A stretch of 32,413 nt of DNA from a virus: IMG/VR virus record IMGVR_UViG_3300028800_000235, positions 1-32,413 of that record; one strand, given 5' to 3'. Under the pieces are notes generated by a model. The model searched no databases, was not told the DNA's origin, and worked only from the letters and a program-made list of their open reading frames with translations. Numbering within the stretch: the stretch's first letter is position 1; every line of letters begins with the position of its first letter. This document shows, piece after piece, positions 1-32,413 of this stretch. The translations under genes were made by a program, and so were the position numbers.

Positions 1-148
1 TTACGCGTACCACAATTTTTTTTAAGCTCTAAGAACATATCCTGTCTATCTTTAGCAAGCTCATTATTATATATAGCCCATATCTTTCTTATCTCAAAAG
101 GTGTATCGCTTGGTGCTTTCTTGGGTTCATATTTATTTTCATATTTTT
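1..148. repeat. Terminal overlap, left copy
   Basis: Bases 1-148 repeat at 32263-32413. Bases 23-148 are identical, and the first 22 also match once three bases (CCA) present only in the right copy are skipped. This is what an assembler leaves at the ends of a circular or circularly permuted molecule. A true packaged terminal repeat cannot be excluded, but such a repeat would not be expected to cut a coding gene (erf). Confidence 0.85.
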
Positions 149-587
149 GAACTGGAGAAGCATCTTCACCATCTTCTTCATCTACAAGTCCTAACGAAGA
201 CTTATACATATATCGTTTGAAGTATGATATGGCTTTACCGATATCTTTTTCATTATTGGGATCTTTAGGAGTGAAGTGTATCTTCTCGAATGTCCACTCG
301 CCAGACTCATGTAACAGCCAGGTGCTTACATAATAAGTGCCATTAGCCGAGAACACTGATTGCTTTATAGCGAACCCATTAGCATGCAGATGTTCTAAAG
401 AAGCATCAGCGAGATCTTTAGGAGAAGAATACTGAAACCTGCCAGCGCCAACTTGACCTGTTTTAGACTTATCTGCTGAGGTGAAACATTTCTGTGCTTT
501 AACAAGAGCCTTGGTGTATTCAATAAGAGTAGGTGAGCAAGTGATGCCACCTTGGGTTGCTGAGAGCATTAATTCATTACAGTTCAT
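1..587 (-). CDS. erf: ERF-family single-strand annealing protein (5' part; continues at the other window end)
   Basis: ERF-family proteins bind single-stranded DNA and anneal complementary strands during phage recombination, often helping to circularise the genome. The ERF signature lies around residues 120-145: a SYFKRYMYKSSLGLV segment followed by an acidic DEEDGED patch. The start at 587 is preceded by AAAGGA at a good distance. The frame is open to base 1 and continues in the fragment at 32196-32413 when the overlapping ends are joined, giving a complete protein of about 218 residues. It is the first gene of the minus-strand early operon and diverges from the HTH gene at 703. The copy at this end lacks three bases near its edge (Lys replaces Met-Glu) compared with the other end. 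Assignment rests on the family motif and is fairly secure; the exact annealing activity is inferred. Confidence 0.8.
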   Translation of the reverse strand, partial: MNCNELMLSATQGGITCSPTLIEYTKALVKAQKCFTSADKSKTGQVGAGRFQYSSPKDLADASLEHLHANGFAIKQSVFSANGTYYVSTWLLHESGEWTFEKIHFTPKDPNNEKDIGKAISYFKRYMYKSSLGLVDEEDGEDASPVQKYENKYEPKKAPSDTPFEIRKIWAIYNNELAKDRQDMFLELKKNCGTR

Positions 588-609
588 TATCGATGTCCTT
601 TATAACTTT

Positions 610-664
610 TTGTTATTACTATTTACCTTGCTTATAATGTATAGTATACTATATCATATGTCAA
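610..664. promoter_or_regulatory. Overlapping divergent promoters with a shared palindrome
   Basis: Plus strand: TTGTTA (610-615), a 17-base spacer and TATAAT (633-638), directed at the HTH gene. Minus strand: a perfect TTGACA (659-664), a 17-base spacer and TACATT (636-641), directed at erf. The two -10 elements overlap, so the promoters should exclude each other. The 14-base perfect palindrome TATAGTATACTATA (640-653) lies in the minus-strand spacer and at the plus-strand start of transcription, a natural operator position. Base matches are seen directly; function is inferred. Confidence 0.6.
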
Positions 665-702
665 CAACTTATTATAAGATATTATAACCTATGCAGGATA
701 CT

Positions 703-915
703 ATGAAAATAAAAGATTACATGACCATTAAAGAGGCTGCGGAGTTCTTAGGTGTATCTACCGCAACGTTACGTGCTTGGGATAATAGCAATAAGCTTAA
801 GGCCTATAGAATACCTATCAATAGAAGTAGATACTACAAGGAAGAGGATCTCCAGAAGCTATTGGATAGCATGGATGAGTCTAAATATAATGAATTGATG
901 AAAGATATAAAATAA
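703..915 (+). CDS. HTH DNA-binding protein, MerR/excisionase-like
   Basis: A 70-residue protein that is almost entirely one winged-helix DNA-binding domain of the HTH_17/MerR-excisionase type: MTIKEAAEFLGVSTATLRAW near the N-terminus is the helix-turn-helix, followed by a wing-like NRSRYYKEEDLQKLLD segment. ATG 703 is preferred over ATG 691 because AGGA stands four bases before it. The gene is transcribed away from erf out of the shared promoter region, so it is a good candidate for the regulator that acts on the palindrome there. Whether it represses erf, its own promoter or both cannot be read from the sequence. There is no adjacent integrase, so an excisionase role is unlikely. Confidence 0.7.
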   Translation: MKIKDYMTIKEAAEFLGVSTATLRAWDNSNKLKAYRIPINRSRYYKEEDLQKLLDSMDESKYNELMKDIK

Positions 916-923
916 ATAACCTC

Positions 924-952
924 TTGCCAAACCTTAATAATATTTATAGTAT
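924..952 (+). promoter_or_regulatory. Candidate promoter for the 991-1794 cassette
   Basis: TTGCCA (924-929), a 17-base spacer and TAGTAT (947-952) match the sigma-70 pattern reasonably well. They lie just after the HTH gene stop and about 40 bases before the next start. Confidence 0.45.
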
Positions 953-990
953 AGCGAAACTGCAATAATATATGACTAAAGGAGTAACAC

Positions 991-1521
991 ATGTATAAAA
1001 CATCACTATTAAGTTTATTATTGATTACGAGTATTGCCAATGGCATGACTCTAAGTAAGCATCAAGTATATATTCCCTCCTCTTTGGGAGAAGATACTTC
1101 TCTAGGCTATGACAATAACCAGTTCATGATTAAGCGTGCAGCTTCGGTGAAGACTATAGAGCCCTGGGCGGTAGATAAAGATCTTCGTGGCATAGACACT
1201 AGCATATTGTCAAAGCTTCTCGCAGCGGGCCATTATGTTTCTGTATCACGATGTGGTGAAGAAGGTTATCGCTTGGTACTCAAGACACGCATCAAAGGTG
1301 GTGGTCTTATTGGTGCATCATTAGGAGCGCATATTGGTGTTATAGGCACTAATATTATTGGCCATGGCATACTTATGGGTATAGCAGCATTGAGTGGTCC
1401 TGCAGCACCTGCGGTATATGCAGGACTAGCTGCATCTTATGGCCCAGCTATTTTAGGAGCATCAAAAGCAGTAGGTATTGGATTAGGCGTTGCAACTGCA
1501 GTAGCTACAGGCCCTGTCTGA
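991..1521 (+). CDS. Secreted glycine-rich protein with signal peptide
   Basis: A 176-residue protein whose first ~18 residues (Met, Tyr, Lys, then a Leu/Ile-rich core ending ANG) form a typical Sec signal peptide. The middle is polar, with a motif ending KTRIKGGG near residue 104. The last ~70 residues are a hydrophobic Gly/Ala-rich stretch with glycine-zipper spacing, likely to insert in or pack against a membrane. A strong AAAGGAG stands before the start. It is followed closely by two tiny membrane proteins. Export of a phage protein together with small membrane peptides suggests lysis, host-envelope modification or exclusion of other phages. I recognise no family with certainty and assign no function. 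Confidence 0.7.
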   Translation: MYKTSLLSLLLITSIANGMTLSKHQVYIPSSLGEDTSLGYDNNQFMIKRAASVKTIEPWAVDKDLRGIDTSILSKLLAAGHYVSVSRCGEEGYRLVLKTRIKGGGLIGASLGAHIGVIGTNIIGHGILMGIAALSGPAAPAVYAGLAASYGPAILGASKAVGIGLGVATAVATGPV

Positions 1522-1531
1522 GGTTTGATGG

Positions 1532-1666
1532 ATGTTCTTTTGGTATTGGTATCAGATTGTATTAATAGGACTTATTGCTTTTACTATTATGTATGGCATA
1601 AAATGGGTTCTATTAGATGGTGATGATATAGGATTAGCATTATATCATTGGTGGTATAACAAATGA
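1532..1666 (+). CDS. Small single-span membrane protein (44 aa)
   Basis: A 44-residue ORF starting MFFWYWYQIVLIGLIAFTI, one clear transmembrane segment, followed by a short hydrophilic tail with an acidic DGDD patch and ending HWWYNK. AGG lies eight bases before the start. Its TGA stop overlaps the next ATG (ATGA), a pattern of translational coupling that supports reality of both. Size and topology would suit a holin or antiholin, but no holin family is recognised. Confidence 0.5.
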   Translation: MFFWYWYQIVLIGLIAFTIMYGIKWVLLDGDDIGLALYHWWYNK

Positions 1667-1794
1667 CTATGCTTGAACATACATTATTAGGCAATGCAAT
1701 ACTTATGCTCTTATGGTTTGTAGGTATACGACATTTATTTACAACACCAGAAAATGAAAAAGATATAGAAAACGAAATAAAAAAGTTGTTTTAG
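1663..1794 (+). CDS. Small membrane-anchored protein (43 aa)
   Basis: A 43-residue ORF overlapping the previous stop by four bases (ATGA). Residues ~5-22 are hydrophobic (HTLLGNAILMLLWFVGI) and form one membrane span. The C-terminal half is charged (ENEKDIENEIKK), giving a helix that would lie in the cytoplasm or periplasm. It closes the cassette that begins with the signal-peptide protein at 991. Function unknown. Confidence 0.5.
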   Translation: MTMLEHTLLGNAILMLLWFVGIRHLFTTPENEKDIENEIKKLF

Positions 1795-1825
1795 CTCATG
1801 TTATTATTGCAGTATATAAATAATA

Positions 1826-1856
1826 TCCGGTTATGAGAGAATATCTGATAACCGGA
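1826..1856. repeat. Inverted repeat TCCGGTTAT / ATAACCGGA
   Basis: Perfect 9-base-pair stem with a 13-base loop after the 991-1794 cassette. On the plus strand it is followed by A residues, so it is not a standard terminator in that direction. It may still stabilise the 3' end of the upstream transcript. Confidence 0.55.
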
Positions 1857-1977
1857 AAAAATAAGAAAGTATAACACAGTAATAATCTACATATAACGTT
1901 TGAGATTTTGCATATCAAGTAAGAACTTTATTATCTTGTATAGTGCTTTTAAGATTATGTTCATTTATTAACCCAAA

Positions 1978-2001
1978 TAAAAAACCCAGGTTGTGCCCGG
2001 G
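1978..2001 (-). terminator. Rho-independent-type terminator on the minus strand
   Basis: Read on the minus strand: CCCGGG, loop CACAA, CCTGGG, then TTTTTT. The stem has five Watson-Crick pairs and one G-U pair. No minus-strand gene is seen just upstream of it, so it would end an antisense or untranslated RNA. Confidence 0.5.
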
Positions 2002-2022
2002 CATTTAAGTTCTAATATTCTA

Positions 2023-2050
2023 TTGCCTTTTGAGGCTCTTTCTGTATAAT
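2023..2050 (+). promoter_or_regulatory. Promoter for the replication genes
   Basis: TTGCCT (2023-2028), a 16-base spacer and a perfect TATAAT (2045-2050), placed about 40 bases before the ORF at 2095. Confidence 0.55.
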
Positions 2051-2094
2051 CATTCAAAACCAATCAACTAACCATACGAAAGAGGCCCCCAAAT

Positions 2095-2292
2095 ATGCAA
2101 CCACGAGTAAGCAAGAATCAAATCACAAAAACCGAAAAGGAATTCATGAGTCAACTTATTTCAAGCTTCGATGCGAACACCGTTTTAACCCTTGGAAGAA
2201 ATAAGACTATCCGAAACCCGAAAGTATTAATTTCAACTGAAAGAAGAAACAATTTACTACTGACTCAGCCTCGAAACAGGTTATTTCAATGA
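2095..2292 (+). CDS. Small ORF coupled to the initiator gene
   Basis: A 65-residue ORF with AGAGG nine bases upstream and a good promoter before it. Its TGA overlaps the ATG of the next gene, so translation is probably coupled. The sequence is polar and basic with no recognised domain; the segment FDANTVLTLGRN is the only distinctive part. It may be a genuine small regulator, a leader peptide, or the remnant of a longer N-terminus of the downstream protein. Confidence 0.45.
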   Translation: MQPRVSKNQITKTEKEFMSQLISSFDANTVLTLGRNKTIRNPKVLISTERRNNLLLTQPRNRLFQ

Positions 2293-3545
2293 ATACAATA
2301 TATACTAATAATTTAATTGGCGCAAGATATTTGTTAAAGTATCTTTATATTCACTTTGAATATATAAGAAATTTAGCTCTTTCTACCAAGATTAATCTAG
2401 AAGTTAAGTTAAACAAACTTGATCTTAAAGTATTGAATGTACTCTTTAATTATATTAATAAATATGTGAGAGCTTTTCCTTCGCATGAAACCATAGCATA
2501 TGATTCTGGAGTTCATATTTCTACGGTGAAGCGTATAATAGCTAAATTTGTTTCTTATGGGTGGTTATCACAATTACACAGAAATTATCTTACTAATATT
2601 TATTATGCGAATGCATTCTTTTACAATGCTGATATACGATCCAACTTTTCACATATATTTAGTGCCTTTAGAGGATTAAGTTTAGTTACTCTTCTTGCAG
2701 GATCTCTTATCAATTCTAGCAAAGGACTCTCTTATGTAAAAACACCTTATAATACGTCATCATCTCAAAAATGGTCTACTATAGTTAAGGATAAATATTT
2801 ATTTATTAGTCTTATGAGTTATTGTAAGAAGGAACTAGATTCTGCATTTCAATTATGGTTAAGATTTTCATCTCGTAAACAAAAAAGAGAGACGAGTATG
2901 GAGCAAACGATAGAATTTATAGCACAGACACATCAAGCACGTATTTTATCTATCATTCAAGCAGGCAATAAACCTATTTCAAGAGCAATACAATTATTTA
3001 AATCACAACGGTTATCTAAATGGGGTCAAATTATCTTATCTGCATATCCTGATGTAGTTATTGAGAAAGTTGATATGCTTAGATTAAGCAAATTTGATGA
3101 TATACTTGCTGTCTGTGATCGTATTTGCACTCAATTAGAGATAACACCTGATTATAACTGGGTTGATTTCTTACAGAGGCATTATAAACAACCTGATGAT
3201 GCTGTAATGGTTTTAGATGATAATAGTTTAATTAGTGATGCTATTGTTTTAGAAGAACTAGACTTTAACGATATATTAACATATAAAAAACAAGTGAACG
3301 AAAATACTTCATCTGCCTTAAAGGGCTCTCATTTTAAAAATATAGTCAATCGTGCAATTCCTAAAACGGGAAATGCTATTATCAATAACAATCATGAGCT
3401 TTCTTTTGATGAGAAAAAATCAAATGCAGCTTCTTATTGGAAAGTTATTCCAGAACATGCCCGTAATGAATTAAGAAACATTTACGGATCTGAATGGGCT
3501 GATAAATTAGATATAGTACATGGACTAATCAAAGATGCTAAATAA
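2289..3545 (+). CDS. Replication-initiator-like HTH protein
   Basis: A 418-residue protein. Residues ~40-95 form a helix-turn-helix/winged-helix domain of the HTH_36 kind (LDLKVLNVLFNYINKY, then FPSHETIAYDSGVHISTVKR), common in phage and plasmid replication initiators where the domain binds origin DNA. The rest is not recognised; the C-terminal ~60 residues (SYWKVIPEHARNELRN region) are helical and charged. Its place just before a RusA-like gene and after a structured, AT-rich gap fits a replication role. No helicase Walker motif or polymerase motif is present, so the phage probably recruits host replication proteins. The DNA-binding assignment is fair; the initiator role is inferred. Confidence 0.6.
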   Translation: MNTIYTNNLIGARYLLKYLYIHFEYIRNLALSTKINLEVKLNKLDLKVLNVLFNYINKYVRAFPSHETIAYDSGVHISTVKRIIAKFVSYGWLSQLHRNYLTNIYYANAFFYNADIRSNFSHIFSAFRGLSLVTLLAGSLINSSKGLSYVKTPYNTSSSQKWSTIVKDKYLFISLMSYCKKELDSAFQLWLRFSSRKQKRETSMEQTIEFIAQTHQARILSIIQAGNKPISRAIQLFKSQRLSKWGQIILSAYPDVVIEKVDMLRLSKFDDILAVCDRICTQLEITPDYNWVDFLQRHYKQPDDAVMVLDDNSLISDAIVLEELDFNDILTYKKQVNENTSSALKGSHFKNIVNRAIPKTGNAIINNNHELSFDEKKSNAASYWKVIPEHARNELRNIYGSEWADKLDIVHGLIKDAK

Positions 3546-3555
3546 AGGATAGTAT

Positions 3556-4011
3556 ATGCATAACCAGCTAGTTGACCTTTTGGATCTCTACGACTTGGAG
3601 CATGCATCGAGTATGAAGCATATGTTTGTTATCCCTTATGAGCCTATACCCTATAAGCCGGGATATGGCAGAGTAGATACGGGATTATCTTCTTATAAAA
3701 GTGAAGCAAATAAATGGCGTATTATCCTAGGTAATATGATGGAAGATATGCCCCTATTTACTCAAATAGAATTTCTTATCGTAAATTTAATATTTAATGA
3801 GGAACCCCACACACACAATAGGAAGCCTTGTACCATAAAAAACTGTATTAAATATGCCAATAAGACATTTTATCCGTATTTACATTTCGTAGAATTTGTC
3901 TGTGAGGATATATTATTTACGAAGGATGTAAAAATTAACAGATTGATAATGAAAGTTGCCACATCCGATGCACCACATGTTGAGATAACTATTATCCCCA
4001 GAGATATTTGA
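3556..4011 (+). CDS. RusA-like Holliday-junction resolvase fold, possibly degenerate
   Basis: A 151-residue protein with AAAGGA before the start. The layout resembles RusA: an early FVIPYEPIPYKPGYGRV strand-loop, a central KP-x(3)-KNCIKYANKTFYP segment where RusA has its DIDN-K motif, an ILFTKDVKINRL segment where RusA has the DD motif, and a final APHVEITII strand. The expected catalytic aspartates are mostly replaced (CTIKN for DIDN, KD for DD). It may therefore be an inactive or diverged relative that still binds branched DNA. The neighbouring replication gene and terminase make a resolvase reasonable, since branched DNA must be cleared before packaging. The family call is tentative. Confidence 0.4.
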   Translation: MHNQLVDLLDLYDLEHASSMKHMFVIPYEPIPYKPGYGRVDTGLSSYKSEANKWRIILGNMMEDMPLFTQIEFLIVNLIFNEEPHTHNRKPCTIKNCIKYANKTFYPYLHFVEFVCEDILFTKDVKINRLIMKVATSDAPHVEITIIPRDI

Positions 4012-4190
4012 TGGTCAAAAATAATATAAGTCTCGCATTGAAGATCAAATATGCTACCAATATTGAACCACAGGTAATATGTATATGCTATACTACGCTT
4101 TCAGGTCATAGAGGTTGTGATCAGCATAATGGTTTAGAATATATATATGCCAAAAGAAAGAAGGAGCTTAATGAGAGACTTACTACCTGA
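4011..4190 (+). CDS. Small hypothetical protein
   Basis: A 59-residue ORF whose ATG overlaps the preceding TGA (TGATG), a sign of coupled translation. It contains three cysteines and a histidine (ICICY, GHRGC, DQH) that could bind a metal, and a basic C-terminus (KRKKE). Its 3' end overlaps the terminase small-subunit start. No family recognised. Confidence 0.45.
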   Translation: MVKNNISLALKIKYATNIEPQVICICYTTLSGHRGCDQHNGLEYIYAKRKKELNERLTT

Positions 4191-4668
4191 AGATTACGAT
4201 ATTGTTCCCTTTGTAGAGAATAAGTATATGTATCTAGGCCCCAAAGAGAATGATGAAGACTTTCATGACTTAGCCTATTATATGGTAGATTACTTTACCC
4301 GTTCACAAGCAATATCTTTCTTATCGTTCTTTGCCAAGTTTAGAATACATCCCGATCAGTTTTATGATGTATGGATGCCCAAGTCGCCATTACTTATTCA
4401 TACGGTGGGCATTTCCAAAGCGCTTATAGGTGCACGACGCGATAAGTTCCTGGTAGATCATAAGATTGATACTGCGTTCTACTTAAAGACCCAGCATTAT
4501 TATGATGGTTTTCTTAAAAAAGAATCTAATGAACAAAAGAAGTTCGATGCTTCGCTATTACCCAAGCAACAAGAGATACAGCAATCTAAGTCAGTGATTA
4601 TTATACGTGACGAAGCACTTACTCAGCTTGATGTACGTAAACAACTCTTAGGTGATATTGATGACTGA
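4171..4668 (+). CDS. Terminase small subunit-like protein
   Basis: A 165-residue protein directly before, and overlapping, the large terminase gene. ATG 4171 is chosen over ATG 4147 because AAGGAG lies four bases before it. A helical region (YFTRSQAISFLSFFAKF) is followed by a charged segment with the pattern KALIGARRDKFLVDHKIDT, which resembles the central region of small terminase-like proteins that recognise phage DNA and load the large subunit. The C-terminal third is Gln/Lys-rich and probably flexible. The call rests on position and partial resemblance. Confidence 0.6.
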   Translation: MRDLLPEDYDIVPFVENKYMYLGPKENDEDFHDLAYYMVDYFTRSQAISFLSFFAKFRIHPDQFYDVWMPKSPLLIHTVGISKALIGARRDKFLVDHKIDTAFYLKTQHYYDGFLKKESNEQKKFDASLLPKQQEIQQSKSVIIIRDEALTQLDVRKQLLGDIDD

Positions 4669-6019
4669 ACAGGTAGTAACACTAGATCAGTTCAAGCCAC
4701 GGCCCTATCAAGTACCAATATTCAAAGCTATTGAAGAAGGTTATAAGCGCGGCATAGTTATATGGCCCCGCCGTGCAGGTAAAGATCTCGTATGCTTTAA
4801 CATTCTCTTACGGCAAGCAATAAAGAAGATAGGCATATACTATTATATATTCCCTTCATACTCACAAGCACGTAAGGCTCTCTTTGATACCATGACTAAT
4901 GACGGTAAACGTATGATAGAGTTTATTCCTGATCCCCTTATAGCTGCTACTAATATAGCTGAGATGAAGATCTCTCTTATTAATGGGTCTATTATACAAT
5001 GCATTGGTGCTATGAACTGGAATAGCCTCATGGGAACCAATCCTTGTGGTATTGTATATTCCGAAGCTGCCCTTATGGAATCTAATAACTGCTATAAGTT
5101 CTTATCGCCTATATTACAAGCCAATAATGGTTGGTGCCTCTTAGCATCTACACCACGAGCACGCAACTGGTTTCATGACATGTATGTTATAGCGCAGCAT
5201 AATCCAGATGTATGGTTTACCTCAAAGCTCACCATAGAAGATACCAAGCATATACCTATAGAGGTTATAGAAGCAGAGATAACACGTGGCGATATATCAC
5301 GTTCATTTGCTAACCAAGAATACTGGACTTCTTTCTCTGAAGGTATAGAAGGTGGCTGGTATAATCACTATCTAGAACAGATGCGTATTAATAACCAATT
5401 AACAGGAGTACCACATCTTGGTGAATATAAGACTCATACTTCATGGGACTTAGGAATTCGAGATCAAACAAGCGTTATATTCTTGCAACTCATCGACCAC
5501 AAGATACATATCATAGATTATTACGAGAATACCGACATGGGACTCGAGCATTATGTACACTATCTCAAGACCAAACCCTATGTATATGGACATCATATTG
5601 CTCCTCATGATATAAAGGTAAGAGAGTTTGGCACGGGGATGACCCGACTTGATAAGGCACGTAATCTAGGTATTGATTTCACCATCGCTGACAATATTCC
5701 CTTTATTGATGGTATTGAAGCAGTGCGCTCTACGTTACCAAGGATATGGATCGATCAAGTGAGATGTAAACGACTTATATCTGCTCTCGAAAGTTATCGT
5801 AAAGCTAAAGATGAATCTACTAACACCTACAAGTCAACTCCTATACATGATATACACTCACATCCAATGGACGCATTACGTTATTTATGTATAAGCTTAT
5901 CTAAGATAAAAGAGAGTATGTCTTCGCAAGATATAGACAAAGCATTCCATGAAGCACGATATGGCAATCAAAGTAACTTACCGTTTCCATTCAACCAGTC
6001 GACAACAAAATTCTATTGA
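4661..6019 (+). CDS. terL: Terminase large subunit (packaging ATPase and nuclease)
   Basis: A 452-residue motor protein that pumps DNA into the prohead and cuts it. Walker A is WPRRAGKD at residues 35-42, a Walker B-like GIVYSEAA at 130-137 carries the catalytic Glu, and the coupling motif LASTPR is at 161-166. The C-terminal RNase H-like nuclease begins with SWDLG (Asp ~263) and ends with the HPMDALRYL helix (Asp ~404). The length is normal for the family. ATG 4661, eight bases inside the previous gene, has AGGTGA upstream. Two hairpins follow the gene before the portal. Confidence 0.93.
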   Translation: MTEQVVTLDQFKPRPYQVPIFKAIEEGYKRGIVIWPRRAGKDLVCFNILLRQAIKKIGIYYYIFPSYSQARKALFDTMTNDGKRMIEFIPDPLIAATNIAEMKISLINGSIIQCIGAMNWNSLMGTNPCGIVYSEAALMESNNCYKFLSPILQANNGWCLLASTPRARNWFHDMYVIAQHNPDVWFTSKLTIEDTKHIPIEVIEAEITRGDISRSFANQEYWTSFSEGIEGGWYNHYLEQMRINNQLTGVPHLGEYKTHTSWDLGIRDQTSVIFLQLIDHKIHIIDYYENTDMGLEHYVHYLKTKPYVYGHHIAPHDIKVREFGTGMTRLDKARNLGIDFTIADNIPFIDGIEAVRSTLPRIWIDQVRCKRLISALESYRKAKDESTNTYKSTPIHDIHSHPMDALRYLCISLSKIKESMSSQDIDKAFHEARYGNQSNLPFPFNQSTTKFY

Positions 6020-6060
6020 TATTATAGTTAATTTAAATATATTAATGTTGATTCATAAAC

Positions 6061-6100
6061 TATTTCTCTTAAGTATTCTCCTATATTCTCAAGAGAAATA
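6061..6100. repeat. Inverted repeat TATTTCTCTT / AAGAGAAATA
   Basis: A perfect 10-base-pair stem with a 20-base loop in the 237-base gap between terL and the portal. No coding sequence is convincing here. It may stabilise the terL mRNA end. Confidence 0.5.
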
Positions 6101-6114
6101 TCACTATATTGTGT

Positions 6115-6143
6115 TCCCCGGGATTCATCGATAGCCCCGGGGA
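6115..6143. repeat. GC-rich hairpin TCCCCGGG / CCCGGGGA
   Basis: An 8-base-pair stem with a 13-base loop, unusually GC-rich for this genome. The run that follows (CATTATTTCTT) is only weakly T-rich, so it is a possible but imperfect terminator; it could equally be an RNA processing or stability element between terL and portal. Confidence 0.5.
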
Positions 6144-6256
6144 CATTATTTCTTGCATTTACTATTGTTTATCAGTTAAGCTATTTTTATTATCAGGTAA
6201 TGGTTTCCACCTGCGCTCTTGTGAGCTACGGCGGACAAGAAAAAAAGGCAGAGTAC

Positions 6257-8296
6257 ATGATATTTCCCCAATTAGGTCCCGTCTATCTTGATGAGAATAA
6301 TAGATCTATAGCTTCTCGCATGGACTGTTTCTATACCGACAATCTTATGCCCAATATGACCAATTGGTCCGAGATGGATCTTGATACACGCTACTATTGT
6401 GGAGACCAGCAGCTTTGGAATGATGTGTATGGTAACTTACCATTAACTCAGCGCAAATCGTTTAACTTCAATCATATACGACGCATAATAAGCATGGTAT
6501 CTGGCTATCAACGACGTAATAGAAAATCTATTATTATTACACCTATTGAATCTAAAGATCAAAAGACTGCAGATCAGTTCACCAAGATACTCTACTGGTT
6601 TAATCAAAAAGAGAATGCTCTTGAAACCATATCTGATTGCTTTGAGAGTTCACTTATATCAGGACTAAGCTTCTTGCAGTTCTATATAGACTATCGCAAT
6701 GATCCAATATCTGGTGATATTAAAGTAGCGCGTAGATTCTATAACGAAGTACTTATTGATCCCTACTTTAAGAAGCCTGATCTATCTGATTGTGATGGTA
6801 TACAAACACGCACCTATGTATCTCCTATGGAAGCAATGTCATTATTACCTGATATGAAAGAAAACCTCGTTAACTTATATGGTGAAGGTAATCGGGACGG
6901 TAAATGGCAGTTCCAAGCGGAATCGTATATGTATGCTCAGAAAAATTTATTAACTTATGATGAATTCTATTATCGAGCAGTTCGCAGACGCAAGCTCCTG
7001 GTAGATGTACAATCAGGCGAGACTACTGAATGGTCCGGTGATGAAGATCAACTTCGATATTTCTTACAATTATACCCACAGATCACCGTATTAGACCAAG
7101 ATATACCTACTGTTAAACTTGCTATACGTGTTCAAGGCAAAGTTATGTATGATGGGCTACAGCCTTCTGGTCTTGATAGATATCCATTCGTACCTATGCT
7201 TACCTACTATCATCCAGAGATGCCTTATCTACCTCTTCGTGTTATGGGTATGACGCGTAACTTACGTGATGCTGCATATCTCTATACACGCCGTATGGTT
7301 ATTATGCTCGACATATTAGAATCACAGATCAACTCTGGTTGGAAGTATAAAGAAAATGCTCTAGTTAATCCTCTTGATCAATTCTTAACAGGTCAAGGTA
7401 AAGGTCTTGCACTCAAGAAAGATGCGCAGATGACTGATGCTGAACAGATCCAGCCACCACAAGTGCCGCCATCTATGCTTCAACTTGCAGATATATTGGA
7501 TCAAGAAGCGATGAAAATCTCTGGGGTAAATGAAGAACTTCTCGGAAGCGCCCAAGACGACAAAGCAGGCATACTATCGATGTTAAGACAAGGTGCGGGT
7601 CTTACTACTCTTGAGCCTATATTCGATCGTCTAGACAGAGCTTGTACCCTTGTAGGGTCTATAGTTACTGAGCTTATTCAAAAGAATTTCACCGTAGGTA
7701 AAGTTAAAAATATTCTAGGCGAAGAGCCAACTGAAGCGTTCTACAACCGTAAGTTTGGTAAGTATCATGCTGCGGTTGAAGAAGGGTTCAATACAACTAC
7801 CCAAAAGCAGATGGAGTTTGCGCAACTATTACATCTCAAGCAAGCGGGTATTAACATACCAGAATCTGCTCTTATTGATGCTGCTACTATCCAGAATAAA
7901 GATCGTATTATGCAGCAGATGGCACAACAAGCACAGATGGCACAACAGCAACAACAAGCACAGGCTCAGATGGCTATGCAAGAACAACAAGCAACTATGC
8001 AGATGGCACAAGCTCGCGCTGCAGCTGATCAAGGACTTGGTATGGAGCGTATGAGTCGTATACAAGACAATCAAGCACAAGCTCAAGAACGTAAAGCTAC
8101 TGCTGAGAAAGATAATGTGCTAGCGGTAGTAAGTATAATGAAGACGCTTAAAGAGCTTGAAGGTATGGATATGACCAAGGTACAGCAAGCAGTACAAGTG
8201 GTTAAAGATATCGTTGAGCAACAAAAAATTGAATCTATGGAACGTGATCAAGTACGTTCTGCATTAAACCAAGTGCAGCAACCTGCACAACAGTGA
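6257..8296 (+). CDS. Portal protein, P22 type
   Basis: A 679-residue protein that forms the dodecameric ring through which DNA enters and leaves the head. The N-terminal half (HIRRIISMVSGYQRRNRKSI, FESSLISGLSFLQFYIDY, VLIDPYF) and the middle (RDAAYLYTRRM, ISGVNEELLG) follow the P22-like portal pattern. The last ~130 residues are a helical tail rich in Gln, Met and Ala, corresponding to the barrel/tunnel helices of P22-type portals. The start at 6257 has AAGG upstream; a longer frame from 6200 adds 19 residues that look non-native. Position directly after terL supports the call. Confidence 0.87.
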   Translation: MIFPQLGPVYLDENNRSIASRMDCFYTDNLMPNMTNWSEMDLDTRYYCGDQQLWNDVYGNLPLTQRKSFNFNHIRRIISMVSGYQRRNRKSIIITPIESKDQKTADQFTKILYWFNQKENALETISDCFESSLISGLSFLQFYIDYRNDPISGDIKVARRFYNEVLIDPYFKKPDLSDCDGIQTRTYVSPMEAMSLLPDMKENLVNLYGEGNRDGKWQFQAESYMYAQKNLLTYDEFYYRAVRRRKLLVDVQSGETTEWSGDEDQLRYFLQLYPQITVLDQDIPTVKLAIRVQGKVMYDGLQPSGLDRYPFVPMLTYYHPEMPYLPLRVMGMTRNLRDAAYLYTRRMVIMLDILESQINSGWKYKENALVNPLDQFLTGQGKGLALKKDAQMTDAEQIQPPQVPPSMLQLADILDQEAMKISGVNEELLGSAQDDKAGILSMLRQGAGLTTLEPIFDRLDRACTLVGSIVTELIQKNFTVGKVKNILGEEPTEAFYNRKFGKYHAAVEEGFNTTTQKQMEFAQLLHLKQAGINIPESALIDAATIQNKDRIMQQMAQQAQMAQQQQQAQAQMAMQEQQATMQMAQARAAADQGLGMERMSRIQDNQAQAQERKATAEKDNVLAVVSIMKTLKELEGMDMTKVQQAVQVVKDIVEQQKIESMERDQVRSALNQVQQPAQQ

Positions 8297-8328
8297 ATAT
8301 ATTAAAACTATATGCTAGGGAGAGTACC

Positions 8329-8733
8329 ATGGCACGTAAACAGAAATCTATCGGCAAAAGATTTAGTACATTAGAAAAATCTTATGGGAATAATGATTAC
8401 CGCATGGCAAGACGCGATGTAGGTGATGATTATAATGAATACAAAACTGTTCAGCGTCCTGATGGATCTGAATATAATGAATATCGTACGGTTAAAAGAC
8501 CTAATGATATTGAATATAACAAAGGCGTTCGTGCACAAGGTCCCGCTGCTGGTCAGTATGTGACAAACGATACGACTAAGTTCGCTAATATGCCTACTGA
8601 AGGGTTCATGGAACCATACAGAAAGTATCCACAAGGACCACAAGGTTATGATGATACAATTCGTGGTATTGATGGCGAAATTGCAGAATCAAGCATCATT
8701 ATGAAACGTGACCGTTCTCATACAATGTATTGA
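8329..8733 (+). CDS. Hypothetical head-region protein with short tandem repeats
   Basis: A 134-residue hydrophilic protein with GGGAGAG before ATG 8329. Residues ~30-65 contain an imperfect tandem repeat: DDYNEYKTVQRP, SEYNEYRTVKRP, IEYNKGVR, about 12 residues per unit. The C-terminal part is Pro/Gly-rich. It lies between portal and scaffold, where minor head or assembly proteins are usual, but no family is recognised. Confidence 0.6.
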   Translation: MARKQKSIGKRFSTLEKSYGNNDYRMARRDVGDDYNEYKTVQRPDGSEYNEYRTVKRPNDIEYNKGVRAQGPAAGQYVTNDTTKFANMPTEGFMEPYRKYPQGPQGYDDTIRGIDGEIAESSIIMKRDRSHTMY

Positions 8734-8738
8734 TATCC

Positions 8739-8951
8739 ATGCCAGCAATGTTACGTCCGTTTGGCAGAGCAACAGAGATAGCTAATGCATTATTAGCACC
8801 ACATCGTGATAGCAATATGATATCCAATCAATCAATGGATAATTATAGCTATGCAAACAGTCTAGTTCCTACTCTTGCGAGTAATGATGCTATGCCCGAA
8901 TATGCTGCGTATGCCAAAGAGCAACAGAATTATGTTCGGTACATGAGGTAG
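8739..8951 (+). CDS. Small hypothetical protein
   Basis: A 70-residue ORF starting six bases after the previous stop and ending three bases before the next gene. The ribosome-binding site is weak, so translation may depend on the upstream gene. The composition is rich in Asn, Ser and Ala with several Tyr. No domain recognised. Confidence 0.5.
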   Translation: MPAMLRPFGRATEIANALLAPHRDSNMISNQSMDNYSYANSLVPTLASNDAMPEYAAYAKEQQNYVRYMR

Positions 8952-8953
8952 TT

Positions 8954-9397
8954 ATGAAGAAAAAAGATATAAAACTAAAACCATTTGCGCATCATATAGA
9001 GATGGTGAAGTATCATGAGAATATGAGAGATCACTATGTTCAAGAGATGAGCGCGATTGAGACACCTAAAGAACATTCACATGTAGAAATGCATATGAAA
9101 GGTAAAGTTACCAAGCCTAAGCACAAAAAGGCTAACACTGCAGGTAGGCCTTCTATTGTTGGCTATAAAGTTGAGCCAACAAAAACAAAGAAGAAAGTGT
9201 CTAAAAAGAACGCACATAAAGATATTAAGAAAACCATGCGTAAAAAAGTTGAGAAATCAAAGATGAAGAAAGTTATGCATGAGTTTGGCGAGGGAAAGTT
9301 GCATAGTGGCAGTAAGAAAGGCCCTAAGGTACGCAATACTAAGCAAGCATTAGCAATTGCTTTTAGTGAAGCTCGCAAAGCGGCTGATAGAAGATAA
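8954..9397 (+). CDS. Lys-rich protein with DUF6496-like C-terminus
   Basis: A 147-residue, strongly basic protein. The final ~40 residues (KKVMHEFGEGKLHSGSKKG, then KQALAIAFSEARKAA) match the DUF6496 pattern found in many phage and bacterial small proteins. The middle is a run of Lys-rich repeats (KTKKKVSKKN and similar), likely to bind nucleic acid. It could be a packaged DNA- or RNA-binding protein. A hairpin at 9429-9450 follows. Confidence 0.65.
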   Translation: MKKKDIKLKPFAHHIEMVKYHENMRDHYVQEMSAIETPKEHSHVEMHMKGKVTKPKHKKANTAGRPSIVGYKVEPTKTKKKVSKKNAHKDIKKTMRKKVEKSKMKKVMHEFGEGKLHSGSKKGPKVRNTKQALAIAFSEARKAADRR

Positions 9398-9428
9398 TTA
9401 AGCGCTTCATTGTTCTATCCTTTTCGTG

Positions 9429-9450
9429 GGAGGGTTCTCATCTACCCTCC
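9429..9450 (+). terminator. Hairpin GGAGGGT / ACCCTCC
   Basis: A 7-base-pair perfect stem with an 8-base loop followed by a short, mixed TTCGCTGTT run, between the DUF6496-like gene and the next start. Weak terminator or attenuator. Confidence 0.45.
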
Positions 9451-9477
9451 TTCGCTGTTACTATAAAGAGAGAGAGT

Positions 9478-9951
9478 ATGACTACACTAGGTAAAAAAGC
9501 TATAGATGCAATAAATAAGGGTGACGGCTATCTGGTATCACCTATTGATATAGAAAAATCCACTCAAGAAGAATATATAAAAGAGATACAGAAATGTGTC
9601 GATATAAATAAAAAGCAGTTTACTAAAGAGTTCTATATAACTGTTATAAGTAAAAAAGAGTTCTTGTTACCAAATGTAATGCGTAAATATTATCTGGCAC
9701 AACAAACATGCCCTACGCCAACGTTTGATCAAACGGTATACCATTACAACATAGCAGATGAGAACTTGCAGTTTATATGGGTTATTCCAGACCGTGATAC
9801 CGCAATAGCAATGATGCATAACCCGTTACAGGTTAAAGAAACAGAACTATTTAAGTACGTGCTTGATTTTTATGATGGCACATTATTGGCAGAAGCAAAG
9901 AGACGCTCCGGAGAGAAGAGCGATTCAAACATATTAGAAGGAGTTAGATAA
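9478..9951 (+). CDS. Hypothetical protein upstream of scaffold
   Basis: A 157-residue soluble protein with AGAGAGAG before the start. It contains a compact αβ-looking core with the segment TVYHYNIADENLQFIWVIPD followed by a helix (RDTAIAMMHNPLQV) and a charged tail. Proteins of this size and layout often sit next to the scaffold and capsid genes in podovirus-like genomes, but their function is not established. Its stop overlaps the next start (TAATG). Confidence 0.6.
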   Translation: MTTLGKKAIDAINKGDGYLVSPIDIEKSTQEEYIKEIQKCVDINKKQFTKEFYITVISKKEFLLPNVMRKYYLAQQTCPTPTFDQTVYHYNIADENLQFIWVIPDRDTAIAMMHNPLQVKETELFKYVLDFYDGTLLAEAKRRSGEKSDSNILEGVR

Positions 9952-10676
9952 TGATAGATAATCTAAATGATGATACTCAAGAAATCTTACAAGAAGACAC
10001 TCAAGTTGAACCAGAAAGAAAGCAATCTGACGCTGATCGTAACTTCGCACAGTTGCGTGAATCCAAAGAACGGATAGAGCGTGAAAAACTTAAAGCAGAA
10101 CAAGAGCGTGATCAAGCATTAAAGGTGTTAAAAGAGGTTGAGAGATATGCGCTTGAATATCAAAATAAAGCTCAAGTATCAGCGCCTGTAGATGATCATG
10201 AAGATGAAGAAGAGTTAGTAGACAAGAAATACTTTAATAAGAAGCTTGAAGAGAAACTTAAAGATATAGAACGTAGAAACTATGATACACAGCAACAGGT
10301 ATACTTATCGCAAACAGAATCAAAACTAAAGCAACAATATCCTGATATAGAACAAGTGCTCAGTCAAAGCAATATAGAATTACTCAAGCAGCAAGAACCT
10401 GAGATGGCATCTACGATAACAAACAATCCTGATATGTACAGTAAGGCAGTAAGTGCTTATCGTATGATCCGTGCTTTGGGGATCCATAAAGAAGAGCAAC
10501 ATAACCAAGAGAAGTCTGTCGTACAACAGAACTCGGTTAAGCCCCGCTCAACAGCATCCCTTGAAAGACCAACAAATACGCCATTAGACAAAGCAAATGC
10601 GTTTGCCCAAGGTCTAACACCAGAACTTAAGAAACAGTTCTTCCAGGAAGCATTAGACGCAATGAAACAAAGATAG
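9951..10676 (+). CDS. Scaffolding protein
   Basis: A 241-residue, highly charged and largely helical protein placed immediately before the major capsid gene. Residues ~20-75 are Glu/Lys/Arg/Gln-rich coiled coil (QLRESKERIEREKLKAEQER), followed by an acidic DDHEDEEELVD linker and more coiled coil. The C-terminal LTPELKKQFFQEALDAMKQR is a short amphipathic helix like those by which scaffolds bind capsid protein. Scaffolds guide prohead assembly and leave before packaging. The call rests on composition and position. GGAG lies before the start. Confidence 0.75.
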   Translation: MIDNLNDDTQEILQEDTQVEPERKQSDADRNFAQLRESKERIEREKLKAEQERDQALKVLKEVERYALEYQNKAQVSAPVDDHEDEEELVDKKYFNKKLEEKLKDIERRNYDTQQQVYLSQTESKLKQQYPDIEQVLSQSNIELLKQQEPEMASTITNNPDMYSKAVSAYRMIRALGIHKEEQHNQEKSVVQQNSVKPRSTASLERPTNTPLDKANAFAQGLTPELKKQFFQEALDAMKQR

Positions 10677-10706
10677 CTTCTGCCCCAATGGGCTTACTCC
10701 TTTTTT

Positions 10707-10734
10707 CCCCCAAGTTGATCTCTTTGCTTGGGGG
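10707..10734 (+). terminator. Terminator CCCCCAAG / CTTGGGGG
   Basis: A perfect 8-base-pair GC-rich stem, 12-base loop, then TTTACTTGCATTTATGTTTTT. It ends the scaffold operon, so the capsid gene probably has its own promoter. Confidence 0.65.
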
Positions 10735-10774
10735 TTTACTTGCATTTATGTTTTTATCTATAGTATTTTATATG

Positions 10775-10860
10775 TAACGTAACGAGATTCGTTATCTCAA
10801 CCTGTGACATAATGTCACGATTTCAAATATTCTTGGCGTATCTGAGATTCGCCATCTCAA
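10775..10860. promoter_or_regulatory. Structured capsid leader with two related hairpins and a palindrome
   Basis: GAGATTCGTTATCTCAA (10784-10800) and GAGATTCGCCATCTCAA (10844-10860) are exactly 60 bases apart; each can fold as GAGAT/ATCTC. Their differing bases are also matched by outer partners (TAACG with CGTTA; TGGCG with CGCCA), a compensatory change. Between them lies a perfect palindrome GTGACAT-A-ATGTCAC (10804-10818). No gene is present in 10677-10922. This could be an operator set or a capsid mRNA leader bound by a regulator. Confidence 0.5.
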
Positions 10861-10922
10861 TGACGTAAACAAGTTCTCGTCAAACTTACAGGATAGTAAA
10901 ACTATTTGTGTAAGGAATAAAT

Positions 10923-11234
10923 ATGCCTATAACAACAACTTCGGTCCTGCCTGCAGCCGTACAACAGTCGTTTAGTTATAAACTACTGTCCGTGCCGACT
11001 CCACGCATGATCCACAAAATACCAGCCGTGAAGAAAGTTATGCCACGCAATGGTGGTAGATTCTTCAGGCAGCGTAGATATAATCCTCTTGATGTAGCAT
11101 TAGTACCATTAGGAAATACGGGTGTAACTCCGCCAGCTCAAGAGCTAACCGCCGTCGACATAGACGCACAGATTCAGTTCTATGGTACGTATATTTTAAT
11201 CAATGAACAGGTGACGCTTCAAAATCAGGACCCT
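10923..11234 (+). CDS. Major capsid protein, N4-gp56 family, exon 1
   Basis: Codes for residues 1-104 of the capsid protein. It carries the family's N-terminal pattern: FRQRRYNPL, GVTP and the QFYGTYILINEQVTLQNQDP stretch. AAGGA precedes the start. The frame reads on for 13 codons into intron sequence before a stop, but the homologous protein continues with VLNEAALRLGVSL and RQTEDELTRNML, found in two later exons. Joining 10923-11234, 12425-12462 and 12682-13282 gives 951 bases and 316 residues, normal for the family. The exon ends GACCCT, whose last U pairs with G in the intron guide. The capsid forms the icosahedral shell around the DNA. Confidence 0.88.
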
Positions 11235-12424
11235 AAACTAATAATAAACAATGCTAATAATTTAATTGTACATTAACTATCTACCATTGTAAACTATATC
11301 CTATGATAAAATAATAATTATTGTAGGAGTAACATGGAAAAAGTAAGTATGGCATTCATAGCAGGAATAATTGATGGAGATGGAAGCTTATCGCTCATAA
11401 AAAAAATTGAGCATGATGAAAGAGCTCCATTATATTATCCGTGTATTCAGTTTTCTAAATCAAACCGATGTCTTCCAGATTTATTGAAAAAATTATTTGG
11501 TGGTTATAGGATTGATATAAAAAGAGCTAATAAGAAAATTGAGTGTAAATGGAAATTAGAAAAATCTGCTAATTGTTTGCCTTTTTTAGAAGTTATTGAG
11601 CCTTATATTCAGATAAAATCTGAACAAACAAAGTTGCTATTAAAGTTTATTAAAGAAAACCCTTTTAAGCGTGGTATATCATTAACTAAAGAACAGGTTT
11701 TATATAGAGATAATATATACTCAGAAATAATTAATCTAAATACTAGTAAAGATATGTTATCGGCTATAAGGCAAAATTATAGAATGCCTAAAAATAAAAG
11801 TTCTTTTTTTGATGAGTATGTTTCTGGATTATTTGATACAGATGGATCATTTTCTATTAAAAAAGAAATAACTAAAAGTGGATTTAGATATTCACCATTT
11901 ATATCTTTAAGTTTAATAAGTGCCAAAGTATTCAAGTTTATTAGACGAAATTCACGTTTAGGAAGAATATCAATTTATAAGTCAAATACTACGCTACAAG
12001 GATTTTGTTATAGATTTAGTGTAACTAAAAGAAATCAAGCAATAAAATTTCTAAAACTTATTATTCCATATTTACATAATAAGAAAGAGCAAGCAAAAGA
12101 ATTGTTAAAGTTCTGTGAATTATTTGAATCACAAAATGGTAGATATAAAAAAACAGAAGAGCAATTTATTATGCGTGAAATGTGCTATGAAAATATTAAG
12201 CATTTAAATGAATATGGGGTCGTTAAATTTCCTCTGATAGACTTGAAACCCTTACCAGGTAATGCTGAAGGCAACAAGGCGGAACCCTTATTTGGGACCG
12301 TGAACGTAGCAAGCGAGGAAACTCCTATGGTAGGAGATGCGGTGCTCTGAGCATACTAGAAATAGTATGAGGGATAAGTTGAGAAAGTCCCCGCCTAGAA
12401 ATAGGTCACAAAAGTAACAGAATG
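11235..12424 (+). ncRNA. Group I intron 1 in the capsid gene (with endonuclease ORF)
   Basis: A 1190-base self-splicing-type intron. P1: exon GACCCU (11229-11234) pairs with guide GGGGUC (12216-12221), with the required U-G pair at the splice site. P10: exon 2 GUAUU pairs with AAUAU (12211-12215). The intron ends in G. The core (about 12216-12424) shares long blocks with intron 2, such as CTGATAGACTTGAA, CAACAAGGCG, GTGAACGTAGCAAGCGAG, ATGCGGTGCTCTGA and GTCACAAAAGTAACAGA. Hairpins in it (CATACT/AGTATG; CCTA-GAAA-TAGG) show compensating changes against intron 2. The endonuclease gene lies in the P1 loop. Confidence 0.85.
11334..12350 (+). CDS. LAGLIDADG homing endonuclease (intron-encoded)
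   Basis: A 338-residue single-chain LAGLIDADG endonuclease. The two catalytic helices are FIAGIIDGDGSLSL (residues ~8-21) and YVSGLFDTDGSFSI (~162-175), each carrying the acidic residue that binds metal. Such enzymes cut intronless alleles at the insertion site so that the intron is copied by repair. TAGGAG lies before ATG 11334. The gene is more AT-rich than the capsid exons, as expected of a mobile insert. Its last ~45 codons run into the ribozyme core, and its stop is the TGA inside the conserved GCTCTGA block. Maturase activity is possible for this family but not shown. Confidence 0.88.
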   Translation: MEKVSMAFIAGIIDGDGSLSLIKKIEHDERAPLYYPCIQFSKSNRCLPDLLKKLFGGYRIDIKRANKKIECKWKLEKSANCLPFLEVIEPYIQIKSEQTKLLLKFIKENPFKRGISLTKEQVLYRDNIYSEIINLNTSKDMLSAIRQNYRMPKNKSSFFDEYVSGLFDTDGSFSIKKEITKSGFRYSPFISLSLISAKVFKFIRRNSRLGRISIYKSNTTLQGFCYRFSVTKRNQAIKFLKLIIPYLHNKKEQAKELLKFCELFESQNGRYKKTEEQFIMREMCYENIKHLNEYGVVKFPLIDLKPLPGNAEGNKAEPLFGTVNVASEETPMVGDAVL

Positions 12425-12462
12425 GTATTAAACGAAGCAGCCTTACGTCTTGGTGTGTCCCT
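12425..12462 (+). CDS. Major capsid protein, exon 2 (38-base micro-exon)
   Basis: Codes for VLNEAALRLGVSL (the last codon is completed by exon 3). This is the stretch expected after QNQDP in N4-gp56 capsids. It lies between introns 1 and 2. Reading phase fits both sides: phase 0 at the left junction, two bases of a Leu codon at the right junction. Confidence 0.82.
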
Positions 12463-12681
12463 TAAACTGGGGGACAATAAATCTTCTCTGATAGACTTGA
12501 ACCTCTTACCAGGTAAAGCTGGAGACAACAAGGCGCAAGCGATATATATCGCAGCGTGAACGTAGCAAGCGAGAAGACTTTCGAAAGAAAGATGCGGTGC
12601 TCTGAACAGATTAGAAATAATCTGAGGGATAAGTAGAGAAAGTCCCCGCCTATGAAAGTAGGTCACAAAAGTAACAGATAG
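12463..12681 (+). ncRNA. Group I intron 2 in the capsid gene (ORF-less)
   Basis: A 219-base intron. P1 is a local hairpin: exon UGUCCCU (12456-12462) pairs with GGGGACA (12470-12476), with U-G at the splice site. P10: exon 3 CAG pairs with CUG (12467-12469). It ends in G (12681), preceded by GTAACAGATAG, equivalent to GTAACAGAATG in intron 1. Hairpins GCGATA/TATCGC, CTTTC-GAAA-GAAAG, CAGATT/AATCTG and CCTAT-GAAA-GTAGG sit where intron 1 has differently paired stems. It looks like the minimal form of intron 1 without the endonuclease gene. Confidence 0.84.
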
Positions 12682-13282
12682 CAGACAAACAGAAGATGAA
12701 TTAACACGTAATATGTTGCAAGCAACTGCGGCACAGATTAACTGTGTTAATGGTGTGAATGGTGATATGCCTACTGAAATAACTCGAGAAGACGTTAACA
12801 ATATTATAACTATGCTTGTGCATGCTAACGCATATACAATCATGGATAACATTGAAGGCGAAGATCGTTTTGGCACCGCACCAATTCGTGATTCTTACTG
12901 GGCGATGGCTAACTCACAGATGATCCCGAGCTTTGAAGCTGTTGATGGATTTATTGCTAAAGCGCAATATCCTTCGCAGATGAATATCTTGCCAGCAGAG
13001 TGGGGTTCTATATCCAATATGAGATATTTAGTATCTTCTATTGGTTCTGTAACGCCTACTAGTTCTGCTATGGGTGCTGATGTTTATAACGTATTTAACA
13101 CTGGTTTAGAAGCATACTGCTGTATCGAGCAAGATGGATATTCAGCTAACTTTATCTATATACCTCCGATGATTGCTGGTGGACCATTAGCATTAAATTG
13201 CTCTGTTGGTTACAAGTTCGCTGAAGCTCCAGTTATAACAAACGACACCTGGATAATAAACCAGCGTGCTACGTTAGCATAA
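12682..13282 (+). CDS. Major capsid protein, exon 3
   Basis: Codes for the C-terminal two thirds of the capsid protein, starting RQTEDELTRNMLQATAAQIN and including the segment RDSYWAMANSQMIPSF and the AEWGSISNMRYLVSS strand-loop typical of the N4-gp56 family. The first base completes the Leu codon from exon 2. Without splicing, translation could only begin at ATG 12713 and would lack the conserved segment before it, so this is not read as an independent gene. The next gene starts ten bases after the stop. Confidence 0.87.
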
Positions 13283-13291
13283 GGGGGTATC

Positions 13292-14314
13292 ATGTCAACT
13301 ATACAAGTAGGTAATTTTATTTCTACCGGTCTTAATACCATTATTCCTATACGTTCTGATGTAGATCGTATGGTGGTTATTAACTATTCTAATGTTGGTG
13401 GAAATGCTAACCCAGGCCAAGGCTATACATATGTATGGCAACGTGGCATGGTGCAGGGTGACGGTATACGAACCTATAATACGAATGGTGCATTAACCTT
13501 ACAGATGAATGCATTGGGTCTTAATGGCGGTGGATTTACTTTAGTTAATGATCAAACTGATCCAATTGTAGGCCCTGCAGTAGCAACAACTGCATCTACG
13601 AACGTAGTGCGCCCAATCGTATCTACGGGAAGTACCGCAGGATTGATTGCGGGTAATACCGTTATATTGACGGGTAGTGCTGCTAATAACAACATGAATA
13701 TATCTGGTATACAGTTTACTATTGATACCATTGTCGCTAATACTTCGTTCCGTATTGCTAATGCATTAGCTAATGGACCTGGTGTTGGTGTTAATGGATT
13801 CTATCGAATTGTAAATCGTAACTATAGTACGTTCTTCCCACCGGTATTAAACATTGTGAATATTACTCAAGCTGCCCAAGCGGTAGTTACTTTGAGTTCT
13901 ACTCATAACTTTACGGTAGGACAAGAGGTATTATTTACGGTACCCGCTGCGTTCGGTATGATCGAAATTAATGGTCTGTATGGTACGATTATTGCACAAA
14001 ATAATGCAGTAGCAACTAATACGATAACCGTTAATATTAATACCACTGGATTCACGGCATTTCAATATCCACTACAAGCTGCAGTACCATTTGCACCCGC
14101 TACGGTTGCTTCTAATGGTGAAAATACAGCAGTTGCTCTTGGATATCCGCCAAATCCAAATGGACAAGTTTATAACATTCTTGCAGATGCTTCTTATAAC
14201 ACCATGATACTTGGCATGATGCTAGGTGGTGGTCATAATGGGCCTGCTGGTTTTGTTGGTGATGTCATCTATTGGTATGCAGAAAAAGCAGACGAAGTAC
14301 GTGACGCATTTTAA
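13292..14314 (+). CDS. Structural protein with FCCH-like domain (decoration candidate)
   Basis: A 340-residue protein directly after the capsid gene, with AGGGGGT before its start. The N-terminus (TGLNTIIPIRSDVDRMVVINYS) and a tryptophan in VWQRGMVQGDG look like a virion β-protein. Residues ~190-245 (VVTLSSTHNFTVGQEVLFTV, then GMIEINGLYGTI) match the β-barrel named after the FCCH domain of ubiquitin-activating enzyme E1, widely seen in phage virion proteins. A second, weaker copy of this pattern lies near residues 110-160. It may decorate the capsid or form part of the tail. The FCCH likeness is fairly clear; the role is inferred. Confidence 0.65.
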   Translation: MSTIQVGNFISTGLNTIIPIRSDVDRMVVINYSNVGGNANPGQGYTYVWQRGMVQGDGIRTYNTNGALTLQMNALGLNGGGFTLVNDQTDPIVGPAVATTASTNVVRPIVSTGSTAGLIAGNTVILTGSAANNNMNISGIQFTIDTIVANTSFRIANALANGPGVGVNGFYRIVNRNYSTFFPPVLNIVNITQAAQAVVTLSSTHNFTVGQEVLFTVPAAFGMIEINGLYGTIIAQNNAVATNTITVNINTTGFTAFQYPLQAAVPFAPATVASNGENTAVALGYPPNPNGQVYNILADASYNTMILGMMLGGGHNGPAGFVGDVIYWYAEKADEVRDAF

Positions 14315-14326
14315 TATATAACTTTG

Positions 14327-14352
14327 AGGGGGGTATAAAAGCTCCCCTTTTA
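14327..14352 (+). terminator. Terminator after the capsid operon
   Basis: AGGGG (14327-14331) pairs with CCCCT (14344-14348) across a 12-base loop, followed by TTTATAAAAA. Short but well placed, just before a new gene with its own AAGGAG site. Confidence 0.5.
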
Positions 14353-14367
14353 TAAAAAGGAGAAATC

Positions 14368-14790
14368 ATGGAAGCAGTTATACAAAGTGGCTTAGCAAAA
14401 GTCATAACAAATAATAGTGTTGTAAAAAAGAAAAGTGGTAAACTCGATATTGAAAATATGCGTGCCCAAGATAATGAAAAAGTACGTGGTACATTTAACT
14501 TTTTAGAAGTACCAGGTGGCACCTTGAAATTCCCATTTCTAAAGTATAAAGGTGACCCTGTTGAAGTCTACGAATTAATAGATGGTCAGCAATATGAAGT
14601 ACCATTGCGTGTTGCTAAGCATCTAAATGAAACAGGATGGTATCCGGTACATGCTTATGAAATGGATACGCAAGGTAAGCCATCAGTTCGCGTAGGAAAA
14701 AAAGTACGCAGATATAGCTTTACGAGTAGTGAATTTATTTATGGTAACCAAGTTGATAAGAAGATTGTTACTATAGAAAAGATAAAGTAG
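14368..14790 (+). CDS. Conserved-looking virion or assembly protein
   Basis: A 140-residue soluble protein with AAGGAG before the start. The central pattern (MRAQDNEKVRGTFNFLEVPG, then PFLKYKGDPVEVYELIDGQ and VAKHLNETGWYPVHAYEMD) looks like proteins that accompany N4-gp56 capsid genes in other phages; their function is not known to me. Basic residues are frequent. It lies between head and tail-connector genes, so a head-completion role is reasonable but not demonstrated. Confidence 0.6.
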   Translation: MEAVIQSGLAKVITNNSVVKKKSGKLDIENMRAQDNEKVRGTFNFLEVPGGTLKFPFLKYKGDPVEVYELIDGQQYEVPLRVAKHLNETGWYPVHAYEMDTQGKPSVRVGKKVRRYSFTSSEFIYGNQVDKKIVTIEKIK

Positions 14791-14806
14791 CTAAAGGAGA
14801 GTAGTA

Positions 14807-15496
14807 ATGGCAGATAGCGGATACCATAATAATAGTATAAAATTATTTTCGAAAGAAAGTTTTAAACATTTATTACAAGGTATTGCTATGCATGAGTTCA
14901 ATAAAACTTGCTTGGTTTGTGAAAAGCAGTTGAAATTAATTAGAAAAGATCGTCCACCACGATTTTGCAGTTCAATTTGTTCTTTGAAAATTAATAGACA
15001 TGAACCACAAGTATATTGGAAAAAAGATATTACATTTAAAGAAATACAAGACAGATTAAGAATTTATTTTGAAAAAAATGTTATAAAAGGTAATGATTGT
15101 TGGGATTGGAAAGGCTATTTATCTGGAGGATATGGATTACTATCTATGAGCCCAAAGTTAATTGCAGCTCATAGAGCAAGTTGGATGATACATAATGGTG
15201 AAATCCCAAAAGATAAAATAGTTCTACATAAATGTGATAATAGAAAATGTACCAATCCAACACATCTATATTTGGGTACTCATCAAGATAATTCAAACGA
15301 TAAATATAATAGAAAAAGAGATAGACATGTTAAGGGCGAAAGTCATCGATGTGCTAAATTAAAGACGGAAAATGTTATACAAATTAGACAGTTACTAGCA
15401 GAAAATAAAGCTTTAAAGGAAATTGCAAGGATGTTTAATGTGAATTATAGCATAATATATTTTATAAAACATGGCAGAACTTGGAGGAGTGTATAA
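14807..15496 (+). CDS. HNH homing endonuclease (free-standing)
   Basis: A 229-residue enzyme. Residues 35-58 hold a zinc-binding CxxC...CxxxC pair. The HNH_3-type nuclease lies at ~120-165: HRASWMIHNGEIP, IVLHKCDNRKCTNPTHLYLG and a following Asn. The C-terminus (~182-229) is an AKLKTENVIQIRQLL...IARMFNVNYSII helix-turn-helix that would bind the target. It is more AT-rich than its neighbours, as expected for a mobile gene. Its first four codons (MADS) and the ribosome-binding region resemble those of the next gene, so it seems to have entered at that gene's start. Its stop overlaps that gene's ATG by one base. No intron core is visible around it. Confidence 0.85.
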   Translation: MADSGYHNNSIKLFSKESFKHLLQGIAMHEFNKTCLVCEKQLKLIRKDRPPRFCSSICSLKINRHEPQVYWKKDITFKEIQDRLRIYFEKNVIKGNDCWDWKGYLSGGYGLLSMSPKLIAAHRASWMIHNGEIPKDKIVLHKCDNRKCTNPTHLYLGTHQDNSNDKYNRKRDRHVKGESHRCAKLKTENVIQIRQLLAENKALKEIARMFNVNYSIIYFIKHGRTWRSV

Positions 15497-16476
15497 TGGC
15501 GGATTCTACACTATTTTCTATTAGGCAAAAAATAAGAAGATTGACTCGATCACCTTCCCCTGCATTGGTACCTGATGCTCAGATAGATGAATATGTTAAT
15601 ACTTTTATTGCGTATGATTTTCCAGAGCATCTCAAGACATTTAAATTAACACAGACATTTAGTTTCTATACGTCAGCATATAAAGATAGTTATGCAACTA
15701 ATGATGCAACCTCTGCTAATTTACTTAACTTCGAGAATATAAACTTAAACGTTAAAGAGCCACTCTATATTGGTGGTTATCTTGCACAATATACTCAATC
15801 TGAATCAGAGTTCTTTGCATGGTTCCCTAAGATAACAAGTAAAGTACAGTTTGCGCAGGGTAATGGTGTTACATTACTTTATGCGGGTATTATTACTGGA
15901 GCTCCATTCCTAACAGGAGAAGTAGTAATATCTTCTTTTGATCAATTTGGGCTTACGATTGCAGCACACGATGATGGTTTGGGTAACTTATTACAAAATG
16001 ATACTAACGCAATTATAGGCGCAATTGACTATATTTCAGGTGCATTTAATATAAACTTTCCTATAGCTCCTGGAGTAGGACAACCAATATATACCCAAAC
16101 AGTACCATATGAACCATCACGTCCAAGTATGATGATGTATTTCCAAAACATCTTCTATCTAAGGCCAGTACCAGATGATAGTTATAAAGTAGAGTTTGAA
16201 GTATATGTACGTCCTACGCAATTACTACAAGCTGGACAAAGTCCCCAACTAGAAGAATGGTGGCAATATATTTCTTATGGAGCAGCTAAGAAACTATTAG
16301 AAGATAGATCTGATTATGATACTGTTCAAAAGATTATGCCTGAATATCTAGAACAACAAGCATTATGCAATCGCCGGACATTAGTACAATACTCTGAACA
16401 AAGAGCAACCACTATATATACCCAACAAACTGAATATGGCAGTATTAATAATGGTTGGTGGTGGACTACTAGATAA
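15496..16476 (+). CDS. Head-tail connector / tail accessory protein, gp4-like
   Basis: A 326-residue protein. The N-terminus (STLFSIRQKIRRLTRSPSPALVPDAQIDEYVNTFI) resembles adaptor proteins such as P22 gp4, which bind under the portal: a helical pair followed by the DxQIDEYVN motif. The middle is β-rich, and the C-terminus contains LEEWWQYISYGAAKKLLEDR, a helix also typical of these adaptors. GGAGGAG lies before ATG 15496. Position between capsid and tail hub agrees. The upstream HNH gene may provide some of its translation by coupling. Confidence 0.6.
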   Translation: MADSTLFSIRQKIRRLTRSPSPALVPDAQIDEYVNTFIAYDFPEHLKTFKLTQTFSFYTSAYKDSYATNDATSANLLNFENINLNVKEPLYIGGYLAQYTQSESEFFAWFPKITSKVQFAQGNGVTLLYAGIITGAPFLTGEVVISSFDQFGLTIAAHDDGLGNLLQNDTNAIIGAIDYISGAFNINFPIAPGVGQPIYTQTVPYEPSRPSMMMYFQNIFYLRPVPDDSYKVEFEVYVRPTQLLQAGQSPQLEEWWQYISYGAAKKLLEDRSDYDTVQKIMPEYLEQQALCNRRTLVQYSEQRATTIYTQQTEYGSINNGWWWTTR

Positions 16477-16506
16477 TATTATTAGAAATAAATACAAGGA
16501 TATAAT

Positions 16507-17094
16507 ATGGCTTTTAATCCAAATATACCACAGCCAACTGATCTAATATCTAATTCTCAGAATGATATACTCCAGAACTTTCAGACTATTAATACCGCAT
16601 TTAATGTTAACCATATTGCTATGAACCTTGGAGATCAAGGTAAGCATAAGTTCTTGCAGATGCCAGAACAAGCGGGTCCTCCGGTTACTGCAGTTGATGA
16701 AGGTGGTTTATTCGCAGCAGAAGGACAATATTCAACAATAACAGAATTATTCTGGCATCAAGAAAATAATGGATTAACATTGCCTATGACTGAAAGAAAT
16801 AATGCAGCTATTGGGTGGTCTTTTTTGCCATCTGGTATGTTAATTAAATGGGGAATTGCAACGGCGATTGGTGTAACAACATATAATTTTCCTGATGATG
16901 GTGATGTACATATCCCTAGTTTTACCCAAGTTTATAGTGCGGTAATTACTACGATAAACAATACTCCTGATACAATGGTACAATTAATCGCTTTTACTAC
17001 AGCCTCTATTTTTGTTAATTCGTTATCAATTTCAGCATTGCCAGCAGTAGTGGCAACCGATACTAATTTTACTTATTTTGTTATTGGGGTGTAA
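16507..17094 (+). CDS. Tail fibre/needle protein with gp53-like C-terminal domain
   Basis: A 195-residue protein. The N-terminus (PQPTDLISNSQNDILQNFQTI) is the helical attachment segment often seen in short tail proteins. Residues ~100-195 (GWSFLPSGMLIKWGIATA, YNFP, VYSAVITT, NFTYFVIGV) match the trimeric β-domain at the end of gp53-like tail fibres, which contact the host surface. AAGGA stands before the start. It sits between the connector and the tail hub, so it may be the needle or a small fibre rather than the main receptor-binding protein. Confidence 0.6.
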   Translation: MAFNPNIPQPTDLISNSQNDILQNFQTINTAFNVNHIAMNLGDQGKHKFLQMPEQAGPPVTAVDEGGLFAAEGQYSTITELFWHQENNGLTLPMTERNNAAIGWSFLPSGMLIKWGIATAIGVTTYNFPDDGDVHIPSFTQVYSAVITTINNTPDTMVQLIAFTTASIFVNSLSISALPAVVATDTNFTYFVIGV

Positions 17095-17095
17095 T

Positions 17096-19303
17096 ATGCC
17101 ACGGTTTATGATAGCGCCATTTAATTCTGGACTTGAAAAGAATGTACGCCCATGGTTAATTCAAGAAGAAGCCTTCTCTGATCTAGAGAACGCATATCTC
17201 TATTATGGACGCGTTCGTAAACGTTATGGTGGATTACCATTAAACACAGCCGTTGCTGCGCGCTATGCTCAATTTCATACGCGTTTGGCTATTAATATAG
17301 GCACCACAGATGGATTCGGTGACTTTGGCCCTTTTGTGGTACCTGGTGACATATTTGCGATAGGACAAGCATTTTATATTGATGATGAAGCACATAATGA
17401 TTCAGATATATTTCAGGTTATAGCAAATGGTAACCCAGCTCCGATGCTATCAAATAGTGCTGCAGTAGGGACCTATTCAACAACTAATGGTACGGTAACT
17501 ATTACGGGTGCTTTGCGTTTATCAGAAGTATATTTCTATTCTGCTACACCTGTTATGGGATTTGCTTCAATAATAACTACCGCAATAATACGTGAAACAA
17601 CCGTCGCATTTGATAGGCAATTTGCTTATGTATTTTCACCGACTGGTACCGGATATTGGGAACGATTAGGTACGGCAGTTTGGACGGGAACTGATCATGA
17701 CTTCTTTTGGGGAGTAACTATAAACAATCTTGGACTGACTGAGAATATTCTGTATGTTACCAATTTTGTGGTTGCAGATGTTATTAAGTTTTTTACACCT
17801 TCAACAGGGTTATGGGCTAACTTTACCCCTATATTTGATAATGCCGGTAACTTTGTATATACCTGTAGAGCAATATTAGAGTTCAAAGGTCGTATGGTTC
17901 TCTTTAATACGGTAGAACGAGTTGGGGGTGCCCCAATGCCTTTCCCACAGCGTATTAGATGGTCCTGGGTTGGAACAGCACATGATGCTAATGCATGGAT
18001 CCAAGGTGGAGCTGGATTTTTAGATATACCTACAGCTGAGCAAATTATTACCGTTGAAGCTATTAAAGATCGTTTATTTGTGTTCTGTGAAGAATCTACT
18101 TGGGAACTAGTTTATCTTGGCAATAATACACAACCATTTGATATACAGCGTATAAACTCAGAACTTGGCATAAAATCTACCTTTTCAATAGTACCTTTTG
18201 ATAAAGCTGCAATGGGTATAGGTGTAGTGGGTATACATGCCTGTAATGGTATAAATGTTGAGCGTATAGACAATAAGATACCCCAACAGATATTTGATTT
18301 TGAGAATGATAATAACGGCCCCCAAAGAGTCTGGGGTATCAGAGATTATTTTAACGAGTTAGTATTATGGACCTATCCAAGTGCTGATCGAGATACTGTT
18401 TTCCCCGATAAATTACTTATTTATAACTATTCTACTAATAATTGGGCTGTATGGGATGATAGTATAACTGCATTAGGCAACATACAGATTGATATAACTC
18501 TTGGATTCCAATGGGAAGCATTAAATATTCAATGGAACCAAATAGATGCTCAATGGGATGAAGATATATTTGCTGGTCTATTTAAGTTTGTCGTTGCTGG
18601 TAATCAAGAAGGATATACATTCTTAATGCATCCTGATGTTACTTCTAATAGTGTGAGTTTGCAGATAACCAATATAAACTTTGCTAACCCCTTATTGCCA
18701 ATATTGCAAGTTATTAATCATAATCTTATTGTTGGTGATTTTGTACGAGTTCAATTTGCTACGGGTGCTAATATACCTGATCTTGCAGATATGATATTTG
18801 AAGTTGAAACCGTTGTTGATGCTAATAATATAGTTATTACACGTTTGGAGAATCCTGGTATGCCAACCTATACCGGTGGTGGAACTTTATCATTGGTATC
18901 TCGTATAAATATTAATACCAAGCAATATAACTTCTTTGATAAAGAAGGTCGTAACTTTTATATAAACAAAGTTGATTTTAATATTGATAAAACCGGTGGT
19001 GGACAAGTATTCATAGAATATTATACCTCTACCAGTAATTTTGGACTTCAACAAGAAGCTAATGATTCAGGTGCAGCAATATCCAATGGTATATTAGAAA
19101 TGACACCCTATGCATTAGTCCCTTTAGAACAACAACAATTGCAATTATGGCATAGTATGTATATCCAAGCTGATGGAAACTTTATACAGCTAAATATATC
19201 ATTAACTGATGCGCAAATGTTAGATAGAACTATAGCACTTAGTAACTTTACCCTTAATGCTATGATGTTTTATGCTGAACCAAGTAGTGATTATTTCATC
19301 TAA
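17096..19303 (+). CDS. Tail hub / DNA-stabilisation protein, gp10-like
   Basis: A 735-residue protein. The N-terminus (MIAPFNSGLEKNVRPWLIQ, then LENAYLYYGRVRKRYGG) is the pattern of podovirus tail-hub proteins such as P22 gp10, which plug the portal after packaging and carry the tail. The body is β-propeller-like, with repeated strands (FKGRMVLFNTVE, IKDRLFVFCEESTWEL, KLLIYNYSTNNWAVWD). Near residues 530-590 there is an FCCH-like barrel (INHNLIVGDFVRVQF). ATG 17096 is chosen because it follows GGGGTG and begins the conserved MPRFM. The stop overlaps that of a gene on the other strand. Confidence 0.72.
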   Translation: MPRFMIAPFNSGLEKNVRPWLIQEEAFSDLENAYLYYGRVRKRYGGLPLNTAVAARYAQFHTRLAINIGTTDGFGDFGPFVVPGDIFAIGQAFYIDDEAHNDSDIFQVIANGNPAPMLSNSAAVGTYSTTNGTVTITGALRLSEVYFYSATPVMGFASIITTAIIRETTVAFDRQFAYVFSPTGTGYWERLGTAVWTGTDHDFFWGVTINNLGLTENILYVTNFVVADVIKFFTPSTGLWANFTPIFDNAGNFVYTCRAILEFKGRMVLFNTVERVGGAPMPFPQRIRWSWVGTAHDANAWIQGGAGFLDIPTAEQIITVEAIKDRLFVFCEESTWELVYLGNNTQPFDIQRINSELGIKSTFSIVPFDKAAMGIGVVGIHACNGINVERIDNKIPQQIFDFENDNNGPQRVWGIRDYFNELVLWTYPSADRDTVFPDKLLIYNYSTNNWAVWDDSITALGNIQIDITLGFQWEALNIQWNQIDAQWDEDIFAGLFKFVVAGNQEGYTFLMHPDVTSNSVSLQITNINFANPLLPILQVINHNLIVGDFVRVQFATGANIPDLADMIFEVETVVDANNIVITRLENPGMPTYTGGGTLSLVSRININTKQYNFFDKEGRNFYINKVDFNIDKTGGGQVFIEYYTSTSNFGLQQEANDSGAAISNGILEMTPYALVPLEQQQLQLWHSMYIQADGNFIQLNISLTDAQMLDRTIALSNFTLNAMMFYAEPSSDYFI

Positions 19304-19839
19304 GCATGGAAGTATTCAAGTATAATATTGGTATCTGTATAGTTTGATCTATTTATGCCGGTAATAATATTTACATTGGTATGGTCAATATTAAGCTCAA
19401 TCATATGAGCAATATCTATTGATGATACAAATGGTAATGGTAAATAAGTTTCGCCAGTATGATCATTAGCTACTCCATAGATACGAGTGAAGGTATACGT
19501 TGCATCTACAGGTATATTGTGAGGAACAGATTTGGTACCTGCAACAGGTAATGCTCCAAATACAATAACTTTACGATATATGTTTCTGAATACTTGTCTT
19601 TGGGGACTTGTTGATGTTAATGCTGGATCTGGGAACCATTGCTGTCCATTAATAAGTTCATCAGTAATATAATAACCCGTATCTTTAGTATTAAGCATAG
19701 TAGTTATACGATTAGTATTCTGGTATAACTTAACCAAAAACTGCTTAAATTCAGGACTATTTATATCTAGATTCTGTATATAACCATAATCATATACTTC
19801 AGTAGTTGGTAAATAAGAGTAATTAGAATTCTGTGCCAT
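19300..19839 (-). CDS. Structural-type protein on the minus strand
   Basis: A 179-residue protein with AAGGA before the start, read against its neighbours. The first half is helical (SPEFKQFLVKLYQNTNRITTML); the second half is β-rich (VIVFGALPVAG, SVPHNIPVDATYTFTRIYG) and ends in a strand (NIILEYFHA). The segment with VPHNI-x(5)-FTRIYG resembles small virion proteins found next to podovirus tail genes. Its stop overlaps the stop of the tail-hub gene, so the two transcripts converge with no room for a terminator. Function unknown; a virion role is inferred from style and location. Confidence 0.6.
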   Translation of the reverse strand: MAQNSNYSYLPTTEVYDYGYIQNLDINSPEFKQFLVKLYQNTNRITTMLNTKDTGYYITDELINGQQWFPDPALTSTSPQRQVFRNIYRKVIVFGALPVAGTKSVPHNIPVDATYTFTRIYGVANDHTGETYLPLPFVSSIDIAHMIELNIDHTNVNIITGINRSNYTDTNIILEYFHA

Positions 19840-19930
19840 TTTATATCCTTCTTAAAAAAACATTTTTTCTGCTTGTTAACTATGATACGATCGAATTAAA
19901 TCATGATCTAATTTATTGAAAGGAATTAGT
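19840..19930. promoter_or_regulatory. Divergent gap with candidate promoter and ATGAT boxes
   Basis: Between the minus-strand gene and the ejection operon. Plus-strand TTGTTA (19873-19878), 17 bases, TTAAAT (19896-19901) is a fair promoter. ACTATGATAC (19879-19888) and ATCATGAT (19900-19907) lie inside it and also occur together at 23919-23934 upstream of the RHH regulator gene. The minus-strand reading of ATGATA gives TATCAT, a possible -10. Confidence 0.4.
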
Positions 19931-20887
19931 ATGTTGCAACAACCTCCTAATGAAACACCGCAAGGACTCTGGCAACGAGCCAATAGTTGGCTTGGCAATG
20001 CTTTTGCTCCTCAACAATCAAATGAACAACATTATTACCAGCCACAATATGGGGAAACTCCCAATGCAGAAGGACAGTTAAGATATCATCAATTACCTAC
20101 AGTTCAACCATGGCAAGAAGGTGCGCAAGGCGCTATAACTGCCAATGCGCTATATAGGTTATTAGCACCGGGTAACCAGATGAGTTATTTTAATCCTATT
20201 GAGCAACAAGCAAGAAGAGAATTTCAGCAAACTACAATACCGCAAATAATGGAACGATTTGCTGGTGGTGGTACTTTGTCTACTAGCGCATTACCCCAAG
20301 CTTTGTCACAAGCAGGTGGAGATTTAGAATCTAAATTAGCAGCACTTAAAGGCCAATATGGTACACAGCTAGAACTTGCAAAATTACAACAGATACCTGA
20401 ATTATTTAATTTAGGGTTGAGACCTACCTTTGAAGGAACTAATGCGCCATATGGAAAAGGTCAGGACTACCCACGAACATTAACTGAGCAAATAAGCAAT
20501 GCCATACGTGGTCAATTAAGTCCCGGACATCCATCACAAGAAATACCTCAAGGTGTATCGCCTGATGTTACTAAAACATTAAAAGATGTCTTTGCGAAAG
20601 TTCCACAACATTTGCAACCTACTGCACAAGCAGCATTCAAATATGCTAATTCACCTTTATTAAGCGGAAGAGTTACTCCAGGATATATGAGACGAGTTGG
20701 TGAACTAGCATCTACTAATGATCCAATGATATTAGAATTGCTCGAACATATTGAACCAGCACGATTAGCACGTAGAAGCAATCTAAACAGTTTATATAGA
20801 TATTGGAAGAATAAAGAACAAGCAAAAATTAAGAAGTTATATGATGCTCTTGTAGTTAAAGCAAAAAATGCAGCGGGGAGAAAATAA
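19931..20887 (+). CDS. Putative ejection/internal virion protein 1
   Basis: A 318-residue protein with AAAGGAATT before ATG 19931. The N-terminus is Pro/Gln/Tyr-rich and disordered. Residues ~85-155 are helical (EQQARREFQQTTIPQIMERF, then GGGTLSTSALPQAL), a pattern I know from phage internal proteins. The C-terminal quarter is basic and helical (ARLARRSNLNSLYRYWKNK). It opens a four-gene block in which starts and stops overlap or nearly touch. In P22-like phages this position after the tail hub holds the proteins injected ahead of the DNA. The function is inferred from position and composition. Confidence 0.55.
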   Translation: MLQQPPNETPQGLWQRANSWLGNAFAPQQSNEQHYYQPQYGETPNAEGQLRYHQLPTVQPWQEGAQGAITANALYRLLAPGNQMSYFNPIEQQARREFQQTTIPQIMERFAGGGTLSTSALPQALSQAGGDLESKLAALKGQYGTQLELAKLQQIPELFNLGLRPTFEGTNAPYGKGQDYPRTLTEQISNAIRGQLSPGHPSQEIPQGVSPDVTKTLKDVFAKVPQHLQPTAQAAFKYANSPLLSGRVTPGYMRRVGELASTNDPMILELLEHIEPARLARRSNLNSLYRYWKNKEQAKIKKLYDALVVKAKNAAGRK

Positions 20888-21447
20888 TGGCAGGTTTTTT
20901 GGATACATTAAAATCAGGACTTAATTCTGTTACAAGCACGCTTAATCAATATCAGCAACCATTTCAGCAATGGACACAGAATGCACATCAGCAACAATTC
21001 GGACAACAAAATCCCCAAATGAACCAACAGATGCAGCAACAAATGGGCAATAATAACTTTATGAATATGCTTTTTCAGATGCTCAGTTCACAGCAGCAAA
21101 TGAATCCTATGAATATGCAAGGATCATATGCCCCATTGCGTATGCAGCAACAACAACAGAATATGATGCAATGGCCGCAATATGCAGGATCAATTAATCC
21201 TCAATCATATAATCCACAACAATATATGCCAAATCAAGGACAGATGAATCAACAGAATCAAAATCAATCTAATCCTACACAACCTGAACAGAACCCAGGA
21301 TGGTTACAAAGCTTTGGTAACTTTTTTAAGAGTGCTTCGCCTTATGCGGGTACAGCAGGAGCAGCATTTGGCGGACCATTAGGCGGTTTGGCATTAGGAG
21401 GTGGAAGTCATTTATTAGGTGGTCTATTTAATTGGTTAGGAAGTTGA
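20887..21447 (+). CDS. Putative ejection protein 2, Gln/Asn/Met-rich
   Basis: A 186-residue low-complexity protein; its ATG shares one base with the preceding TAA. Residues ~20-130 are dominated by Gln, Asn and Met and are likely disordered. The last ~45 residues (SASPYAGTAGAAFGGPLGGL and onward) are hydrophobic and Gly-rich, suited to membrane insertion. This arrangement fits a small protein injected into the host envelope. No sequence family is recognised. Confidence 0.55.
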   Translation: MAGFLDTLKSGLNSVTSTLNQYQQPFQQWTQNAHQQQFGQQNPQMNQQMQQQMGNNNFMNMLFQMLSSQQQMNPMNMQGSYAPLRMQQQQQNMMQWPQYAGSINPQSYNPQQYMPNQGQMNQQNQNQSNPTQPEQNPGWLQSFGNFFKSASPYAGTAGAAFGGPLGGLALGGGSHLLGGLFNWLGS

Positions 21448-21448
21448 T

Positions 21449-21925
21449 ATGATAGGCGCAATAGCAGCTACCGCTGCACCATTTCTTATAGAAGCTCTTG
21501 TAAAAGCAGGATTATCAGTTGGTAAAGAAGGTTTGAGTGATCTATTTGGTAAGCAAGAACAACCTGAAATGCAATTTCTTACTGGTAAACGAAAAAGCCA
21601 AGGCTTGCAACCGAATACGCCACAACAAAGTGCATTAGCGCGTTATGGTTCTGCTGCAATACGAGGCGCTACTGGCGGATTATTTGGCCAAGCAGGTAAT
21701 AGTATAGAAAGTTTATTAAAAGCGGATAAAGAAAAGAAGTTCCAGTTACCTGAAAAAGACAATCAACAAATGTTTGGACAGCAACAACAGCAAATGGACT
21801 GGTTACAATTGTTGGAATTGTTAAAGCAACATCCTGAGTTGTTGAATGAGTTACTTATGAGCGGTCAATTAACCAACAAAGGAAATTTGGGACTTGATAA
21901 ATTATTTGGTTCTATAAGGAAATAA
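21449..21925 (+). CDS. Putative ejection protein 3
   Basis: A 158-residue protein starting two bases after the previous stop, with GGAAG upstream. It begins with a hydrophobic helix (IGAIAATAAPFLIEALVKAG), has a Gly-rich middle (GATGGLFGQAG), a Gln-rich linker and an amphipathic helix (LQLLELLKQHPELLNELL). It resembles the neighbouring genes in style. Membrane interaction during DNA entry is the most natural role, inferred only from composition and context. Confidence 0.5.
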   Translation: MIGAIAATAAPFLIEALVKAGLSVGKEGLSDLFGKQEQPEMQFLTGKRKSQGLQPNTPQQSALARYGSAAIRGATGGLFGQAGNSIESLLKADKEKKFQLPEKDNQQMFGQQQQQMDWLQLLELLKQHPELLNELLMSGQLTNKGNLGLDKLFGSIRK

Positions 21926-21926
21926 T

Positions 21927-23285
21927 ATGAGACAATTAGCTCAAAATCCTAAAACATTAACTGATCTATTTAAAGAAAGCTTAGCTTCTTCAGTAGGACA
22001 GGGAGTAGGGCAACTTGGAACGCAATTAGTAGGAGCAGGACTAGGTGGATTAGGTTCTCTTATTGGGAGAGGGCTTGGCATAGATGAAACATCGCAATAT
22101 GCACAAGGTTTATTAGGATCAGGTTTATTTGATGATAAAGAAGCGGCACAAGTAGCTAAGCTTCCACCTACTGTACAGAATGCTATTATTAAACAGCGAC
22201 AAAAGCAGAAGCAAGAACAAATGTTTGCCCAATCTGTTTCAGGAATATTAAGCGGCAAACAATCTAATGGTATGACTTCTGGTAATAACGATGACCAAAT
22301 GCCTAATGTTCTAAATCAGTTTCAAAAATATATTCAAGAAGGTGGCGACCCTACAAAGATGTTGCCTTTTATTGAGTTAATTCAAAAAGAAAGAGCTTTT
22401 TCATCTAAAGAACGATCGCAAGAACGTAAACAAGAATTTGAGAATTTAAAGTTAAGTAGAAAAGAATTGCAACCCGTTATGACCAAGATTGATGATGAAG
22501 CAACAGCATCTGAAGAGTCATTCGATAAGATTAATGAATATACAGACTTATTAAGATCGGGTGAAGCACCTGGTAGATTAGCGGGTAATTTATTATCTCT
22601 TGAAGATGCTCCAGTAATTGGAGGTCTTGTTGGGCCTATAACTAAGATGTTATTTCAAACACCTACGGGTGAAAAGTTAGAAAAGATAAGAAGTACATAT
22701 GTAATTAATGCGGCAAAGCTATTTGGGTCAAAGATATCCGATAGAAAAATGAAAGCTTTCTTAGATACAGTGCCTTCATTAAGCCAAAGTATGGAAGGTC
22801 AATTGCATGTTGCAGAAGGTATTAAATTGCAAAATCAATTGGGAATAGAAAAAGGCCGTATTGCCAATGAAATTGTTAGAGATCAGCCGGGAATATCAAA
22901 AGAAGCATTCAAATTAGAACTAAATGCTCGTATGAAACCCATTAAAAAAGATCTGTTTAAGAAATGGGAAAAAAATATAGATGAAACTATAAAGTTCTCT
23001 AAATCGCAATCACCTAAAGAACTTAAGAAAAATATATCGCCTGCCACATCATTAGCGGGTGCAGGTATAGGAACAATATTAGGAGGTGCATTAGCAGGAT
23101 CTCAAGGTGGTTTATGGGCAGGTGTTCCTGGAGCTATTGGAGGTGGTCTATTAGGTGCTTTAGGGGGTTATTTAGGAAGTGAAGCTGTGCAAAAAGGTTA
23201 TGATTCTTATACAGAACCTATAGTGCAAAGAACGCCTGATCAACAGCAAAGGCATACAATAGCAGAAGCTTTGTTTAACATTTAA
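21927..23285 (+). CDS. Putative ejection protein 4 with glycine-zipper segments
   Basis: A 452-residue protein, the last and largest of the block, with AAGGAA before its start. An N-terminal Gly-zipper (VGQGVGQLGTQLVGAGLGGL) and a C-terminal pair of Gly-rich spans (LAGAGIGTILGGALAG and AIGGGLLGALGGYLG, ~residues 375-415) frame a long charged helical middle. This organisation recalls channel-forming internal virion proteins such as P22 gp16 or T7 gp15/16, although no homology is claimed. No transglycosylase motif is seen. Confidence 0.55.
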   Translation: MRQLAQNPKTLTDLFKESLASSVGQGVGQLGTQLVGAGLGGLGSLIGRGLGIDETSQYAQGLLGSGLFDDKEAAQVAKLPPTVQNAIIKQRQKQKQEQMFAQSVSGILSGKQSNGMTSGNNDDQMPNVLNQFQKYIQEGGDPTKMLPFIELIQKERAFSSKERSQERKQEFENLKLSRKELQPVMTKIDDEATASEESFDKINEYTDLLRSGEAPGRLAGNLLSLEDAPVIGGLVGPITKMLFQTPTGEKLEKIRSTYVINAAKLFGSKISDRKMKAFLDTVPSLSQSMEGQLHVAEGIKLQNQLGIEKGRIANEIVRDQPGISKEAFKLELNARMKPIKKDLFKKWEKNIDETIKFSKSQSPKELKKNISPATSLAGAGIGTILGGALAGSQGGLWAGVPGAIGGGLLGALGGYLGSEAVQKGYDSYTEPIVQRTPDQQQRHTIAEALFNI

Positions 23286-23368
23286 AAATATTAATATATA
23301 CAATAATAACAAATATTATTAAATAAATATAAAGCATATATTTGCCAAATTTTTTAAAAATAATATAT

Positions 23369-23400
23369 AAATCTGCCATGCTTAAATGTATGGCAGATTT
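23369..23400. terminator. Bidirectional terminator AAATCTGCCAT / ATGGCAGATTT
   Basis: A perfect 11-base-pair stem with a 10-base loop between converging genes. The plus side is followed by ATTTTAATCTT, and the minus side by a TATATATTATTTTT run. The stop codon of the minus-strand gene lies on its edge. The 83 bases before it are featureless AT-rich sequence. Confidence 0.75.
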
Positions 23401-23656
23401 ATTTTAATCTTAATAAAATTATTAAATCTTTAAAGTCATTTCTAAAATAATGACCAATTAAACCACCTAATATTCCACAAATAACAATTATACCGATAGG
23501 TTTATATGATTCCCAAAAAGCAAAAGCAAACAACAATAATAAACATACAAGGGGAAATCCAATTACTAAATATATGATTGATGATAGTAGATTGAATAAA
23601 TGCGCTTGTGCTTTATTTTTAGCTTCTTCTGAGTTTGATAAATTCTTTTTTTCCAT
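23399..23656 (-). CDS. Small membrane protein with two transmembrane segments
   Basis: An 85-residue protein: a charged N-terminus (MEKKNLSNSEEAKNKAQ), a first span (SSIIYLVIGFPLVCLLLLFAF), a short Trp/Glu/Lys loop, a second Gly-rich span (IGIIVICGILGGLIGHYF) and a charged tail ending LLRLK. AGGGAAA lies before the start. Two-span topology with both ends in the cytoplasm suits a class II holin, but the sequence is not recognised, and immunity or superinfection functions are also possible. It forms an operon with the RHH regulator gene just upstream. Confidence 0.55.
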   Translation of the reverse strand: MEKKNLSNSEEAKNKAQAHLFNLLSSIIYLVIGFPLVCLLLLFAFAFWESYKPIGIIVICGILGGLIGHYFRNDFKDLIILLRLK

Positions 23657-23678
23657 AAATTTTCCCTAACTAATATCC

Positions 23679-23891
23679 CTATATCTTATCTAAAATTGAT
23701 TCGAAATTAATTCTTTTTTCTTCATCTCTTTTTATAGCTCTTTCTTCTTTAATAAGATCATTATTAAACTTTTCTTTTATTGCCTGATTAACAAAATTGT
23801 TAACGCTTATTCCCTTTCTTATGCAATAAACCCTAATCTCTTTGAATAATCCTTCATCTATTCTCATAACAAACTTATGTTCAGTTTCCAT
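23679..23891 (-). CDS. Ribbon-helix-helix (Arc-type) transcriptional regulator
   Basis: A 70-residue protein. Residues ~5-42 have the Arc/RHH pattern: a β-strand (HKFVMRID), helix 1 (GLFKEIRVYCIRKG), the turn SVNNF and helix 2 (VNQAIKEKFNN). The strand pairs in the dimer and enters the DNA major groove. The remaining C-terminal part is a charged helix. AGGA precedes the start. A symmetrical ATCAT-N6-ATGAT site overlaps its own promoter, so autoregulation is likely. The membrane protein gene follows 22 bases downstream. Confidence 0.75.
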   Translation of the reverse strand: METEHKFVMRIDEGLFKEIRVYCIRKGISVNNFVNQAIKEKFNNDLIKEERAIKRDEEKRINFESILDKI

Positions 23892-23918
23892 TATTTAATT
23901 CCTAATTTATTTATAGAC

Positions 23919-23957
23919 ATCATGATACTATGATATCAAAAAATATTATTATTGCAA
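23919..23957 (-). promoter_or_regulatory. Promoter and operator of the RHH regulator gene
   Basis: Minus strand: TTGCAA (23952-23957), 16-base spacer, TATCAT (23930-23935). The inverted repeat ATCAT-GATACT-ATGAT (23919-23934) covers the -10 element and start region, the usual place for a repressor site. Confidence 0.5.
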
Positions 23958-24021
23958 ATGGTTTGTATAACTGGTTATGTTAATGATGAAGCAATACATT
24001 TTTAAATTTATGAGGAAGAGT

Positions 24022-25320
24022 ATGTCACTTAAGACACGTCCACAAAGAGCCTACGGCCTCACAGCTCCTACGATATTTGTAGCTAATCCACCAATTATAG
24101 CTAATCGCGATCCTAACGCTAATGACAAATATGATCTTGGTCAAGAATGGATTAATACGCTTACCAATGCGGTATTTACCTTAACAAGCTTTGTTGCTGG
24201 TGTTCCTACATGGACAGATATTACTGGAGGTGCCGGTATATTTAACAATCTAACAGTAACAAATGCCTTTACGGTTCAGAATGGGCCTACACATATTACT
24301 TCTACAGTTGCTGGTGCGGGTACTATATCATTAACCGAGAATGCAAGCGCAGCAAGTACTATAGTTATACATTCAGTTCAATCTACTCAGAATGGTGCAA
24401 TTAACTTAGAAGCAGATGCAGGTGGTATTACCCTTACAGCTGCTACACGATTGACTTTAGTTTCCGATCAAGCTGCTGCGACAGGTGTTACTATTAATGC
24501 TAATGGTAATGCGGCAACTGGTATAACAATAAATACAGGTACTGGTGGGTTTGTAGTAAATTCAAACGGTATACTCAATGCTGGTTTTGATGGCAATTCT
24601 AATATAACGGTTACTGGCGGTAACTTAGTTTTAGCAAGTGTTGGTAATGATGTCATTATTAACTCAAATGATGCATCGGTTGATGCGATTTTATTACATG
24701 CTTCTAATGCAGCCGGTGGTGTAACATTTACTACAGGTTCAGGAGGTATAAATGGAACTAGTGTCGGTGGCCCTATTGATTTAGATGGACAAACTGCTTC
24801 ACATATTACGGTAACAGGTGCAATACAAGATCTTACTTTATCTTCTGTTGGTGGTTCAGTTAATATTACGGGAACCGAAGCTGCTATTGATGCAATCGCT
24901 CTTAGTGCTCCCACAGCTGGTGGTGGTATAAATATTAGTGCAAGTACTGGTGGAGTAGGTATTAATACAACAGGTTCTTTGGTAGTCACTACAGCAGGTC
25001 GCTTTGCAATACAAGGATTATCAGTTACTGCAGCTGCATCTACTGTTGTTAACGGTGCATATATGGGACAAGCAATATTCACTGGACAGAATGTTGTAGC
25101 AGGTGCAGCGGCAACGTTTACTATAACTAATGCCTCTGTAGCCGCTACTTCTATGATTATGGCTACTGCTTATCAAACAGGTGTAGCAACCAATGCAGAT
25201 CTTATTGTTAGATCTATTGTTCCTGGTGCAGGCACATTTAATGTCGTATTGTTTAATGCTGGTGGTACAGATGTTACCGGTAATAGTATAGTAATTAACT
25301 TCATGGCAATGACCGTTTAA
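24022..25320 (+). CDS. Tail fibre/spike protein, repetitive β-structure
   Basis: A 432-residue protein with GAGGAAGAG before ATG 24022. Residues ~30-75 (NPPIIANRDPNANDKYDLGQ and VPTWTDITGGAG) are an N-terminal attachment-type segment seen in several phage fibres. From there on it consists of short Gly/Thr/Asn/Ala-rich β repeats (for example SVNITGTEAAIDAIALSAP and DVIINSNDASVDAILLHAS are recognisable copies), typical of a β-helix or trimeric fibre shaft. The C-terminal ~100 residues are a distinct β-domain. It opens the host-attachment cluster. Confidence 0.65.
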   Translation: MSLKTRPQRAYGLTAPTIFVANPPIIANRDPNANDKYDLGQEWINTLTNAVFTLTSFVAGVPTWTDITGGAGIFNNLTVTNAFTVQNGPTHITSTVAGAGTISLTENASAASTIVIHSVQSTQNGAINLEADAGGITLTAATRLTLVSDQAAATGVTINANGNAATGITINTGTGGFVVNSNGILNAGFDGNSNITVTGGNLVLASVGNDVIINSNDASVDAILLHASNAAGGVTFTTGSGGINGTSVGGPIDLDGQTASHITVTGAIQDLTLSSVGGSVNITGTEAAIDAIALSAPTAGGGINISASTGGVGINTTGSLVVTTAGRFAIQGLSVTAAASTVVNGAYMGQAIFTGQNVVAGAAATFTITNASVAATSMIMATAYQTGVATNADLIVRSIVPGAGTFNVVLFNAGGTDVTGNSIVINFMAMTV

Positions 25321-25328
25321 GGATAAAC

Positions 25329-25517
25329 ATGGAAAAGAAATCACATATCGTATTTGAAGTTATTAAGGATGATCGCACCTATATGTTCCATATACCAAAT
25401 GGTGCACCTTATGGTGAAACATATGATGCGTTATACACTATGCTTCAAGAAGTGCTAAAGCTTGCTAAACAAGCATTAGATTCCTCTAAAAAAGTAGATG
25501 AAACGGAGGGCACATGA
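25329..25517 (+). CDS. Small protein in the fibre cluster
   Basis: A 62-residue protein with a β-rich first half (HIVFEVIKDDRTYMFHIPNG) and a helical second half (ALYTMLQEVLKLAKQALDSS). It starts eight bases after the previous stop and overlaps the next gene by four bases (ATGA). Such small soluble genes beside fibres can be assembly chaperones, but nothing here proves it. Confidence 0.55.
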   Translation: MEKKSHIVFEVIKDDRTYMFHIPNGAPYGETYDALYTMLQEVLKLAKQALDSSKKVDETEGT

Positions 25518-25879
25518 GCAATAATGCAATAAGAGCTAAATTCGAAGAATTAAAAACATTAGCATTTGGTGATATGGATGATACCTATGATCCAGTACAG
25601 GATTCTAATGGTGATCCTGCACCTTTCTTGCATCCCATAAGAATGTTGATCATACAGAACAATACTGATGTAGCATTAGTATATTCGTTTGATGGTATAA
25701 CTGATCAATTGTATCTTCCGAGTTTTGCACAAGTTATCTTTGATTTTACTTCAAACTTAACTACTACGGGTGGTGCATTTATGATAGCCCAAGGAACACA
25801 ACTATATGTTAGATACGATGTTGGCGAACCTGCATTAAGTGGTAATACTACCGTAGCTGCGGTTTATGGGGAGCACTAA
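25514..25879 (+). CDS. β-rich virion protein of the fibre cluster
   Basis: A 121-residue protein. The pattern HPIRMLIIQNNTDVALVYSF, a DG-x-TDQLYLPSFAQVIFDF segment and a final GTQLYVRYD...VAAVYG strand suggests a small jelly-roll-like subunit such as those that decorate the tail or fibre base. It overlaps its neighbours on both sides by one or four bases, indicating tight coupling. The family is only dimly recognised. Confidence 0.55.
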   Translation: MSNNAIRAKFEELKTLAFGDMDDTYDPVQDSNGDPAPFLHPIRMLIIQNNTDVALVYSFDGITDQLYLPSFAQVIFDFTSNLTTTGGAFMIAQGTQLYVRYDVGEPALSGNTTVAAVYGEH

Positions 25880-26400
25880 TGTCACAAATTACACGTTTAA
25901 CAACTGCTGGCATGATCGGTGCTGTATTAGCACTTGAAGGTAATACCGGAGGCCCTGTAGGTCCCGATATATTAGGAATAATAGATGTAGTTGGTGATGG
26001 TGTAGGGATTACTGTAGCAGGTAATCCCGGTACTCATACACTTACCATATCATTAGCTAATCAGGGATATTTTGATGTTACTACTGTTGATGCTACTCCT
26101 ACGGTATTATTTTCTAAGGTATTGGATGTTTCTCAAGCAGTATTAGTAACGCTATCTATGGTAGCTGCTCAATCTGATTATTCTGCCGGATTATTTGGAT
26201 TTGGGAGCGGCGCAGCTAGAAGAGATGCTATTAATCCAGCAGTTATGATTAATGATCCAGTTATTAACTTTTCTGAAGATTTTGGTGGAGGACCTACTTT
26301 TACTATGGATGTTAATGCTGAAGCTATACGCATAGTAGTAACTGGTGTAGCTGCAACTACTATCAATTGGCAGGGCTATGTAACTGTCCAAACGTTATAA
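25879..26400 (+). CDS. Fibre-cluster protein, β-rich
   Basis: A 173-residue protein starting on the last base of the previous stop. Residues ~20-65 (GGPVGPDILGIIDVVGDGVG followed by GNPGTHTLTISLA) are a motif found at the end of repetitive adhesin modules. The C-terminal ~100 residues look like a small β-sandwich (YFDVTTVDATPTVLFSKVL). It lies between the small virion protein and the giant fibre gene. Probably a fibre tip or adaptor; inferred. Confidence 0.5.
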   Translation: MSQITRLTTAGMIGAVLALEGNTGGPVGPDILGIIDVVGDGVGITVAGNPGTHTLTISLANQGYFDVTTVDATPTVLFSKVLDVSQAVLVTLSMVAAQSDYSAGLFGFGSGAARRDAINPAVMINDPVINFSEDFGGGPTFTMDVNAEAIRIVVTGVAATTINWQGYVTVQTL

Positions 26401-26409
26401 AGGATTAAT

Positions 26410-29115
26410 ATGGCAAATTTTAATCAAGGCTTTAGATATACGGCAGGTTCGCCTTATATTTATCAATCTACCTCATCTGGTGCAAGTGCTGCATTTGGTC
26501 CTGATGCGTCTGACGGTGATAGATTTAAGATAGTTGCATTAACAACCAATGGTGCTGTTATACCGGGAACAGGACAGTTTACGATTGATCCTGCTACTAA
26601 TGGTAATATAACATTAAGACCTAATGGTACTGGTGATACGGTTATTAATAATGGTGATGTAACTATATTAGCTACTGGTACTAAGGGAAATCTAAATCTT
26701 GTTAATACAGCCTCATCTGGAATACAAGGAGAAATAACCTTTGGTGGTAACAGATGGATAAGTAACTACGGTACTCATAATACCTTTGTTGGTCAGACTT
26801 CAGGTAATACAACATTAACAATAGGGGGTGCCTTTGATACTACTGCAATAGGCTATAATGCTCTTTCATCTATAACAACAGGATATGGTAATACTGCAGT
26901 TGGTTCAATGGCTATGGCAAGTGCAACATCTGCCGGAAGTAATACTGCAGTTGGTAATTCTGCATTAAATGCATTAACTACAGGACAGAATAATACGGCG
27001 GTAGGGATCTCCTCTATTCAGAAATTAATATCAGGTAATAGAAATACGGCATTAGGATATGGGGCATTATTTGATATTACTACAACAGATGATAGCACTG
27101 CAGTTGGAGAACTTGCTTTGGGAGTGTCTACCGGAACTCAGAATACTGCTATGGGAAGTGGGGCACTAAATCTTGTAACATCAGGTTCATATAATACGGC
27201 ATTAGGGGTAACAGCAGGTTCAAATTATACAAGTACAGAATCAAGCAATATTGTTATAGGGAATATTGGAACAGTAGCAGATGCTAATACATTAAGAATT
27301 GGTACAACAGGATCCGGTAATGGACAACAAAACAAAGCGTATATTGCTGGTATTACTGGGGTTAATGTTGGCTCAGTTGCTTCAGTTGTATCTATTAGCG
27401 GTGACCATCTTGGCTCTACCACTTTAACGGCAGGTTCAGGAGTTACTATAACTCCGGGTGCCAATACAATAACAATATCTGCAGCTTCAGCTGTTGCAGA
27501 AAGCTTTGTAACTAACAGTGGAACAGCTACGCCAAGTTCGGGTGTACTTAACCTTGATGGTGATACTACTACTGTTACTACTTCTGGATCTGGCAATACG
27601 GTTACGATATCTTTGGCTCATGGAACTAATGGACAAATACCAATTGGATCTACTGGTAATCCAACTGTATTTAGTACAATAACAGCGGGAACGGGTATAA
27701 CAGTAACAAATGGAGCCGGTTCGATAACATTGGCAACAGCTTCTTCTGTTGCAGAAAGCTTCGTAACAGATAGTGGAACTGCTACACCAAGTTCGGGAAT
27801 TCTTAACGATCTGGGAGCACATGGAATCAACACTTCAGGTTCTGGTTCAACTATTACAACCGCTATCAACAATACTATTACTTTGGGCGATCTATCGGTT
27901 GTTACAACAGGCAATAATGCACTTACGATAACCAGCGGTAATATAACCCTTTCTGGTACAGGAACAAATGCTTCCGGCAATATTAATATACCCAATACAT
28001 CTTCAGACGGAAGACAGGGTATTATTAAATTAGGAGGTGATCAATGGATAAGTAATTATGGTACTCATAATACATTTGTTGGTGATACATCAGGTAACTT
28101 AACACTTACTACTATTGATGCAACTGATAATGTTGCATTAGGATATAATATACTTCAAGCATTAACCACGGGCTTGTCTAATATAGGTATTGGAACCTTT
28201 TCATTATTAGCAAATACTACTGGATCCACAAATATTGCTATAGGACAACAATCATTAAGGAATAACATAAATGGTGGTGATAATGTTGGAGTTGGTGTTA
28301 ATAGTTTAAATAATAATGCATCAGGTAATAGTAATGTTGCAATTGGTGTTAATAGTTTATTATCTATAACATCTACAGATTCTAGTACCGCTATAGGATT
28401 TGATTCATTAGAACATGCAAGTGGAAGTTCTAACACTGCTTTAGGATCAACTTCATTAAGTGGAATTACGTTTTCAGGATCAAATAATATAGGAATAGGA
28501 GTTGGTGCAGGTATTAATTATACCTCAAGTGAATCATCAAATATTGTTATTGGTAATGCTGGAACTGCTGCAGAATCTAACAAGATTCGTATTGGAACAA
28601 GTGGTTCAAGCGCAGGACAGCAGAACGCCTGTTATATTGCAGGTATTAATGGTGTGAACGTGGGTTCTGTTGCTTCGGTAGTTACTAATAGTTCTGATCA
28701 GCTTGGCACTGCAACTATAACGGCTGGAACAGGAATAACTATCACCCCAACTGCAAATACTATAACTATAGCTTCTACAAGCACTGCCATGACATGGACA
28801 GATGTTACCGGTACTTCTGCGAGTATGGCTGTTAATAACGGATATGTTGCAGATAATGCGGGACTTGTTACTTTAACGTTACCAGGTACTGCAGCATTTG
28901 GAAGTATAATAGAAGTTGCAGGAAAAGGTGCAGGAGGATGGGTCATTGCACAAAATGCAGGTCAGACGATACATTTTGGAAGTTCTAATACTACTACTGG
29001 TGCTACGGGAAGCTTGGCAAGTACTCTTCGATATGATTGTTTAAGGTTGTTATGTATAACAGCTAATACAGACTTTGTAGTGCTGACAAGTGTCGGTAAT
29101 ATAACGGTAGTTTAA
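26410..29115 (+). CDS. Giant adhesin-like tail fibre with NTAVG repeats
   Basis: A 901-residue fibre, the largest protein of the window. Residues ~113-275 and ~544-710 are two arrays of ~14-residue units of the type N-T-A-V/L-G-x-x-A-L, the head-repeat pattern of YadA-like trimeric adhesins. Each array starts with WISNYGTHNTFVG and ends with YIAGI-x-GVNVGSVASVV, so a whole ~430-residue module is duplicated. Between arrays lie smaller duplicated units (AESFVTNSGTATPSSG and AESFVTDSGTATPSSG). The last ~110 residues (GYVADNAGLVTLTLPGTAAF, GWVIAQNAGQTIHFG) form a terminal β-domain. Binding to the host surface is the likely role. Confidence 0.75.
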   Translation: MANFNQGFRYTAGSPYIYQSTSSGASAAFGPDASDGDRFKIVALTTNGAVIPGTGQFTIDPATNGNITLRPNGTGDTVINNGDVTILATGTKGNLNLVNTASSGIQGEITFGGNRWISNYGTHNTFVGQTSGNTTLTIGGAFDTTAIGYNALSSITTGYGNTAVGSMAMASATSAGSNTAVGNSALNALTTGQNNTAVGISSIQKLISGNRNTALGYGALFDITTTDDSTAVGELALGVSTGTQNTAMGSGALNLVTSGSYNTALGVTAGSNYTSTESSNIVIGNIGTVADANTLRIGTTGSGNGQQNKAYIAGITGVNVGSVASVVSISGDHLGSTTLTAGSGVTITPGANTITISAASAVAESFVTNSGTATPSSGVLNLDGDTTTVTTSGSGNTVTISLAHGTNGQIPIGSTGNPTVFSTITAGTGITVTNGAGSITLATASSVAESFVTDSGTATPSSGILNDLGAHGINTSGSGSTITTAINNTITLGDLSVVTTGNNALTITSGNITLSGTGTNASGNINIPNTSSDGRQGIIKLGGDQWISNYGTHNTFVGDTSGNLTLTTIDATDNVALGYNILQALTTGLSNIGIGTFSLLANTTGSTNIAIGQQSLRNNINGGDNVGVGVNSLNNNASGNSNVAIGVNSLLSITSTDSSTAIGFDSLEHASGSSNTALGSTSLSGITFSGSNNIGIGVGAGINYTSSESSNIVIGNAGTAAESNKIRIGTSGSSAGQQNACYIAGINGVNVGSVASVVTNSSDQLGTATITAGTGITITPTANTITIASTSTAMTWTDVTGTSASMAVNNGYVADNAGLVTLTLPGTAAFGSIIEVAGKGAGGWVIAQNAGQTIHFGSSNTTTGATGSLASTLRYDCLRLLCITANTDFVVLTSVGNITVV
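26710..27480 (+). repeat. First copy of an internal fibre module
   Basis: This stretch is repeated, diverged, at about 28000-28770 in the same gene. Matching landmarks are GGATAAGTAA (26756 and 28043), the ACATTAAGAATTGGTACAAC-type block and the GTTGGCTCAGTTGCTTC-type block near each end. It is protein-level repetition, not a mobile element. Confidence 0.7.
28000..28770 (+). repeat. Second copy of the internal fibre module
   Basis: Diverged copy of about 26710-27480. The order of sub-blocks is the same, but the number and spelling of NTAVG units differ, as expected when repeats gain and lose units. Confidence 0.7.
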
Positions 29116-29124
29116 AGGATGAAT

Positions 29125-29328
29125 ATGATAGTATCAACTAAAGCAATATTTATAAGTTTATGTATGGTATCATGCCTATTTAAACCTATAAAAAGAAAAG
29201 ATAAAACACCCCCGCCATCTCCAGGAGTTATACGCAGGGTACATATTCATCCGGGTACGGGAGTAATTGAATCAGTAGATCCAGTTTTTTTTATTCCTGA
29301 TATAAAGATAACTACTACCGGAGAGTAA
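29125..29328 (+). CDS. Putative small lipoprotein
   Basis: A 67-residue protein. ATG 29125 is preferred over 29119 because it leaves AAAGGA at a normal distance. The start (MIVSTKAIFISLCMVSC) is a signal peptide ending in a lipobox-like MVSC; the mature part is basic then Pro-rich (KDKTPPPSPG). Small Pro-rich lipoproteins of this size include phage outer spanins (Rz1), but they also serve other purposes, and the -3 Met is not ideal for a lipobox. It sits between two fibre genes and just before a small membrane protein. Confidence 0.5.
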   Translation: MIVSTKAIFISLCMVSCLFKPIKRKDKTPPPSPGVIRRVHIHPGTGVIESVDPVFFIPDIKITTTGE

Positions 29329-29330
29329 TA

Positions 29331-29555
29331 ATGGATTTAGTATTGTTAACTATATCACTTGGCATATTTTTGATGTTTCTTAGAAGTTTTGTTATGCAAA
29401 TGTTATCACGATTAAGAACGGGGAATTTTATGGATCTAACCTCATGTTGTTTAGTTTGCGATGGTAATACAACCAAACAAGAAATACCCGTAAAACGGAA
29501 ATATGTTCGCCGTAATAATATACCTAAAAGAAAGGTAAACAATGGCAACAAATAA
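29331..29555 (+). CDS. Small N-terminally anchored membrane protein
   Basis: A 74-residue protein with GGAGAG before the start. Residues ~3-22 (LVLLTISLGIFLMFLRSFVM) form one membrane span; the rest is basic (KRKYVRRNNIPKRK) with a CC-x(2)-C cluster. The topology, next to a lipoprotein-like gene, would suit an inner-membrane spanin partner, but the long periplasmic coiled coil usual for such partners is missing. Its end overlaps the next gene by 14 bases. Confidence 0.5.
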   Translation: MDLVLLTISLGIFLMFLRSFVMQMLSRLRTGNFMDLTSCCLVCDGNTTKQEIPVKRKYVRRNNIPKRKVNNGNK

Positions 29556-30522
29556 TAATTGGTCAAATGCAGTATCTGCAGCTAATGTTAGCTTTACAGG
29601 TGGTACTTTCGGGGCTGCGACTGATAGTACTGATAATGCTGTTAATATCGGTACTGGTGCTTCTTCAGGTCGAACGGTTACGATAGGTAATGCTACAGGA
29701 ACAAGTACTGTAGCAGTCAACTGTGGTACGGGCGGTGTAACTGTTGGAACCTCAGCTAATGCGCATACAACGACTCTTGGATCAACAAACAGCACTTCAG
29801 CAACAACAGTACAATCTGGTTCAGGAGCATTGAATATTACCGCTACTAATGGTGCTCTAACTATAAATGCTGGAACCGGTACATTAGGTATTGCTACAGA
29901 TGCTAGTGCTAATACGGTTAATATTGCCACCGGTGGTGCGGTAAAGACATTTACTATTGGTTCTACTAATACTACAAGTGCTACTTCTATAAAATCTGGA
30001 TCTGGTAATATTGCCATGAATAGTGGATTGACTGTAGATAGTTCCGGAAGAAACTATAATACAGTTCAGCCAGCTTTTTTGGCAAATCTAGGAACATCAA
30101 CATCAAATAATGTTACTGGTGATGGAACTACATATACTGTTTTATTTGATACAAAAATATTTGATCAAGGAACAAATTTTTCGACAGGGACAGGAGCCTT
30201 TACGGCACCCATAACGGGAAAATATCAATTTAATGCATCAATAATGATTGAAAATATCGGTGCTGCTCATACGACAGGTCAATTACAAATCAAAACAACA
30301 AATAATGTGTTTGATCCAATATATGAAAGCCCTGTTTCAACGCAAGCCTCGGGTAATTTTTTGATTTTGAATGGAAGCACATTAGCAAATATGACTGCTG
30401 GAGATACAGCTGTATTTCAGGCAATAGTTTCGGGAAGTACTAAAACAATTGGAATACATGGCAATACAATGAATGGTAGCAACCAAGGATTTACATTTGT
30501 ATCAGGTTATTTAGTTTGTTAA
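29542..30522 (+). CDS. Fibre protein with C1q/TNF-like C-terminal domain
   Basis: A 326-residue protein with AAAGGTAAAC before the start. Residues ~15-165 are short Gly/Thr/Asn/Ser β repeats (NAVNIGTGASSGRTVTIGNA and similar copies) forming a fibre shaft. Residues ~170-326 resemble the trimeric C1q/TNF jelly-roll: TGTGAFTAPITGKYQFNASI, then strands ending VFQAIVSG and FTFVSGYLV. In phages such domains trimerise fibres and bind receptors. It ends the host-attachment cluster. Confidence 0.68.
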   Translation: MATNNNWSNAVSAANVSFTGGTFGAATDSTDNAVNIGTGASSGRTVTIGNATGTSTVAVNCGTGGVTVGTSANAHTTTLGSTNSTSATTVQSGSGALNITATNGALTINAGTGTLGIATDASANTVNIATGGAVKTFTIGSTNTTSATSIKSGSGNIAMNSGLTVDSSGRNYNTVQPAFLANLGTSTSNNVTGDGTTYTVLFDTKIFDQGTNFSTGTGAFTAPITGKYQFNASIMIENIGAAHTTGQLQIKTTNNVFDPIYESPVSTQASGNFLILNGSTLANMTAGDTAVFQAIVSGSTKTIGIHGNTMNGSNQGFTFVSGYLVC

Positions 30523-30565
30523 TCTCCTTATGCTCTTATGGGCTACGATAGACGAAGGATTTAAT

Positions 30566-30853
30566 ATGAAAATTTCAGTAAACGATAAAGAATTATATAC
30601 ACTTACGGATATACAAAAACAAGTAATACAAAACGATGTTCCATTAGATATATTTGAAGAAGATATGAAGAGACGCCTACAATGGGTGCTTATGCATAAA
30701 TACGAAGTATGTTTTAAAGATCTTAAAGAAATATGGGATCAGAAGTTGATTGCAAATGGAGTGAGTATGGTCCCTACAGATCCTGATGAATATGCTAAGT
30801 TGGTATTTAGCCAACCAAACTATAAGAATAGATCTGCAAGAGAAGAAAAATAA
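30566..30853 (+). CDS. Conserved-looking phage hypothetical protein
   Basis: A 95-residue soluble protein with AAGGA before ATG 30566. The pattern YTLTDIQKQVIQNDVP, RRLQWVLMHKYEVCF, LKEIWDQKLIANGV and VPTDPDEYAKLVFSQPNYK looks like a small protein I have seen in several tailed phages without a known function. It is helical and closes the late plus-strand operon against a hairpin. Confidence 0.6.
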   Translation: MKISVNDKELYTLTDIQKQVIQNDVPLDIFEEDMKRRLQWVLMHKYEVCFKDLKEIWDQKLIANGVSMVPTDPDEYAKLVFSQPNYKNRSAREEK

Positions 30854-30887
30854 AAGCCCAAGAGAAGATGAAGCCAATCTCTTGGGC
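30846..30887 (-). terminator. Strong terminator of the minus-strand early operon
   Basis: Read on the minus strand: GCCCAAGAGA, 12-base loop, TCTCTTGGGC, then TTTTATTTTT. The 10-base-pair stem is perfect. The plus-strand side is not followed by T residues. Confidence 0.82.
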
Positions 30888-30925
30888 ACCGAACAAAAAT
30901 GGAAATGTAGTGTATGTATACTATA

Positions 30926-31150
30926 TTAGGAATCTTTATGAAAATCTATAGATGCCCAAGAGATTTTATCGAATAACTTTTTGAGTGTCTCTACATCTGT
31001 TGAGAATATGTTATTGTACTTCTCTTCAATAAGAACAGATATAACCAGAGATAATGATATCTGTTTTTTATGGTCTTTATCATAGAGATCTTTTATAGTC
31101 TCAGCCATTTCAAGTATGCTATCAGGCAATATAAGCGATATTTCTTTCAT
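30926..31150 (-). CDS. Small protein, possibly ribbon-helix-helix-like
   Basis: A 74-residue protein. ATG 31150 is preferred because AAGG lies five bases upstream. A strand-like start (KEISLILPDSI), a helix (LEMAETIKDLYDKD) and a second helix (ISLSLVISVLIEEKYNN) recall an RHH DNA-binding fold, though the match is loose. It is the last gene of the early operon, before the terminator. Function unknown. Confidence 0.55.
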   Translation of the reverse strand: MKEISLILPDSILEMAETIKDLYDKDHKKQISLSLVISVLIEEKYNNIFSTDVETLKKLFDKISWASIDFHKDS

Positions 31151-31157
31151 ATATACC

Positions 31158-31250
31158 TTAAAATGCTTGTATAAATTCATAGAGATATGCTAATGCCATT
31201 CCTATAGCAAGAGCAGATAAACACATAAGAGCTAAATATAAAAGTTTCAT
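31158..31250 (-). CDS. 30-residue membrane peptide
   Basis: A very short ORF that is nearly all one hydrophobic helix (MKLLYLALMCLSALAIGMAL, then AYLYEFIQAF). Its ATG overlaps the preceding TGA (ATGA) and has AGGTGA upstream; it ends eight bases before the next gene. Tight spacing on both sides supports expression. It might be an inhibitor, toxin-like or anchoring peptide; nothing more can be said. Confidence 0.45.
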   Translation of the reverse strand: MKLLYLALMCLSALAIGMALAYLYEFIQAF

Positions 31251-31558
31251 ACTTCACCTTTGTAGTTTAATATCATCTTACAAACAAGATCATGTTTGCT
31301 TATAGATGGATCTTTTTTCTTTTCCTTCATAAATACCTTTGCTAAATGTTTCCGTGCGTCTGAGGTCAAGTATAGAGTTGTTTTAGATTGATGTTGATGT
31401 TCATGAGCATTCTCTTTGAAGTTTGATTGCCATATGAGTTTTATAGCCCAGGTTATCTGATCTATATCATCGGTATTGAGAGCTGCTTTAAGATACTCAT
31501 ATGCTTCATAGGGATCCTTAAGAACTTTGAGCATGTCAATATTAGTAAGTTCTATCAT
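31247..31558 (-). CDS. Early operon hypothetical protein
   Basis: A 103-residue protein with GGAG five bases before ATG 31558, which overlaps the preceding stop (AATGA). The first part is acidic and helical (MLKVLKDPYEAYEYLKAALN), then a His-rich link (HEHQHQ) and a basic part (SDARKHLAKVFMKEKKKD). No family recognised. It belongs to the coupled series downstream of erf. Confidence 0.55.
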   Translation of the reverse strand: MIELTNIDMLKVLKDPYEAYEYLKAALNTDDIDQITWAIKLIWQSNFKENAHEHQHQSKTTLYLTSDARKHLAKVFMKEKKKDPSISKHDLVCKMILNYKGEV

Positions 31559-31836
31559 TGCTTCTCCACGATTTGTTCTATTTCTTTCTTCCATGCATTT
31601 TTGATTTCACGATTTGATATAATCTCTACTGCCGATAGGGGAGCAGTATTATGAACATCAGATTTAAAAACAAAGCCATTTGTTATATTTTCTGTTGCCC
31701 ATAAAGTAAGTTTTTTTTGTAGATCAGATGCTTCTTTGAGTATTAATTGATTAAAATCTTTAAAAACAAACTTAAATAGAATGCAACCATCGTGTAGATT
31801 ATGATCATGTATTACGATGAATTTAACTTTGAACAT
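31555..31836 (-). CDS. Early operon hypothetical protein
   Basis: A 93-residue protein. ATG 31836 follows AGAGAGAAGA, whereas a longer frame from 31914 would start inside the upstream hairpin. Strand-like HN-rich start (VKFIVIHDHNLHDGCILFKF) followed by helices (QLILKEASDLQKKL; REIKNAWKKEIEQIV). No known domain. Coupled to the next gene by overlapping stop and start. Confidence 0.55.
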   Translation of the reverse strand: MFKVKFIVIHDHNLHDGCILFKFVFKDFNQLILKEASDLQKKLTLWATENITNGFVFKSDVHNTAPLSAVEIISNREIKNAWKKEIEQIVEKQ

Positions 31837-31854
31837 TCTTCTCTCTATAATTAA

Positions 31855-31881
31855 CCCCCTACTATCGATTGTAGCAGGGGG
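31855..31881 (-). terminator. Attenuator-like hairpin CCCCCT / AGGGGG
   Basis: A GC-rich stem of six pairs, with further possible TAC/GTA pairing inside. On the minus strand it is followed by TTAATTATAG, only weakly T-rich, and then by the ribosome-binding site of the next gene. It would partly reduce read-through from erf into the rest of the operon. Confidence 0.45.
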
Positions 31882-31920
31882 AAGGTAAATGGTGGGTAAG
31901 AATACCCAACACAATGAATT

Positions 31921-32187
31921 TTAAAAAAATCTTTTATTATAAACATCTATCATTTGTAAGTAGAGCTCTTTTTGCATTTCAGTTATAGCATTTTCTAATA
32001 TGTTCCCATATAAGACCCATATTGGCTTATCTGCATCTTTGCTTATCTGCACATAAGATATCATTGGCTGCTCTTTAGGCGCTTCGTCTGTTATTTCTTG
32101 TTCTGGAACATATACCCATCGAGTACCAAATGGTTCTTTATCGAGATTGGTTGGTTTGAAAAAGCTTTCTACTACCTTTAATGACAT
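31921..32187 (-). CDS. Early operon hypothetical protein next to erf
   Basis: An 88-residue protein. ATG 32187 is preferred over GTG 32193, since AAGGG lies five bases before it. It begins eight bases after the erf stop. A Pro/Glu-rich first half (FFKPTNLDKEPFGTRWVYVP) precedes a strand-rich centre (PMISYVQISKDADKPIWVLY) and a helical end. Its place suggests a role in recombination or replication, but no family is recognised. Confidence 0.55.
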   Translation of the reverse strand: MSLKVVESFFKPTNLDKEPFGTRWVYVPEQEITDEAPKEQPMISYVQISKDADKPIWVLYGNILENAITEMQKELYLQMIDVYNKRFF

Positions 32188-32195
32188 ATGCACCC

Positions 32196-32413
32196 TTATT
32201 CAGCGAATCGCTGTATTGCTTTTATCATATCGTTATAATGTTCTGGCTTTAGATCATTTATCTTACGCGTACCACAATTTTTTTCCATAAGCTCTAAGAA
32301 CATATCCTGTCTATCTTTAGCAAGCTCATTATTATATATAGCCCATATCTTTCTTATCTCAAAAGGTGTATCGCTTGGTGCTTTCTTGGGTTCATATTTA
32401 TTTTCATATTTTT
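32196..32413 (-). CDS. erf: ERF-family annealing protein (3' part)
   Basis: The C-terminal 72 codons of the gene that starts at 587 (the first ~50 duplicate codons in the terminal overlap). The sequence reads through a Lys/Pro-rich linker into FEIRKIWAIYNNELAKDRQD, then ELMEKNCGTRK and ends IQRFAE. Compared with the left copy it has three more bases, in frame (Met-Glu instead of Lys). Its stop is followed eight bases later by the next gene. Confidence 0.78.
   Translation of the reverse strand, partial: KYENKYEPKKAPSDTPFEIRKIWAIYNNELAKDRQDMFLELMEKNCGTRKINDLKPEHYNDMIKAIQRFAE
32263..32413. repeat. Terminal overlap, right copy
   Basis: Same sequence as 1-148 apart from three extra bases (CCA) after the T run. 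The two copies cover the same part of erf. Confidence 0.85.

Follow-up and report, generated by a model that had tools for sequence, protein, structure and literature searches.

Two predicted group I introns of a phage-specific lineage interrupt the major capsid gene of virus record IMGVR_UViG_3300028800_000235

The interrupted capsid gene and its predicted spliced product

The major capsid gene of the virus record IMGVR_UViG_3300028800_000235, analysed here over its whole length of 32,413 nucleotides (the window), appeared to be interrupted by two group I introns that belong to a single phage-specific lineage, and to be spliced to a protein of 316 amino acids, a reading to which we assign a probability of about 95%. 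The intron boundaries, the intronless alleles, the core helices, the guanosine site and the P1 and P10 pairings were defined by comparison with related sequences. The comparison supported the reading of two group I introns that flank a 38-nt exon, with splicing as the predicted outcome.

All of the features lie on the + strand. Exon 1 (10923..11234, 312 nt) supplies 104 codons, matches PHROG 1357, aligns without gaps to 80 uninterrupted relatives and has the 3' end GACCCU, read as ...CAG GAC CCT. Exon 2 (12425..12462, 38 nt) codes for VLNEAALRLGVS and two bases of the following codon, and its peptide was uninterrupted in the alignment of 80 intronless relatives. Exon 3 (12682..13282, 601 nt), likewise aligned with the relatives and matching PHROG 1357 through its open frame, opens with CAGACAAACAG and includes the stop codon. 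Before splicing, the open frame at 10923-11276 matched the first half of PHROG 1357 (major head protein) with an E value of 6e-9, and that at 12713-13282 matched the second half with 3e-8. Excision of 11235-12424 and 12463-12681 joined 312, 38 and 601 nt into 316 codons and a stop codon with no internal stop, and the resulting protein gave one PHROG 1357 match over the full length (E 2.6e-26). The joined peptides expected at the splice joints are ...QNQDPVLNEAALR and LGVSLRQTEDELTR.

A search with the spliced 316-aa protein found uninterrupted capsid genes in 80 viral loci at 67-74% identity. Both joints were gap-free in all 80 of them, with the joint residues conserved at 98-100%. A spliced aligner that was informed only by a protein profile and by a slight bias towards U ahead of the intron and G as its last base returned boundaries identical to 11234/12425 and 12462/12682. 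The first-pass annotation, which had proposed from the sequence that the capsid frame is interrupted and had placed both introns, was thus borne out to the exact base by the spliced alignment and the 80 gap-free relatives. As a low intron penalty produced spurious micro-introns in divergent capsids, the counts given below were made with a stricter penalty, under which no intron was called in 30 uninterrupted control loci.

Structure of the two introns

Intron 1 (11235..12424, 1190 nt) is inserted at codon 104 in phase 0, and intron 2 (12463..12681, 219 nt), which is ORF-less, at codon 116 in phase 2. Both were delimited by spliced alignment, both carry an extra base in P7, and they are alike over the last approximately 205 nt (82% identity). 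The search for P1 placed the guide of intron 1 at 12211..12221, with AAUAU (12211-12215) as the P10 partner and the internal guide sequence GGGGUC (12216-12221) facing GACCCU. The guide of intron 2 was found at 12467..12476, with CUG (12467-12469) as the P10 partner and GGGGACA (12470-12476) facing UGUCCCU. The P1 and P10 pairings and the intron-terminal G predicted beforehand were accordingly present at both introns. The core of intron 1 (P3 to P9) spans 12228..12378, with P3 formed by 12228-12234 and 12315-12321. Its P7, ACG(U)AGCA/UGCUCU, has G264 at 12306, the extra U at 12307 and the 3' strand at 12343-12348. The core of intron 2 spans 12482..12633, with P3 at 12482-12488/12571-12577, G264 at 12562, the extra U at 12563 and the P7 3' strand UGCUCU at 12598-12603. 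Covariance model R1 scored 120.3 bits on intron 1 (12225-12378) and 123.3 bits on intron 2 (12479-12633), and the two introns were the only matches of the family covariance model in the window.

The guide of intron 1 is reached only after 981 nt of intron sequence, which places the endonuclease ORF within the P1 loop. This ORF (11334..12350, 338 aa) is a predicted LAGLIDADG homing endonuclease, matching PF00961 with 36.2 bits (E 1e-8) above the curated cut-off of 23.1, and its last ~45 codons traverse P3, P4-P6, the P7 5' strand, P8 and J8/7. The same layout, with a LAGLIDADG ORF in the P1 loop, was repeated at site 104 in four relatives (L003, L006, L074 and L114).

Evidence for group I identity

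The core was read from compact copies as P3 (7 bp), P4, P5, P6, P7, P8 and P9. Across 37 aligned introns, 98.9% of the cells were paired over P3-P9, including the P3/P7 pseudoknot, and changes on both sides were observed at 31 of the 34 core pairs. The covariation score was 0.707 for these 37 introns, compared with 0.203 for shuffled and about 0.1 for slid controls. In P3, all seven pairs showed both-side changes with 99.2% of the cells paired; in P7, four of six pairs did so with 100% paired. The only pairs that never varied in the 37 introns were 264-311 (G-C) and 265-310 (A-U) of the guanosine site, and G264-C311 was G-C in 49 of 49 introns. Where the first P7 pair (262-312) was A-U or U-A, the bulged base 263 was always C, and where it was G-C or C-G, always A, a pattern that agrees with the group I rule tying the bulge letter to the first P7 pair (PMC3511172). 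In J8/7, a G-to-A change was present in all seven introns whose P4 has CUCG instead of CUUG and in none of 152 others, which is the covariation expected of a core tertiary contact. A pairing of G305 of J8/7 with the conserved CGCC after P9.1 was also considered and was dropped; G305A tracks the CUUG to CUCG change in P4.

The splice sites of the family gave a similar picture. A P1 of at least 6 bp was formed in 169 of 187 family introns, compared with about 23 of 187 when exons were swapped, and the mean P10 was 3.56 bp against 2.06 bp for the swapped exons. The terminal G was found in 184 of the 187 introns, although this figure, like that for the terminal T, is biased because the aligner gave a bonus for T ahead of an intron and for G as its last base.

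The Rfam model RF00028 (Intron_gpI), whose silence on these introns the first-pass annotation had named as refuting the group I reading, gave no match in the window at the gathering threshold and none in the intron region up to an E value of 10; the T4 nrdD intron, used as the control in the same search, scored 105 bits. Sister introns in locus L036 gave sub-threshold matches of 30.1 and 17.7 bits against a cut-off of 50, which no family intron reached in the loci tested. In the opposite direction, model R1 detected the T4 nrdD intron with 31.3 bits and an E value of 5.5e-6, and the alignment fell on the true core of that intron. RF00028 is an insensitive probe for the lineage of the window introns, and the group I reading was upheld by the covariation that includes P7, the match of R1 to T4 nrdD, the sub-threshold RF00028 matches of the sister introns and the 80 intronless alleles. 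A search of phage records with the nucleotide sequence of intron 2 returned short chance matches only and no homologue.

The intron family in capsid genes

Scanning of viral contigs for the core pattern picked up more than 120 stretches that share the core of the window introns, which are members of a large family that occupies many different positions in this gene. Among 105 non-redundant capsid loci with introns, 56 insertion sites were occupied, 24 of them in two or more loci; the loci were picked by the window-type core motif, so that these counts describe the family and not its frequency. The commonest sites (codon.phase) were 144.0, 104.0 and 181.0. Intron-bearing loci contained one to five introns per capsid gene, and five each were found in L036, L068 and L244, the last a contig of a Parachlamydia bin. 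An initial count of nine introns in the Parachlamydia-bin gene was rejected, as it came from split model matches of five introns with loop ORFs. In every multi-intron gene checked, the exons were intact, in frame and stop-free. Exons of 22 nt recurred between sites 96.2 and 104.0 and between 116.2 and 124.0, and the 38-nt exon of the window (104.0 to 116.2) was also present in L006 and L032. Of 152 matches to the window-type core motif, 125 fell within the capsid gene, and most of the rest were in truncated loci. The sole clear window-type core outside the capsid gene (L068:364) lies about 9 kb away from it.

On a tree of 152 cores, the 48 sites needed 96 changes, compared with 119 in shuffles and a minimum of 47. 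The tree rests on 131 columns and the site-change count is therefore rough; by this rough measure, the introns shift between sites often, yet non-randomly.

An additional base in the guanosine site

Two types of P7 were distinguished among 187 distinct introns. A classical P7 (e.g. GACUG/CAGUC) was present in 80, and the window-type P7, with AGCA/UGCU adjoining G264-C311, in 107; both types occurred at 14 of the sites. An extra unpaired base between 264 and 265 was found in 104 of 105 readable window-type introns, being U in 83, C in 17, A in four and G in none. Apart from this base, which lies 3' of G264, the window type retains the G264-C311 pair and the bulge rule. The intron of L113 at site 116.2 has the AGCA/UGCU P7 of the window type without the extra base.

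Because the base varies and its neighbours are constant, it is most simply read as a bulge inside the guanosine site. It is predicted to bulge out with activity kept, although a weaker or altered binding of the cofactor is conceivable in principle. No report of an inserted base in the guanosine site was found in the literature searched, which consisted of titles and abstracts with subscription journals thinly covered, and we know of no precedent for an extra nucleotide inside a group I guanosine site. An altered bulge letter alone is highly unusual among more than 22,000 group I introns (PMC3511172).

Reading frames carried by the introns

Inserts of at least 90 nt in P6 were present in 92 family introns. 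One frame was open from P6 through the core in 83 of these 92, the other two frames being open in one and four, and about half of the introns have an ORF that starts in P6 and crosses the catalytic core. Such P6-loop ORFs were seen in L051, L098, L015 and L040 and in about 80 further capsid introns. In more than 60 introns, the start codon lies 2-4 nt past a purine-rich P6 strand (AAGGGGCAA), and the P6 strand AAGGGGCAAG is likely to act as the ribosome-binding site. The frame continues as QPERSKRED in the extra-base type or QPERLSEKT in the classical type, often into P8. The bodies of the P6 ORFs were very diverse, forming about 57 groups, with one DUF551, one HNH-like domain below the curated cut-off and several with CxxC pairs. 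Some diverged pairs showed dN of about 0.35-0.5 and dS of about 2, consistent with selection on the encoded protein. The cargo ORFs may be translated.

LAGLIDADG-like genes antisense to the capsid gene were seen inside introns of L018, L022, L065 and L100. The sense ORFs beginning MPARIKF... in site-104 introns resemble the reverse strand of antisense genes and have dN close to dS, and were not counted as cargo.

Proposed mechanism and alternatives

From the conserved structure, splicing in vivo would proceed as follows. Each intron would fold in the transcript into the P3-P9 core, and its guide would pair with the end of the upstream exon, placing a U.G pair at the splice site. A guanosine bound at G264-C311 of P7 would attack the 5' splice site, with cleavage after the U of P1; the terminal G would then dock in P7 and the exons would be ligated, giving the message for the 316-aa capsid protein. 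The LAGLIDADG endonuclease of intron 1 probably promotes homing into alleles that lack the intron, or did so in the past. Across the clade, introns would have entered the capsid gene at dozens of positions, many with small cargo ORFs that run through the core.

The inserts could instead be degenerate and non-splicing, leaving a truncated capsid or a defective phage and making the family a set of dead elements. The silence of Rfam on the window introns and the extra base in the guanosine site could be taken in this sense; the reading is nevertheless very unlikely, as introns are found in this essential gene across dozens of independent genomes, exons are intact in every multi-intron gene checked, and 98.9% pairing has been kept with compensatory changes. 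It is still less credible, to the point of being nearly negligible, that the inserts are another kind of self-splicing intron with a similar guide. Besides the missing Rfam match and the extra P7 base, an unusual J3/4 and the conserved 3' AAAAGUAACAGA would fit such an element, but the P3/P7 pseudoknot, the covariation rule of the guanosine site, P1 with U.G, the terminal G, P10, the match of the T4 nrdD intron to the model and the sub-threshold RF00028 match to sister introns all argue for group I.

Partial skipping of the 38-nt exon, in which the 5' site of intron 1 is joined to the 3' site of intron 2, deserves more weight and is still unlikely. Both 5' sites end with CCCU and both guides begin with GGGG, so that a guide can form 4 bp with the wrong site compared with 6-7 bp with its own, and exon skipping between group I introns has been documented in Twort orf142 and SIOphi (PMC11878797). 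On the other hand, the guides differ at the next two to three bases, and the loss of 38 nt would shift the frame and destroy the capsid protein.

With two group I introns as the preferred reading, a broader proposal can be made tentatively, and we regard it as possible rather than probable. The capsid gene of this clade may be a standing reservoir of introns. A single lineage of ribozymes, its guanosine site remodelled by a base inserted between G264 and A265, would have reached dozens of sites in the gene and would carry accessory genes. A strand of the ribozyme would be their ribosome-binding site, and folding, splicing and cargo translation would compete with or regulate one another late in infection.

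Comparison with known introns

The closest structural reference was the T4 nrdD (sunY) intron of subgroup IA2, whose P7 letters are identical to those of the classical sister type in the family (AACGACUA/UAGUCU, with bulged C) and whose P3, P4, P5 and P9 aligned with the window family in the covariance search. Subgroup IA is defined by the P7.1/P7.2 hairpins in the Michel-Westhof scheme. Unlike T4 nrdD, the window family has no P7.1/P7.2 between the P7 5' strand and the P3 3' strand, the gap being 3 nt in all of the 37 aligned introns; it also differs in having P9.1/P9.2 after a short P9 and, in the window type, the extra base in P7. The fold is the same as that of RF00028.

Phage capsid genes with a single intron (Tuc2009 and LittleE) are already known, as are phage genes with two or three introns. 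As far as the literature searched showed, the intron density and the number of sites in one capsid gene are new, as are the extra base in the guanosine site and the cargo frames through the core. To our knowledge, a comparable density of group I introns has not been reported for any phage gene. Twort orf142 contains three introns, and polymerase and terminase genes of Bastillevirinae contain two or three, with small exons and exon skipping (PMC11878797). The window family resembles these in having several group I introns per gene with small exons between them, but it reaches up to five introns per gene and 24 recurrent sites in a capsid gene of 948 nt, with exons of 22 and 38 nt. The Bastillevirinae introns lie in genes for nucleotide and DNA metabolism and terminase, with none in capsid genes (PMC11878797). 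The capsid intron of LittleE (mycobacteriophage cluster J) is most likely group I, with a LAGLIDADG frame on the opposite strand (PMC3706429). LittleE and Tuc2009 share the location in a capsid gene with the window family, but have one intron per gene and are unrelated phages.

The dense occupation of a highly expressed structural gene provides a natural series from zero to five introns over 24 recurrent sites, in which intron spread and the tolerance of the gene can be studied. The inserted base, together with the one natural relative without it, offers a way to test how much change the best-studied ribozyme active site tolerates. Because the Rfam model misses this lineage, surveys of phages underestimate the number of introns, and the capsid genes of such genomes have probably been annotated as fragments.

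Phage clade, probable host and genome context

The window phage belongs to a large and apparently undescribed phage clade. Among bacterial and archaeal genomes, taken as one per species for 84,980 species, the intron core occurred in two bins only, Parachlamydia sp. and Simkania sp., and a model search of 234 Chlamydiota genomes found five with introns. All of the bacterial matches were in Chlamydiota bins (Parachlamydia, Simkania and three others; L222, L223 and L230-L249). Three of these contigs have lengths of about 40 kb, as complete phage genomes do, which indicates co-binning of phage contigs and is not proof of the host. The clade probably infects chlamydia-like bacteria, and an association with environmental Chlamydiota would draw attention to the tailed phages of these intracellular hosts, about which little is known.

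Downstream of the capsid gene, a free-standing HNH_3 endonuclease ORF was found at 14807-15496, possibly a further homing element. The record ends, 1-587 and 32196-32413, share the same sequence over at least 120 nt, and because of this repeat the phage genome is probably circular or terminally redundant.
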